Source: Ignavibacteria bacterium (GTDB taxonomy: Bacteria; Bacteroidota; Ignavibacteria; Tepidaquicellales; OLB5). From it: a DNA stretch of 41,144 bases. The stretch is from NCBI GenBank assembly GCA_030835085.1, contig JAUQWQ010000142.1, forward strand, positions 1 through 41,144. The letters are read 5' to 3'. Position numbers and translations under genes: made by a program. The stretch's first letter is position 1. Each line of letters opens with the position of its first letter. Below the pieces are notes generated by a model. It ran no database searches and was not told the origin of the DNA. It saw nothing but the letters and a program-made list of their open reading frames with translations. Shown in pieces: positions 1 through 41,144 of the stretch.

Positions 1-671
1 GCATACTCCCTGAAATAAGCGAACACAAAATAAAAAACCCCTGAAAATATCATCATAGCAATGAATCCGCCCATATGTTTTGAAACCGGGTCGGTGATTA
101 TATGCGTTAATTCATCTATCCCGATTATCCATGCAAGAAAAGTGTTTGCTATAAGTACAGAGAGTGCAAAAAATATACCCCATTTTAATATCTTTTTGAA
201 GAATTTAGAACCTGACCAAGGTGCTGAATTGAGGTTTTTCTGTTTTACGTAGTCACCTTCGATAAAGAATTCTATTTTCCTGAAAACCATTTCCAGGAAA
301 ACAGTCTGCGGACATGCCCAGCCGCAGAAAACCCTTCCGAATATTGCCGTAAAAAGGATAATTGAAACTACTATTGTTATTACTCCCAAAGCCAGAATGA
401 AGAAGTCGTGGGTGCCGAATACCTGCCCGAAAATAATAAATTTCCGGTCAATGATATTTAACATCATAAATGAATGACCACCGACTTTTATAAGTGGCAT
501 ACCGAACATAAAGGCTAACAATACTACACTGAAGATAGTACGCGCATTATAAAACCTACCCTTTGGTTTTTTGGGGTAAATGTTCTTTCTTTTTCCGTCG
601 TCTGTAATTATTCCTAAGTGATCCCTGAAAGAGTCGGTATCTATAGTATTGTTTGAACTTTGCGTTTGCAT
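1..671 (-). CDS. ccoG: Cytochrome c oxidase accessory protein CcoG (FixG/RdxA), 3' truncated by window edge
   Basis: This gene starts at the ATG whose complement is 669-671 and runs off the left edge, leaving about 223 residues. The N-terminus is soluble (MQTQSSNNTIDTDSFRDH), followed by hydrophobic helices. The family signature GRVFCGWACPQTVFLEMVFR is present with its two cysteines, and the fragment ends in FYFVFAYFREY, just before the 4Fe-4S clusters expected in the missing part. CcoG proteins are membrane iron-sulfur proteins that work in maturation of cbb3 oxidase, probably in copper handling. It follows ccoP by 73 bp on the same strand, with a stable hairpin between them. No strong ribosome binding site is visible. 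Identification is firm; only the C-terminus is unseen. Confidence 0.93.
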   Translation of the reverse strand, partial: MQTQSSNNTIDTDSFRDHLGIITDDGKRKNIYPKKPKGRFYNARTIFSVVLLAFMFGMPLIKVGGHSFMMLNIIDRKFIIFGQVFGTHDFFILALGVITIVVSIILFTAIFGRVFCGWACPQTVFLEMVFRKIEFFIEGDYVKQKNLNSAPWSGSKFFKKILKWGIFFALSVLIANTFLAWIIGIDELTHIITDPVSKHMGGFIAMMIFSGVFYFVFAYFREY

Positions 672-702
672 TTTTGTTAAATCAGCTGCCCCGGTTTAAA
701 TT

Positions 703-733
703 ATCCCTGCTGCGGGATGAGTGCAGCAGGGAT
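703..733 (-). other. Hairpin between ccoP and ccoG
   Basis: A perfect 11-bp inverted repeat (ATCCCTGCTGC and its complement) surrounds a 9-nt loop. It lies between the ccoP stop and the ccoG start. On the transcribed minus strand no U-tract follows, so it is more likely an mRNA processing or stability structure, or a partial attenuator, than a full rho-independent terminator. Confidence 0.5.
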
Positions 734-744
734 ATATAAATAGA

Positions 745-1689
745 TTATTTTACTTTTATTGAATCCTTTTTTATCTTACTGGTATCAGTTTTTGTTTTAA
801 CCGAATCAGTTTTTACTTTTGATGAATCTGTCACTTTTAATGAATCATTGCCAGTCTTTACGCTATCAACCCACAGATTGCCTTCAGGCGGTTTACCTGT
901 TGCAGGAGTGGTGCCCTGTAAACTAAGAACATAACTGCTGACCTGCTGTACCTGTTTTGGAGTAAGCAATGTCTTCCATGATATCATTCCTTTTGCCGGC
1001 ACGCCGTTGGAAACAGTCATAAATACATTTTTAATGCCTCCGCCGTGTATCCAGTTCTTATCTGTCAGGTTCGGACCTACCGTTCCGCCGCCATCGGGTC
1101 CGTGGCAGGGAGTGCAGTTAGTTGTGAATATCTGTTTTCCTTTGTCAAGCTCAGCTGCATCTGTAAGGAGCACTACGTTATTCTCATTAATAAACGCGCC
1201 AGTACGGATAAGTTCTTCACGCTTATCATTGGCAATTTTAACTTCGTTCAGATATTCATCTACCATTACAGTGCCTGTTCCAAGCACATGATAATCTATC
1301 ATATATACAATCGCAATCAGTATTGTGCCGTAGAATAACAGATTGAACCATGGCGGAACACTGTTATTCAGTTCTTTTATACCGTCAAAATCGTGATCAA
1401 GCATAATATCCTTTTCACGCTCTAATGGTACAGCCCTGTTTAGCTTCTGTGAAAGCTTGCCAATGAATGATAAGCCTTTCTTTCTGCGTTCATATGAATA
1501 TTTGTATTTTGGAGAAGATAAAATAAAGAACAGCACAAAAAGGAATGCTATCAGCAGGAATACCATAGCGCCTGCGAGATTTGAGTATTCATTCATACTG
1601 TCATTGTGACCGGTTGCCTGGGCAAATAATGCCCCGTTCACAAGCATCATTATCACAGCTGCAGTTTTGTTGTTAAGGATCTTTTTCAT
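745..1689 (-). CDS. ccoP: cbb3 oxidase subunit CcoP/FixP, mono-heme type
   Basis: A 314-residue membrane-anchored cytochrome c that passes electrons to the CcoNO core. There is a hydrophobic N-terminal segment at about 11-24, a membrane helix at about 38-58, and a second one at about 112-132 inside the FixP N-terminal domain (NNSVPPWFNLLFYGTILI). A single cytochrome c domain follows, with CTPCH at 192-196 and a likely axial Met at 235 (GMISW). Classical proteobacterial CcoP has two CxxCH motifs; only one is present here, as in other Bacteroidota-group enzymes. The last 40 residues are a low-complexity K/T/S/D tail with repeats such as DSVKTKTDTSK. The start overlaps the ccoQ stop by 4 nt (ATGA), suggesting translational coupling. 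Confidence 0.93.
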   Translation of the reverse strand: MKKILNNKTAAVIMMLVNGALFAQATGHNDSMNEYSNLAGAMVFLLIAFLFVLFFILSSPKYKYSYERRKKGLSFIGKLSQKLNRAVPLEREKDIMLDHDFDGIKELNNSVPPWFNLLFYGTILIAIVYMIDYHVLGTGTVMVDEYLNEVKIANDKREELIRTGAFINENNVVLLTDAAELDKGKQIFTTNCTPCHGPDGGGTVGPNLTDKNWIHGGGIKNVFMTVSNGVPAKGMISWKTLLTPKQVQQVSSYVLSLQGTTPATGKPPEGNLWVDSVKTGNDSLKVTDSSKVKTDSVKTKTDTSKIKKDSIKVK

Positions 1690-1892
1690 TTTACACCTCC
1701 TGCATTAATATTGTTAACTTCATGACTGTTTTCAGTATCATCAAGCGGAATGTTTTCCATCTGTTTGATGTATTTTTTGTTCAAAGTAAATACCCATCCC
1801 AGGATAAGCAGAAAGAACAGAAAAAACATTATTAAAGCTATCACTGCGTAAGTATCTACACCTGATATGCTTTGAAGTACCTGTTTATACAT
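1686..1892 (-). CDS. ccoQ: cbb3 oxidase small subunit CcoQ-like
   Basis: A 68-residue protein with one transmembrane helix at about 17-37 (VIALIMFFLFFLLILGWVF), followed by a short polar cytoplasmic tail. Size, topology and position between ccoNO and ccoP match CcoQ, the small subunit that stabilises the cbb3 complex. Sequence conservation in this family is low, so the call rests mainly on context. The start is 1 nt after the ccoNO stop, and the stop overlaps the ccoP start. Confidence 0.8.
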   Translation of the reverse strand: MYKQVLQSISGVDTYAVIALIMFFLFFLLILGWVFTLNKKYIKQMENIPLDDTENSHEVNNINAGGVK

Positions 1893-1893
1893 G

Positions 1894-4032
1894 TTACTTT
1901 ACCCCCTTTACATCGGCGGGCATTTCGCCTTTAATATCCACACCTAATCTCTGTAAGTATGCTATAAGCGCTACTATTTCTTTTTCCGGTGTAACCGGCG
2001 CACCGTTTTTCTGAAGGTCAGCGGTAATTTCTGCTGCCTGTTTCATGAGCTCATCATTTGCGATTAATTCAAATCCTTCAGGATAAGGGACTCCTATTGA
2101 TCTCAGAGCGTTGATCTTAGCTTCTGTATTTGATATATCAAGTTCGTTCTCCAGCATCCATGCGTAGCTTGGCATTAATGAGCCGGGTGATATCTGCGTC
2201 GGATCCTGCATATGCAGGTAGTGCCAGATATTCGGGTATTTTTTACCTTCCCTGTGCAGGTCGGGTCCTGTGCGTTTAGAACCCCACAAGAACGGATGGT
2301 CATAAACGAATTCACCGGCTTTTGAATATTCTCCGTATCTTTCTGTTTCACTTCTGAATGGTCTTACCATCTGCGAGTGGCAGTTATTGCATCCTTCTCT
2401 TATATAAAGATCTCTGCCCTGAAGTTCTAGCGGTGTGTATGGTTTAACGCTTGCAATTGTAGGTACATTTGATTTTATAAGGAATGTCGGTATTATTTCA
2501 ATTAACCCGCCTATAAGTACAAGTACTGTAGCAACTAATGCAAACTGCATTGGTTTCCTTTCAAGCCACCTGTGTTTTGTTTCGCCTGCTTCCGGCAGGT
2601 TTATTGCGACTCTTGCAGGCGCTTCGGCAGGTTCATCGGCTTCAAGCTTACCAAGCTTTATTGTTTTAACCAAGTTGTAGACGCCGATTATCACACCTGC
2701 AAAATACATTGTACCGCCAACTGAACGGATAGCATAAAGCGGTATCAGGTTCGTAACAGTTTCGAGGAAGTTGGGATACTGTAAAATTCCTTCCGGTGTG
2801 AACTGTTTCCACATCAGCGACTGTGTAATACCTGACCAGTACATAGGTACTGCGTAGAATACTATTCCAAGTGTACCGATCCAGAAATGAACATTGGCAA
2901 GTTTTTTGGAATAAAGATTAGTTTTAAATATCCTTGGGATTAACCAGTACAGCATGCCGAAAGTTAAGAACCCGTTCCAGCCAAGTGCTCCTACATGAAC
3001 ATGTGCTACGATCCAATCAGTAAAATGAGCTATTGCATTAACATTCTTTAATGAAAGCATCGGCCCTTCGAATGTTGCCATACCGTAAGCGGTAACTGCT
3101 ACAACCATAAATTTAAGTATCGGGTCTTCGCGAACTTTATCCCATGCCCCGCGAAGGGTTAATAAACCGTTTATCATACCGCCCCATGATGGAGCAATAA
3201 GCATAATTGAAAATACTGTACCCAGCGATTGAGCCCAGTCAGGCAGAGATGTATACAGCAAATGATGAGGTCCTGCCCAGATATAAATAAAGATCAGCGA
3301 CCAGAAATGTACAATCGAAAGTTTGTAAGAAAATACCGGCCTGTTTGCAGCTTTAGGAAGGAAGTAATACATCAATCCTAAAAATGGCGTTGTTAAAAAG
3401 AATGCTACGGCATTATGTCCGTACCACCATTGAACCAAAGCATCCTGAACACCTGCATACATTGAATAACTCTTAAACAGGTTTACAGGTATTTCTATAG
3501 AATTAACAATGTGCAGCACTGCGACCGTGACAACAGTCGCTATGTAGAACCAGATTGCAACATACATATGCTTCTCACGGCGTTTCGCTATTGTCCCGAA
3601 CATGTTGATGGCAAAAACCACCCACACGAGTGCGATCAGGATATCAATAGGCCACTCCAGTTCAGCATACTCCTTGCTTGTGGTAATACCTAAAGGAAGT
3701 GTTAGTGCTGCACAAAGTATTATTGATTGCCAGCCCCAGAAGTGGATCTTGCTTAAAAGATCACTGAACATCCTGGTTTTTGTAATTCTTTGCAGTGAAT
3801 AATAAATGCCCATGAACATCGCATTTCCTACGAAAGCGAATATCACAGCGTTTGTGTGTAAAGGCCTCAACCGGCTGAACGTAATATACGGTATGCCGAA
3901 GTTCAAAGCCGGGATGTAGATCTGAAATGCTATCAATAGACCAACAAGCATACCTACAACGCCCCAAAGCATTGTCGCGTATGCAAAATTGCGTACTATC
4001 CGATTATCATAACTGAACTTTTCCATTTCCAT
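1894..4032 (-). CDS. ccoNO: Fused cbb3 cytochrome c oxidase subunits I and II (CcoN-CcoO)
   Basis: A 712-residue fusion. Residues 1 to about 460 are CcoN, the heme-copper catalytic subunit. H59 (RLRPLHTNAV) is a heme b ligand, H206 (WWYGHNAV) and H256/H257 (WAGPHHLLY) are CuB ligands, and H344/H346 (IVAHVHVGAL) are heme ligands. A linker at about 461-494 and one helix (FALVATVLVLIGGLIEIIP) lead into CcoO, a mono-heme cytochrome c with CNNCH at 548-552 and axial Met at about 620 (SLMPSY). The enzyme reduces O2 to water with high affinity while pumping protons. An AAGGAGA ribosome binding site lies upstream of the ATG. Fusion of N and O is a recurrent Bacteroidota-group arrangement. It heads the ccoNO-ccoQ-ccoP run. 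Confidence 0.96.
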   Translation of the reverse strand: MEMEKFSYDNRIVRNFAYATMLWGVVGMLVGLLIAFQIYIPALNFGIPYITFSRLRPLHTNAVIFAFVGNAMFMGIYYSLQRITKTRMFSDLLSKIHFWGWQSIILCAALTLPLGITTSKEYAELEWPIDILIALVWVVFAINMFGTIAKRREKHMYVAIWFYIATVVTVAVLHIVNSIEIPVNLFKSYSMYAGVQDALVQWWYGHNAVAFFLTTPFLGLMYYFLPKAANRPVFSYKLSIVHFWSLIFIYIWAGPHHLLYTSLPDWAQSLGTVFSIMLIAPSWGGMINGLLTLRGAWDKVREDPILKFMVVAVTAYGMATFEGPMLSLKNVNAIAHFTDWIVAHVHVGALGWNGFLTFGMLYWLIPRIFKTNLYSKKLANVHFWIGTLGIVFYAVPMYWSGITQSLMWKQFTPEGILQYPNFLETVTNLIPLYAIRSVGGTMYFAGVIIGVYNLVKTIKLGKLEADEPAEAPARVAINLPEAGETKHRWLERKPMQFALVATVLVLIGGLIEIIPTFLIKSNVPTIASVKPYTPLELQGRDLYIREGCNNCHSQMVRPFRSETERYGEYSKAGEFVYDHPFLWGSKRTGPDLHREGKKYPNIWHYLHMQDPTQISPGSLMPSYAWMLENELDISNTEAKINALRSIGVPYPEGFELIANDELMKQAAEITADLQKNGAPVTPEKEIVALIAYLQRLGVDIKGEMPADVKGVK

Positions 4033-4144
4033 GATATGGAATCTCCTTTTTGAATTAAGTTTAGTTCGTTTATATTAATTAATTTCTTTTTATTAACAAG
4101 CAACTTCAAATTTGTACCTATAATTAAGTAAATGTTACCTTAAA

Positions 4145-5347
4145 CTACAGTATACCTATTTCTTTCATGCATTTTCTAATTCTTTCAAATGCCAGTGTAA
4201 TATCCCCATCAAGCCCGATCGAAAATCTGACCAGCCCTTCAGAAAGTCCCATTGCTTTCTGTTCCTCTTCAGGTATTTCCGAAGAAGTGCTGTGTCCGGG
4301 ACATGAAAACAGAGTTTTAAAATAACCCAGGCTTACAGCAAGGTACCCAACATTTTCCTTCTGCATCATTTCCATAAGAGATGACGCGTTTTCATATGTT
4401 CCAACATCAATTGCAAGCATTCCGCTGTAACCAAAACCATCATTGCGAAGCTCATTTAAAAGCGCATAGTGTTTATTTGTTTTTAATCCCGGGTAAAATA
4501 CCTTAAGCCCGAGTTTCTCAAATTCTTCGGCAAGGTACATTGCGTTTTCACCGTGCTTTTTCATCCTTATATGGAGTGTATGCAGGTTCTTCAGTATGCT
4601 TGCGGCTCTAAGGCTGTCTAAAACGGGACCCAGAAGCATTGTTGCGCCGGAATTCACATCGGTTAAACTGTCTATAAACTCTTTCGATGAGCATATGCAT
4701 CCCGCTACACAATCACTTGAGCCGTTTATGTACTTTGTCATACTGTGTATGACAATATCAGCTCCCAGATGCAAAGGCGTAATTACCATCGGGCTGAATG
4801 TATTATCAACAACCAGTTTTATATTATGTGCCTTTGATATTTTGCTTATCCTGGGGATATCGGTTATATCAAGCAGGGGATTGCTGACAGACTCAGCATA
4901 TATCATTTTAGTTTTTTCAGTTACAGCAAGTTCTACCATTTCAGGTTTCTTCATATCAACAAACTTCACAGTAATACCGAACTTTGGCAGGAAATTCTTG
5001 AAAAATGCATATGTACCGCCGTATATTGTTCTATCAGATACTATTTCATCGCCTGAGCTGCATATCTGCAGCACTACAGAACTTATTGCTCCCATGCCGC
5101 TTGATGTTACCTGCGCAGCTTCGGCATCTTCAAGTCTTGCAAGCGCGTTTGAAAGGAATTTATTTATCGGGTTCCAGTGCCTGGAATAAAGAAAGCAGCC
5201 TTCTATTTCATGCTGAAATGAATCAGCCATTGTTTTTGGGCTCAGGAAAGTAAAAGTTGATGAATCAGTGATGCTTGGATTCACATCGCCAAATTCACCA
5301 AAAACCAGGTAATCATGTATGCTTGTGCTCGGGTCGAATTTTTTCAT
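4145..5347 (-). CDS. Cys/Met-metabolism PLP-dependent enzyme (methionine gamma-lyase / cystathionine lyase-like)
   Basis: A 400-residue fold-type I PLP enzyme of the cystathionine gamma-synthase/lyase superfamily. Visible landmarks are YSRHWNP at 54-60 (the YxR phosphate-binding motif of the neighbouring subunit), D181 in VVDNTFSP for the pyridine nitrogen, and the Schiff-base lysine K205 in HSMTKYINGSSD. Members cleave or form C-S bonds of methionine, cystathionine, homocysteine or cysteine derivatives; substrate cannot be read from sequence alone. Its ATG overlaps the ccoS stop by 4 nt (ATGA), so it is translationally coupled to a cbb3 assembly gene, an unexpected partner. It ends 112 bp before the ccoNO start. 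Confidence 0.85.
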   Translation of the reverse strand: MKKFDPSTSIHDYLVFGEFGDVNPSITDSSTFTFLSPKTMADSFQHEIEGCFLYSRHWNPINKFLSNALARLEDAEAAQVTSSGMGAISSVVLQICSSGDEIVSDRTIYGGTYAFFKNFLPKFGITVKFVDMKKPEMVELAVTEKTKMIYAESVSNPLLDITDIPRISKISKAHNIKLVVDNTFSPMVITPLHLGADIVIHSMTKYINGSSDCVAGCICSSKEFIDSLTDVNSGATMLLGPVLDSLRAASILKNLHTLHIRMKKHGENAMYLAEEFEKLGLKVFYPGLKTNKHYALLNELRNDGFGYSGMLAIDVGTYENASSLMEMMQKENVGYLAVSLGYFKTLFSCPGHSTSSEIPEEEQKAMGLSEGLVRFSIGLDGDITLAFERIRKCMKEIGIL

Positions 5348-5499
5348 TTTTCATTCTCACTTTCATCATCAAATAATATTCTCACAGATGGTGTATAACG
5401 GTCATCGTACTGTCCGCTTTTTACTGCCCATATGAACGCTATTAAAAATCCGCCGGCAACCAGCACACTGAAAAATACAAGAATTACGATCACGCTCAT
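5344..5499 (-). CDS. ccoS: cbb3 oxidase assembly protein CcoS
   Basis: A short 51-residue gene. One N-terminal transmembrane helix (MSVIVILVFFSVLVAGGFLI) is followed by the CcoS-typical motif AFIWAVKSGQYDD, then a short acidic tail (LFDDESENEK). CcoS is needed for insertion of heme and copper cofactors into the cbb3 oxidase, usually next to CcoI. Here its ATG overlaps the ccoI TAA by 1 nt (TAATG), and its TGA overlaps the ATG of the PLP enzyme by 4 nt. Both junctions favour translational coupling. Confidence 0.92.
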   Translation of the reverse strand: MSVIVILVFFSVLVAGGFLIAFIWAVKSGQYDDRYTPSVRILFDDESENEK

Positions 5500-7943
5500 T
5501 ACAGACCCCTCTTTCTTGCTAAAAGATTGGTTGATAAAACCGTGAAGAGTACTACAGTTATTGAGCTTGCCGGCATTAATATTGCTGCAAGCAGTGGTGA
5601 TATTTCAGACTGGAAAGCAAGAGACACCCCAATAATATTATAAACCATAGATATAATAAAACTTGTTATTATGATTTTCTTCGTGGTTTTGGAAAAACCT
5701 ATAAATTTATCAAGCCGGCTGAACTCGGAAGCATCCAGTATCGCATCGCAGGCTGGTGAGAAATTTGTAATATCTTCTGAAATCGCAACGCCAACATCAC
5801 TTTGTTTTAAGGCACCGGCATCGTTTAAGCCATCGCCTATCATCATTACTTTGTTTCCAGCGGATTGCAGCTCTTTTACATATTCAAGCTTATCATTGGG
5901 TGACTGGTTAAAATAAATAGTACTTTTGTAATTGAAGTATCTTTCAATGTTCTCTTTTTCGCCTTCATTATCACCGGATAATACCACAAGTTTATATTTA
6001 TTCTTAAGACCTGCTGTAATTTCCTCAAGCCCTTTGCGGTAAATATTGTTTATTGCGAAAAATCCTTTAATTGAACCGTTTATCGAGAGGAATATCCTTG
6101 AATCAAGTTTACCCGGGCTTCTTTCTTTACCAAGTAATATTTTATTATTATCAGCCGCAAATAAAGCGCTGCCAAGTTTGATCGTATTTCCATCTATCAA
6201 TGCTTCTATGCCTTTACCTGAGTGTTCAGTGAAGGATGTTACTTCAAGCAGTTCATCGGTTTCAATGGCGTCATATATTCTGCCGCTTAAGGGATGAGTT
6301 GAGTTTCGTACCAGCGATTTTATAAGTTTCTGTTCAGTGGTGCTTAGTACATTTCCGTTGAAGGTAATATCGGCATCACCGGTTTTTGTTATAGTACCGG
6401 TTTTATCAAATACAATTGTATCAATTTTAGAAATTCTCTCAACCACCGAGGCGTTTTTGGCATAAAATTTATTCCTGCCAAGGATGCGTACGGCGTTGCC
6501 AAGCGCAAACGGATTTGTAAGCGCAATTCCGCAAGGACATGCAATTATTAATACTGCTGTGAAAGCGTTTATCGCTGTCCGCAAACTTACTGGGTACCAA
6601 TACATAAATGCAGCTGCCGCAATAAATAAAATTACTATTGTAAAATACTTACCAATAACATTTACCAAGGAGTTGAACTTATCCTCGTCTTTTTTAATGA
6701 ATGCATCCTTGTTCCACAATTGGGTAAGGTAGCTCTGCGAAACAGTCCTTATCACTTCAAGCTCAATAGCGCTTCCGCGCTGGCGCCCGCCTGCGTAAAT
6801 GATCTCGCCTGCAACTTTTGGTACAGGAATTGATTCGCCGGTTACAAAGCTGTAATCTATATTAGCGTTACCGTTAAATAAAATAGCATCAGCGGGAATA
6901 AGCTCGTTATTCCTTATCAGGATCCTGTCACCGTTCTTTAGATTTGATACCGGAATACTTGTTTCGTTGCCTGACCTGCTTAAAGTTACTGATACGGGGA
7001 AATATGATTTGTAATTTCTTTCAAAATTAAGGGCATCGTAAGTCTTGCTCTGAAATATCTTTCCGAGCAATAGGAAGAATATCAGTCCGGTCATTGAATC
7101 TATGAACCCAACACCGGTATTTGTAATAATTTCAAATGAGCTTCTGATGAACAAAACAACAAGTCCCAGCACGATCGGGAAATCAATATTTATACTTTTT
7201 TGTTTTATTCCGCTCCATGCTGATTTGAAGTAGTCACCAGCAGAGTAAAAAAGCACGGGTGCGCCTAATACCAGGTTCAGAAGCCCAAAAAATTGTTTGA
7301 ATGAATGTTCAAGTGAACCAACAGGTGCAAGATACTCAGGAAAGCTAAGAAGCATTATATTACCGAAACAAAAACCAGCAACACCTATTTTGTAATATAG
7401 GCTCTTGTTTGATCTGAATTTTACCTGGTTTTCAATATCACTTAAGCTTATCTGCGGTTCATATCCAACCGCAACAAGCAGCTCAACTACCTGCCTCAGA
7501 GTAATTTCTTTTGGGTTAAATTTTATATTAACAGTCTTTTGAACGAAATTAACCTCAGATTGGATTATACCGCTGTTAAGCTTATATAATTTTTCAATAA
7601 GCCATATGCATGATGAACAGTGGACTTGGGGCAATACGAAATTGCAGACGGAAATTTTTCCGTCATTATAGCTTGTTAATTGTGTAACGATCTTGGGGTC
7701 ATCTAAGTATGAGTACCTTGAGCTCGCCGCACTTTCAAGCTTTTTTTGGGATATTCCGGGTGATTTATCCAGGTCATAGTATTTGCAAAGGTTGTTTTCG
7801 TGTAATATTTCATACACGGTTTTACACCCCGTACAGCAAAAAACCTTGTCACCGCTTCGAATATCCAGACTCTTATTGCATACATCACCGCAGTGATAGC
7901 AGAGAGTCCCTTCCTTTAGGTTTACTACTTCTGAAATCTGCAT
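5499..7943 (-). CDS. ccoI: Copper-type P1B ATPase CcoI (FixI) for cbb3 oxidase assembly
   Basis: An 814-residue heavy-metal P-type ATPase. The N-terminus carries a cysteine-rich metal-binding segment (CYHCGDVC at 15-22, FCCTGC at 35-40), followed by an HMA-like domain with HCSSC at 108-112. Further landmarks are TGES at about 368-371, the transmembrane metal-site motif CPC at 469-471, the phosphorylation motif DKTGT at 513-517, and the hinge GDGLND near the C-terminus. Together with the adjacent ccoS this marks CcoI, which exports copper needed to build the CuB centre. The start is supported by an upstream regulatory-looking region and no other in-frame ATG before it. It begins a ccoI-ccoS-PLP enzyme transcript. 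Confidence 0.95.
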   Translation of the reverse strand: MQISEVVNLKEGTLCYHCGDVCNKSLDIRSGDKVFCCTGCKTVYEILHENNLCKYYDLDKSPGISQKKLESAASSRYSYLDDPKIVTQLTSYNDGKISVCNFVLPQVHCSSCIWLIEKLYKLNSGIIQSEVNFVQKTVNIKFNPKEITLRQVVELLVAVGYEPQISLSDIENQVKFRSNKSLYYKIGVAGFCFGNIMLLSFPEYLAPVGSLEHSFKQFFGLLNLVLGAPVLFYSAGDYFKSAWSGIKQKSINIDFPIVLGLVVLFIRSSFEIITNTGVGFIDSMTGLIFFLLLGKIFQSKTYDALNFERNYKSYFPVSVTLSRSGNETSIPVSNLKNGDRILIRNNELIPADAILFNGNANIDYSFVTGESIPVPKVAGEIIYAGGRQRGSAIELEVIRTVSQSYLTQLWNKDAFIKKDEDKFNSLVNVIGKYFTIVILFIAAAAFMYWYPVSLRTAINAFTAVLIIACPCGIALTNPFALGNAVRILGRNKFYAKNASVVERISKIDTIVFDKTGTITKTGDADITFNGNVLSTTEQKLIKSLVRNSTHPLSGRIYDAIETDELLEVTSFTEHSGKGIEALIDGNTIKLGSALFAADNNKILLGKERSPGKLDSRIFLSINGSIKGFFAINNIYRKGLEEITAGLKNKYKLVVLSGDNEGEKENIERYFNYKSTIYFNQSPNDKLEYVKELQSAGNKVMMIGDGLNDAGALKQSDVGVAISEDITNFSPACDAILDASEFSRLDKFIGFSKTTKKIIITSFIISMVYNIIGVSLAFQSEISPLLAAILMPASSITVVLFTVLSTNLLARKRGL

Positions 7944-7952
7944 ATTCTGTTA

Positions 7953-7989
7953 CAAATTTAGGTCTTGAGGTCATATTTAAATATGACCT
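7953..7989 (-). promoter_or_regulatory. Promoter-like box and 22-bp perfect palindrome upstream of ccoI
   Basis: Positions 7968-7989 are a perfect 22-bp palindrome with half-site AGGTCATATTT. Between it and the ccoI ATG, 7953-7960 reads TAAATTTG on the minus strand, matching the Bacteroidota -7 box TAnnTTTG. If this box is used, the palindrome covers the -33 region, as expected for a repressor operator. The regulator is not identifiable. Confidence 0.5.
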
Positions 7990-8004
7990 GCGTCAACAGA
8001 AAGT

Positions 8005-8018
8005 ATGATATTTATCAC
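8005..8018 (-). promoter_or_regulatory. Possible Fnr/Crp-family site upstream of ccoI
   Basis: The sequence ATGATATTTATCAC contains the symmetric core TGAT-N4-ATCA, matching the inner part of the Fnr/FixK consensus TTGAT-N4-ATCAA. The outer bases deviate. Its centre is about 65 bp upstream of a start site inferred from the TAAATTTG box, a usual activator distance. Oxygen-dependent control of cbb3 assembly genes by this family is well known; occupancy here is inference. Confidence 0.35.
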
Positions 8019-8129
8019 TTTATCGCCTATATCAAAATACTGTTAATATGCCGTTTAGGATTTCCTTCATTTTCAATTTTCCATAACTTATGTTCAGGGA
8101 AATTATTATATTTATGTAAACGGAAATGA

Positions 8130-8507
8130 ATGATTAATACAAATTGTAAACATATTGTGTTTTTTCTGCTATTCGCATCGTTCTTTTTAATGATGCTTCA
8201 ATCCTGCGGCAAAAATTCCGCTAAAATTCAGGGTAAATGGTCGGTTTCCGGTGAAACGGGTGACTCAACCGATATGCGTGCATGGTTTTTAACTTATGAG
8301 TTTGAAGACAGGAATTATAAAATGTCCGGTTACCCGCCGATTTCTGAAGAAGGTTCCTATGAAATTGTCCAGGAAAAGGGGGATAGTTTGCAGGTATATT
8401 TTAATGTGATTAAATCGAGCCCTGATGTTAAAAGTCACAAAGACTGGATAGTTGCAAAAGATAGTGCATTAATGATCGGTCAGGTTACTTTAAGAAAAAC
8501 AAACTGA
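8130..8507 (+). CDS. Small lipoprotein, lipocalin-like
   Basis: A 125-residue exported protein. The signal peptide ends in a lipobox LQSC with the lipidated Cys at 26. The mature part opens with KIQGKWSVSGETGDS and continues with alternating polar and hydrophobic strands, which resembles small Bacteroidota lipocalin-like lipoproteins beginning with a G-x-W element. No catalytic motif is visible and I do not recognise a specific family. It stands alone, divergent from ccoI, and is followed at once by a hairpin. Confidence 0.7.
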   Translation: MINTNCKHIVFFLLFASFFLMMLQSCGKNSAKIQGKWSVSGETGDSTDMRAWFLTYEFEDRNYKMSGYPPISEEGSYEIVQEKGDSLQVYFNVIKSSPDVKSHKDWIVAKDSALMIGQVTLRKTN

Positions 8508-8513
8508 TTGAGA

Positions 8514-8537
8514 ATTTTTGCTTTTTTGAGCAAAAAT
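8514..8537 (+). terminator. Hairpin after the small lipoprotein gene
   Basis: A 9-bp perfect stem (ATTTTTGCT / AGCAAAAAT) with a 6-nt loop begins 7 nt after the stop codon. It is AT-rich and lacks a long U-tail, so it is only a moderate terminator candidate. Confidence 0.4.
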
Positions 8538-8596
8538 GAGTTTACGCTGCTGTAAAGATATTTTACTATTTCATTACATCTCTATTTCGCTTTTAC

Positions 8597-8628
8597 TTTG
8601 AAACTCCTTCAAATTTTGGGTATATTTG
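8597..8628 (+). promoter_or_regulatory. Bacteroidota-type promoter for the lipoprotein-upp transcript
   Basis: TTTG at 8597-8600 and TATATTTG at 8621-8628 are separated by exactly 20 nt. This fits the Bacteroidota primary-sigma consensus TTTG-N19-21-TAnnTTTG. Initiation near 8635 would give a leader of about 65 nt before the ATG at 8701. It is the clearest promoter in the window. Confidence 0.65.
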
Positions 8629-8700
8629 CAGATTATAATAAAAAAATAGAAGCGTCATATCCCTGCGGAGTGGCGCATTTTAATACAGGAAAGGCATATA

Positions 8701-9723
8701 ATGCGTAAATATTTTGTTCTTAACATTATTCTTGCTGCTTTATTCATTTATGTTTACGGCTGCGGTGATAAAAAAGATGATAAAAAAACCGATGGTAATA
8801 ACAATTCAACAGAATTTGTAAAAAAAGACAGTATCACAGGAAAAGATGTTGTTACGCTTAAGTACGTGGTCAAAAAAGGAGACAAGTTCTATTATAAAAT
8901 GGTTGCCAGAACATCGAACATGGAAAAATCACCCGCTACAGAAGATAAAGAAGTTAAGCAGGATAATGAGATCAATTACTATTATTCCAAAGAAGCTGAT
9001 AATGTTGACGCATCAGGAATTGTGAGTTATAAGATCACATTCGATTCAATTAACATTTCGTCCTCAATGGGTGATCAGAGCATTAAGTATAATTCAAACG
9101 TTAACGATAGTGTCAAAACCAACCCTGCATTTATTCAGTATAATGCCGTAATTGCAAATCCTTTTTTTATCAGGGTCAATGCTTCCGGTGAAATAACCGA
9201 TGTGTACGGAATGGAAAAGATATATGAAGTACTTTTCAAAGCGCTTGGTGATACTTTAAAGGAAAAAGATAAACAGGAAATTAAGCAGTCCTTCGGCGAA
9301 GAATCAATTAAAGAAATTCTTCAGCAGGAATACCAGGTCTGCCCTCCAAATCCTATTGTAATGGACTCAAACTGGACAAAAGCTTTCAATACTTCGGTAC
9401 TTTTCTTTGAAGTAGTGAACAATGCAAAATATACTCTTAAATCAGTGGAAGATAAGAACGGGCAGAAAATAGCGAACATTGAAGCAGCGCTCGTGGTTGA
9501 GTTCAAGAACAAAGAAGTTAAAGAGCGCGGCATGACAGTGAAAGTTGAAAATGCGGAAACAACAGGCAGCGGAAAGATAGCTTTGAACTTAAGCCGCGGA
9601 TGCATTCAGAATAAAGAGACTTCGACAAACCTGAAGCTTGATATGAAACTATCCGCTCAGGGACAGTCAGCAAATTCAACACAGGCTGTTACTACAAATT
9701 TAATAGTTACTTTGCTGAATTAA
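8701..9723 (+). CDS. Lipoprotein of unknown function (DUF6263-like)
   Basis: A 340-residue predicted lipoprotein; the signal peptide ends in VYGC with lipid-attachment Cys21, followed by a charged linker rich in K, D and N. The remainder looks like an extended beta-rich domain with motifs such as KKGDKFYYKMVAR and IANPFFIRVNASGEITDVYG. These resemble Bacteroidota proteins annotated DUF6263, but I could not verify that by search. No enzymatic residues stand out. An AGGAAAGG ribosome binding site precedes the ATG. Its stop is only 5 nt before upp, so both genes likely share the promoter at 8597-8628. Confidence 0.75.
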   Translation: MRKYFVLNIILAALFIYVYGCGDKKDDKKTDGNNNSTEFVKKDSITGKDVVTLKYVVKKGDKFYYKMVARTSNMEKSPATEDKEVKQDNEINYYYSKEADNVDASGIVSYKITFDSINISSSMGDQSIKYNSNVNDSVKTNPAFIQYNAVIANPFFIRVNASGEITDVYGMEKIYEVLFKALGDTLKEKDKQEIKQSFGEESIKEILQQEYQVCPPNPIVMDSNWTKAFNTSVLFFEVVNNAKYTLKSVEDKNGQKIANIEAALVVEFKNKEVKERGMTVKVENAETTGSGKIALNLSRGCIQNKETSTNLKLDMKLSAQGQSANSTQAVTTNLIVTLLN

Positions 9724-9728
9724 TTAAT

Positions 9729-10367
9729 ATGCCAGGTACGAACTTAATTCAGCTTACACACCCGCTTGTAAAAAGCTATATGACAAAAATACGGGATAAG
9801 AACACATCTTATTTCGAATTCCGGCAGTATGTCGATAAACTTTCAGTACTGCTTGCTTATGAAGCGGGTAAAGAGCTTGGCTTAAAAGCTAAAAAAATAA
9901 AAACCCCGCTTGCTCCGTATAACGGCTCGGTAATAAAGGATGAAATAGTCCTTATGCCGATTTTAAGGGCGGGTCTGGGTTTAATGAACGGTTTTTCATC
10001 TATTTTCCCTGAAGCAAGAATAAGTCACCTTGGTGTCTTCCGTAACGAAGTTACGCTGCAGCCGATTAGATACTATTTCAAATTTCCCAGGCTAAAGGAT
10101 AAGAAGAATACCATAATATACATATTGGACCCGATGCTTGCGACAGGCGGCAGCATGTGCAGCGCAATTGATGAAGCCAGGAAGACAGGCGCGGGAAAGA
10201 TCGTCGCAGCCTGCCTTGTAGCAGCTCCTGAAGGAATTAAGGAAGTCAGGAAGTTCCATAAAGATATAAAGATTTTTACCTGTGCAATTGATAAGAAACT
10301 GAATAATATGGGTTACATTGTGCCCGGACTTGGCGATGCAGGCGACAGGCTGTTTGGAACTCTGTAA
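9729..10367 (+). CDS. upp: Uracil phosphoribosyltransferase
   Basis: A 212-residue enzyme of pyrimidine salvage: uracil + PRPP gives UMP + PPi. The PRPP loop ILDPMLATGGS lies at about 132-142. The loop MPILRAGLGLMNG at 76-88 and the C-terminal uracil-binding region YIVPGLGDAGDRLFGT at about 196-211 are intact. The length matches the family (about 208-215). It lies 5 nt behind a lipoprotein gene and is followed by several hairpins, ending with a strong terminator at 10464-10490. Confidence 0.96.
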   Translation: MPGTNLIQLTHPLVKSYMTKIRDKNTSYFEFRQYVDKLSVLLAYEAGKELGLKAKKIKTPLAPYNGSVIKDEIVLMPILRAGLGLMNGFSSIFPEARISHLGVFRNEVTLQPIRYYFKFPRLKDKKNTIIYILDPMLATGGSMCSAIDEARKTGAGKIVAACLVAAPEGIKEVRKFHKDIKIFTCAIDKKLNNMGYIVPGLGDAGDRLFGTL

Positions 10368-10369
10368 CA

Positions 10370-10453
10370 AAACCGTTTTAACGGTTTGAAATTGGGGCAT
10401 TAAGGAATTTTTTCTTCAAAGATTTCGTTTTAAATTAAAACCGGCTTTAGCCG
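10370..10453 (+). repeat. Two short hairpins in the upp 3' region
   Basis: The first hairpin, 10370-10387, has stem AAACCGTT/AACGGTTT with loop TT, beginning 2 nt after the upp stop. The second, 10442-10453, is CGGCT-TT-AGCCG. With the terminator hairpin after them they form a series of three palindromes with small A/T-rich loops, resembling REP-like intergenic elements. Confidence 0.5.
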
Positions 10454-10463
10454 CAAAAATTTT

Positions 10464-10490
10464 CAGGGGCTAATTAGCCCCTGATTTTTT
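10464..10490 (+). terminator. Rho-independent terminator of upp
   Basis: A perfect 20-nt palindrome (CAGGGGCTAA and its complement) at 10464-10483 is followed by ATTTTTT. This is a strong intrinsic terminator. It ends only 8 nt before the TTG start of the next gene, leaving no space for a normal promoter between them. Confidence 0.85.
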
Positions 10491-10498
10491 ATAAAAAA

Positions 10499-12724
10499 TT
10501 GCTAAACACACTATATAAAAAGAAACTCGATGACCTTCTTGCGCTTTGCCGTAAGAACCTGGGTGAATTCAACGAAAAGCTGATTACAGATGCTTTTAAA
10601 TTCAGCCTTAACGCACACCGATTGGATAAACGCGCATCGGGTGAGCCTTTTATAATTCATCCCTACGAAGTTGCCTCAATTGTCGCAAGCGAAATACCCC
10701 TGGATGATATCACAGTTGCCGCTGCTTTGCTGCATGATGTGGTTGAAGATACCAAATTCACTTACGAAGATGTTAAAGCTGAGTTTGGCGAAACCATTGC
10801 CGATATTGTTGACGGTGCAACCAAGATAGAAGGTATGTTCGAAAATTATGAAGCCAAGCAGGTGGAAAATTACCGGAAGATGCTGCTTTCTATGTCAAAC
10901 GATATACGCGTAATACTTGTCAAGTTTGCTGACAGGCTTCATAACCTTAAGACACTTGAATATCTAAATCCCGAGCGGCAGGTCAGAATGGCACGCGAAA
11001 CTATGGAGATCTATGCACCGCTTGCTCACAGGCTGGGTCTAAGCAGGGTGAAAATAGAATTTGAGGACATGGCATTCAAGTATCTTGACCGCCAGTTCTA
11101 TAAAGAAATTTCCAAGAAAGTAATTGCAAAAAAGCGTGAGCGTGAAAATTATATAAAGAAGTTCATTCAGCCTATTAAAGCTGAGCTTGATAAAGAAGGC
11201 TTTAAATACGAGATATCAGGCCGCGCTAAACATTTGAACAGTATCGCAAAAAAAATGATATCCCGCGGTAAATCATTTGAGGAGATTTATGATCTCTTCG
11301 CAGTCCGCATTATACTGGATACCGATGACAGGAACGACTGTTTTACAGCTTACGGAATTGCTTCAGAAATATACATCCCCGTGCCTGAAAGATTTAAGGA
11401 TTACATTTCGCTTCCCAAGCAGAATGGTTACCAGTCAATACACACAACGCTTATCGGTCCCGAAGGCAAAATGGTTGAGGTACAGATCAGGACCCGCGAT
11501 ATGCACGAAGTTGCAGAAAAAGGTGTTGCTGCACACTGGAAGTACAAGGAGAACATCAGTGTAAACGATAACCAGATGGAAGACTGGATAAGCTGGATAC
11601 GCGATCTGTTTGACAGCACTTCAAAGGAATCAACTCCCAAACAGATAATGGAAGGGCTGAAGCTTAATCTTTACCAGGATGAAATTTATGTTTTTACTCC
11701 CAAGGGTGACCTGAAAATACTTCCAATAAATTCAACACCAATTGATTTTGCATTCGATATCCACAGTGAAGTGGGATATAAATGCATCGGTGCAAAAGTG
11801 AACGGTAAAATTGTACCGCTTGATTCAAAACTAAAAAGCGGTGACCAAATAGAAGTTATTACTTCAAAAATAAAAAAGCCTCATCAGGACTGGGAAAAAT
11901 TCGCAGTTACACATAAAGCAAAATCTGATATTCATAAATATTTCAACAATGAGCGCAGGCTTAGGATTGATGAAGGCAGGGAGCTTTGGAATAAAAAGCT
12001 GAAAAAAATGAAACTGACCCTTAGTGAAGATGATATGACAAAACTGCTTGCAAGGCTTAAATTCGAAAGTCTGCAGCATATGTATCTTAGTCTTGCCGAA
12101 GGCAGGCTTTCAGCGGAAGAATTATACGAGCTTGTTAAGGATAGAAATAAACTCATCAGCGGTGAAATAGTTTCTCCGTGGGTAAAACCGATAGAAAAAG
12201 CGCAGACCGTAAAGGTTAAAGAAAATGAACAAACTCTGTTTGAAACCTACATCAAAACAGCGCGCTCTACCAAAAACAAGATTATAGCCGGAGGTGATGT
12301 AAAGGACCTGCTTTTCAGTTACGCAAACTGCTGCAACCCGATACCGGGGGAAGACATTATAGGATTTATTTCAAAGACCGAAGGTATTAAAATACATAAG
12401 AAATCATGTAAGAATCTTTCGAACCTGTTCCTTTCTGATCCGCAAAGGATAATTGACGTACAGTGGCCAGAACAGGTTGAAGACGAATTTTTTGTAGGTA
12501 TCAAAATAAGCGGAGAAGACAGACCGGGTATGCTTAACGAAATTACGAACGTAATTTCCGTGTACAGCAATACAAACATCAAGAGTGTGAGTATTGCTTC
12601 AAAAGGATCATTATTTGATGGTACGGTAATACTAATGGTTAAGAATGTAACTCATTTAAATGAGCTCATTGAAAAGATAAAGAGCATTGACGGCGTTTTT
12701 GAAGTGAAGCGGTTTGAAGAATAG
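10499..12724 (+). CDS. Bifunctional (p)ppGpp synthetase/hydrolase (RelA/SpoT, Rel)
   Basis: A 741-residue stringent-response enzyme making and degrading (p)ppGpp. The N-terminal HD hydrolase has IIHPYE at about 52-57, HDVVEDT at 79-85 and FADRLHNLKTL. The synthetase domain carries ERFKDYISLPKQNGYQSIHT; its RxKD motif is typical of bifunctional enzymes rather than RelA-type EXDD. Then come the TGS domain, the Cys-rich motif YANCCNPIPGEDIIGF and the C-terminal ACT domain. The only usable start is TTG at 10499: a stop lies in frame at 10475, and the next Met falls after the HD motif. No clear Shine-Dalgarno precedes it, and a terminator ends 8 nt upstream, which suggests unusual regulation. Confidence 0.94.
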   Translation: MLNTLYKKKLDDLLALCRKNLGEFNEKLITDAFKFSLNAHRLDKRASGEPFIIHPYEVASIVASEIPLDDITVAAALLHDVVEDTKFTYEDVKAEFGETIADIVDGATKIEGMFENYEAKQVENYRKMLLSMSNDIRVILVKFADRLHNLKTLEYLNPERQVRMARETMEIYAPLAHRLGLSRVKIEFEDMAFKYLDRQFYKEISKKVIAKKRERENYIKKFIQPIKAELDKEGFKYEISGRAKHLNSIAKKMISRGKSFEEIYDLFAVRIILDTDDRNDCFTAYGIASEIYIPVPERFKDYISLPKQNGYQSIHTTLIGPEGKMVEVQIRTRDMHEVAEKGVAAHWKYKENISVNDNQMEDWISWIRDLFDSTSKESTPKQIMEGLKLNLYQDEIYVFTPKGDLKILPINSTPIDFAFDIHSEVGYKCIGAKVNGKIVPLDSKLKSGDQIEVITSKIKKPHQDWEKFAVTHKAKSDIHKYFNNERRLRIDEGRELWNKKLKKMKLTLSEDDMTKLLARLKFESLQHMYLSLAEGRLSAEELYELVKDRNKLISGEIVSPWVKPIEKAQTVKVKENEQTLFETYIKTARSTKNKIIAGGDVKDLLFSYANCCNPIPGEDIIGFISKTEGIKIHKKSCKNLSNLFLSDPQRIIDVQWPEQVEDEFFVGIKISGEDRPGMLNEITNVISVYSNTNIKSVSIASKGSLFDGTVILMVKNVTHLNELIEKIKSIDGVFEVKRFEE

Positions 12725-12827
12725 ATGATCCCTCATTTTCTGGCTGAATTCCTTTATATTTCCGGCAAATTCACACTTATGACTTTTATCATAAAAGGTA
12801 ATTACAATTTTTAATATATTTGAAATT

Positions 12828-13910
12828 ATGAAAACAAAAATTATATCATTTATTATAGTATGCCTGGCAGCATACTCATTTATATGGAATTTTAATGAAT
12901 TATCGGTATCAAAAGGTACATTTACAGGTGCTGATACACTTATCTACCCGCAGGAAAAGCATTTTAGAAACATGAAGATGCTGACCAATGGCGGCGAGAA
13001 CGCAGAAGCGTATTTTTCATTTGACGGCTCAAAAATAATTTTCCAGTCAACCGGTGAATATGAATGTGACCAGATATTTATTATGAATACCGACGGCACA
13101 GGCAAACACCTGGTAAGCACAGGCAAAGGCAGAACAACCTGTTCATATTTCTACCCGGATGGGAAGAGTATTTTATATGCTTCAACCCACCTGGGCGGAG
13201 ATATGTGTCCACAGAAACCTGATCACTCAAAAGGTTATGTTTGGGCGCTTTATTCAGATTACGATATATTTAAAGCAAATGTTGATGGGACAAACCCCAT
13301 AAAACTTACAGATGTGAAGGGTTATGATGCAGAGGCAACTATATCTCCCAAAGGAGACAGAATTGTTTTTACTTCAACTCGCAATGGCGATATTGACCTT
13401 TATTCAATGAACCTTGACGGCAGTGATGTTAAACAACTGACAAATATTGCAGGTTACGATGGCGGCGCGTATTATTCATATGACGGCACTATGATAGTTT
13501 TCCGCGCATCAAGATTTGACGACCCGGCAAAGTTAAAGGAATACCAGGACCTGCTTGCCGAAGGCTTGATAAGACCCGGACAGCTTGAAATTTATGTTAT
13601 GAATGCTGACGGCTCAAACATCCGCCAGGTTACAAGTAACGGAGCTGCAAACTTCGGTCCGTATTTCCTTCCTGATAATAAAAGGATAATATACTGCTCA
13701 AACCAGGCTGACCCCAAAGGCAGAAATTTTGATCTGTTTTTGATCAATTCAGATGGCACCGGAAATGAACAGATTACATATAACGAGACGTTTGACGGTT
13801 TCCCGATGTTTTCACTTCACGATGGCGGCAAAAAATTCGTTTTCTGCTCAAACCGCTTCAACGCAAAGCAGGGCGAAACAAATGTGTTTATTTGTGACTG
13901 GGTAGAATAG
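12828..13910 (+). CDS. TolB-like beta-propeller protein, exported
   Basis: A 360-residue protein with an N-terminal signal or anchor helix (IISFIIVCLAAYSFIW). It contains a series of PD40/WD40-like propeller blades, seen as recurring NxDGTx-(K/L)xLT units: IMNTDGTGKHLVST, ANVDGTNPIKLTD, MNLDGSDVKQLTN, VMNADGSNIRQVTS and INSDGTGNEQITY. TolB-like propellers bind other proteins or peptides in the periplasm. This is a stand-alone propeller without the TolB N-terminal domain and far from pal or tolA, so a Tol-Pal role is not supported. A conserved DMCPQKPDHSKGYVWAL insert between blades may be specific to this subfamily. Confidence 0.85.
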   Translation: MKTKIISFIIVCLAAYSFIWNFNELSVSKGTFTGADTLIYPQEKHFRNMKMLTNGGENAEAYFSFDGSKIIFQSTGEYECDQIFIMNTDGTGKHLVSTGKGRTTCSYFYPDGKSILYASTHLGGDMCPQKPDHSKGYVWALYSDYDIFKANVDGTNPIKLTDVKGYDAEATISPKGDRIVFTSTRNGDIDLYSMNLDGSDVKQLTNIAGYDGGAYYSYDGTMIVFRASRFDDPAKLKEYQDLLAEGLIRPGQLEIYVMNADGSNIRQVTSNGAANFGPYFLPDNKRIIYCSNQADPKGRNFDLFLINSDGTGNEQITYNETFDGFPMFSLHDGGKKFVFCSNRFNAKQGETNVFICDWVE

Positions 13911-13945
13911 AAACCTAATTCCAAATGCCAAAGCTCAAATGACAA
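13911..13945. repeat. 7-nt periodic repeat (ATNCCAA type)
   Basis: Immediately after the stop codon the sequence reads in exact heptamers: AAACCTA, ATTCCAA, ATGCCAA, AGCTCAA, ATGACAA. The last two bases of units 2-5 are always AA. This is one of six heptad-periodic tracts at gene ends in this window. Confidence 0.7.
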
Positions 13946-14008
13946 GTGGGTTTCTTTGGAGTGCATTAAATGTGTCAACGCTTAACAGGTAAAATTCTCG
14001 CATTATTG

Positions 14009-14073
14009 CAACTCCGTAGGAGTTGAACATTTATAGGATTGTAAAAAATAACAACACGACTCCATGGGAGTCG
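14009..14073. repeat. Pair of CTCC/GGAG hairpins
   Basis: Two 17-nt perfect hairpins occur 31 nt apart: CAACTCC-GTA-GGAGTTG at 14009-14025 and CGACTCC-ATG-GGAGTCG at 14057-14073. Their stems differ by a compensated base-pair change (A-T versus G-C). They lie in the 189-bp gap between the TolB-like gene and the peptidase gene. Confidence 0.7.
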
Positions 14074-14099
14074 CACATCAACATATAAAAAATTAAATC

Positions 14100-15893
14100 A
14101 TGAAAATTTATTCAAAAATTTTCTTATCAGCAATATTCATCGCTTCGGTTGCATTTGTTAATCCGGGTGATAAATCCCCTAAAATCACATCTGGTGAAGT
14201 GACAGATCACATCAAATACCTTGCAAGCGATGAGCTTGCAGGCCGTTTCCCCGGGACAGATGGTGATAAACTGACTGTTGAGTACATTGTCAACGAGTTT
14301 GAAGAATACGGCATCACTCCAGCCGGCGAAGACGGCTATTTACAGCCATTCGACTACATCAGCGAGATTAAGCTTGGTAAAGATAACTCGCTTTCAATCG
14401 GCAATGGTGAGCTTATCAATGGCTCCGGAGAGGAATTCACTACTTTATACCTTTCAGCAAATGGAACTGCGCAGGGTAATATAGTATTTGTAGGCTACGG
14501 TATAAATGCCCCTGAGCTTAATTACAACGATTATGCCGGCATTGACCTGAAAGGGAAGATCGCTTTGATGCTTATGTACTCACCGGGTTATAACAATCCG
14601 CATGATAATCCTTTCAGCAAGTACGAAAGGCTGCGCATAAAATGCGCTGCTGCAAAGGAACAGGGTGCTGCAGGTATTATAGTTGTTAAAGGACCCGAAA
14701 GCGGTGAAGATGAACTGGTAAAATTAAGAATGTCCGGTCCGGGTGAAACGATGGATATCCCCGTAATGAATGTAAAGCGTTCATACGTTGAGTATATTTT
14801 TACCAACACAAAAAAAATGACCCTTTCAGAAGTGCAGAAAAATATTGATAGCTTAAGAACCCCGATGTCATTTGAATCCGGCGGGGGAATGGCTCAGCTA
14901 AAAGCTGACCTTGTAAGAATAAAAGCATTAACCAATAATGTTATCGGCAAAATTGAAGGTAAAGATCCGGTTCTTAAGAACGAATATATAGTTATCGGCG
15001 CGCATATGGATCATTTAGGTGATGGCTTAAAATACGGCTCACTGCATGATAGCCATGTTGCTGAAATTCACAACGGCGCTGATGATAATGCATCAGGGGT
15101 TGCGGGAATTCTGGAATTAGCGCAGTATTACTCCACAAAGAAGAAAGATCTGAAACGAAGCATTATATTTATGACATTCAGCGGTGAAGAAGCCGGCTTG
15201 ATAGGTTCTGCTTATTTCACAAAAAGCGAATTGATGAAGAAGTATAATGTTGTTTCAATGATAAATCTTGATATGGTAGGAAGGCTTACTGATAACAAGC
15301 TGACAATAGGCGGAACAGGAACATCATCCATCTGGCAGGGATTGCTTGATTCGCTCAACAAAACATACAGCTTTACCGCAGCATATAACAAAGATGGATA
15401 TGGCCCCAGTGACCACGCAAGCTTTTATGGCAAGGATATTCCTGTGCTGTTCTTCTTTACGGGCCTGCATAAGGATTACCATAAACCAAGTGACGACTGG
15501 CAGCTTATAAATGCTGATGGCGAAGCAAAAGTACTGAATATGGTAGTTGGCATAGTCAATTATGTTAACACGCTTTCTGCAAAACCTGATTTTATAAAAG
15601 TGACCGAAGAAAAGAAAGAAACCAATATGGGCTTCAGGGTTACTTTGGGCGTTATTCCTGATTATTCCAGCACAAAGGAAGGGCTCGAAATTACGGGCGT
15701 TAAATCCGGCGGCGTAGCCGAAAAATCAGGACTCCAGGGTGGCGACGTTATCACAAAACTGGGTCAGTATGAAATTAAAAATATTTATGACTACACCGAT
15801 GCATTAACCAAATTCAAACCGGGCGAAGAATCTGAGGTTACATTTGTAAGGGGTACAGAAACTAAAACTGTTAAATTTACATTCGCAAAGTAA
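14100..15893 (+). CDS. M28-family metallopeptidase with PA and PDZ domains, exported
   Basis: A 597-residue protein with a signal peptide (about 1-20). A PA (protease-associated) insert spans about 110-230 (GNIVFVGYGINAPE, AKEQGAAGIIVVKG). The M28 catalytic domain at about 280-490 shows zinc ligands H302 (IGAHMDH), D328 (NGADDNASG), E364 next to catalytic E363 (FSGEEAGL), D391 (INLDMVG) and H461 (HKDYHKPSDDW). A C-terminal PDZ domain covers about 515-597 (GGVAEKSGLQGGDVIT). Such enzymes are aminopeptidases of the periplasm or cell surface. It is followed by a strong terminator and appears monocistronic. Confidence 0.93.
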   Translation: MKIYSKIFLSAIFIASVAFVNPGDKSPKITSGEVTDHIKYLASDELAGRFPGTDGDKLTVEYIVNEFEEYGITPAGEDGYLQPFDYISEIKLGKDNSLSIGNGELINGSGEEFTTLYLSANGTAQGNIVFVGYGINAPELNYNDYAGIDLKGKIALMLMYSPGYNNPHDNPFSKYERLRIKCAAAKEQGAAGIIVVKGPESGEDELVKLRMSGPGETMDIPVMNVKRSYVEYIFTNTKKMTLSEVQKNIDSLRTPMSFESGGGMAQLKADLVRIKALTNNVIGKIEGKDPVLKNEYIVIGAHMDHLGDGLKYGSLHDSHVAEIHNGADDNASGVAGILELAQYYSTKKKDLKRSIIFMTFSGEEAGLIGSAYFTKSELMKKYNVVSMINLDMVGRLTDNKLTIGGTGTSSIWQGLLDSLNKTYSFTAAYNKDGYGPSDHASFYGKDIPVLFFFTGLHKDYHKPSDDWQLINADGEAKVLNMVVGIVNYVNTLSAKPDFIKVTEEKKETNMGFRVTLGVIPDYSSTKEGLEITGVKSGGVAEKSGLQGGDVITKLGQYEIKNIYDYTDALTKFKPGEESEVTFVRGTETKTVKFTFAK

Positions 15894-15937
15894 ACAGTTT
15901 TTTTTGAATGCATTGACTGAGTCAATATACATTTAAG

Positions 15938-15968
15938 GGAACGCTAAATCAGCGTTTCTTTTTTTTTT
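15938..15968 (+). terminator. Terminator of the M28 peptidase gene
   Basis: The stem AACGCT/AGCGTT (15940-15956) with loop AAATC is followed by a long T-run reaching 15968. It is 45 nt after the stop codon on the plus strand, a typical intrinsic terminator. Confidence 0.8.
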
Positions 15969-15971
15969 GTC

Positions 15972-15992
15972 ACCCTGAACTTGTTTCAGGGT
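15972..15992 (+). repeat. Hairpin repeat ACCCTGAA-cttgt-TTCAGGGT
   Basis: The 8-bp stem ACCCTGAA/TTCAGGGT has the loop CTTGT. It closely matches a short interspersed palindrome that I recall from many bacterial genomes, including Bacteroidota. A diverged copy in opposite orientation lies at 16249-16268. Confidence 0.6.
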
Positions 15993-16047
15993 CTGCTGCC
16001 ATACTCGTTCATCTTGAAATTAGTAAGAATATATTAATTAACATGTC

Positions 16048-16109
16048 GCTCCTGACGGAGCTCTTTTTTCTGCTTCCTTTTTCTACAAACATTACGCTCC
16101 TAACGGAGC
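16048..16109. repeat. Pair of GCTCC/GGAGC hairpins
   Basis: GCTCC-TGAC-GGAGC at 16048-16061 and GCTCC-TAAC-GGAGC at 16096-16109 lie 34 nt apart. They are the same element type as the pair at 14009-14073 (reverse complement core CTCCTACGGAG), with changed outer stem bases. Two separated pairs with the same spacing style suggest that the pair is the mobile or replicated unit. Confidence 0.65.
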
Positions 16110-16248
16110 TAAAAGATATTGTAAATGCGATTCATATCCTTTGTTACACTGTCCGCCGTGGCGTATTAATTCTGTCTTTGACATAACATTTCTTAATATT
16201 GGAGTAAGCAAGCATCCCTCCATGGCGGGATCAGCCAAAAACGCCGAG

Positions 16249-16268
16249 ATGCTGAAAGAGTTCAGCAT
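16249..16268 (-). repeat. Hairpin repeat ATGCTGAA-agag-TTCAGCAT
   Basis: An 8-bp perfect stem with a 4-nt loop. On the minus strand it reads GTCATGCTGAACTCTTTC and onward, parallel to the plus-strand element at 15972-15992 (GTCACCCTGAACTTGTTTC). Stem bases differ in a compensated way (CCC/GGG versus ATGC/GCAT). Confidence 0.6.
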
Positions 16269-16281
16269 GACAATTTTCAAT

Positions 16282-16304
16282 AAAAAAGGGGCTTTCCAGC
16301 CCCT
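16282..16304 (-). terminator. Terminator of the DUF4920-like gene
   Basis: The stem AGGGGCT/AGCCCCT with loop TTCC is followed, in minus-strand direction, by a U-run (A-run at 16282-16287). It lies about 70 nt after the stop codon of the minus-strand gene ending at 16374. Confidence 0.75.
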
Positions 16305-16373
16305 CAAACTCGTTTGCGTTCAAGAAAACCCATCGGGTTTTCGCAGTCCCGCCTTGGCGGGATTACTTTTGCC

Positions 16374-16877
16374 TTATTTAAGAATCTTTATCCCCGTCGC
16401 AGTTATCCTGTACATCTTCTGCGGTCCGGTGACTGTATTCGGGTCTTTGCCGGATTCCTCTGCAAAATGTTTCGCCTGGTCTTCGGTAATTTCTTTCACG
16501 CTGAATACACCCTCAACTACGGCTACTTTTCCTGTGATATCCATTTCTTTTGGCATGATGAATTTATGCAGGGTTAAAGCCCTGATGTTCATGCTGCCAT
16601 CACTTATGACAGTCCAGCATCCGCCTGAGCGGCATAATTCAGACATGCTGCCTTTTACTACCACGGTTTTACCTGAAAAACCCGCAGTATCCGCGTATAT
16701 ATCGGATATTGTGAGAATTTTTGAATCAGCGTTGATATCAGCGCCATAAAGCGTGCCGTCCGAAAGCTCTTTAGCTTCGACCTTTTCGCCATCCTTTTTC
16801 ATGTCGTCATTCTGCGCATAAACTGATAAACCTATGAAAAAAAACAGAATCGGTAATAAATACTTGATATTTTTCAT
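16374..16877 (-). CDS. Exported DUF4920-like (OB-fold) protein
   Basis: A 167-residue protein with a signal peptide (MKNIKYLLPILFFFIGLSVYAQ). The mature part has a charged linker, then LYGADINADSKILTISDIYADTAGFSGKTVVVKGSMSELC and RSGGCWTVISDG, ending with a VVEGVFSVKEI strand. The arrangement Gxx-I-hydrophobic, K-V-V-V-x-G, C-x3-GCW matches what I recall as DUF4920, a small OB-fold domain with a conserved cysteine pair. Those cysteines may form a disulfide or a metal or redox site. It is transcribed alone and has its own terminator. The specific function is unknown. Confidence 0.72.
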   Translation of the reverse strand: MKNIKYLLPILFFFIGLSVYAQNDDMKKDGEKVEAKELSDGTLYGADINADSKILTISDIYADTAGFSGKTVVVKGSMSELCRSGGCWTVISDGSMNIRALTLHKFIMPKEMDITGKVAVVEGVFSVKEITEDQAKHFAEESGKDPNTVTGPQKMYRITATGIKILK

Positions 16878-17040
16878 TATTCGTATAAATTAATTTACTG
16901 TGATTTTACAAAAATAAGGAAATAAATAAAAAGTGTGAATGTAAAAATCAGGCAGTAAATTTACCTGAAAATGGGCTTTTTTATTTAAATCAACTTAGTC
17001 TTAAGTAGTACCAATGTAAACTTAAATATCAAAAACAAAG

Positions 17041-17559
17041 TTATAACGCAAAAGAAACCCCTGCTGTGAACATAAACTCCGCTGCTGTATTATAATATAA
17101 AGGACTTTTGATCTCAATTGATGCAGCGTATTTTTTATTGAAGAAATATCCTGCTTTAAACCCTGTCATAAATCTGAGAGTCATTCCGCCCTCACCAGCA
17201 AACAAACCGCCACCGGCACCAATGCATAACATTATGTTATCTTCTTCAAAACCAATTGAAGGAATAAAATTCAGTGAAATTACCGGTTTCCTGCCTGATT
17301 CAGATTTATATAGATCAACTCCGCTGTTAAAGAAAATGTATTTTTTCGGTCTGTATGTTAAAGTGCCCGATAGGACAAAAGAAGTTTCTCCCTGTTTTGT
17401 ATCTGTAAGTGAGAATACTTTGTAAAGTCCAGCTCCGGTATACAATAAAGTCCTGTGATCTTTCCGGGAACCCTCTTCGGTGTTTTGAGAAAAAAGTGAT
17501 TGCAGGAAAATAAAGGATGAAATGATGATGCATATAATTATAACATTAATTTGTTTCAT
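17041..17559 (-). CDS. Small outer-membrane beta-barrel candidate
   Basis: A 172-residue protein with a signal peptide (INVIIICIIISSFIFLQSLFSQ) and a mature part of alternating amphipathic strands with glycine and aromatic residues, such as YIFFNSGVDLYKS, IGAGGGLFAGEGG and FKAGYFFNKKYAASIEI. It ends in FTAGVSFAL, resembling the C-terminal strand of Bacteroidota outer membrane proteins. I do not recognise a named family. It stands apart from its neighbours by 150-160 bp on both sides. An outer-membrane location is inference from pattern only. Confidence 0.6.
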   Translation of the reverse strand: MKQINVIIICIIISSFIFLQSLFSQNTEEGSRKDHRTLLYTGAGLYKVFSLTDTKQGETSFVLSGTLTYRPKKYIFFNSGVDLYKSESGRKPVISLNFIPSIGFEEDNIMLCIGAGGGLFAGEGGMTLRFMTGFKAGYFFNKKYAASIEIKSPLYYNTAAEFMFTAGVSFAL

Positions 17560-17712
17560 AAAAGGATATTAGATTGAATTTGTATTTGTTGTAGTTTTAA
17601 TGTGAAGTTCAAAACAACTTTAAAATCAGTTTATATAAATCAATGCATTCACAAATAGTAGTAGTTTATCAATTACTCCGGGGCTTATTGAAGTTTTAGA
17701 ACAGCTAAAAAG

Positions 17713-18276
17713 CTAAAAAAACAACACGCCAAGTGTCAAAAACGGATTTTGAAAATGTTCATTATATCGGGATTCCCTGATAACCGGCATTTGAATGCCG
17801 CCAGTAACAGAAACATATTCATTGAATCTGTACAGATAATTCAGACCCGCGCAATATGTTATTAAACCTGCCCTTTTATCAATTGAATAAAAACATATTC
17901 CTAGATTTATACTAACGCTGTGCTGTTTATATGTAAACGGAATCGCAGAACCGCCAAATTGTAAATATGGTGCAATCCCTCCCAGTTCTTCGTTTAATTT
18001 CAGATTGCCGTATGCAAACCTCAGAAATATTCGTTTGCTGTATAAGTTAACATTCCCGTATATCCACCAGCCATTGTTGAAATATTTCTTTTCATTTAGA
18101 GGTATGGCGGGACCGAACTCCAGCCCAATTTGAAAGGGGAGATTTGATAAAGTATTACTTTCGCTTAATTCTGTACCCTTGTTGCCTAAATCCTTTAATT
18201 CAATTTCCTGTGAATGCAGCGTGAACAGTATTCCGGCAAGAAATAAATACAATAAGCCGGTACATAAAGTTTTCAT
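17713..18276 (-). CDS. Outer-membrane beta-barrel candidate
   Basis: A 187-residue protein with a signal peptide (LCTGLLYLFLAGILFTLHSQ) and a mature region of alternating strands (LPFQIGLEFGPAIPLNEK, IFLRFAYGNLKLNEE, VSINLGICFYSIDKR, YVSVTGGIQMPV), ending in FLTLGVLFF. The aromatic C-terminal strand fits outer membrane barrel proteins of about eight strands. Its stop follows the T9SS gene start region on the same strand: it is 5 nt downstream of the T9SS protein stop (18282), so the two are probably co-transcribed. No named family is recognised. Confidence 0.62.
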   Translation of the reverse strand: MKTLCTGLLYLFLAGILFTLHSQEIELKDLGNKGTELSESNTLSNLPFQIGLEFGPAIPLNEKKYFNNGWWIYGNVNLYSKRIFLRFAYGNLKLNEELGGIAPYLQFGGSAIPFTYKQHSVSINLGICFYSIDKRAGLITYCAGLNYLYRFNEYVSVTGGIQMPVIRESRYNEHFQNPFLTLGVLFF

Positions 18277-18281
18277 ATTGT

Positions 18282-19658
18282 TTACTTTAAGAGAATCATT
18301 TTCTTCGTTTCTGTATATCCGTCTGCCTCAATCCTATAAAAATACACACCGCTTGGAATATTTGCCGCATCAAGATCTGTTTCATAGATCCCGGCTTGCA
18401 GATTTTCATTCACCAGCAATTTTATCTCTTTACCCAAAGCGTCAAAAACAGTTAATCTAACATTTCCTGCATGGGGCAGGCTGAACCTTATCTTTGTTAA
18501 GGGATTAAACGGATTAGGATAATTCTGGCTTAATGAATATAACTTCGGGATTTCTGTGGAAATCGAATTGATGCCAATAACTTCAACATTATCGACTAAT
18601 CTAAATATCTTCCCATTGCGTTCAACAGCATAAAGATAAACTTTATTTCCGTAGGATGAGTAGTCCATAAATGTCAATTTTATGAACAACGAATCAGGAA
18701 AAAGCATTGCATTCCAATTCATACCGTTATCTGTTGATTTATACATTCTCTTTCCGGCTTCCTGCGAGCCTGTTGCGGCATACCAAACATTTGTGTTAGG
18801 TATTGAAATTATTTTAATTGAGTTACCTAAGCTTTCATAAAAAACTGATTGCCAGCTAGCGCCGCCATTATTACTTTTGCTCAAATAATCATATTGATCA
18901 TCTGTCGCTGCAATACCAAATTGATTATTTTGTTTGAATTCAATTGAATTTACGTAATATCCCTGGTAGGCTAAATGTGAAATCTGAAAATTAGTTCCTC
19001 CATCGGTAGTGTAAAGGATCTTATGATAATCATACATACCTGTAGTATTGTATAAACCAAACCATGCATGCATAGAATCCGTTACACAAATGGAATTCTG
19101 TGTCCCAATGAATCTAGGGTCGACAGTATATGAATATACCTGCCAGTTAGCACCACTATTGGAAGTTTTGTATATTTTCAAAGGTGTTCCGTTGCTATCA
19201 GGCGGGTTTGACCACGCATAACCATACGCCGGATTAATTTTAGAAAAAGAAATCCCGTTGAAGCCTCCAAATTGTCCACCCGTATTAACCTGAACAAACC
19301 AGTTTAATCCACCGTTCGTAGTTCTGTATATATGCGCATTGCCTCTTTGCCCAAAAAACGCTCCATCAGTGACCCATGCGTTTAACTCGTCTTTTGCAAC
19401 AATGCAATTTATTAACAAAGAGTCTGATATGCCATTTGTTGATATGCTATCCCAGTTGCCAAGTGCATTTCTTCTTAAAATATTGTTACGAGCATAAAAT
19501 GTAGAACCGACAACCCAAACAGTAGAGGAGTCAACTACAGAAATATAACTAAAATAATTATTGTTAAAAGGATTATCTGAAAAATGGTCCACAGTCCATT
19601 GAGAAAAATTAATTTCGGTGCAAATTAGAAGAAAGAAGAAAAGGTAATATTTTTTCAT
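18282..19658 (-). CDS. Secreted propeller (YCF48/BNR-like) protein with T9SS sorting domain
   Basis: A 458-residue protein with a signal peptide (KKYYLFFFLLICTEINFSQ). The central part repeats a propeller motif: YRTTNGGLNWFVQ, YKTSNSGANWQVY, YTTDGGTNFQIS, SNNGGASWQSV and YKSTDNGMNWNAM. These are BNR/YCF48-type blades. The C-terminal 85 residues are a type IX secretion sorting domain beginning LYSLSQNYPNPFNPLTKIRF and ending ETKKMILLK. The T9SS delivers such proteins across the outer membrane to the surface. The exact form of this domain is typical of Ignavibacteria and relatives and is the best taxonomic marker in the window. Ligand or substrate is unknown. Confidence 0.9.
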   Translation of the reverse strand: MKKYYLFFFLLICTEINFSQWTVDHFSDNPFNNNYFSYISVVDSSTVWVVGSTFYARNNILRRNALGNWDSISTNGISDSLLINCIVAKDELNAWVTDGAFFGQRGNAHIYRTTNGGLNWFVQVNTGGQFGGFNGISFSKINPAYGYAWSNPPDSNGTPLKIYKTSNSGANWQVYSYTVDPRFIGTQNSICVTDSMHAWFGLYNTTGMYDYHKILYTTDGGTNFQISHLAYQGYYVNSIEFKQNNQFGIAATDDQYDYLSKSNNGGASWQSVFYESLGNSIKIISIPNTNVWYAATGSQEAGKRMYKSTDNGMNWNAMLFPDSLFIKLTFMDYSSYGNKVYLYAVERNGKIFRLVDNVEVIGINSISTEIPKLYSLSQNYPNPFNPLTKIRFSLPHAGNVRLTVFDALGKEIKLLVNENLQAGIYETDLDAANIPSGVYFYRIEADGYTETKKMILLK

Positions 19659-19728
19659 ATAGTTTTATTAAGAATTATATGTATAAAAATAATCAACAAT
19701 CATACTCATTTCAAGGTAAAATCTGCCA

Positions 19729-19753
19729 TAAAAAAACCCGGCTTTCGCCGGGC
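19729..19753 (-). terminator. Terminator of glmS
   Basis: On the minus strand, CCCGGC-GAAA-GCCGGG (19737-19752) is followed by seven U residues. It lies 36 nt after the glmS stop codon: a GC-rich stem with a GNRA-like tetraloop and U-tract, a textbook intrinsic terminator. Confidence 0.9.
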
Positions 19754-19788
19754 TTCATTCAATTAACAGTATTCTTCAACAATTACTC

Positions 19789-21633
19789 TTATTCTACAGT
19801 AACGCTCTTTGCCAGGTTACGCGGCTGATCGACATTGCAGCCTCTCAGCACCGCCAGGTGGTATGCAAGCATCTGCAGCGGGATAGTCGTTAAGATAGGG
19901 GAGAGCATCTCCAAAGTATGAGGAATTTTGATTATGTAATCCGAGTACTCTTCAATATGGCTATCGCTGTCAAAATCTGTGATAGTTATTACAACACCTT
20001 TTCTTGCCTTAACTTCGCGGATATTTGAAATTACTTTCTCGTAGGTTGAATCCTTAGGTGCAATTACAATAACCGGCATGTTCTGGTCAATTAAAGCTAT
20101 CGGACCGTGTTTCATTTCAGCCGCAGGGTATCCTTCGGCGTGAATGTATGATATTTCCTTAAGCTTCAATGCGCCTTCAAGCGCAACAGGGAAGTTATAA
20201 CCCCTGCCCAGGTATAACATGTGCTGGCAGAACTTAAATACTTTTGCAATTTCAAGTATCTTATCGTTTAAGGCAAGTATCTCTTTTATCTTCTCAGGAA
20301 TTCTCAGCAGTTCATCCGTAATTTCCTTAATTTCATGTGCAGGAAGTGAATTCCTGTACTGAGCTATCATAAGCGATATCAGAGCAAGTCCTGTAAGCTG
20401 TGAAGTGAATGCTTTTGTTGAAGCAACACCAATTTCGGGTCCGGCGTGGGTATAAACCCCCGCATGTGTTTCTCTTGCGATGGTGCTTCCTACAACGTTA
20501 ACAATACCATAAACATCAGCGCCGCGTGATTTTGCTTCCTTCAGCGCTGCCAGTGTATCAGCGGTTTCACCGCTCTGGCTGATAACGAACATTATATCGT
20601 TCGGGTAAATTACCGGGTTGCGGTAACGGAACTCAGACGCGTATTCAACCTCAACGGGAATTTTACACATCTGTTCTATCATATATTCGCCAACCAAACC
20701 GGCATGCCATGCCGTTCCGCATGCTGAAATAATTATCCTTGGCGCGAATTTTAATTTATCGGTAACATTCATTAAGCCGCCAAGCTTAACAAGCCCGTTC
20801 TCCTTAATTATCCTTCCGCGCATTGTATTTGTGATAGATTCAGGCTGCTCATTGATCTCTTTGAGCATAAAATGTTCATATCCGCCTTTTTCTATCTCTT
20901 CAAGATCAAATGTAATCTCTTCAAGCTCGCGCTCTATTACCTCATCATGGATCGTTTTAATCTCAAATTTATCACGGTCGCAAATTACCATTTCGCCATC
21001 CATCAGGTAAAGCACCTGGCGGGTGTATGGTACAATAGCTGTCGCATCTGAGGCAATTATGAACTCACCATCACCAACACCTAATACAAGCGGTGAGCCT
21101 TTTCTTGCCGCTATAATTTTATCGGGGTCGAATTTTGAAAGCACGCACATTCCGTATGTACCGTCAACTTCAGCAAGAGCCAGCCTTACCGCAGTTTCAA
21201 AATCCATAACATTCTTGTAATGAGAGCGTATTAAATGTACAAGGCACTCAGTATCAGTATCAGTTATGAACTGGTAACCTTCGCGTTCAAGCCTTGTTTT
21301 AAGTACATTGTAGTTTTCAATTATCCCGTTGTGGATTACAACAATTTCGTTGCCTTCATCAAATATAGGGTGTGCATTGCGGTTGTTAGGTTCACCGTGT
21401 GTAGCCCAGCGTGTATGGCCAAAACCTATGCTGGCGTTTTGATCGTACCCGTTGGTACTTAGAAGATTTTCAAGATCAGTTACCTTGCCGGCTGTTTTTC
21501 TGACTGCGATTTCGTTGTCAAACATCAGCGCAACGCCTGCGGAATCATATCCCCTGTATTCAAGCTTCTTCAAACCGCTTAAAATGATCGGAAGTGCCTG
21601 TTTATTACCTAAATATGCAACAATACCACACAT
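19789..21633 (-). CDS. glmS: Glutamine--fructose-6-phosphate aminotransferase (isomerizing)
   Basis: A 614-residue enzyme making glucosamine-6-phosphate from fructose-6-phosphate and glutamine, the first step of UDP-GlcNAc synthesis. The N-terminal class II amidotransferase begins MCGIVAYLG with nucleophile Cys2, and carries GHTRWATHG and HNGIIENY. Two SIS sugar-isomerase domains follow (ISACGTAWHAG, ISQSGETADT, YLGRGYNFPVALEGALK). The C-terminus is intact (DQPRNLAKSVTVE). The length is normal. It is monocistronic, with its own promoter candidate and terminator. No glmS ribozyme-like leader is visible in the roughly 45-nt predicted 5' region. Confidence 0.97.
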   Translation of the reverse strand: MCGIVAYLGNKQALPIILSGLKKLEYRGYDSAGVALMFDNEIAVRKTAGKVTDLENLLSTNGYDQNASIGFGHTRWATHGEPNNRNAHPIFDEGNEIVVIHNGIIENYNVLKTRLEREGYQFITDTDTECLVHLIRSHYKNVMDFETAVRLALAEVDGTYGMCVLSKFDPDKIIAARKGSPLVLGVGDGEFIIASDATAIVPYTRQVLYLMDGEMVICDRDKFEIKTIHDEVIERELEEITFDLEEIEKGGYEHFMLKEINEQPESITNTMRGRIIKENGLVKLGGLMNVTDKLKFAPRIIISACGTAWHAGLVGEYMIEQMCKIPVEVEYASEFRYRNPVIYPNDIMFVISQSGETADTLAALKEAKSRGADVYGIVNVVGSTIARETHAGVYTHAGPEIGVASTKAFTSQLTGLALISLMIAQYRNSLPAHEIKEITDELLRIPEKIKEILALNDKILEIAKVFKFCQHMLYLGRGYNFPVALEGALKLKEISYIHAEGYPAAEMKHGPIALIDQNMPVIVIAPKDSTYEKVISNIREVKARKGVVITITDFDSDSHIEEYSDYIIKIPHTLEMLSPILTTIPLQMLAYHLAVLRGCNVDQPRNLAKSVTVE

Positions 21634-21677
21634 TAATTTTTTCGTTTAAATGTTTAAAAATCGGAAGTATTTTCAAG

Positions 21678-21709
21678 TAAACATAGTATAAATGGTGTAT
21701 GTATACAAT
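21678..21709 (-). promoter_or_regulatory. Candidate glmS promoter
   Basis: On the minus strand, ATTG (21706-21709) and TATGTTTA (21678-21685) are separated by 20 nt. The second box differs from TAnnTTTG by one base. The distance to the glmS ATG allows a leader of about 40 nt. Confidence 0.4.
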
Positions 21710-21732
21710 ACCACCTACACGTTACTAAATGC

Positions 21733-23184
21733 CTAAATTCCGAACAGATTTGAACAATAACCAGCCCAGTTCATTAGTGGGGATACAAAAATACCAAAGA
21801 ATATTGCGGAAAACAATAGAATTAACAACATTGCATGGGGTAACGTTCCAATTTTTAGGGGAATTTGAGCACTTTTTCCGGTAAAAATTGCTGTGGAGAG
21901 CCTGAATATAAAGTACAGAAAAACGACTGAGGAAATTATTCCGGAAGCTATAAGCCAAAAGTAATTATCCAAACCCGGTAATGAATACAAGATAATTTTT
22001 GAGTTGAATCCGGAAGTCAAAGGAAAACCTGCAGAAGATATAAGAAAAAATACAAAGGAAAGAAATAATAGTTTATCCTTTCTGCCAAGTGACCTTAATC
22101 CGGCAGTATCTGTCACATTGTATTTTGTGATAATCAGATTAATGCAGAAAATAATACCGAGCGAATTTACAGCAAAGATCACAGTTCCGGATATAAATGC
22201 AGCCAGTCCGGCTGTTGAACCCGAAATAAGTCCGATAAGCAAATATCCCGCCTGTGAAATTATTATATATGCCGCGATCTTCTTCAGGTCATATTGCCAT
22301 AATATCACTAAATTACCTGCTAGAATTGAACACACCGAAATTACTGAAAGCAGTAATTTCCAATTCACTCCGCTCAAAAAAGTCAATTGTTCGGCTGATG
22401 CTATAAATGTATTTTGATCCTCAAGAGCAGTGAAAATAAATCTGCCAATTACAAATAGCACAGCTATAACATTAATCAGTGCAAACTGCACGAAGTGCGC
22501 AGTTTTAAGTTTACTGCCAATCACCGGAAAACTTATATTGAACGGTGCCAGTATAGATATAAATGATAATCCTGCGGTGATCAATATAACTGATAATATC
22601 AGGACCAATGTGTTAAACGGATTGAATGACAGGTATTTTGATATCAATGAATATTCACCTGTACCGGTTAAACCATAAAGCAAAGTAATGCCGTAGAGCA
22701 TAACTGCCATGAACATTGAGCTGAATACGAAGTACCTGATTGCTGGTTTTAATTCATAATATACCAGCAGGTATAACGGAATAACCATAACCTGCAGAGA
22801 TATAAACATCATAAATATATTTGATGAGCTGAGGGCAAGTAATGCACCTATATTTGAAACTAAAATTAAAGTAAATTCAAAAGGCTGTGATTTTTTATCA
22901 AAGAAAGATAATGCAGAAAATGCCATAACAGTACTAAGTATTACTCTTGCACCATATGAATAATGGTCCGCTGTTAACATTCCACCAAATAATTGCTGCG
23001 GAGCATAGTAAGCTTGCGTATAGCTAAAGAGGGCTGAAAGTATTATCCCTCCCGAGAAAATGAAATATGCTGCAGGTAATTCTTTCTTTGCCCGGCTGCT
23101 GATTAAATTTAATATTAAAACGGTAAAGGATAATGTAATTTCAGGAAGAAAATTGAAGAGAATATTAATTGTTTCCTGGTTCAA
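21733..23184 (-). CDS. NuoN-like complex I membrane subunit, diverged
   Basis: A 483-residue, about 14-helix membrane protein of the NuoL/M/N antiporter-like family. It aligns with NuoN through NIFMMFISLQVMVIPLYLLV, RYFVFSSMFMAVMLYGITLLYG, NLVILWQYDLKKIAAYIIISQAGYLLIGL and GFPLTSGFNSKIILY. Key positions differ from canonical NuoN. The TM5 glutamate of the usual LELxSLPLY motif is Gln131. The usual KYF lysine is Arg150. The PFHxWxPDVYxGAPT loop is replaced by LAPFNISFPVIGSK. The TM12 lysine is kept (K396). It is separated from NuoJ/K-like genes by the tRNA array, and its 5' end overlaps the GIY-YIG gene by 20 nt. Whether it still moves protons is doubtful. Confidence 0.82.
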   Translation of the reverse strand: MNQETINILFNFLPEITLSFTVLILNLISSRAKKELPAAYFIFSGGIILSALFSYTQAYYAPQQLFGGMLTADHYSYGARVILSTVMAFSALSFFDKKSQPFEFTLILVSNIGALLALSSSNIFMMFISLQVMVIPLYLLVYYELKPAIRYFVFSSMFMAVMLYGITLLYGLTGTGEYSLISKYLSFNPFNTLVLILSVILITAGLSFISILAPFNISFPVIGSKLKTAHFVQFALINVIAVLFVIGRFIFTALEDQNTFIASAEQLTFLSGVNWKLLLSVISVCSILAGNLVILWQYDLKKIAAYIIISQAGYLLIGLISGSTAGLAAFISGTVIFAVNSLGIIFCINLIITKYNVTDTAGLRSLGRKDKLLFLSFVFFLISSAGFPLTSGFNSKIILYSLPGLDNYFWLIASGIISSVVFLYFIFRLSTAIFTGKSAQIPLKIGTLPHAMLLILLFSAIFFGIFVSPLMNWAGYCSNLFGI

Positions 23185-23437
23185 TTATATTATGATTGAT
23201 CAATTTTCTTAAAAATTTTCTTCTGGATGAAACCTTCAATTCTTTTTCACGTCTGAAAGCCGAAGCCCTGTCAGGCACTTCTTCAAAGTAAATTATTCTG
23301 TAAGGAAGGTACTTCTTTGTTGAAAGCACTTTGCCTTCACTATGCTGCTTAAATCTTTTTTCAATGTTATTTGTCTGTCCTATATACAGCCTGTCATGCA
23401 GATCCGAATACAGGCAATAAACAAAGAATTTACTCAT
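23165..23437 (-). CDS. GIY-YIG domain nuclease-like protein
   Basis: A 90-residue single-domain protein: FVYCLYSDLHDRLYIGQTNN carries the (G)IY...YIG core (YIG at 18-20), then Arg28 in EKRFKQH, and a C-terminal catalytic Glu region (FRREKELK, about 61-68). It belongs to the short UPF0213/YhbQ-like branch of GIY-YIG nucleases, whose targets are mostly unknown. It lies directly between a tRNA-Leu-derived repeat array and the NuoN-like gene, overlapping the latter by 20 nt. The location beside hairpin-filled tRNA copies invites the idea of a role in DNA rearrangement there, but related genes also occur as cargo elsewhere. Confidence 0.9.
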   Translation of the reverse strand: MSKFFVYCLYSDLHDRLYIGQTNNIEKRFKQHSEGKVLSTKKYLPYRIIYFEEVPDRASAFRREKELKVSSRRKFLRKLINHNIIEPGNN

Positions 23438-23457
23438 AAATGAAGATCTAAGATTTG

Positions 23458-23660
23458 TACCGCCAAACGACTTCCTCCGCTAAAGCGTTTTAAGTCAGGA
23501 CTTCCTTCGCTGCTACCGCAGCTCTGTAAGTCAGGGACTCTCACCGTTACAAAGTTGCCTCTACTGGATTTTGAGTCTTTTGTGCGCTTATGCTGGAACT
23601 GTGTATCAGTAGAAAGCTATGACTTGCGAATGCGGAGCAGTCGAAAGTTTCTACCAATTC
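23458..23660 (-). pseudogene. tRNA-Leu copy A, enlarged and 5'-truncated
   Basis: On the minus strand the 3' acceptor (TGGCGGT), variable arm region and anticodon region (ACTCAAAATCCAG) match the intact tRNA-Leu. The T-loop is replaced by two tandem hairpin modules, each bounded by GACTTCCT and TAAGTCAG (about 23469-23535). Further sequence of about 70 nt separates the anticodon from a D-arm remnant (TCTACCAATTC on plus). The 5' acceptor strand is missing. It cannot fold into a normal tRNA. Confidence 0.7.
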
Positions 23661-23680
23661 AATACTTATAAAAAAATTTG

Positions 23681-23764
23681 TACCGCCAAACGGAGTCGAA
23701 CCGTTACAATGTTGCCATTACTAGATTTTGAGTCTAGCGCGTCTACCAATTCCGCCATGGCGGC
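23681..23764 (-). tRNA. tRNA-Leu (anticodon CAA)
   Basis: An 84-nt cloverleaf including A73. The acceptor GCCGCCA pairs with TGGCGGT (one G-U at the end). The D-stem is GCG/CGC with loop GAATTGGTAGA, and the anticodon stem CTAGA/TCTAG has loop CTCAAAA, giving anticodon CAA (reads UUG). A long class II variable arm (AATG-GCAA-CATT) and T-arm AACGG-TTCGACT-CCGTT are present. CCA is not encoded. It is the only structurally normal member among four related copies in 23458-24279. It shares its 5' flank (ACTTAAAATTAAATGAAC on plus) with copy C. Confidence 0.93.
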
Positions 23765-23833
23765 AAGTACAACTTAAAATTAAATGAACTTTTTATCTTT
23801 TTTAAAATATTTGTTTTGTTTTTAAACCCTTAA

Positions 23834-24004
23834 TACCACCAAACGACTTCCTTCGCTGCTGCCGCAGCTCTGTAAGTCAGGGACTCTCACCGTCACAATG
23901 TTGCCATTGCTGGATTTTGAGTTCTAGTGCGCTTGACTTGCTTTAACTTGTTAAAGTAAGTTCGGACAATTCCGCCATGCCTGTCCCGTCAAAGCGGGAG
24001 CGGC
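23834..24004 (-). pseudogene. tRNA-Leu copy C with three hairpin insertions
   Basis: A 171-nt relative of the intact tRNA-Leu. The anticodon loop (CTCAAAA) and variable arm (AATG-GCAA-CATT) are preserved. A clean 20-nt insert with a TCCCG/CGGGA hairpin lies in the 5' acceptor strand after GCCGC (23980-23999). A 35-nt insert replaces 7 nt of the D-loop (23933-23967) and forms a 12-bp stem with one mismatch. A 44-nt insert replaces the T-loop (23846-23889) with nested stems GACTT/AAGTC and GCTGC/GCAGC. The anticodon stem has a 1-nt insertion. The 5' flank is duplicated from the intact gene. Confidence 0.75.
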
Positions 24005-24072
24005 AAGTACAACTTTAAATTAAATGAACTGTATATTCTTACTGCAAAATCCTTTTTCTCTCAAAATGTTTT

Positions 24073-24279
24073 CACCGCCAAACAACTTCCTTCGCTGCTG
24101 CCGCATCTCTGTAAGTCAAGCCTTCCTTCGTAGCTTTGCTGCCTAAGTAAGTCAGGGACTCTCATCGTTACAATGTTGCCATTACTGGATTTTGAGTTCT
24201 AGTGCGCTCGACTTGCTTTAACTTGTTAAAGTAAGTTCGGACAATTCCGCGATGCCTCGCCCGTCATAGCGGGAGCGGC
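24073..24279 (-). pseudogene. tRNA-Leu copy D with hairpin insertions
   Basis: A 207-nt relative of copy C with inserts at the same three places: acceptor (24055-24074 region equivalent at 24255-24274), D-loop (about 24207-24242) and T-loop. The T-loop carries two tandem modules (ending TAAGTCAA and TAAGTCAG). The acceptor insert differs from copy C by several bases, but the CCCG/CGGG stem is kept. The discriminator base is changed, and the 5' flank diverges from the other copies. Shared insertion points show that it and copy C descend from an already enlarged ancestor. Confidence 0.72.
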
Positions 24280-24306
24280 ATGTACTAAACCACAATAATA
24301 ATAATT

Positions 24307-24738
24307 TTAGAAAATAGTTAAAATGAAATAAAATGCCACAATTAAGCCCGCCATAACTGTTATTACGACAGTTTGACTATCCGTATAAGTTTTTCTAACA
24401 AGCAGCGAAGCAATATTCACGGGTTCTATGACCAGCGGAAGTATTTTCGAAGTGAAGATATCCTCAGCTTTTCTTAAATAAACTGAAATATTTGAAATAA
24501 ACCGGAAGATAACTGCAAAAGCTGTTCCAAGCGGCACTGCAAAGTATTTTACAAAATTACTCTTTAACGCACCGTAAAATTTTTGATCCGTTATTATTTT
24601 GGAAATTTTCCTCAAATATTCGCCTGCTATTTTCCTTGCCCGCGGGGATATCAGCCTGATAAAGAAAATGACAGCAGCAATATAAACTATTGCCGCAAAT
24701 ATAAAATATACGGTAGTATTTATGAATAAGTCACTCAA
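24307..24738 (-). CDS. Small membrane protein resembling the C-terminal tail of NuoL
   Basis: A 143-residue protein: an N-terminal membrane helix (TTVYFIFAAIVYIAAVIFFI), a long amphipathic or basic middle (ARKIAGEYLRKISKIITDQKFY, AEDIFTSKILPLVIEPVN) and a final membrane helix (VVITVMAGLIVAFYFILTIF). Middle and end resemble the NuoL C-terminus, where a KFY..D...vkP segment, a lateral helix and a last helix follow the antiporter core; the core itself is absent. It overlaps the NuoK-like gene by 8 nt, so it belongs to the same operon. The NuoL relationship is tentative; without that it is a hypothetical membrane protein. Confidence 0.5.
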   Translation of the reverse strand: MSDLFINTTVYFIFAAIVYIAAVIFFIRLISPRARKIAGEYLRKISKIITDQKFYGALKSNFVKYFAVPLGTAFAVIFRFISNISVYLRKAEDIFTSKILPLVIEPVNIASLLVRKTYTDSQTVVITVMAGLIVAFYFILTIF

Positions 24739-25033
24739 CGGGATCAGGCTCTTTTATCAAATTATTTTTATATATTCTAAAATTTTTAACAAACAGAATT
24801 ATACCCGCAGCTAAAGTAAGCAAACATACTACTGTAACTGAGAACATTATTATCTGTCCTTCGGGGTTAAAACCCCAAAAGCTGCTGAAAGCAGCAATGT
24901 TAATTACAGATGCTGAAAATAGCATTACAAAAGCAATAAGTATACGGAAAGCATCTTTTGCAGTAAGCAATGTATACAGCCCTAAACCGAATACCAAAGC
25001 AGAAATGAAAATATAATAGTTAATTCCTGTCAT
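24731..25033 (-). CDS. NuoK-like complex I membrane subunit lacking both key glutamates
   Basis: A 100-residue, three-helix protein. It aligns almost without gaps to E. coli NuoK as I recall it: ALVFGLGLYTLL with AILFVLGLTGLV, and SSFWGFNPEGQI with GSYWGQTDGQV. Residue 36 is Val where NuoK has the essential Glu36 (GLEIMINAS versus AFVMLFSAS). Residue 73 is Thr where NuoK has Glu72. Both glutamates lie on the proton path of complex I. The start overlaps the NuoJ-like stop by 4 nt (ATGA). The protein is clearly NuoK-derived but unlikely to support canonical proton transfer. Confidence 0.78.
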   Translation of the reverse strand: MTGINYYIFISALVFGLGLYTLLTAKDAFRILIAFVMLFSASVINIAAFSSFWGFNPEGQIIMFSVTVVCLLTLAAGIILFVKNFRIYKNNLIKEPDPVE

Positions 25034-25506
25034 TCGGCGGCCTCATTCTTTAAAATATTATATCCTGCTGAAATGATCACTGAAACCAAGAATCCTATTC
25101 CTAAAATTGCTGCGATATATTTTGTAAATATCAAAGCAAGAGAGTTTGCTCCAAGCGTAATATCAAACTGCGGCCATTTAGCTGCGCCGGGTAAGCCGGC
25201 AAATATTGCTGTTAGTATACCTGTAATAATTAATGATACTATGTTTACTTTAAATGTTTCGCTTGCTTCAACTACGTAATGTGAAATTCTATTCCTGAAC
25301 AAAACAATACCGGAAAACAATATCAATAAGATAAGTACTGAAAGCAGGCTGAAGAGATGGAAATTCAGGAGAACAAAAAATCCGGCTAAGCCTGTAATAA
25401 AATACGGCAGCGCTTTAACTGAACTGCCGCTTTTAACCGAAAATGCGATATACATTGCAGAAAGCAATGTAATTGAAGCAAATATGTAGAAAAGTATATC
25501 TTTCAA
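25030..25506 (-). CDS. NuoJ-like complex I membrane subunit
   Basis: A 158-residue protein with about five hydrophobic helices. The start (ILFYIFASITLLSAMYIAFSVKSGSSVKAL) follows the NuoJ pattern FYxxxxxxxLxAxxVxxxxNPVHALL, and the late segment ALIFTKYIAAILGIGFLVSV resembles the NuoJ helix after its GxxLFxxY motif. The conserved VYAGAIMVLF stretch of NuoJ, with its tyrosine, is replaced by LILLILFSGIVLF. Position directly before a NuoK-like gene, with 4-nt overlap, strongly supports the assignment. It follows a lipoprotein gene by 11 nt. Confidence 0.68.
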   Translation of the reverse strand: MKDILFYIFASITLLSAMYIAFSVKSGSSVKALPYFITGLAGFFVLLNFHLFSLLSVLILLILFSGIVLFRNRISHYVVEASETFKVNIVSLIITGILTAIFAGLPGAAKWPQFDITLGANSLALIFTKYIAAILGIGFLVSVIISAGYNILKNEAAE

Positions 25507-25517
25507 TCAGTATTATA

Positions 25518-26144
25518 TCAATTAAGCTTATGTTCTTTCAGTACATAATAAAGCGGCTTTAGCTGCGGTGGATTAGTTCTGTTAGCTCCCCATTTAACAA
25601 TACCAATATCCTTTACAAACCACATTTCATAAGAAAATGTAAAGCCATCTGTCATATATACATGAATACAATTTTTATAAGTACCGTCTTCGGTGACTGC
25701 CGTCTCATTTTCGCTATACACTGAGGCGTTGAATATTGCAAAGGTCCATTTGCTTCCTGTCTTAAAATTATCAGGTGATGGAATTATGACTCCCGAGGCC
25801 CCCATATAATTGTTTATTTCTATTTCACCATTGCTTTTAACAGTAAGTGTTCTTTCTTCATTATCCTGTGTTAAATAGGGGAATGAACTGACCTTTAACT
25901 GAATACCACCTTCAATTTTTTTTACATCTTTCGCTTCAACAGTATATAGCAATGATTCATCCCTGGGACCTTCATTAATATAAACCCATTTGTTGTTTTC
26001 CTTTAGCGGGAAATATGGGTTAAAATTATCGTTATATGTTTTTTTAGTATCAATTTTCGATTTAGTATCACTGGAGTTACAGCTGAATGCTGTAACGGCG
26101 CAGATAGCTGCTGTTAATAATAATATTTTGCTTAAATTATTCAT
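25518..26144 (-). CDS. Lipoprotein of unknown function in the complex I-like operon
   Basis: A 208-residue lipoprotein with lipobox AFSC (Cys22) after a signal peptide, then a polar linker. The mature domain starts NPYFPLKENNKWVYIN, a pattern common in Bacteroidota lipoproteins of unknown function, and contains several beta-strand-like segments (GEIEINNYMGASGVI, WFVKDIGIVKWGANR). It is 8 nt downstream of the membrane protein gene at 26153-26878 and 11 nt upstream of the NuoJ-like gene, so all appear to be one transcript. No catalytic motif is seen. Confidence 0.72.
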   Translation of the reverse strand: MNNLSKILLLTAAICAVTAFSCNSSDTKSKIDTKKTYNDNFNPYFPLKENNKWVYINEGPRDESLLYTVEAKDVKKIEGGIQLKVSSFPYLTQDNEERTLTVKSNGEIEINNYMGASGVIIPSPDNFKTGSKWTFAIFNASVYSENETAVTEDGTYKNCIHVYMTDGFTFSYEMWFVKDIGIVKWGANRTNPPQLKPLYYVLKEHKLN

Positions 26145-26152
26145 TTATGTTT

Positions 26153-26878
26153 TCATCTCTTTCTGCGCCGTTTTGAATTTGATGAATGTTTCCTGGCGGG
26201 TGCTTTTTTCACCGGAGTACTTTTCTTTGTCACAGGTTTTGTTTGATGCAAATCTTCAGGCGTCTGCTCTTCCTTATCATTTTTTTGCGGAACGTTTTCT
26301 GGAATTATTGACGTGGTTTTACTTAAGTTTTCTTTTTCAGCCTGTGGTATTTTGCTTTCTATATCATTGGCAGTAATATTTGCCGCAGATTCAACTTCAT
26401 CAGGTGTGATACCAAAGGGTTTTGTATTATCAACATAAGATTCTTCAATTGGTACTACAGGTAAAAGTGAGTTTGGCACAGTTTCCGGTTCTTTATTCAA
26501 TATGGGTTTACCGGTTGACTTCGTTTCTTGAGTCATCTGTTTTTTTGCCGGCTGGATATGTTTATATGACTTAACTGTTGCAACGCTGATCATCTTAAAA
26601 GTATGAATTATTCTTAAAAGGAAAGGGGATGCAATTATGGATATTAATGCGAACATCATAATTGCTGCGTTCCACCCGAAGTAAAGATCAAATTTGATAA
26701 GGTAAATATATGCCGTTATTTGAAAGGAAATAAAAGATAAAACTAAAATACCTGCAAAAATATATTTGGAATAAATTTTGTCAGCTAAGTTGAATTTCAG
26801 ACCTGCAAAACCAAAAGTGAAAACGGTTAAGCCTGCAATGAGCAGTATAATTTCCAGTATTTCAATTTGGGGTTGCAT
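26153..26878 (-). CDS. Membrane protein with long charged cytoplasmic tail
   Basis: A 241-residue protein with three or four N-terminal membrane helices (about 8-27, 37-57, 68-90) and a long low-complexity tail rich in K, E, P, T and S, which ends in a strongly basic KRRRKR. No named family is recognised. The basic end could contact nucleic acid, ribosome or membrane lipid; this is only inference. It is the first gene of the five-gene run leading to the NuoJ/K/L-tail-like genes, and shares a bidirectional-looking terminator hairpin with trxA upstream. Confidence 0.65.
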   Translation of the reverse strand: MQPQIEILEIILLIAGLTVFTFGFAGLKFNLADKIYSKYIFAGILVLSFISFQITAYIYLIKFDLYFGWNAAIMMFALISIIASPFLLRIIHTFKMISVATVKSYKHIQPAKKQMTQETKSTGKPILNKEPETVPNSLLPVVPIEESYVDNTKPFGITPDEVESAANITANDIESKIPQAEKENLSKTTSIIPENVPQKNDKEEQTPEDLHQTKPVTKKSTPVKKAPARKHSSNSKRRRKR

Positions 26879-26924
26879 TAGCTGTAAAATTACTCAAAAT
26901 TTAATAAAAAAATGGAATAAATAA

Positions 26925-26951
26925 AAAAGACAGGTCAATGACCTGTCTTTT
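26925..26951 (-). terminator. Terminator of trxA
   Basis: A nearly perfect stem AAAAGACAGGTCA/TGACCTGTCTTTT (26925-26951) has A-runs on one side and T-runs on the other. In minus direction it lies 22 nt after the trxA stop, with a U-rich 3' side. It could act in both directions. Confidence 0.8.
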
Positions 26952-26973
26952 AAGTAAAATCTTCAATTAATGA

Positions 26974-27303
26974 TTAAGCCGGCTGAAGCTGAGCGTCTAA
27001 CTTCTGCGCGAGTGCCTGTTTGGGAACTGCGCCAATTATCTGGTCAACAATTTTCCCGTCTCTGAAAATGAGAATTGTAGGGATGCTTCTTATTCCGTAC
27101 GTTGTTGAAATATTGGGGTTGTTATCAACATCAACTTTCCCGATCTTTGCTTTACCTTCGTATTCGTTTGCAAGCTCTGCAACAAACGGAGCTATCATTT
27201 TGCACGGTCCGCACCATACTGCCCAAAAATCTACCAGTACCGGAACATCTGATTTTATAACCTCTGCGTCAAAATTAGCGTCTGTGAATTCAATTGGATG
27301 CAT
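26974..27303 (-). CDS. trxA: Thioredoxin
   Basis: A 109-residue cytosolic thioredoxin with active site WCGPC (Cys31 and Cys34), the buried Asp in VLVDFWAVW, the cis-Pro region SIPTILIF and the C-terminal GAVPKQALAQKLD helix. It reduces protein disulfides with NADPH via thioredoxin reductase. No signal peptide is present. A strong ribosome binding site (AAAGGAGAG) precedes the ATG. It lies 89 bp downstream of dnaE on the same strand but is probably transcribed separately. Confidence 0.96.
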   Translation of the reverse strand: MHPIEFTDANFDAEVIKSDVPVLVDFWAVWCGPCKMIAPFVAELANEYEGKAKIGKVDVDNNPNISTTYGIRSIPTILIFRDGKIVDQIIGAVPKQALAQKLDAQLQPA

Positions 27304-27392
27304 TTTCTCTCCTTTAAAATAAGTATTTGTATAGTTTAATTTTTCTGTTTCTTTGCTGTAATTTCGTATGGTTTAATTACTTCTATATGTAA

Positions 27393-30300
27393 CTACTGCA
27401 ATATAATATTATCTTTACCGAAAATCTCTGTTAAAAGTTTTTCAGTGTATTTATCATAATGTATTTTTACATTTTCAAGTTCCATTAAGCTCTCTTTACT
27501 GCCGTTCTTAAGATGTATAATTACAGCTGATTCACCTTCATTTCCCCTGAAAATGGTCTTAATTTCAAACAATTTAGCCGCATCAAAGCTGTTTGAATCA
27601 ATCCTTATCGTAATTATCTCAGGCATTTTGGCACTGCCGGCTGATTTGACCAGCGGCTTAATTTCATCAACTATCAGCTTTACCGAATTTCCGTTCTCTT
27701 CGGCTTTGCCTATTAATGTAACAATTGAGTCATCCAAAAGGATCTCTTTAAATTGCTCGTAAGTTTTTGGAAATACAACGCACTCTCCCTGTCCAGAAAA
27801 ATCTTCAAGTGTAAACACAGCAAAGCGGTTTCCCTTTTTGCTCATTTTCACTTTCATATCTGTTATAATTCCGCACATCCTTACGCGCTGCAGTTTTGAA
27901 AAATCGATTTCTTCTGAATCAACATCAATTACATCGCTGAAGCGGAAGGGGTTAAGCTGATTGATCTCATCTTCGTAATCGCTCAGCGGATGCGCACTTA
28001 CGTACAGACCAAGCACTGATTTTTCCAAGGATAGTTTTTCCCTGTCAGACCAGTCCCGGTAATCTTCAGGTAACCGCGAAAATATCACGTCTTTTACCTG
28101 CTGCTTTTTACCGGTATCAAATAAATTTGATTGCCCCTTACTTTCGGTCTTTTTTGCTGCATAACGGTGAACGGCCGCTTCGTAATTATCATAGAACTTC
28201 TTCCTGTTCTTATCAAAGCAATCAAATGCACCGGCATATATCAGAGCTTCAAGGGTCTTTTTGTTAACAACACGTGAATCAACCCTGGAAACAAAATCCA
28301 CAAAATTTTCAAACTTACCGGCTTTATCTCTTTCTTTAACAATGTTATCAACTGCCGTTCTGCCGACATTTTTGATGGCTGATAGCCCGAAAAGTATCTG
28401 GTTTTCTATTGCAGGATTTATTGTAAATGCCGCGAAGCATTCATTTATATCCGGCAGACTCAGAGTAATTTTCATGCGCTTGCATTCATTTATCAGCAGG
28501 ACCATTTCATCCATATCTTCATGACGGCAGTTAAGCTGCGCAGTCATGAACTCAAGAGGGTAGTGGGTCTTTAAATATGCCGTATAATACGCAAGCACTG
28601 AGTATGCAACACTATGCGATTTGTTAAAACCGTAATCTGCGAATTTTAAAATTAACTTAAAAATTTCCTTTGCTACCTTTTTGTTATACCCTTTTTCCGC
28701 AGCGCCTTTGATGAACTCTTCTTCCTGTTCCTTCATCAGCTTTTCATCTTTTTTACCCATTGCACGCCTTACAAGATCGGCTTTCGCTAAAGAGTAACCT
28801 GCTATTACGCGAACAAGCTGCATGACTTGCTCCTGGTATACTATAACGCCGTATGTTTCATTCAGAACAAGCTCCATATCAGGATGCAGATAAGTAACTT
28901 CCTTTCTGCCGTGCTTTCTTTCGATAAACTCAGGAATAAGGTCCATGGGACCCGGCCTGTAGAGAGCGTTCATAGCAGCCAGGTCATTTATATCCTTTGG
29001 CTTCAGCTTGGCCAGGTATTCCCTCATCTTCGGTTTTGAAAACTGGAAGATGCCGATTGTATAACCGTTTGCAAAAATTTCGTATGTCTTCGCGTCATTT
29101 AACGGCAGTGAATCAAGATCAATTTTTATTTTGTGCCTTTGTTCAATAAGATCAACTGCCTGCTGAAGAATTTTTAATTCCTTCAGCCCAAGGAAATCCA
29201 TTTTGATAAGTCCCGCATCTTCCAGCATCTTCATATCATACTGCGTCATGTACTGGTTATCAGATTGCGGAGCTTTGGCGATTGGGACATAATTTGAAAT
29301 ATCCGAAGGCGCTATCACAACCCCTGAAGCATGCATGCTTACATTTTTGTTAAGGTTTTCAAGCACAATAGCGTAATCCAGTAGCTTTTTCTTTTCCTTA
29401 GCCTGGTCAAAATACTGTTTGAACTCCGGTATTTCGTTGTAGCAGTCAGTCAGTGATTTAATTTTACCGAAAACCGAAGGTACAAGCTTGGTTATTTCAT
29501 TAATTGTATCAAAGGGGTAATTCAAAACTCTTCCAACATCTTTTAATACAGCTTTTGTTTTAAGCTTGTTAAAGGTTACTATCTGTGAAACTGAATTTGC
29601 GCCGTATTTTTGCCGCGAGTATTCAATGACCTCATCGCGCTTATCATCCTGGAAATCGATGTCAATATCCGGCATTGAAACACGCTCGGGATTCAAAAAT
29701 CTTTCAAACAGCAGGTTGTAATCCAGCGGATTAACGTTTGTGATTCCTAGTGCGTAACATACCAGTGATCCTGCGGCAGATCCTCTGCCGGGTCCAACGT
29801 ATATACCGCTGCGTTTAGCGTGATTAACAAAATCAGCCACAATAAGGAAGTAACCCGAAAATTTCATTTTCGTGATAACATCAAGTTCAAGATCAAGTCT
29901 TTCGGTCTCAACATTTGTAACGTTCTTAATTTTTTCCCTTAAACCTTCATGTGAAAGTATCCTGAAATATTCATCAAGCGTTTTCGCGCCGGATTCTTTT
30001 GGAATAGGGAAGTCTGGCATGTGATACACACCGCGCGGAAGCTCAAGGTTACATTTATCTGCTACTTCTAATGTCGATTGTATGGCTTCCGGGAAATCCT
30101 TGAATATTTTGCACATCTCATCTGCTGATTTGAAATAAACCTGGTCAGTTTCATACCTCAGCTCTTTTTCCAGGTTCTTGCCTTCTTTATCTTTCGAGAG
30201 ATCAGTGCTTATATAAAGGTAAAGATTATGCGGTATGTGGTGCTCGTATTTTATGTAATGTATATCATTGGTGGCAATTGTTTTTAAGCCAAGCTCTTTT

Positions 30301-30950
30301 GCCAGCGCGGGTACGTGCTCACGTATCTTTGCTTCAATTGACATGCCGTGGTTCTGCATTTCGAGGTAGAAATCCTCGGTGCCGAATATATCTTTGTATA
30401 TTTCTGCGGCTTCCTTCGCCTGGGCAATATCGCCGCGCGCAATGTGCGATGAAACCACTCCGCCTGCACATGCAGAAAGGCACACAAGTCCCTTGCTGTA
30501 ACTGCGCAGTATTTCTGAATCGATCCTTGGTTTATAGTAGAATCCTTCGGTGTGACCGATAGAGCAAAGCTTCACAAGATTCTGGTAACCTTCAAGGTCC
30601 TTTGCAAGCAGCACCATATGGTCGTAATTTGATTTTCGCCCCGAGAGCTTTCCAATCGCCTTGCCCGATTTATCCCTTCCAAGCACTGTGTCAGAGCTGT
30701 CATCGGATTTGCCCTTTTCGAATCTCGAGCCCTTTGTTACTATATATACCTCGCAGCCAATGATGGGTTTGATACCTGCTTTTTTAGCCTTGTTGTAGAA
30801 CTCCATAGAGCCGTACATCACACCATGATCAGTGAGCGCAATTGCAGGCATGTTATGCTCCTTAGCGGCGTTAACAAGCCCTTCTATGGTGCAAATGGCA
30901 TCAAGCAGTGAGTAATGCGAATGGTTATGTAAATGTATGAATTTAGACAA
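27393..30950 (-). CDS. dnaE: DNA polymerase III alpha subunit
   Basis: The 1185-residue replicative polymerase. The N-terminal PHP domain keeps its metal-binding pattern (HLHNHSHYSLLDA at 6-18, ALTDHG at about 38-43, TNDIHY at about 228-233), so it may still hydrolyse phosphates or proofread. The polymerase palm carries GPGRGSAAGS (387-396) and the catalytic aspartates in PDIDIDFQDD (427-436). Tandem HhH, OB-fold (MCGIITDMKVKMSKKGNRF) and C-terminal regions follow. Length and order fit DnaE1. The start is MSKFIHLHNH, preceded by a leader with a small hairpin. Confidence 0.97.
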   Translation of the reverse strand: MSKFIHLHNHSHYSLLDAICTIEGLVNAAKEHNMPAIALTDHGVMYGSMEFYNKAKKAGIKPIIGCEVYIVTKGSRFEKGKSDDSSDTVLGRDKSGKAIGKLSGRKSNYDHMVLLAKDLEGYQNLVKLCSIGHTEGFYYKPRIDSEILRSYSKGLVCLSACAGGVVSSHIARGDIAQAKEAAEIYKDIFGTEDFYLEMQNHGMSIEAKIREHVPALAKELGLKTIATNDIHYIKYEHHIPHNLYLYISTDLSKDKEGKNLEKELRYETDQVYFKSADEMCKIFKDFPEAIQSTLEVADKCNLELPRGVYHMPDFPIPKESGAKTLDEYFRILSHEGLREKIKNVTNVETERLDLELDVITKMKFSGYFLIVADFVNHAKRSGIYVGPGRGSAAGSLVCYALGITNVNPLDYNLLFERFLNPERVSMPDIDIDFQDDKRDEVIEYSRQKYGANSVSQIVTFNKLKTKAVLKDVGRVLNYPFDTINEITKLVPSVFGKIKSLTDCYNEIPEFKQYFDQAKEKKKLLDYAIVLENLNKNVSMHASGVVIAPSDISNYVPIAKAPQSDNQYMTQYDMKMLEDAGLIKMDFLGLKELKILQQAVDLIEQRHKIKIDLDSLPLNDAKTYEIFANGYTIGIFQFSKPKMREYLAKLKPKDINDLAAMNALYRPGPMDLIPEFIERKHGRKEVTYLHPDMELVLNETYGVIVYQEQVMQLVRVIAGYSLAKADLVRRAMGKKDEKLMKEQEEEFIKGAAEKGYNKKVAKEIFKLILKFADYGFNKSHSVAYSVLAYYTAYLKTHYPLEFMTAQLNCRHEDMDEMVLLINECKRMKITLSLPDINECFAAFTINPAIENQILFGLSAIKNVGRTAVDNIVKERDKAGKFENFVDFVSRVDSRVVNKKTLEALIYAGAFDCFDKNRKKFYDNYEAAVHRYAAKKTESKGQSNLFDTGKKQQVKDVIFSRLPEDYRDWSDREKLSLEKSVLGLYVSAHPLSDYEDEINQLNPFRFSDVIDVDSEEIDFSKLQRVRMCGIITDMKVKMSKKGNRFAVFTLEDFSGQGECVVFPKTYEQFKEILLDDSIVTLIGKAEENGNSVKLIVDEIKPLVKSAGSAKMPEIITIRIDSNSFDAAKLFEIKTIFRGNEGESAVIIHLKNGSKESLMELENVKIHYDKYTEKLLTEIFGKDNIILQ

Positions 30951-31018
30951 TTGTTATTTAAATTCGCAGAAAACGCTCAATGGCGTTTCAGAAAAACTGA
31001 TGTTTTGAGAGTTGATTG

Positions 31019-31026
31019 CAAATATA
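31019..31026 (-). promoter_or_regulatory. Candidate -7 box of dnaE
   Basis: On the minus strand 31019-31026 reads TATATTTG, matching TAnnTTTG. A clear TTTG/TTG at the right distance upstream is not seen. The leader would be about 65 nt and contain a hairpin AAACGC/GCGTTT at 30972-30989. Confidence 0.35.
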
Positions 31027-31142
31027 CAAAAAATAATTTTCTGTATTTATAGCATTAATATTCCTAATATTTAATTTACATTGAATCTAACATTTTCAAT
31101 TACTTAATTGCATTATTACTCATAACATTAATTACTGAATTT

Positions 31143-32540
31143 ATGACTAACTCTACTGAAGATATAAACAAAATGCCCAAAGGCATACCCTATATTATAG
31201 GCAACGAGCTTGCCGAGCGTTTCAGCTATTACGGAATGAAAACTATACTCGTTGTATTTATGACGCAGTATATCATGAACCGCTCAGGTACTGTTGACCC
31301 AATGAGTGATGCCGATGCTACTACATGGTATCACTACTTTTCAATGGCAAATTACTTTTTCCCAATACTCGGCGCAATACTTTCCGATGTGTTGTGGGGG
31401 AAATATAAAACCATTATGACCCTTTCAATTGTATATGTACTCGGTCATGTTGCGCTTGCTGTTGATGATACAAGGCTCGGTTTGTCAATCGGATTAACCC
31501 TGATCGCAATGGGCTCAGGCGGAATAAAACCCTGCGTATCAGCACATGTTGGCGACCAGTTCACAAAGGCAAAAAAGCATTTACTCGAAAAGATATTCGG
31601 TTATTTTTATTTTTCCGTTAATCTTGGTGCTGCGGCATCATCGTTATTAACTCCGGTGCTGCTGGATAAATTCGGTCCCCATATTGCTTTCGGGGTACCC
31701 GGCTTTTTAATGCTTGTAGCTACAGTAGTGTTCTTTATGGGAAGAAAAGTATTTATTGCTGTACCTCCGGTAGGGTGGAAGCAGTATAAGAATGATGTTT
31801 TCAGCAAACAGGGCAAAAAGGCAATTGGCAGCCTTTCATTAATGTATGTATTTGTTGCTGTTTTCTGGTCACTCTTCGATCAGACAGGCTCAAGCTGGGT
31901 TCTACAGGCTGAAAACATGGATAAATTTGTTAATCTCGGATTCGTAAAGTTTGAATTGCTCGCATCACAAATACAGGCTATAAACCCGCTGCTTATAATG
32001 CTTTTTATTCCCGGTTTTACATCTTTTGTTTATCCTGCGATAAATAAATTTTTCAAACTGACTGCCCCCCGAAAGATCATTATCGGAATGTTCATTGCCG
32101 GATTTTCATTTGCGCTATTGGGAATAGCCCAAATGGCAATTGTCGGAGGCGCTACTCCCAGTATTTTATGGCAATTCTTTGCTTACGTAATATTGACTGC
32201 TGCCGAAGTTATGGTTTCAATTACAGGACTTGAATTCTCGTACACACAGGCTCCCAACAGCATGAAATCGTTCGTGATGGGATTATGGCTGCTCTCGGTT
32301 GCGCTGGGTAATTTTATAACTGCGCAGGTAACATCAAGACTCGAAAATATTATTGTAATAGGCACACCTACATATTTCTGGTTTTTTGCAGGCCTGATGT
32401 TTGTTACAGCTTTGATATTTATGCTGATCGCATCAAGGTACAAAGAGGAAAGTTACATCCAGAACCGTGACGAAAAACCCAAACCGCTTGCAGGTACTGA
32501 AGGTATGATAGTTGATATGGACGGAGTTGATAACAAATAA
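31143..32540 (+). CDS. Proton-dependent oligopeptide transporter (POT/PTR family)
   Basis: A 465-residue, 12-14-helix MFS transporter that imports di- and tripeptides with protons. The POT signature ExxERFxYYG is present at 22-31 (ELAERFSYYG), and the second family motif region GSGGIKPCVSAHVGDQF with FYFSVNLGA follows. A conserved FWSLFDQTGSSW segment and EVMVSITGLEFSYTQAP in the C-terminal half also match the family. The C-terminus is polar and ends just as a heptad repeat begins; the stop codon TAA is formed inside that repeat. Monocistronic, with a terminator downstream. Confidence 0.93.
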   Translation: MTNSTEDINKMPKGIPYIIGNELAERFSYYGMKTILVVFMTQYIMNRSGTVDPMSDADATTWYHYFSMANYFFPILGAILSDVLWGKYKTIMTLSIVYVLGHVALAVDDTRLGLSIGLTLIAMGSGGIKPCVSAHVGDQFTKAKKHLLEKIFGYFYFSVNLGAAASSLLTPVLLDKFGPHIAFGVPGFLMLVATVVFFMGRKVFIAVPPVGWKQYKNDVFSKQGKKAIGSLSLMYVFVAVFWSLFDQTGSSWVLQAENMDKFVNLGFVKFELLASQIQAINPLLIMLFIPGFTSFVYPAINKFFKLTAPRKIIIGMFIAGFSFALLGIAQMAIVGGATPSILWQFFAYVILTAAEVMVSITGLEFSYTQAPNSMKSFVMGLWLLSVALGNFITAQVTSRLENIIVIGTPTYFWFFAGLMFVTALIFMLIASRYKEESYIQNRDEKPKPLAGTEGMIVDMDGVDNK

Positions 32541-32580
32541 CAAATAGCAAAACACAAATAACAATTAACAGGTTTCAAAC
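32532..32580. repeat. 7-nt periodic repeat (AACAAAT type)
   Basis: Successive heptamers read AACAAAT, AACAAAT, AGCAAAA, CACAAAT, AACAATT, AACAGGT, TTCAAAC, with C fixed at position 3. The tract starts inside the last codons of the POT transporter and provides its stop codon. Confidence 0.7.
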
Positions 32581-32603
32581 AAACAATTACACCAGTAAAG
32601 AAC

Positions 32604-32638
32604 AAAAACCCGAAGCTTATAGCTTCGGGTTTTTGTAT
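32604..32638 (+). terminator. Terminator of the POT transporter gene (probably bidirectional)
   Basis: A 14-bp perfect stem (AAAAACCCGAAGCT and complement) with a TAT loop is flanked by A-run and T-run. It can serve the plus-strand transporter and also the minus-strand gene ending at 32675. Confidence 0.9.
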
Positions 32639-32645
32639 TTCTCTC

Positions 32646-32673
32646 GTTTCACGTTTAACATTTCACGTTTCAC
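32646..32673. repeat. 7-nt periodic repeat (GTTTCAC type)
   Basis: Four exact heptamers: GTTTCAC, GTTTAAC, ATTTCAC, GTTTCAC. The tract ends 1 nt before the stop codon of the minus-strand gene at 32675-33046. Confidence 0.7.
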
Positions 32674-32674
32674 G

Positions 32675-33046
32675 TCAATATATTCCTCTATTAACCAATT
32701 CCTGCTTTACTTCAGGTTTACTTATCATAACCAGCGCTGTTATACCAAAAACAGTACTTGTAATATTAAGTGTCAATATCGCGATGATATCAAATATTGA
32801 TGCAAATTTTATCAGGCTGTATGTACCGGTTTTATTGTTATATTTTAAGCGATTATAGACCATAAAATCCAAAATACAGGATATAATGCTGATAATCGGT
32901 AATACTCCAATCACGCATCCAAGTCCGCAGAAAGCAACAGCACCCACAATAGTGTTGAAAAGCCAAACGACCGCGGTTATCAGGTTTAGTATAGCCGAAA
33001 TCAGGAATAGTATCTTAAGTACATTCAACTGGTTATTATATTGCAT
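32675..33046 (-). CDS. Small four-helix membrane protein, paralogue 1
   Basis: A 123-residue protein with about four hydrophobic helices and short loops (LNVLKILFLISAILNLITAV, AVAFCGLGCVIGVLPIISII, TSTVFGITALVMI). It is a clear paralogue of the next gene, sharing CGxGCxxGxxPIIxIIxCxxDFxxYNRL, SGTYS-like segment, FASIFDI and the end VKQ...GIY. The function is unknown. The glycine/cysteine-rich helix pair suggests tight packing. It is the last gene of a run of small membrane proteins, 19 bp after its paralogue. Confidence 0.75.
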   Translation of the reverse strand: MQYNNQLNVLKILFLISAILNLITAVVWLFNTIVGAVAFCGLGCVIGVLPIISIISCILDFMVYNRLKYNNKTGTYSLIKFASIFDIIAILTLNITSTVFGITALVMISKPEVKQELVNRGIY

Positions 33047-33065
33047 TTAGTTTCTTACGGTTTAA

Positions 33066-33437
33066 TTAATAGATTCCTTTTTCTTTCATATATTGCTTAA
33101 CTTCTTCATTGTTCAAAAATACCAGCCCAACAATACCGAATACCATGCTGGCAACATTGCCTGTCAACACTGATACAATATCAAATATTGATGCGAACTG
33201 AACGGAACTGTATGTACCTGAACGGTTCATATTATTAAGCCTGTTGTATGCAACAAAATCCATAACACATGCAATTATGTTAATTATCGGAAATGCCCCG
33301 AACAGGCAGCCGATACCGCATGAAATTAGCCCGCCAATGAATGTATAACCCGTCCACCCGAAAGCGTAAAGTCCGTTTACTATTCCGGAAATCAGGAAAA
33401 ACGTTCGAAGTAAATTTAACTGTTCGTTATTGTTCAT
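33066..33437 (-). CDS. Small four-helix membrane protein, paralogue 2
   Basis: A 123-residue paralogue of the 32675-33046 protein, exactly the same length. It has hydrophobic helices at about 8-30, 32-58, 82-108, and the shared motifs SCGIGCLFGAFPIINIIACVM, FVAYNRLN, YSSVQFASIFDIVSVL and the C-terminal KEKGIY. The tandem pair arose by duplication. I do not recognise a named family. It lies 14 bp after the 85-residue membrane protein gene on the same strand and probably belongs to one transcript. Confidence 0.75.
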   Translation of the reverse strand: MNNNEQLNLLRTFFLISGIVNGLYAFGWTGYTFIGGLISCGIGCLFGAFPIINIIACVMDFVAYNRLNNMNRSGTYSSVQFASIFDIVSVLTGNVASMVFGIVGLVFLNNEEVKQYMKEKGIY

Positions 33438-33451
33438 TCAATATATTTAAT

Positions 33452-33709
33452 TTATAAAATAAAACCGCCAATTGCCCACCTGATAAAACCGAAAACCAGC
33501 GTTATGAGATTCAGAACCATACCGATTGAAGCAGGTGTTTTACTGGGATTATATCGGTCAGTTTCCTGAATCAATCCCACTATACTTAATATCAAACCAA
33601 CCAAAGCTACCGGTAATGTTACCCAGAATGTCCATCCCAGGCACGGAATATACCCTATTATCATAGCTATTATTGCTATGATACCAATAATTAAACCGCC
33701 TTTGCCCAT
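33452..33709 (-). CDS. Small membrane protein, DUF4190-like topology
   Basis: An 85-residue protein with two or three membrane helices (LIIGIIAIIAMIIGYIPCLG, FWVTLPVALVGLILSIVGLI, IGMVLNLITLVFGFIRWAIG). The alternating G-I-I-A pattern and the short polar loop QETDRYNPSKTPAS resemble small helper-like membrane proteins of the DUF4190 kind; this is a topology comparison only. Its start overlaps the end of the DUF2752 gene by 19 nt, indicating one transcript. Confidence 0.68.
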   Translation of the reverse strand: MGKGGLIIGIIAIIAMIIGYIPCLGWTFWVTLPVALVGLILSIVGLIQETDRYNPSKTPASIGMVLNLITLVFGFIRWAIGGFIL

Positions 33710-34038
33710 TTTTGTTTCCTTTTCAGATAGATTATTTTTTCAGATCTTTTTAAATTGATCAGGTATTTAATAAATAATAGTGAATTTATAACAAATATTA
33801 CAAATATATAAATTGACCCGCGGTTGACTTCGGAAGCTGCGTAAAATTCAAATTGCACTATATGAACAAATCCGCGCGTCATACCGCATGCAAAACACTC
33901 TATATTATATCTGGAAATGCTTTCGCATAAAGGTGTATTTTTCAGTATCACTTCACCCGGTAAAATGAATAAAAGCAGAAGCAGCATCACAATTGCGGTG
34001 CTGTAGAACACCCAGGCTGTTTTAATTGCACTTTTCAT
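33691..34038 (-). CDS. DUF2752 membrane protein
   Basis: A 115-residue membrane protein with the DUF2752 signature: a cysteine pair and Arg in ECFACGMTRGFVHIVQFEF (Cys47, Cys50, GMTR at 51-54), preceded by one helix (STAIVMLLLLLFILPGEVIL) and followed by another (YIFVIFVINSLLFIKYLINL). The family is widespread in Bacteroidota and Actinobacteria, usually beside other small membrane proteins (CD225/DUF4870 kind); its role is unknown. The C-terminal tail is basic and overlaps the next gene by 19 nt. Confidence 0.85.
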   Translation of the reverse strand: MKSAIKTAWVFYSTAIVMLLLLLFILPGEVILKNTPLCESISRYNIECFACGMTRGFVHIVQFEFYAASEVNRGSIYIFVIFVINSLLFIKYLINLKRSEKIIYLKRKQKWAKAV

Positions 34039-34062
34039 TTAAGCCGGTAAAGTGAATAAATA

Positions 34063-34091
34063 AAAAAGCGCATTCATTTTCTGAATGCGCC
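34063..34091 (-). terminator. Terminator of the upstream DUF4870-like gene
   Basis: The stem GCGCATTCA/TGAATGCGC (34069-34091) with a 5-nt loop is followed, in minus direction, by a U-run. It lies about 30 nt after the stop of the gene at 34123-34461, and separates the two DUF4870-like genes from the DUF2752 group. Confidence 0.82.
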
Positions 34092-34122
34092 TTAATTGAA
34101 ACCTTTAAAAAGCGTAAATTAT

Positions 34123-34461
34123 TTATTTGACAAGGTTGAATTTTTCGCCAAATTGCCCAACCATAGGAAGTGGTTTGCATTCGCCTTTAGACGCATTCAT
34201 CATACCCATAATAAGAAATATTATCCATGGAATATAAAGAATAAAACCAATTCCGCATGTAATTGTACCAATGATGCCTGCAAGAATATTAACAATAAGT
34301 AATACTATTGATTGCTCTGTATGGTACATTACAAAGTTATTTCTTTTCATGTCATCCATAAGTAACGGAATGAAGAAGATCAGATATGCAATGATAGCCA
34401 TCGTTTTTCCGTTGTTTACATCTTCCTGTGTGAAATTCACCTGTCTTGTTGATTCAGCCAT
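34123..34461 (-). CDS. DUF4870-like membrane protein, paralogue 1
   Basis: A 112-residue protein of the DUF4870/Tic20-like type. A polar N-terminus (TRQVNFTQEDVNNGKTMAII) is followed by three helices. The conserved middle segment NNFVMYHTEQSIVLLIVNIL carries the family motif F-x-x-x-H-x-x-Q/EQ, and the protein ends LPMVGQFGEKFNLVK. It is paralogous to the next gene, sharing NGKTMAI/DGKMMAI, MYHTEQ, PLPMVG/LPLIGAWG and KxNLVK endings. The function is unknown; homologues are common in Bacteroidota. Confidence 0.85.
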   Translation of the reverse strand: MAESTRQVNFTQEDVNNGKTMAIIAYLIFFIPLLMDDMKRNNFVMYHTEQSIVLLIVNILAGIIGTITCGIGFILYIPWIIFLIMGMMNASKGECKPLPMVGQFGEKFNLVK

Positions 34462-34524
34462 TAAATTTTCTCCTGTTGATCCTGTATATTATTTTGTAAA
34501 ACTAAATTGCGTCTTCTAATGTAA

Positions 34525-34914
34525 TTATTTTACCAGATTCAGTTTTGCGCCCCATGCGCCAATTAACGGAAGCTCTTTTATCTTGCCGCCAATTGCATTC
34601 ATTAATCCCATTATCCATAATACAACATATGCCAGCCATGGTAAAATACCGAGTATTGATACAACGCATCCCAATGTACTGCTTATCTGGTTGACTATGA
34701 TCGTTAAAATTGTAATAACTATATATATCAAAATAAAAGCAATCCATAAGGCAATTGCCTGCTCTGTGTGATACATTGCAAACTTTTTATCTCTTGCTGC
34801 CAATAACGGAACTAAAAAGAAAATATAGGCAAGTATCGCCATCATTTTCCCGTCTTCAATTTCTGCCTGTGTGATTGAAGCTACTGCCGGTCTTGTTGAT
34901 GTATTGTCAGTCAT
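34525..34914 (-). CDS. DUF4870-like membrane protein, paralogue 2
   Basis: A 129-residue paralogue of the preceding entry. The N-terminal polar segment (SITQAEIEDGKMMAILAYIF) is followed by the KKFAMYHTEQAIALWIAFIL motif, two further helices (IYIVITILTIIVNQI, VVSILGILPWLAYVVLWIMG) and the closing LPLIGAWGAKLNLVK. An AGGAG ribosome binding site precedes the ATG. The two genes are 63 bp apart, most likely a tandem duplication within one transcript that ends at the terminator 34063-34091. Confidence 0.85.
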   Translation of the reverse strand: MTDNTSTRPAVASITQAEIEDGKMMAILAYIFFLVPLLAARDKKFAMYHTEQAIALWIAFILIYIVITILTIIVNQISSTLGCVVSILGILPWLAYVVLWIMGLMNAIGGKIKELPLIGAWGAKLNLVK

Positions 34915-35049
34915 GACTCTCCTTTAGGTTAATTATGAAAAAAATGAATTTGAATTCGCTGTAAATTGGTATAACCTAAAATATCAGAAAGAAGGGTAGA
35001 TTGGTAATTTTGTATAGCCGCACGATATGAAAAATTCTGTAACCGTCTG

Positions 35050-35466
35050 CTATCTGAAGATAGCCTTTATGCTTCCCCAGGTATCGCGTACGCTGGAAAT
35101 AACATGAGTAACGGTTATTGTCTGCGAATATACATAATTGCCGTTATTATCTACTATCTTCAGCCTGTAATAATATACAGGTGCTGAATTTAGATTTGCG
35201 GAAGTATTATCTCTGTAATAATAATATGAATTACTTCCAATTGCCGTTACACTGCCAATATTTACATAGTTATTTGGCTCAGATGCACTTCTTTCAATTT
35301 CAAAACGGTTCAGATTATCTTCAGTACCTGTTTTCCATTCCAAAAGAATTGAATCTGATTCATTCTTTCCTGTAAAATACTGCAATTCAGTTGCCGCATA
35401 TACTACACCGGCAACTAATATAATCAGCAGACAAGCTATACTCGTTATTTTTAGTGGCTTTTTCAT
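35050..35466 (-). CDS. Secreted single-domain FN3-like protein
   Basis: A 138-residue protein with a signal peptide (ITSIACLLIILVAGVVYA) and one fibronectin III-like domain of the type commonly placed before T9SS sorting domains: LQYFTGKNESDSILLEWKTG, RFEIERSASEPNNYVNIGSV and YYYRLKIVDNNGNYVYSQTI. Here the domain stands alone and no sorting domain follows; the protein ends VRDTWGSIKAIFR. It may be a remnant of a larger surface protein or a genuine small adhesin-like module. No neighbour is co-transcribed. Confidence 0.75.
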   Translation of the reverse strand: MKKPLKITSIACLLIILVAGVVYAATELQYFTGKNESDSILLEWKTGTEDNLNRFEIERSASEPNNYVNIGSVTAIGSNSYYYYRDNTSANLNSAPVYYYRLKIVDNNGNYVYSQTITVTHVISSVRDTWGSIKAIFR

Positions 35467-35647
35467 TGGAAATTATTCAAATATATATGCATTTATTAAA
35501 AAATGCAAGTATTTTACAATTAAATATCAGTTAATTTTGAAGAAATTTTAAAGGAATTGTTTGGAAAAATGCTGTAATTCAAGGCTCAAAAGCCAATACC
35601 CGGTATATATCTCAATCTGAAGTTAATTCGCAAATAATCATAGCTTT

Positions 35648-35675
35648 TTTTGCCTTTTACCTTTTTACTTTTGCC
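35648..35675. repeat. 7-nt periodic repeat (TTTTGCC type)
   Basis: Four exact heptamers: TTTTGCC, TTTTACC, TTTTTAC, TTTTGCC. The tract lies 8 nt before the stop codon of the permease gene. The rest of the 217-bp gap (35467-35683) shows no gene or RNA that I can recognise. Confidence 0.65.
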
Positions 35676-35683
35676 ACTCAATA

Positions 35684-36823
35684 CTATTCCAGTTTCTTGT
35701 TAAACCTTAACGAACTCAGAGCAAGTATCACTACACCAAAAATGAACAGTGCCAGGAACTGATCATATAAATTCTCCATTCCAACACCTTTTAAAATTAT
35801 TGCCCTGACAATAGTAATAAAATACCGCAGAGGGATAAGGTATGTTATGTACTGCACCCATATCGGCATATTCTCTATTGGAAATGAAAAACCGCTGAGA
35901 TAAATCATCGGCATCATTACACCGAAAAATGATGTCATGGTTGCCTGCTGCTGGGTTTTGGATATAGTTGAGACAAAGAGCCCGAGTCCCAATGTAGAAA
36001 GCATAAATAATAGCGCCGCAAAATAGAGGAGTGGAACACTTCCCTTTACTTCTATGCCAAACCAGAAACGCATTACAGTCATTACAATTGTAACCGAAAC
36101 AAATCCTAGAATTGAAAAAGGAACCAATTTACCAATAATTATCTGGTATGATTTTAACGGTGTCACTATCAGTTGTTCAAATGTCCCGATTTCTCTTTCC
36201 TTAACAATTGCAAGAGAAGTGAGATTAATTGTAACTACCATAATAAGCAAACCGACAATTCCCGGGAGCATGTAATTACGTGTTACAAGATCGGGATTAT
36301 ACCATGCGCGGGTCTCGGCTTCAATAACGGGAATTTTCATAACAGGCATATTCTTTCTGCCGGAGCGTTCAATGAATTCACTAACAATATTCGATGCGAA
36401 GCTGATAGTAATACCTTGTGAGTATCCTGCAGCTATCAGTGCCTTATTGCCGTCTGAGCCGTCAAAGATAGTCTGCAGTTTTGATGTCCTTCCGCTTCGA
36501 ACGTCTTTTTCAAAATCAGGGGGAATCACAATTGCCATAACGACTTCACCGTTATCCAGAAGTTCTGTAATTTCAGTGTAACTTGAAACATGATATTGCA
36601 TCGTAAAGTAACCCGATTTCTCATACTTTTCAAGGAACTCCCGGCTAGTTGAGCTCTTATCCTGATCCCACACAGCAGTTTTGACATTTTTCACATCAAG
36701 CGTTGCCGCGTAACCAAGGAAGATCAGCTGCAGCACCGGGGCAAGCAATATCACCCCGAACATCCGCTTATCGCGTTTGAATTGCAGGAATTCCTTTTTT
36801 ATGAAATTTAATATCAGGTTCAT
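35684..36823 (-). CDS. ABC-2 type permease, YbhR/YbhS-like (second)
   Basis: A 379-residue transporter permease with one N-terminal helix (RMFGVILLAPVLQLIFLGYA), a large extracytoplasmic domain (about 45-180) and five C-terminal helices. Family motifs are DVKNVKTAVWDQDKS, WYNPDLVTRNYMLPGIVG, VKEREIGTFEQLIVTPL and YLSGFSFPIENMPIWVQY. It probably forms a heterodimer with the paralogous permease 2 bp upstream. With the two ATPases and the HlyD protein it would form a drug or toxic compound exporter. It is the last gene of the operon. Confidence 0.92.
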   Translation of the reverse strand: MNLILNFIKKEFLQFKRDKRMFGVILLAPVLQLIFLGYAATLDVKNVKTAVWDQDKSSTSREFLEKYEKSGYFTMQYHVSSYTEITELLDNGEVVMAIVIPPDFEKDVRSGRTSKLQTIFDGSDGNKALIAAGYSQGITISFASNIVSEFIERSGRKNMPVMKIPVIEAETRAWYNPDLVTRNYMLPGIVGLLIMVVTINLTSLAIVKEREIGTFEQLIVTPLKSYQIIIGKLVPFSILGFVSVTIVMTVMRFWFGIEVKGSVPLLYFAALLFMLSTLGLGLFVSTISKTQQQATMTSFFGVMMPMIYLSGFSFPIENMPIWVQYITYLIPLRYFITIVRAIILKGVGMENLYDQFLALFIFGVVILALSSLRFNKKLE

Positions 36824-36825
36824 TT

Positions 36826-37953
36826 TTACCCGTTAGACTTTCTCATCCTGATTGTTGATATACCGATAAAAAATGCTGTGAAAATTAACAGACTGATTAT
36901 CTGCTTCCAGAATGCTTCAATCCCCGCACCCTTTAGAATTATTGCGCGCAGTATAATGATATAAAATTTCGCGGGAGTAATATTGGTCAATATCTGTATT
37001 GGCCAGGGCATACTTTCTATGGGGAAAATGAATCCTGAAAGTATAAAAGTTGGAAGCATTGTTGCAATAGAAGCTATCTGAAATGCTACCTGCTGTGAGT
37101 CAGAAACTGTTGAAATAAATATCCCCAGGCTCAGCGTCCCTATCAAAAATATTATAGTTGTCCAGAATAGTGTCAGGTAGCTGCCCTTTATTTCCAGCCC
37201 GAATGCTATATTGCTTATGAATAATGTAAATACCGCAACAAACAGCGCAACTATAGTGTAGGGGATGGTCTTGCCGATTATCAGCTCAAAGGAACCTAAC
37301 GGCGAAACCCTAAGCTGCTCCATTGAACCAAGCTCTTTTTCACGTACAATTGAAAGGGTTGTTAATATTACGGCTGTTGTTATGAGTATCATACAAAATA
37401 ATCCCGGTATAAGGAATTTTGTTGTGTTCAGATCAGGGTTATACCAGAAAAGTGGCTGCGGATCAATGGGTACAAATGATTTCACTCCTGTACGGGCAAG
37501 AAACTCCTGTGTAATTTTATTATTATAAAACCGTGTTGCTGAAGTAACATAGTTCATTATCACAGTTGCGGTGTTGCCGTCAACACCATCTACCAAAAAC
37601 TGCAATTGAACGTTTTTGCCTGCCCGCATATCATCGGTAAAGTTTGCAGGAAAAACAACAACACACTGAACCAGCTTTTCATCCAGCATGCTGTTTATTT
37701 CTTTATCATTATGCAGGTAACCAACAACGTTAAAATAACTCGAGCTTTCAAGCATCGCAATAAATTCGCGGGTTTCGGGTGAGTTATCGTTATTCTTTAC
37801 TGCAATTTTTACATTCTTCACATCAAGGGAGAGTGCATAACCAAATAACATTAGCAGGAATACCGGAAATATAAAGATCAGGTAAAGCGTTCTTGCATCA
37901 CGCCTTATCTGCCTGAATTCTTTCTTAACCAGTGCGTATATCCTGTTTAACAT
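36826..37953 (-). CDS. ABC-2 type permease, YbhS/YbhR-like (first)
   Basis: A 375-residue paralogue of the next permease, with the same topology and motifs: RTLYLIFIFPVFLLMLFGYA, DVKNVKIAVKNNDNS, FWYNPDLNTTKFLIPGLFCM, VREKELGSMEQLRVSPL and ILSGFIFPIESMPWPIQ. The large soluble loop after the first helix is typical of YbhS/YbhR and YhhJ proteins. It is 53 bp downstream of the second ATPase gene, with a heptad repeat in that gap, and 2 bp upstream of the second permease. Confidence 0.92.
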   Translation of the reverse strand: MLNRIYALVKKEFRQIRRDARTLYLIFIFPVFLLMLFGYALSLDVKNVKIAVKNNDNSPETREFIAMLESSSYFNVVGYLHNDKEINSMLDEKLVQCVVVFPANFTDDMRAGKNVQLQFLVDGVDGNTATVIMNYVTSATRFYNNKITQEFLARTGVKSFVPIDPQPLFWYNPDLNTTKFLIPGLFCMILITTAVILTTLSIVREKELGSMEQLRVSPLGSFELIIGKTIPYTIVALFVAVFTLFISNIAFGLEIKGSYLTLFWTTIIFLIGTLSLGIFISTVSDSQQVAFQIASIATMLPTFILSGFIFPIESMPWPIQILTNITPAKFYIIILRAIILKGAGIEAFWKQIISLLIFTAFFIGISTIRMRKSNG

Positions 37954-37980
37954 TTCAATTAATAATTACTTCCTGTAGCT

Positions 37981-38008
37981 AAAATCTGCAATTTGTAATT
38001 TGTAATCT
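37981..38008. repeat. 7-nt periodic repeat (GTAATTT type)
   Basis: Exact heptamers: AAAATCT, GCAATTT, GTAATTT, GTAATCT. The tract overlaps the stop codon (TAG) of the second ABC ATPase gene. It shares the ATTACAAATTAC motif (minus strand) with the tract at 39922-39963. Confidence 0.7.
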
Positions 38009-38945
38009 ACGTATCCTTCTCAAGCAAATTCACAAATACATCCTCAAGTGAGGGAGCGATTCTTTCAATTCTTTTTACGCTGATATTATCTTTGCCAAGT
38101 ATATCCATAATTTCGTTTTTCCGCGTATCTGCATTATTCAGCTCATCCTTATTCAATGTAATATGTATATACTCACCAAAGTAAGCACTGCTTTTTATCC
38201 AGGGGATCTTATCCAGTATCTTTATTGCGGTATCAGCATTCCCTGTTTCGGCTTCAAAAATGGGATTTGAAAGATACTTTGTCTTAAGCTCACCCGGTGA
38301 GCCGCCTGCGATAATTTTTCCGGCGTCAATCATCATTATCCTGTTGCAGAATTCGGCTTCGTCCAGATAATGTGTAGTAACAAAAACAGTTGTGCCGTTA
38401 GTTGATAGATCATTTATCAGGTCCCAGAAATTCTTTCGCGATATCGGGTCAACTCCGCCCGTTGGTTCATCCAAAAAGACAATTTTTGGCTCATGTATCA
38501 CGGCGCAGCCTAAGGCAAGCCTTTGCTTAAAGCCTGTTGAAAGTGTCCCGGTTAATGAATCCTTCCGGTCGGTAAGTCCCGCAGTTTTCAATACCCACTT
38601 TTTCCTTTCATACAGAGCGTTTCCTTTGAGTCCGTACACGCTTGCGAAGAAATTAATGTTTTCTTCCACGGTAAGATCTGTATACAATGAAAATTTTTGC
38701 GACATATACCCGATATTGCGTTTTACCATATCAGGTTCTTTTTCTATGCTGTATCCAGCGACCATTGCATCGCCGCTTGTAGGTTCAAGTATAGCGCACA
38801 GCATTTTTATGGTTGTCGATTTCCCCGCGCCATTGGCGCCTAAAAAACCAAATACTTCTCCCTGCTCCACTTCAAATGAAATACTATCAACTGAAGTGAA
38901 CTTACCGTACTTTTTCGTTAAATTCTTAACTTCTATCGAATTCAT
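38007..38945 (-). CDS. ABC transporter ATPase, second half equivalent of YbhF
   Basis: 312 residues from the preferred start (MNSIEVKNLTKKYG), whose ATG lies 4 nt after the stop of the first ATPase gene. An upstream in-frame ATG at 38978 would add 11 residues that translate repeat-like DNA, so I reject it. Walker A is GANGAGKST, the signature is the variant LSTGFKQRLA, Walker B is KIVFLDEPTGGVDP, and the H-loop is intact (FVTTHYLDEAE). The C-terminal extension (SVKRIERIAPSLEDVFVNLL) is typical of ABC-2 drug-export ATPases. It pairs with the preceding ATPase. Confidence 0.92.
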   Translation of the reverse strand: MNSIEVKNLTKKYGKFTSVDSISFEVEQGEVFGFLGANGAGKSTTIKMLCAILEPTSGDAMVAGYSIEKEPDMVKRNIGYMSQKFSLYTDLTVEENINFFASVYGLKGNALYERKKWVLKTAGLTDRKDSLTGTLSTGFKQRLALGCAVIHEPKIVFLDEPTGGVDPISRKNFWDLINDLSTNGTTVFVTTHYLDEAEFCNRIMMIDAGKIIAGGSPGELKTKYLSNPIFEAETGNADTAIKILDKIPWIKSSAYFGEYIHITLNKDELNNADTRKNEIMDILGKDNISVKRIERIAPSLEDVFVNLLEKDT

Positions 38946-38949
38946 ACTT

Positions 38950-39900
38950 TCAGTCTCCCTTCCCTTTGGGGAGCGCAAGCGGCACCTTTGGTGCTGTACG
39001 GGTGGGGTCTTCTTTCAAAACATGTATAAATACATTCTCAAGTGATACCGGCTTAATCCTCTTATCTTTTAATTCAACATTATATTCTGCCAGCAATTTT
39101 TCAATTACCGGTACATCGCCCGTATTATTTATGGCTATATCAATTCTATCACCAAATAACTGGGACTCAAAATCAGTTTTATCAGCAATCAGCTTATATG
39201 TTTTTCTTAAGTCCGGAGTAACAATTTCTAATATGACTTTATTCATACCTGCTTTTATGGCAGCAGGGGAGTCGTTCATAAGCAGTTTCCCATTATTCAT
39301 CATAGCAATTGTATTAAATCGTTCAGCTTCATCCATATATGGAGTAGATATCACAATTGTAACGCCGTCATTATGTAATTCAGATAGTATCTTCCAGAAA
39401 TCACGCCGCGAAACGGGGTCAACACCCGTGGTTGGCTCATCAAGAAAAATAATTTTGGGTTTGTGAATAAGTGTACAGGCAAGTGCTAGTTTTTGTTTCA
39501 TTCCGCCTGAAAGTTTTCCGGCAAGGAATTTACGGAATTTGGTTAAACGAGTGAATTCCAGAAGTTCATTTCTTCTTTCCTTAAAATTTTTAACACCATG
39601 CAGTTCAGCAAAGAACTCAATGTTTTCGTCAATGGTCAGATCTGCGTATAGACTGAACTTTTGCGATAAATATCCTATTTCATCTTTAATGCTGCCTGTC
39701 TGCTTCAGCAGGTCAAATCCCAGCAGGTTTGCAGTACCGCTATCAGGCTTAATTAAGCCGCAGAGCATTCTTATGAGTGTGGTTTTTCCTGCGCCATCGG
39801 GTCCAACTATACCAAAGACTTCATTCCTTTCAATATTAAAGGAAATATCATTTACTGCAATCAGTGCATCAAATGCCCGGGTTAAACCCTTAATTTCAAT
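38950..39900 (-). CDS. ABC transporter ATPase, first half equivalent of YbhF; no canonical start codon
   Basis: Translated from ATT at 39900 this gives 316 residues: IEIKGLTRAFDALIAVNDISF, then Walker A GPDGAGKTT, signature LSGGMKQKLALA, Walker B KIIFLDEPTTGVDP and the C-terminal PVSLENVFIHVLKEDP. The frame is open back to a TGA within hlyD, but no ATG, GTG or TTG occurs before Walker A; the first ATG (39768) is after it and would delete the P-loop. A rare start, a frameshift or a sequence error must be assumed. The H-loop histidine is Pro (VISTPYMDEAE). The last 18 or so residues translate a GC-rich repeat. Confidence 0.85.
   Translation of the reverse strand: MEIKGLTRAFDALIAVNDISFNIERNEVFGIVGPDGAGKTTLIRMLCGLIKPDSGTANLLGFDLLKQTGSIKDEIGYLSQKFSLYADLTIDENIEFFAELHGVKNFKERRNELLEFTRLTKFRKFLAGKLSGGMKQKLALACTLIHKPKIIFLDEPTTGVDPVSRRDFWKILSELHNDGVTIVISTPYMDEAERFNTIAMMNNGKLLMNDSPAAIKAGMNKVILEIVTPDLRKTYKLIADKTDFESQLFGDRIDIAINNTGDVPVIEKLLAEYNVELKDKRIKPVSLENVFIHVLKEDPTRTAPKVPLALPKGKGD
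38951..39011. repeat. GC-rich composite hairpin sequence at the ATPase junction
   Basis: A local GC-rich stretch contains CTCCC...GGGAG-like and GCACC-TTT-GGTGC palindromes. It encodes the last residues of the first ATPase (TRTAPKVPLALPKGKGD) and provides its stop. Composition differs from the surrounding AT-rich gene, suggesting insertion of an intergenic repeat unit into the 3' end. Confidence 0.5.
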
Positions 39901-39921
39901 AGCCTGTTCGATATAGATTTC

Positions 39922-39963
39922 TATATTGTAATTTGTAATTGCTAATTCGTAATTCGTAAAGTT
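39922..39963. repeat. 7-nt periodic repeat (TAATTCG/TAATTTG type)
   Basis: Heptamers read TATATTG, TAATTTG, TAATTGC, TAATTCG, TAATTCG, TAAAGTT. The tract covers the end of the hlyD gene, including its TAG stop, and the place where a start codon for the ATPase gene would be expected. Confidence 0.72.
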
Positions 39964-40928
39964 GCATCCGCCGGCAGACCCGGTTTTAGATCAAATTGCG
40001 GATTAGGAATTTCGATCTTTATTGCAAAAACGAGCTTTGTCCGTTCATCGGGAGTCTGTATGTTTTTGGGGGTGAACTCCGCTTCAGGTGAAATAAAAAT
40101 TATCTTACCCTTATAATTTTTATCTTTAAACGCGTCAATTGTTATATCAGCTTCCTGCCCGAGCTTCACTTTCGCAAGTTCAGTTTCAGGAATATATATT
40201 ACAAGATTCACTGTTTCAAGATTGCTTAATCTCAGTAAAGAACCGCCCATTACGGCATTTTCACCTTCTTCAATGAATTTTTTTGAAACGAAACCGTCTG
40301 AAGGAGCATATACTTTGCAGTCTTCAATATTTTGTTTCAGCAAGTCAACCATCGAAACAGCTTTTTTAAGATTTGCCTGTGCCTGCTCAATTTCTTCGGG
40401 TCTGATAATAGTTTTCACCTTTGCGAGATTCTCTTTTGTGGAATTATACTGCGTCACAGTAAGGTCATACCTGCCTACAGCATCATCATAAAGTTTTTTT
40501 GTCGTTGCATCCTGCCTGTAGAGCTCTTCTGCGCGCTCTTTATCCTGCCTGGCTAGCTCCATATTTATCTTTGCCTGTTTAACCAGCTCTTCGGATTGTT
40601 TTATATCTTCGCGCCTTGCCCCTGAGCGCAGCAGCTTTAACTGGGCATTGGCAAGGTCAACTCCCGCTTCTGACTGTCTTAATTGTATATCAAGCAGGTC
40701 ATGGCTTATTTCAACCAGCAGGTCGCCTTTTTTTACACGGTCACCTTCTTTAAAATTTATTTTGTTTATTGTTCCGGATGTTTTGCTGCTAATGGTAACG
40801 TTGACCGACTCTATTGTACCTGAAGCGCTTATCGAATTAGTATCTTTGCCGTTGCCGCAGCCGGAAATATATAAAACAAAACTTAAAACCCCTGCAACTA
40901 CTGAAATTAATTTAAATTTCCCGTTCAT
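39942..40928 (-). CDS. HlyD-family periplasmic adaptor lipoprotein (YbhG-like)
   Basis: A 328-residue membrane-fusion protein. The signal peptide ends in lipobox ISGC (Cys24). A biotinyl-lipoyl-like half (VNVTISSKTSGTINKINFKE, GDRVKKGDLLVEIS), a long alpha-helical coiled-coil hairpin (about 85-195, rich in Q, K, E), the second lipoyl half (VYAPSDGFVSKKFIEEGENA) and a beta-barrel domain (IPETELAKVKLGQEADITID) follow in order. It links the inner membrane ABC pump to an outer membrane channel. The start overlaps the tetR stop by 4 nt (ATGA). Its 3' end lies in a heptad repeat. Confidence 0.93.
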   Translation of the reverse strand: MNGKFKLISVVAGVLSFVLYISGCGNGKDTNSISASGTIESVNVTISSKTSGTINKINFKEGDRVKKGDLLVEISHDLLDIQLRQSEAGVDLANAQLKLLRSGARREDIKQSEELVKQAKINMELARQDKERAEELYRQDATTKKLYDDAVGRYDLTVTQYNSTKENLAKVKTIIRPEEIEQAQANLKKAVSMVDLLKQNIEDCKVYAPSDGFVSKKFIEEGENAVMGGSLLRLSNLETVNLVIYIPETELAKVKLGQEADITIDAFKDKNYKGKIIFISPEAEFTPKNIQTPDERTKLVFAIKIEIPNPQFDLKPGLPADATLRITN

Positions 40929-41144
40929 AATTTTATTTTGTTAAAAATTACCTGTCCTTTTTCTGTAAGTATGCCGTTGAGAAGAATTTTAAATGCATAA
41001 TGCACGGCATCGTTATAACTGAATCTCGTTGAGATCAGAAATTGAGGATTTACCACATTGCGAATTGCACCGGTTATTAGTGTTATTATCAATTCAGGTG
41101 GATATTTTTTTATAAGCTCTTCCTTCTGTCCCTGTTGTATTATT
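40925..41144 (-). CDS. TetR-family regulator, C-terminal part (truncated by window edge)
   Basis: The last 73 codons of a gene entering from the right edge: YPPELIITLITGAIRNVVNP, then FSYNDAVHYAFKILLNGILT and EKGQVIFNKIKL before TGA. The helical character and the ending FKILLNGILTEKG fit the ligand-binding C-terminus of TetR repressors. The stop overlaps the hlyD ATG by 4 nt. A TetR gene heading an HlyD-ABC export operon matches the cecR-ybhGFSR order, where the regulator controls the pump. The DNA-binding part is outside the window. Confidence 0.7.
   Translation of the reverse strand, partial: IIQQGQKEELIKKYPPELIITLITGAIRNVVNPQFLISTRFSYNDAVHYAFKILLNGILTEKGQVIFNKIKL

Follow-up and report, generated by a model that had tools for sequence, protein, structure and literature searches.

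A tRNA-Leu(CAA) array in an Ignavibacteria genome as the probable footprint of a homing-type GIY-YIG nuclease gene

The tRNA-Leu array and its inserts

The stretch of DNA analyzed here (41,144 nucleotides, hereafter the window) is contig C45 of a 4.05-Mb draft genome. Along its minus strand, in the direction of the tRNAs, an expanded tRNA-Leu copy (D) is followed by a second (C), the intact tRNA-Leu(CAA), a third copy (A), a GIY-YIG nuclease gene and a nuoN-like gene, and we read this part of the minus strand as the nuo region. The features of the array are as follows.

24074 to 24279, minus strand: expanded tRNA-Leu copy D (gapped alignment to the intact tRNA)
24005 to 24073, minus strand: spacer separating copy D from copy C; the part next to C, 24005-24066, duplicates the leader of the intact tRNA, 23765-23826 (repeat D6, 75% identity)
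23834 to 24004, minus strand: expanded tRNA-Leu copy C (gapped alignment to the intact tRNA)
23680 to 23764, minus strand: intact tRNA-Leu(CAA), the sole functional-looking copy (ARAGORN; Rfam RF00005, 58.2 bits)
23457 to 23660, minus strand: expanded, 5′-truncated tRNA-Leu copy A, beginning at tRNA nt 13 (gapped alignment)
23165 to 23437, minus strand: GIY-YIG nuclease gene, 90 aa (Pfam PF01541, E=1.2e-14), about 20 bp downstream of copy A

ARAGORN and Rfam found exactly one tRNA in this region, and the other three copies could be aligned to it, all on the minus strand, in agreement with the original prediction of one intact tRNA-Leu(CAA) amid three enlarged copies. Neither ARAGORN nor the Rfam tRNA model made a tRNA call for copies A, C or D, and the covariance-model scan that had been suggested as a check thus scored the intact copy alone. 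The flank upstream of the tRNA (60-70 nt) is present in duplicate, before the intact gene and before copy C, as had also been noted. Copies C and D carry acceptor inserts, whereas copy A lacks the 5′ strand of the acceptor and most of the 5′ half of the D-stem. The inserts were delimited by alignment to the intact tRNA.

24255 to 24274, minus strand: copy D acceptor insert, 20 nt, after acceptor nt 5 (TCCCGCTATGACGGGCGAGG)
24213 to 24241, minus strand: copy D D-loop insert, 29 nt, the same hairpin as in copy C (inverted repeat I3)
24084 to 24155, minus strand: copy D T-arm insert, 72 nt, two tandem modules (first module z 0.1, no better than shuffles)
23980 to 23999, minus strand: copy C acceptor insert, 20 nt, after acceptor nt 5 (TCCCGCTTTGACGGGACAGG; folding z -3.3)
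23938 to 23966, minus strand: copy C D-loop insert, 29 nt, an ACTT..AAGT hairpin (inverted repeat I2; z -3.2)
23846 to 23881, minus strand: copy C T-arm insert, 36 nt, a single CCTGACTT...AAGT module (z -2.9)
23579 to 23649, minus strand: copy A complex D-arm insert
23470 to 23535, minus strand: copy A T-arm insert, a pair of modules in tandem; one (plus strand GACTTCCTCCGCTAAAGCGTTTTAAGT) is also found in a dispersed repeat

Copies C and D are interrupted at the same acceptor point, in the D-loop and in the T-arm, so that the claim of inserts at defined places stands; the description of these inserts as clean hairpins does not, since their stems are imperfect and no perfect stem of at least 6 bp was found anywhere in the array. 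The arms of the D-loop insert are 92% complementary, and the D-arm and T-arm modules have the common form CCTGACT...AGT in opposite orientations. Tandem T-arm modules in copies A and D were borne out by the alignment. They do not replace the T-loop, as had been proposed: the insert splits the 3′ strand of the T-stem just past the loop, and the loop itself is mutated from TTCGACT to TGAGAGT. The acceptor inserts had been described as having compensated stems, but copy D breaks the basal pair that is present in copy C.

Single inserts folded better than shuffled sequences (z about -2 to -3.3), the exception being one T-arm module of copy D, whereas the RNA folding of whole copies was unremarkable (z -1.7 for copy C and +0.6 for copy D). 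These results bear on the suggestion that the enlarged copies are functional structured RNAs, such as tRNA mimics or decoys with expansion segments. It is true that the loops are expanded while the tRNA stems are often retained, and that the D-loop inserts of four species keep their hairpins despite having different sequences. However, about half of the congeners lack the arrays, the copies are truncated and some have no anticodon arm, half-tRNA copies at other loci would be unable to form a cloverleaf, and whole copies fold no better than shuffles. We therefore consider this explanation very improbable, and a functional expanded tRNA was rejected on distribution, truncation and folding.

The module pattern of the array gave three matches in the genome, all inside the array, while one 27-nt module of the window occurs once more in the genome, within a compound repeat, and is also found in congeners. 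A simple dispersed repeat that landed at the array by chance was rejected on these two results. The dispersed compound repeats of the genus (L002 1440-1600; L050-L053) contain nested hairpins and have one module in common with the tRNA-Leu array. Elsewhere in the window, three successive hairpins lie near a small predicted gene (16287-16362).

GIY-YIG genes and displaced tRNA copies

Neither the adjoining GIY-YIG gene nor the recurrence of such loci across tRNA genes and phyla appeared in the original prediction. We take this gene, with its tRNA, to be central to the locus and the enlarged copies to be what it leaves behind. The catalytic columns Y, YxG, R and E are invariant in 18 aligned GIY-YIG proteins, and the nearest solved structures by profile are UPF0213 proteins and SLX1. 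The phage and plasmid searches gave distant matches only, among them GIY-YIG proteins of Rhizobium phages (39%).

We compared the orthologous locus in 13 related genomes plus the window. The same nuo position is occupied in some and empty in others, the GIY-YIG gene being present in 8 of the 14 and absent from 6. Surplus copies of tRNA-Leu(CAA) were found in the window and in six relatives, every one of which has the GIY-YIG gene at the locus: G012 (four tRNA-Leu copies in all, the intact one included), G005 (two copies), G002 (the intact tRNA plus expanded and partial copies), G008 (the intact tRNA plus about six copies), G004 (partial D-arm copies) and G013 (one degenerate copy, in the order degenerate copy, GIY-YIG gene, intact tRNA). 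A lone tRNA and no GIY-YIG gene were found in G003, G006, G007, G009, G011 and G014, although in G009 the sequence after the tRNA resembles, in our reading, the end of a lost GIY-YIG gene. Extra copies were thus present in 7/7 genomes with the gene and in 0/6 without it (Fisher p=5.8e-4); G010, in which a GIY-YIG fragment ends at the contig end, was left out of this comparison. The copies at this locus lie mostly on the side of the intact tRNA rather than simply across the GIY-YIG gene. Arrays of the same type at the orthologous locus of at least four other genomes rule out an assembly artefact, a concern that had been raised for the array.

The association extends well beyond tRNA-Leu. With the window protein as query, about 70 GIY-YIG sites were found in 17 genomes. 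Roughly half of them adjoin a tRNA gene (for Leu, Asp, Ala, Met, Pro, Ser, Arg, Gly or Ile), in every case on the strand of the tRNA. About half of the GIY-YIG homologues of the genus had no tRNA detected nearby. In the window's own genome, four of the five homologues lie less than 250 bp from a tRNA gene, for which the probability by chance is about 1e-7. We also scanned 84,980 species genomes with an alignment of the Asp-linked GIY-YIG proteins, the broad GIY-YIG alignment being too variable for scanning, and chose loci by protein similarity alone. This survey yielded 58 loci in Bacteroidota, Ignavibacteria, Neomarinimicrobiota, Zixibacteria and Patescibacteria, mainly in the first two; 49 of them were within 400 bp of a tRNA gene, against a chance expectation of about 1-2%, and all 49 were on the same strand as the tRNA. 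Some 14 tRNA identities are involved. When tRNA identity was mapped on the GIY-YIG tree it required 23 changes, compared to 51.7 in shuffles, and this clustering indicates that lineages keep to their tRNA. An Rfam scan of the GIY-YIG loci without an ARAGORN tRNA added three more adjacent tRNAs and one 16S insertion, and mostly nothing else.

These findings leave little room for a tRNA gene that simply duplicated in tandem and decayed, with a GIY-YIG gene nearby by coincidence. The leader and copies in the window have evidently been duplicated in tandem, as such an account would have it, but it is contradicted by the survey, with its same-strand adjacency at 49/58 loci, by the displaced copies of many tRNAs and by the co-occurrence of gene and copies at the Leu locus, and we regard it as extremely improbable.

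Tandem tRNA arrays were seen at loci for Leu and Ile, and a doubling of the GIY-YIG gene at loci for Asp and Pro. In the tRNA-Ile(TAT) array of two congeners (G003, L101 1730-2420; G002, L102 1970-2850), the anticodon arm of the copies is replaced by ATCCCGCCGCAGGCGGGAGGG, and the array adjoins a GIY-YIG gene that is apparently seated in a T-loop. The Asp-linked GIY-YIG protein of G003 is 100% identical in Chlorobi bacterium OLB5 (contig LLZO01000203), which belongs to the window's genus. At a locus of a Sphingobacteriales MAG (L143), an 86-nt tRNA-Glu(TTC) called by ARAGORN has a long variable arm and resembles a Leu copy in which the anticodon has changed; a GIY-YIG gene and a true tRNA-Leu(TAA) lie beside it.

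At about 55 of 75 distinct loci, the same tRNA is found again as a partial copy on the far side of the GIY-YIG gene; the count stood at 60/79 before four duplicate loci and two neighbouring true tRNAs were dropped. Two layouts were observed, namely intact tRNA, GIY-YIG gene and 3′ part, or 5′ part, GIY-YIG gene and intact tRNA. In many of these displaced copies, a loop palindrome is the sole difference from the intact gene. Examples are the D-loop of tRNA-Arg in several Flavobacteriaceae (GGATA[CCTGCCTGCCGGCAGGCAGG]GAATAT), T-loops (GGTTC[...]GAATCC) and anticodon loops (GGTCTTG[...]AAAACC). At Asp-linked loci (L087 1980-2240 and others), the GIY-YIG reading frame continues into the displaced tRNA-Asp copy and ends at a stop codon within or next to the palindrome (CCC GAC TAG TCG GGA).

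The loop palindromes and their origin

The surplus copies are non-functional and carry REP-like palindromes in the D, anticodon and T loops and, in the window, also in the acceptor strand. Among clean inserts of at least 14 nt, 28 of 30 lie at loops or junctions compared to about 51% expected (p=7e-7), although the counts are in part dependent on one another, as a single insert may have been inherited by several related elements. The original prediction that pseudogene-like copies had been invaded by small palindromes at their loops is thereby upheld, and the targeting of loops is both real and general. The best palindrome stem was also stronger in displaced copies than in same-length windows nearby (Wilcoxon p=7e-7), the palindrome background being taken from individual loci and from pattern counts. 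The inserts have no target-site duplication. At their borders (n=30), GA stands to the right in 16 and TA or TC to the left in 18, the commonest site being T(A/C)|GA.

The insert palindromes are short (20-40 nt) and imperfect. The Arg palindrome CCTGCCTGCCGGCAGGCAGG is present in 0-10 copies per genome in the eight genomes counted; the assemblies of G060 and G062 have just one copy each, located in the displaced tRNA, while in other genomes it also occurs in intergenic repeats, once in the middle of a terminator-like hairpin (L223). The possibility had been raised that the modules lie at random genome positions with no preference for tRNA loops, and this fits to the extent that such palindromes do occur elsewhere, but not with the two genomes in which the displaced tRNA holds the sole copy. 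Y1 transposases of the REP-associated type were matched in six of the eight genomes, and several of those in the genus are flanked by palindromes of their own. We call the palindromes REP-like and regard them as no more than candidate members of a REP/RAYT family. In the window, the palindromes CAACTCCGTAGGAGTTG and CGACTCCATGGGAGTCG stand about 50 bp apart at 14009-14073 and are like those that flank a Y1 transposase in the congener G012 (L236). At the hairpin locus (L223 1059), the 20-nt palindrome occupies the exact centre of a long terminator-like hairpin, which suggests a taste for loops beyond tRNA genes.

One account of the palindromes is neutral colonization, in which REP-like palindromes moved by Y1 (RAYT) transposases favour single-stranded loops, tRNA copies free of constraint offer them suitable targets, and the GIY-YIG gene only makes the spare copies. 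The palindrome-flanked Y1 transposases of the genus and the lack of target-site duplication are consistent with this, as are the palindromes of the same type elsewhere, one centred in the L223 hairpin and others in nested dispersed repeats. However, nearly all displaced copies have a palindrome, often ahead of other changes, and the sole copies in G060 and G062, the latter having a palindrome but no Y1 transposase match, are not easily reconciled with it. We judge this account somewhat unlikely.

Alternatively, the palindromes might destroy or mark the target of the nuclease in the surplus copies, the loops being cut and then repaired with a palindrome that leaves an uncuttable site. The insert sites T(A/C)|GA match the core of RAWTSGAAC, the motif of the phage nuclease SegB, as does the T-loop GTTC|GAAT (PMC13096335), SLX1 is a branch-cutting nuclease, and the palindromes precede point mutations in the displaced copies. 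On the other hand, the neighbouring intact tRNA retains the same sites, and T-loop and D-loop sequences are conserved anyway, so that the motif match may come from position alone. Destruction of the target in this way seems to us unlikely.

We prefer a third account, as a conjecture that is no better than tentative, in which the palindrome is kept because it blocks recombination or folding of the displaced copy with the intact tRNA. Either event could lead to loss of the element or impair the tRNA. Between anti-recombination, target destruction and neutral colonization, the present data do not allow a choice.

The proposed homing-type element and known systems

Taking together the association and its strand, the displaced copies, the tRNA-specific lineages, the loop palindromes and the presence and absence of the gene at one locus, all of which are observed, we propose that the array is probably the trace left by a selfish GIY-YIG nuclease gene of the homing type, for which tRNA-Leu(CAA) serves as home. 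The gene would insert in or beside the tRNA gene on the sense strand, an event suggested by the anatomy of the loci. The element would bring or rebuild one intact tRNA, which would allow the host to survive, and the displaced part would stay across the gene as a surplus copy. The protein is predicted to cut its tRNA gene and to spread through repair, that is, by homing. The tandem surplus copies at the Leu locus would have arisen through repeated duplication, probably driven by nuclease breaks as for the phage enzyme SegB. The intact tRNA keeps the same loops uninterrupted, which we count against the homing reading, as we do the homologues of the genus with no tRNA nearby, the imperfect hairpins of the window and the siting of most Leu copies on the side of the intact tRNA.

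A more far-reaching version is also possible, although we hold it short of probable: that the tRNA genes of Bacteroidota and their relatives host a large unnamed class of minimal selfish elements, each comprising one GIY-YIG gene and a displaced fragment with a working loop palindrome, which might guard against self-cutting or make loss of the element lethal through a poisoned rebuilt tRNA.

Free-standing GIY-YIG homing genes linked to tRNAs are already known from phages, and we regard the element at the Leu array as a variant of them. SegB of phage T6, a GIY-YIG enzyme, cuts within tRNA genes with a preference for RAWTSGAAC and drives the tandem amplification of tRNA and segB (PMC13096335); judged by its letters, this motif reads as the reverse complement of a T-loop. 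SegB of phages T4 and T6 is likewise encoded by a small free-standing gene adjoining tRNA genes of many identities (PMC13096335). The elements described here differ in being chromosomal, in Bacteroidota, Ignavibacteria and others, with lineages tied to particular tRNAs, and in having displaced tRNA halves with loop palindromes, whereas the word "hairpin" is absent from the SegB paper (PMC13096335). They resemble REP palindromes and their Y1 transposases (PMC3733652, PMC6006769) in the short palindromes, the lack of target duplication and the palindrome-flanked Y1 transposases of the genus. They differ in that genomes hold very few copies (0-10 of CCTGCCTGCCGGCAGGCAGG in each), which are concentrated in displaced tRNAs.

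In the open-access literature that we searched, we found no earlier account of GIY-YIG elements that are chromosomal and linked to tRNAs and whose displaced tRNA copies hold palindromes. If our reading is correct, many tRNA genes in a major bacterial phylum harbour a very small parasite of the homing type, overlooked because annotation labels it merely a "GIY-YIG nuclease family protein". The partnership of SegB with tRNAs would then reach from phages to chromosomes, a mobile gene could inhabit an essential tRNA gene without splicing, and the loci would document, in natural replicates, the entry of palindromes into tRNA loops. With dozens of lineages on different tRNAs, the choice of target, self-protection and the movement of palindromes become directly testable.

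Integrative elements use the 3′ ends of tRNA genes as attachment sites, where an intact tRNA is rebuilt and a partial copy is left across the element. The present loci likewise have an intact, probably rebuilt tRNA with a partial copy on the other side, but they lack an integrase, each unit spans about 0.3 kb and has a single nuclease ORF, and both 5′ and 3′ partial copies occur. The double-hairpin elements of Allomyces mtDNA and the Rickettsia palindromic elements are likewise small hairpins inserted in RNA genes, and to our knowledge they have no link to a tRNA-adjacent GIY-YIG gene with displaced tRNA halves. Group I introns with GIY-YIG genes occur in the anticodon loops of tRNAs, and here too a GIY-YIG gene is lodged within a tRNA gene, in some cases within its anticodon loop; in contrast to those introns, tRNA function is kept by a duplicate copy and not by splicing. 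An Rfam scan of the window up to E=1 gave no group I intron match, and an intron was rejected as the explanation of the inserts, as the original prediction had also concluded. At a locus of Candidatus Amesbacteria (L140 2011-3824, MEXP01000001), a GIY-YIG gene lies within an enlarged 16S rRNA gene and is probably an intron-borne homing gene.
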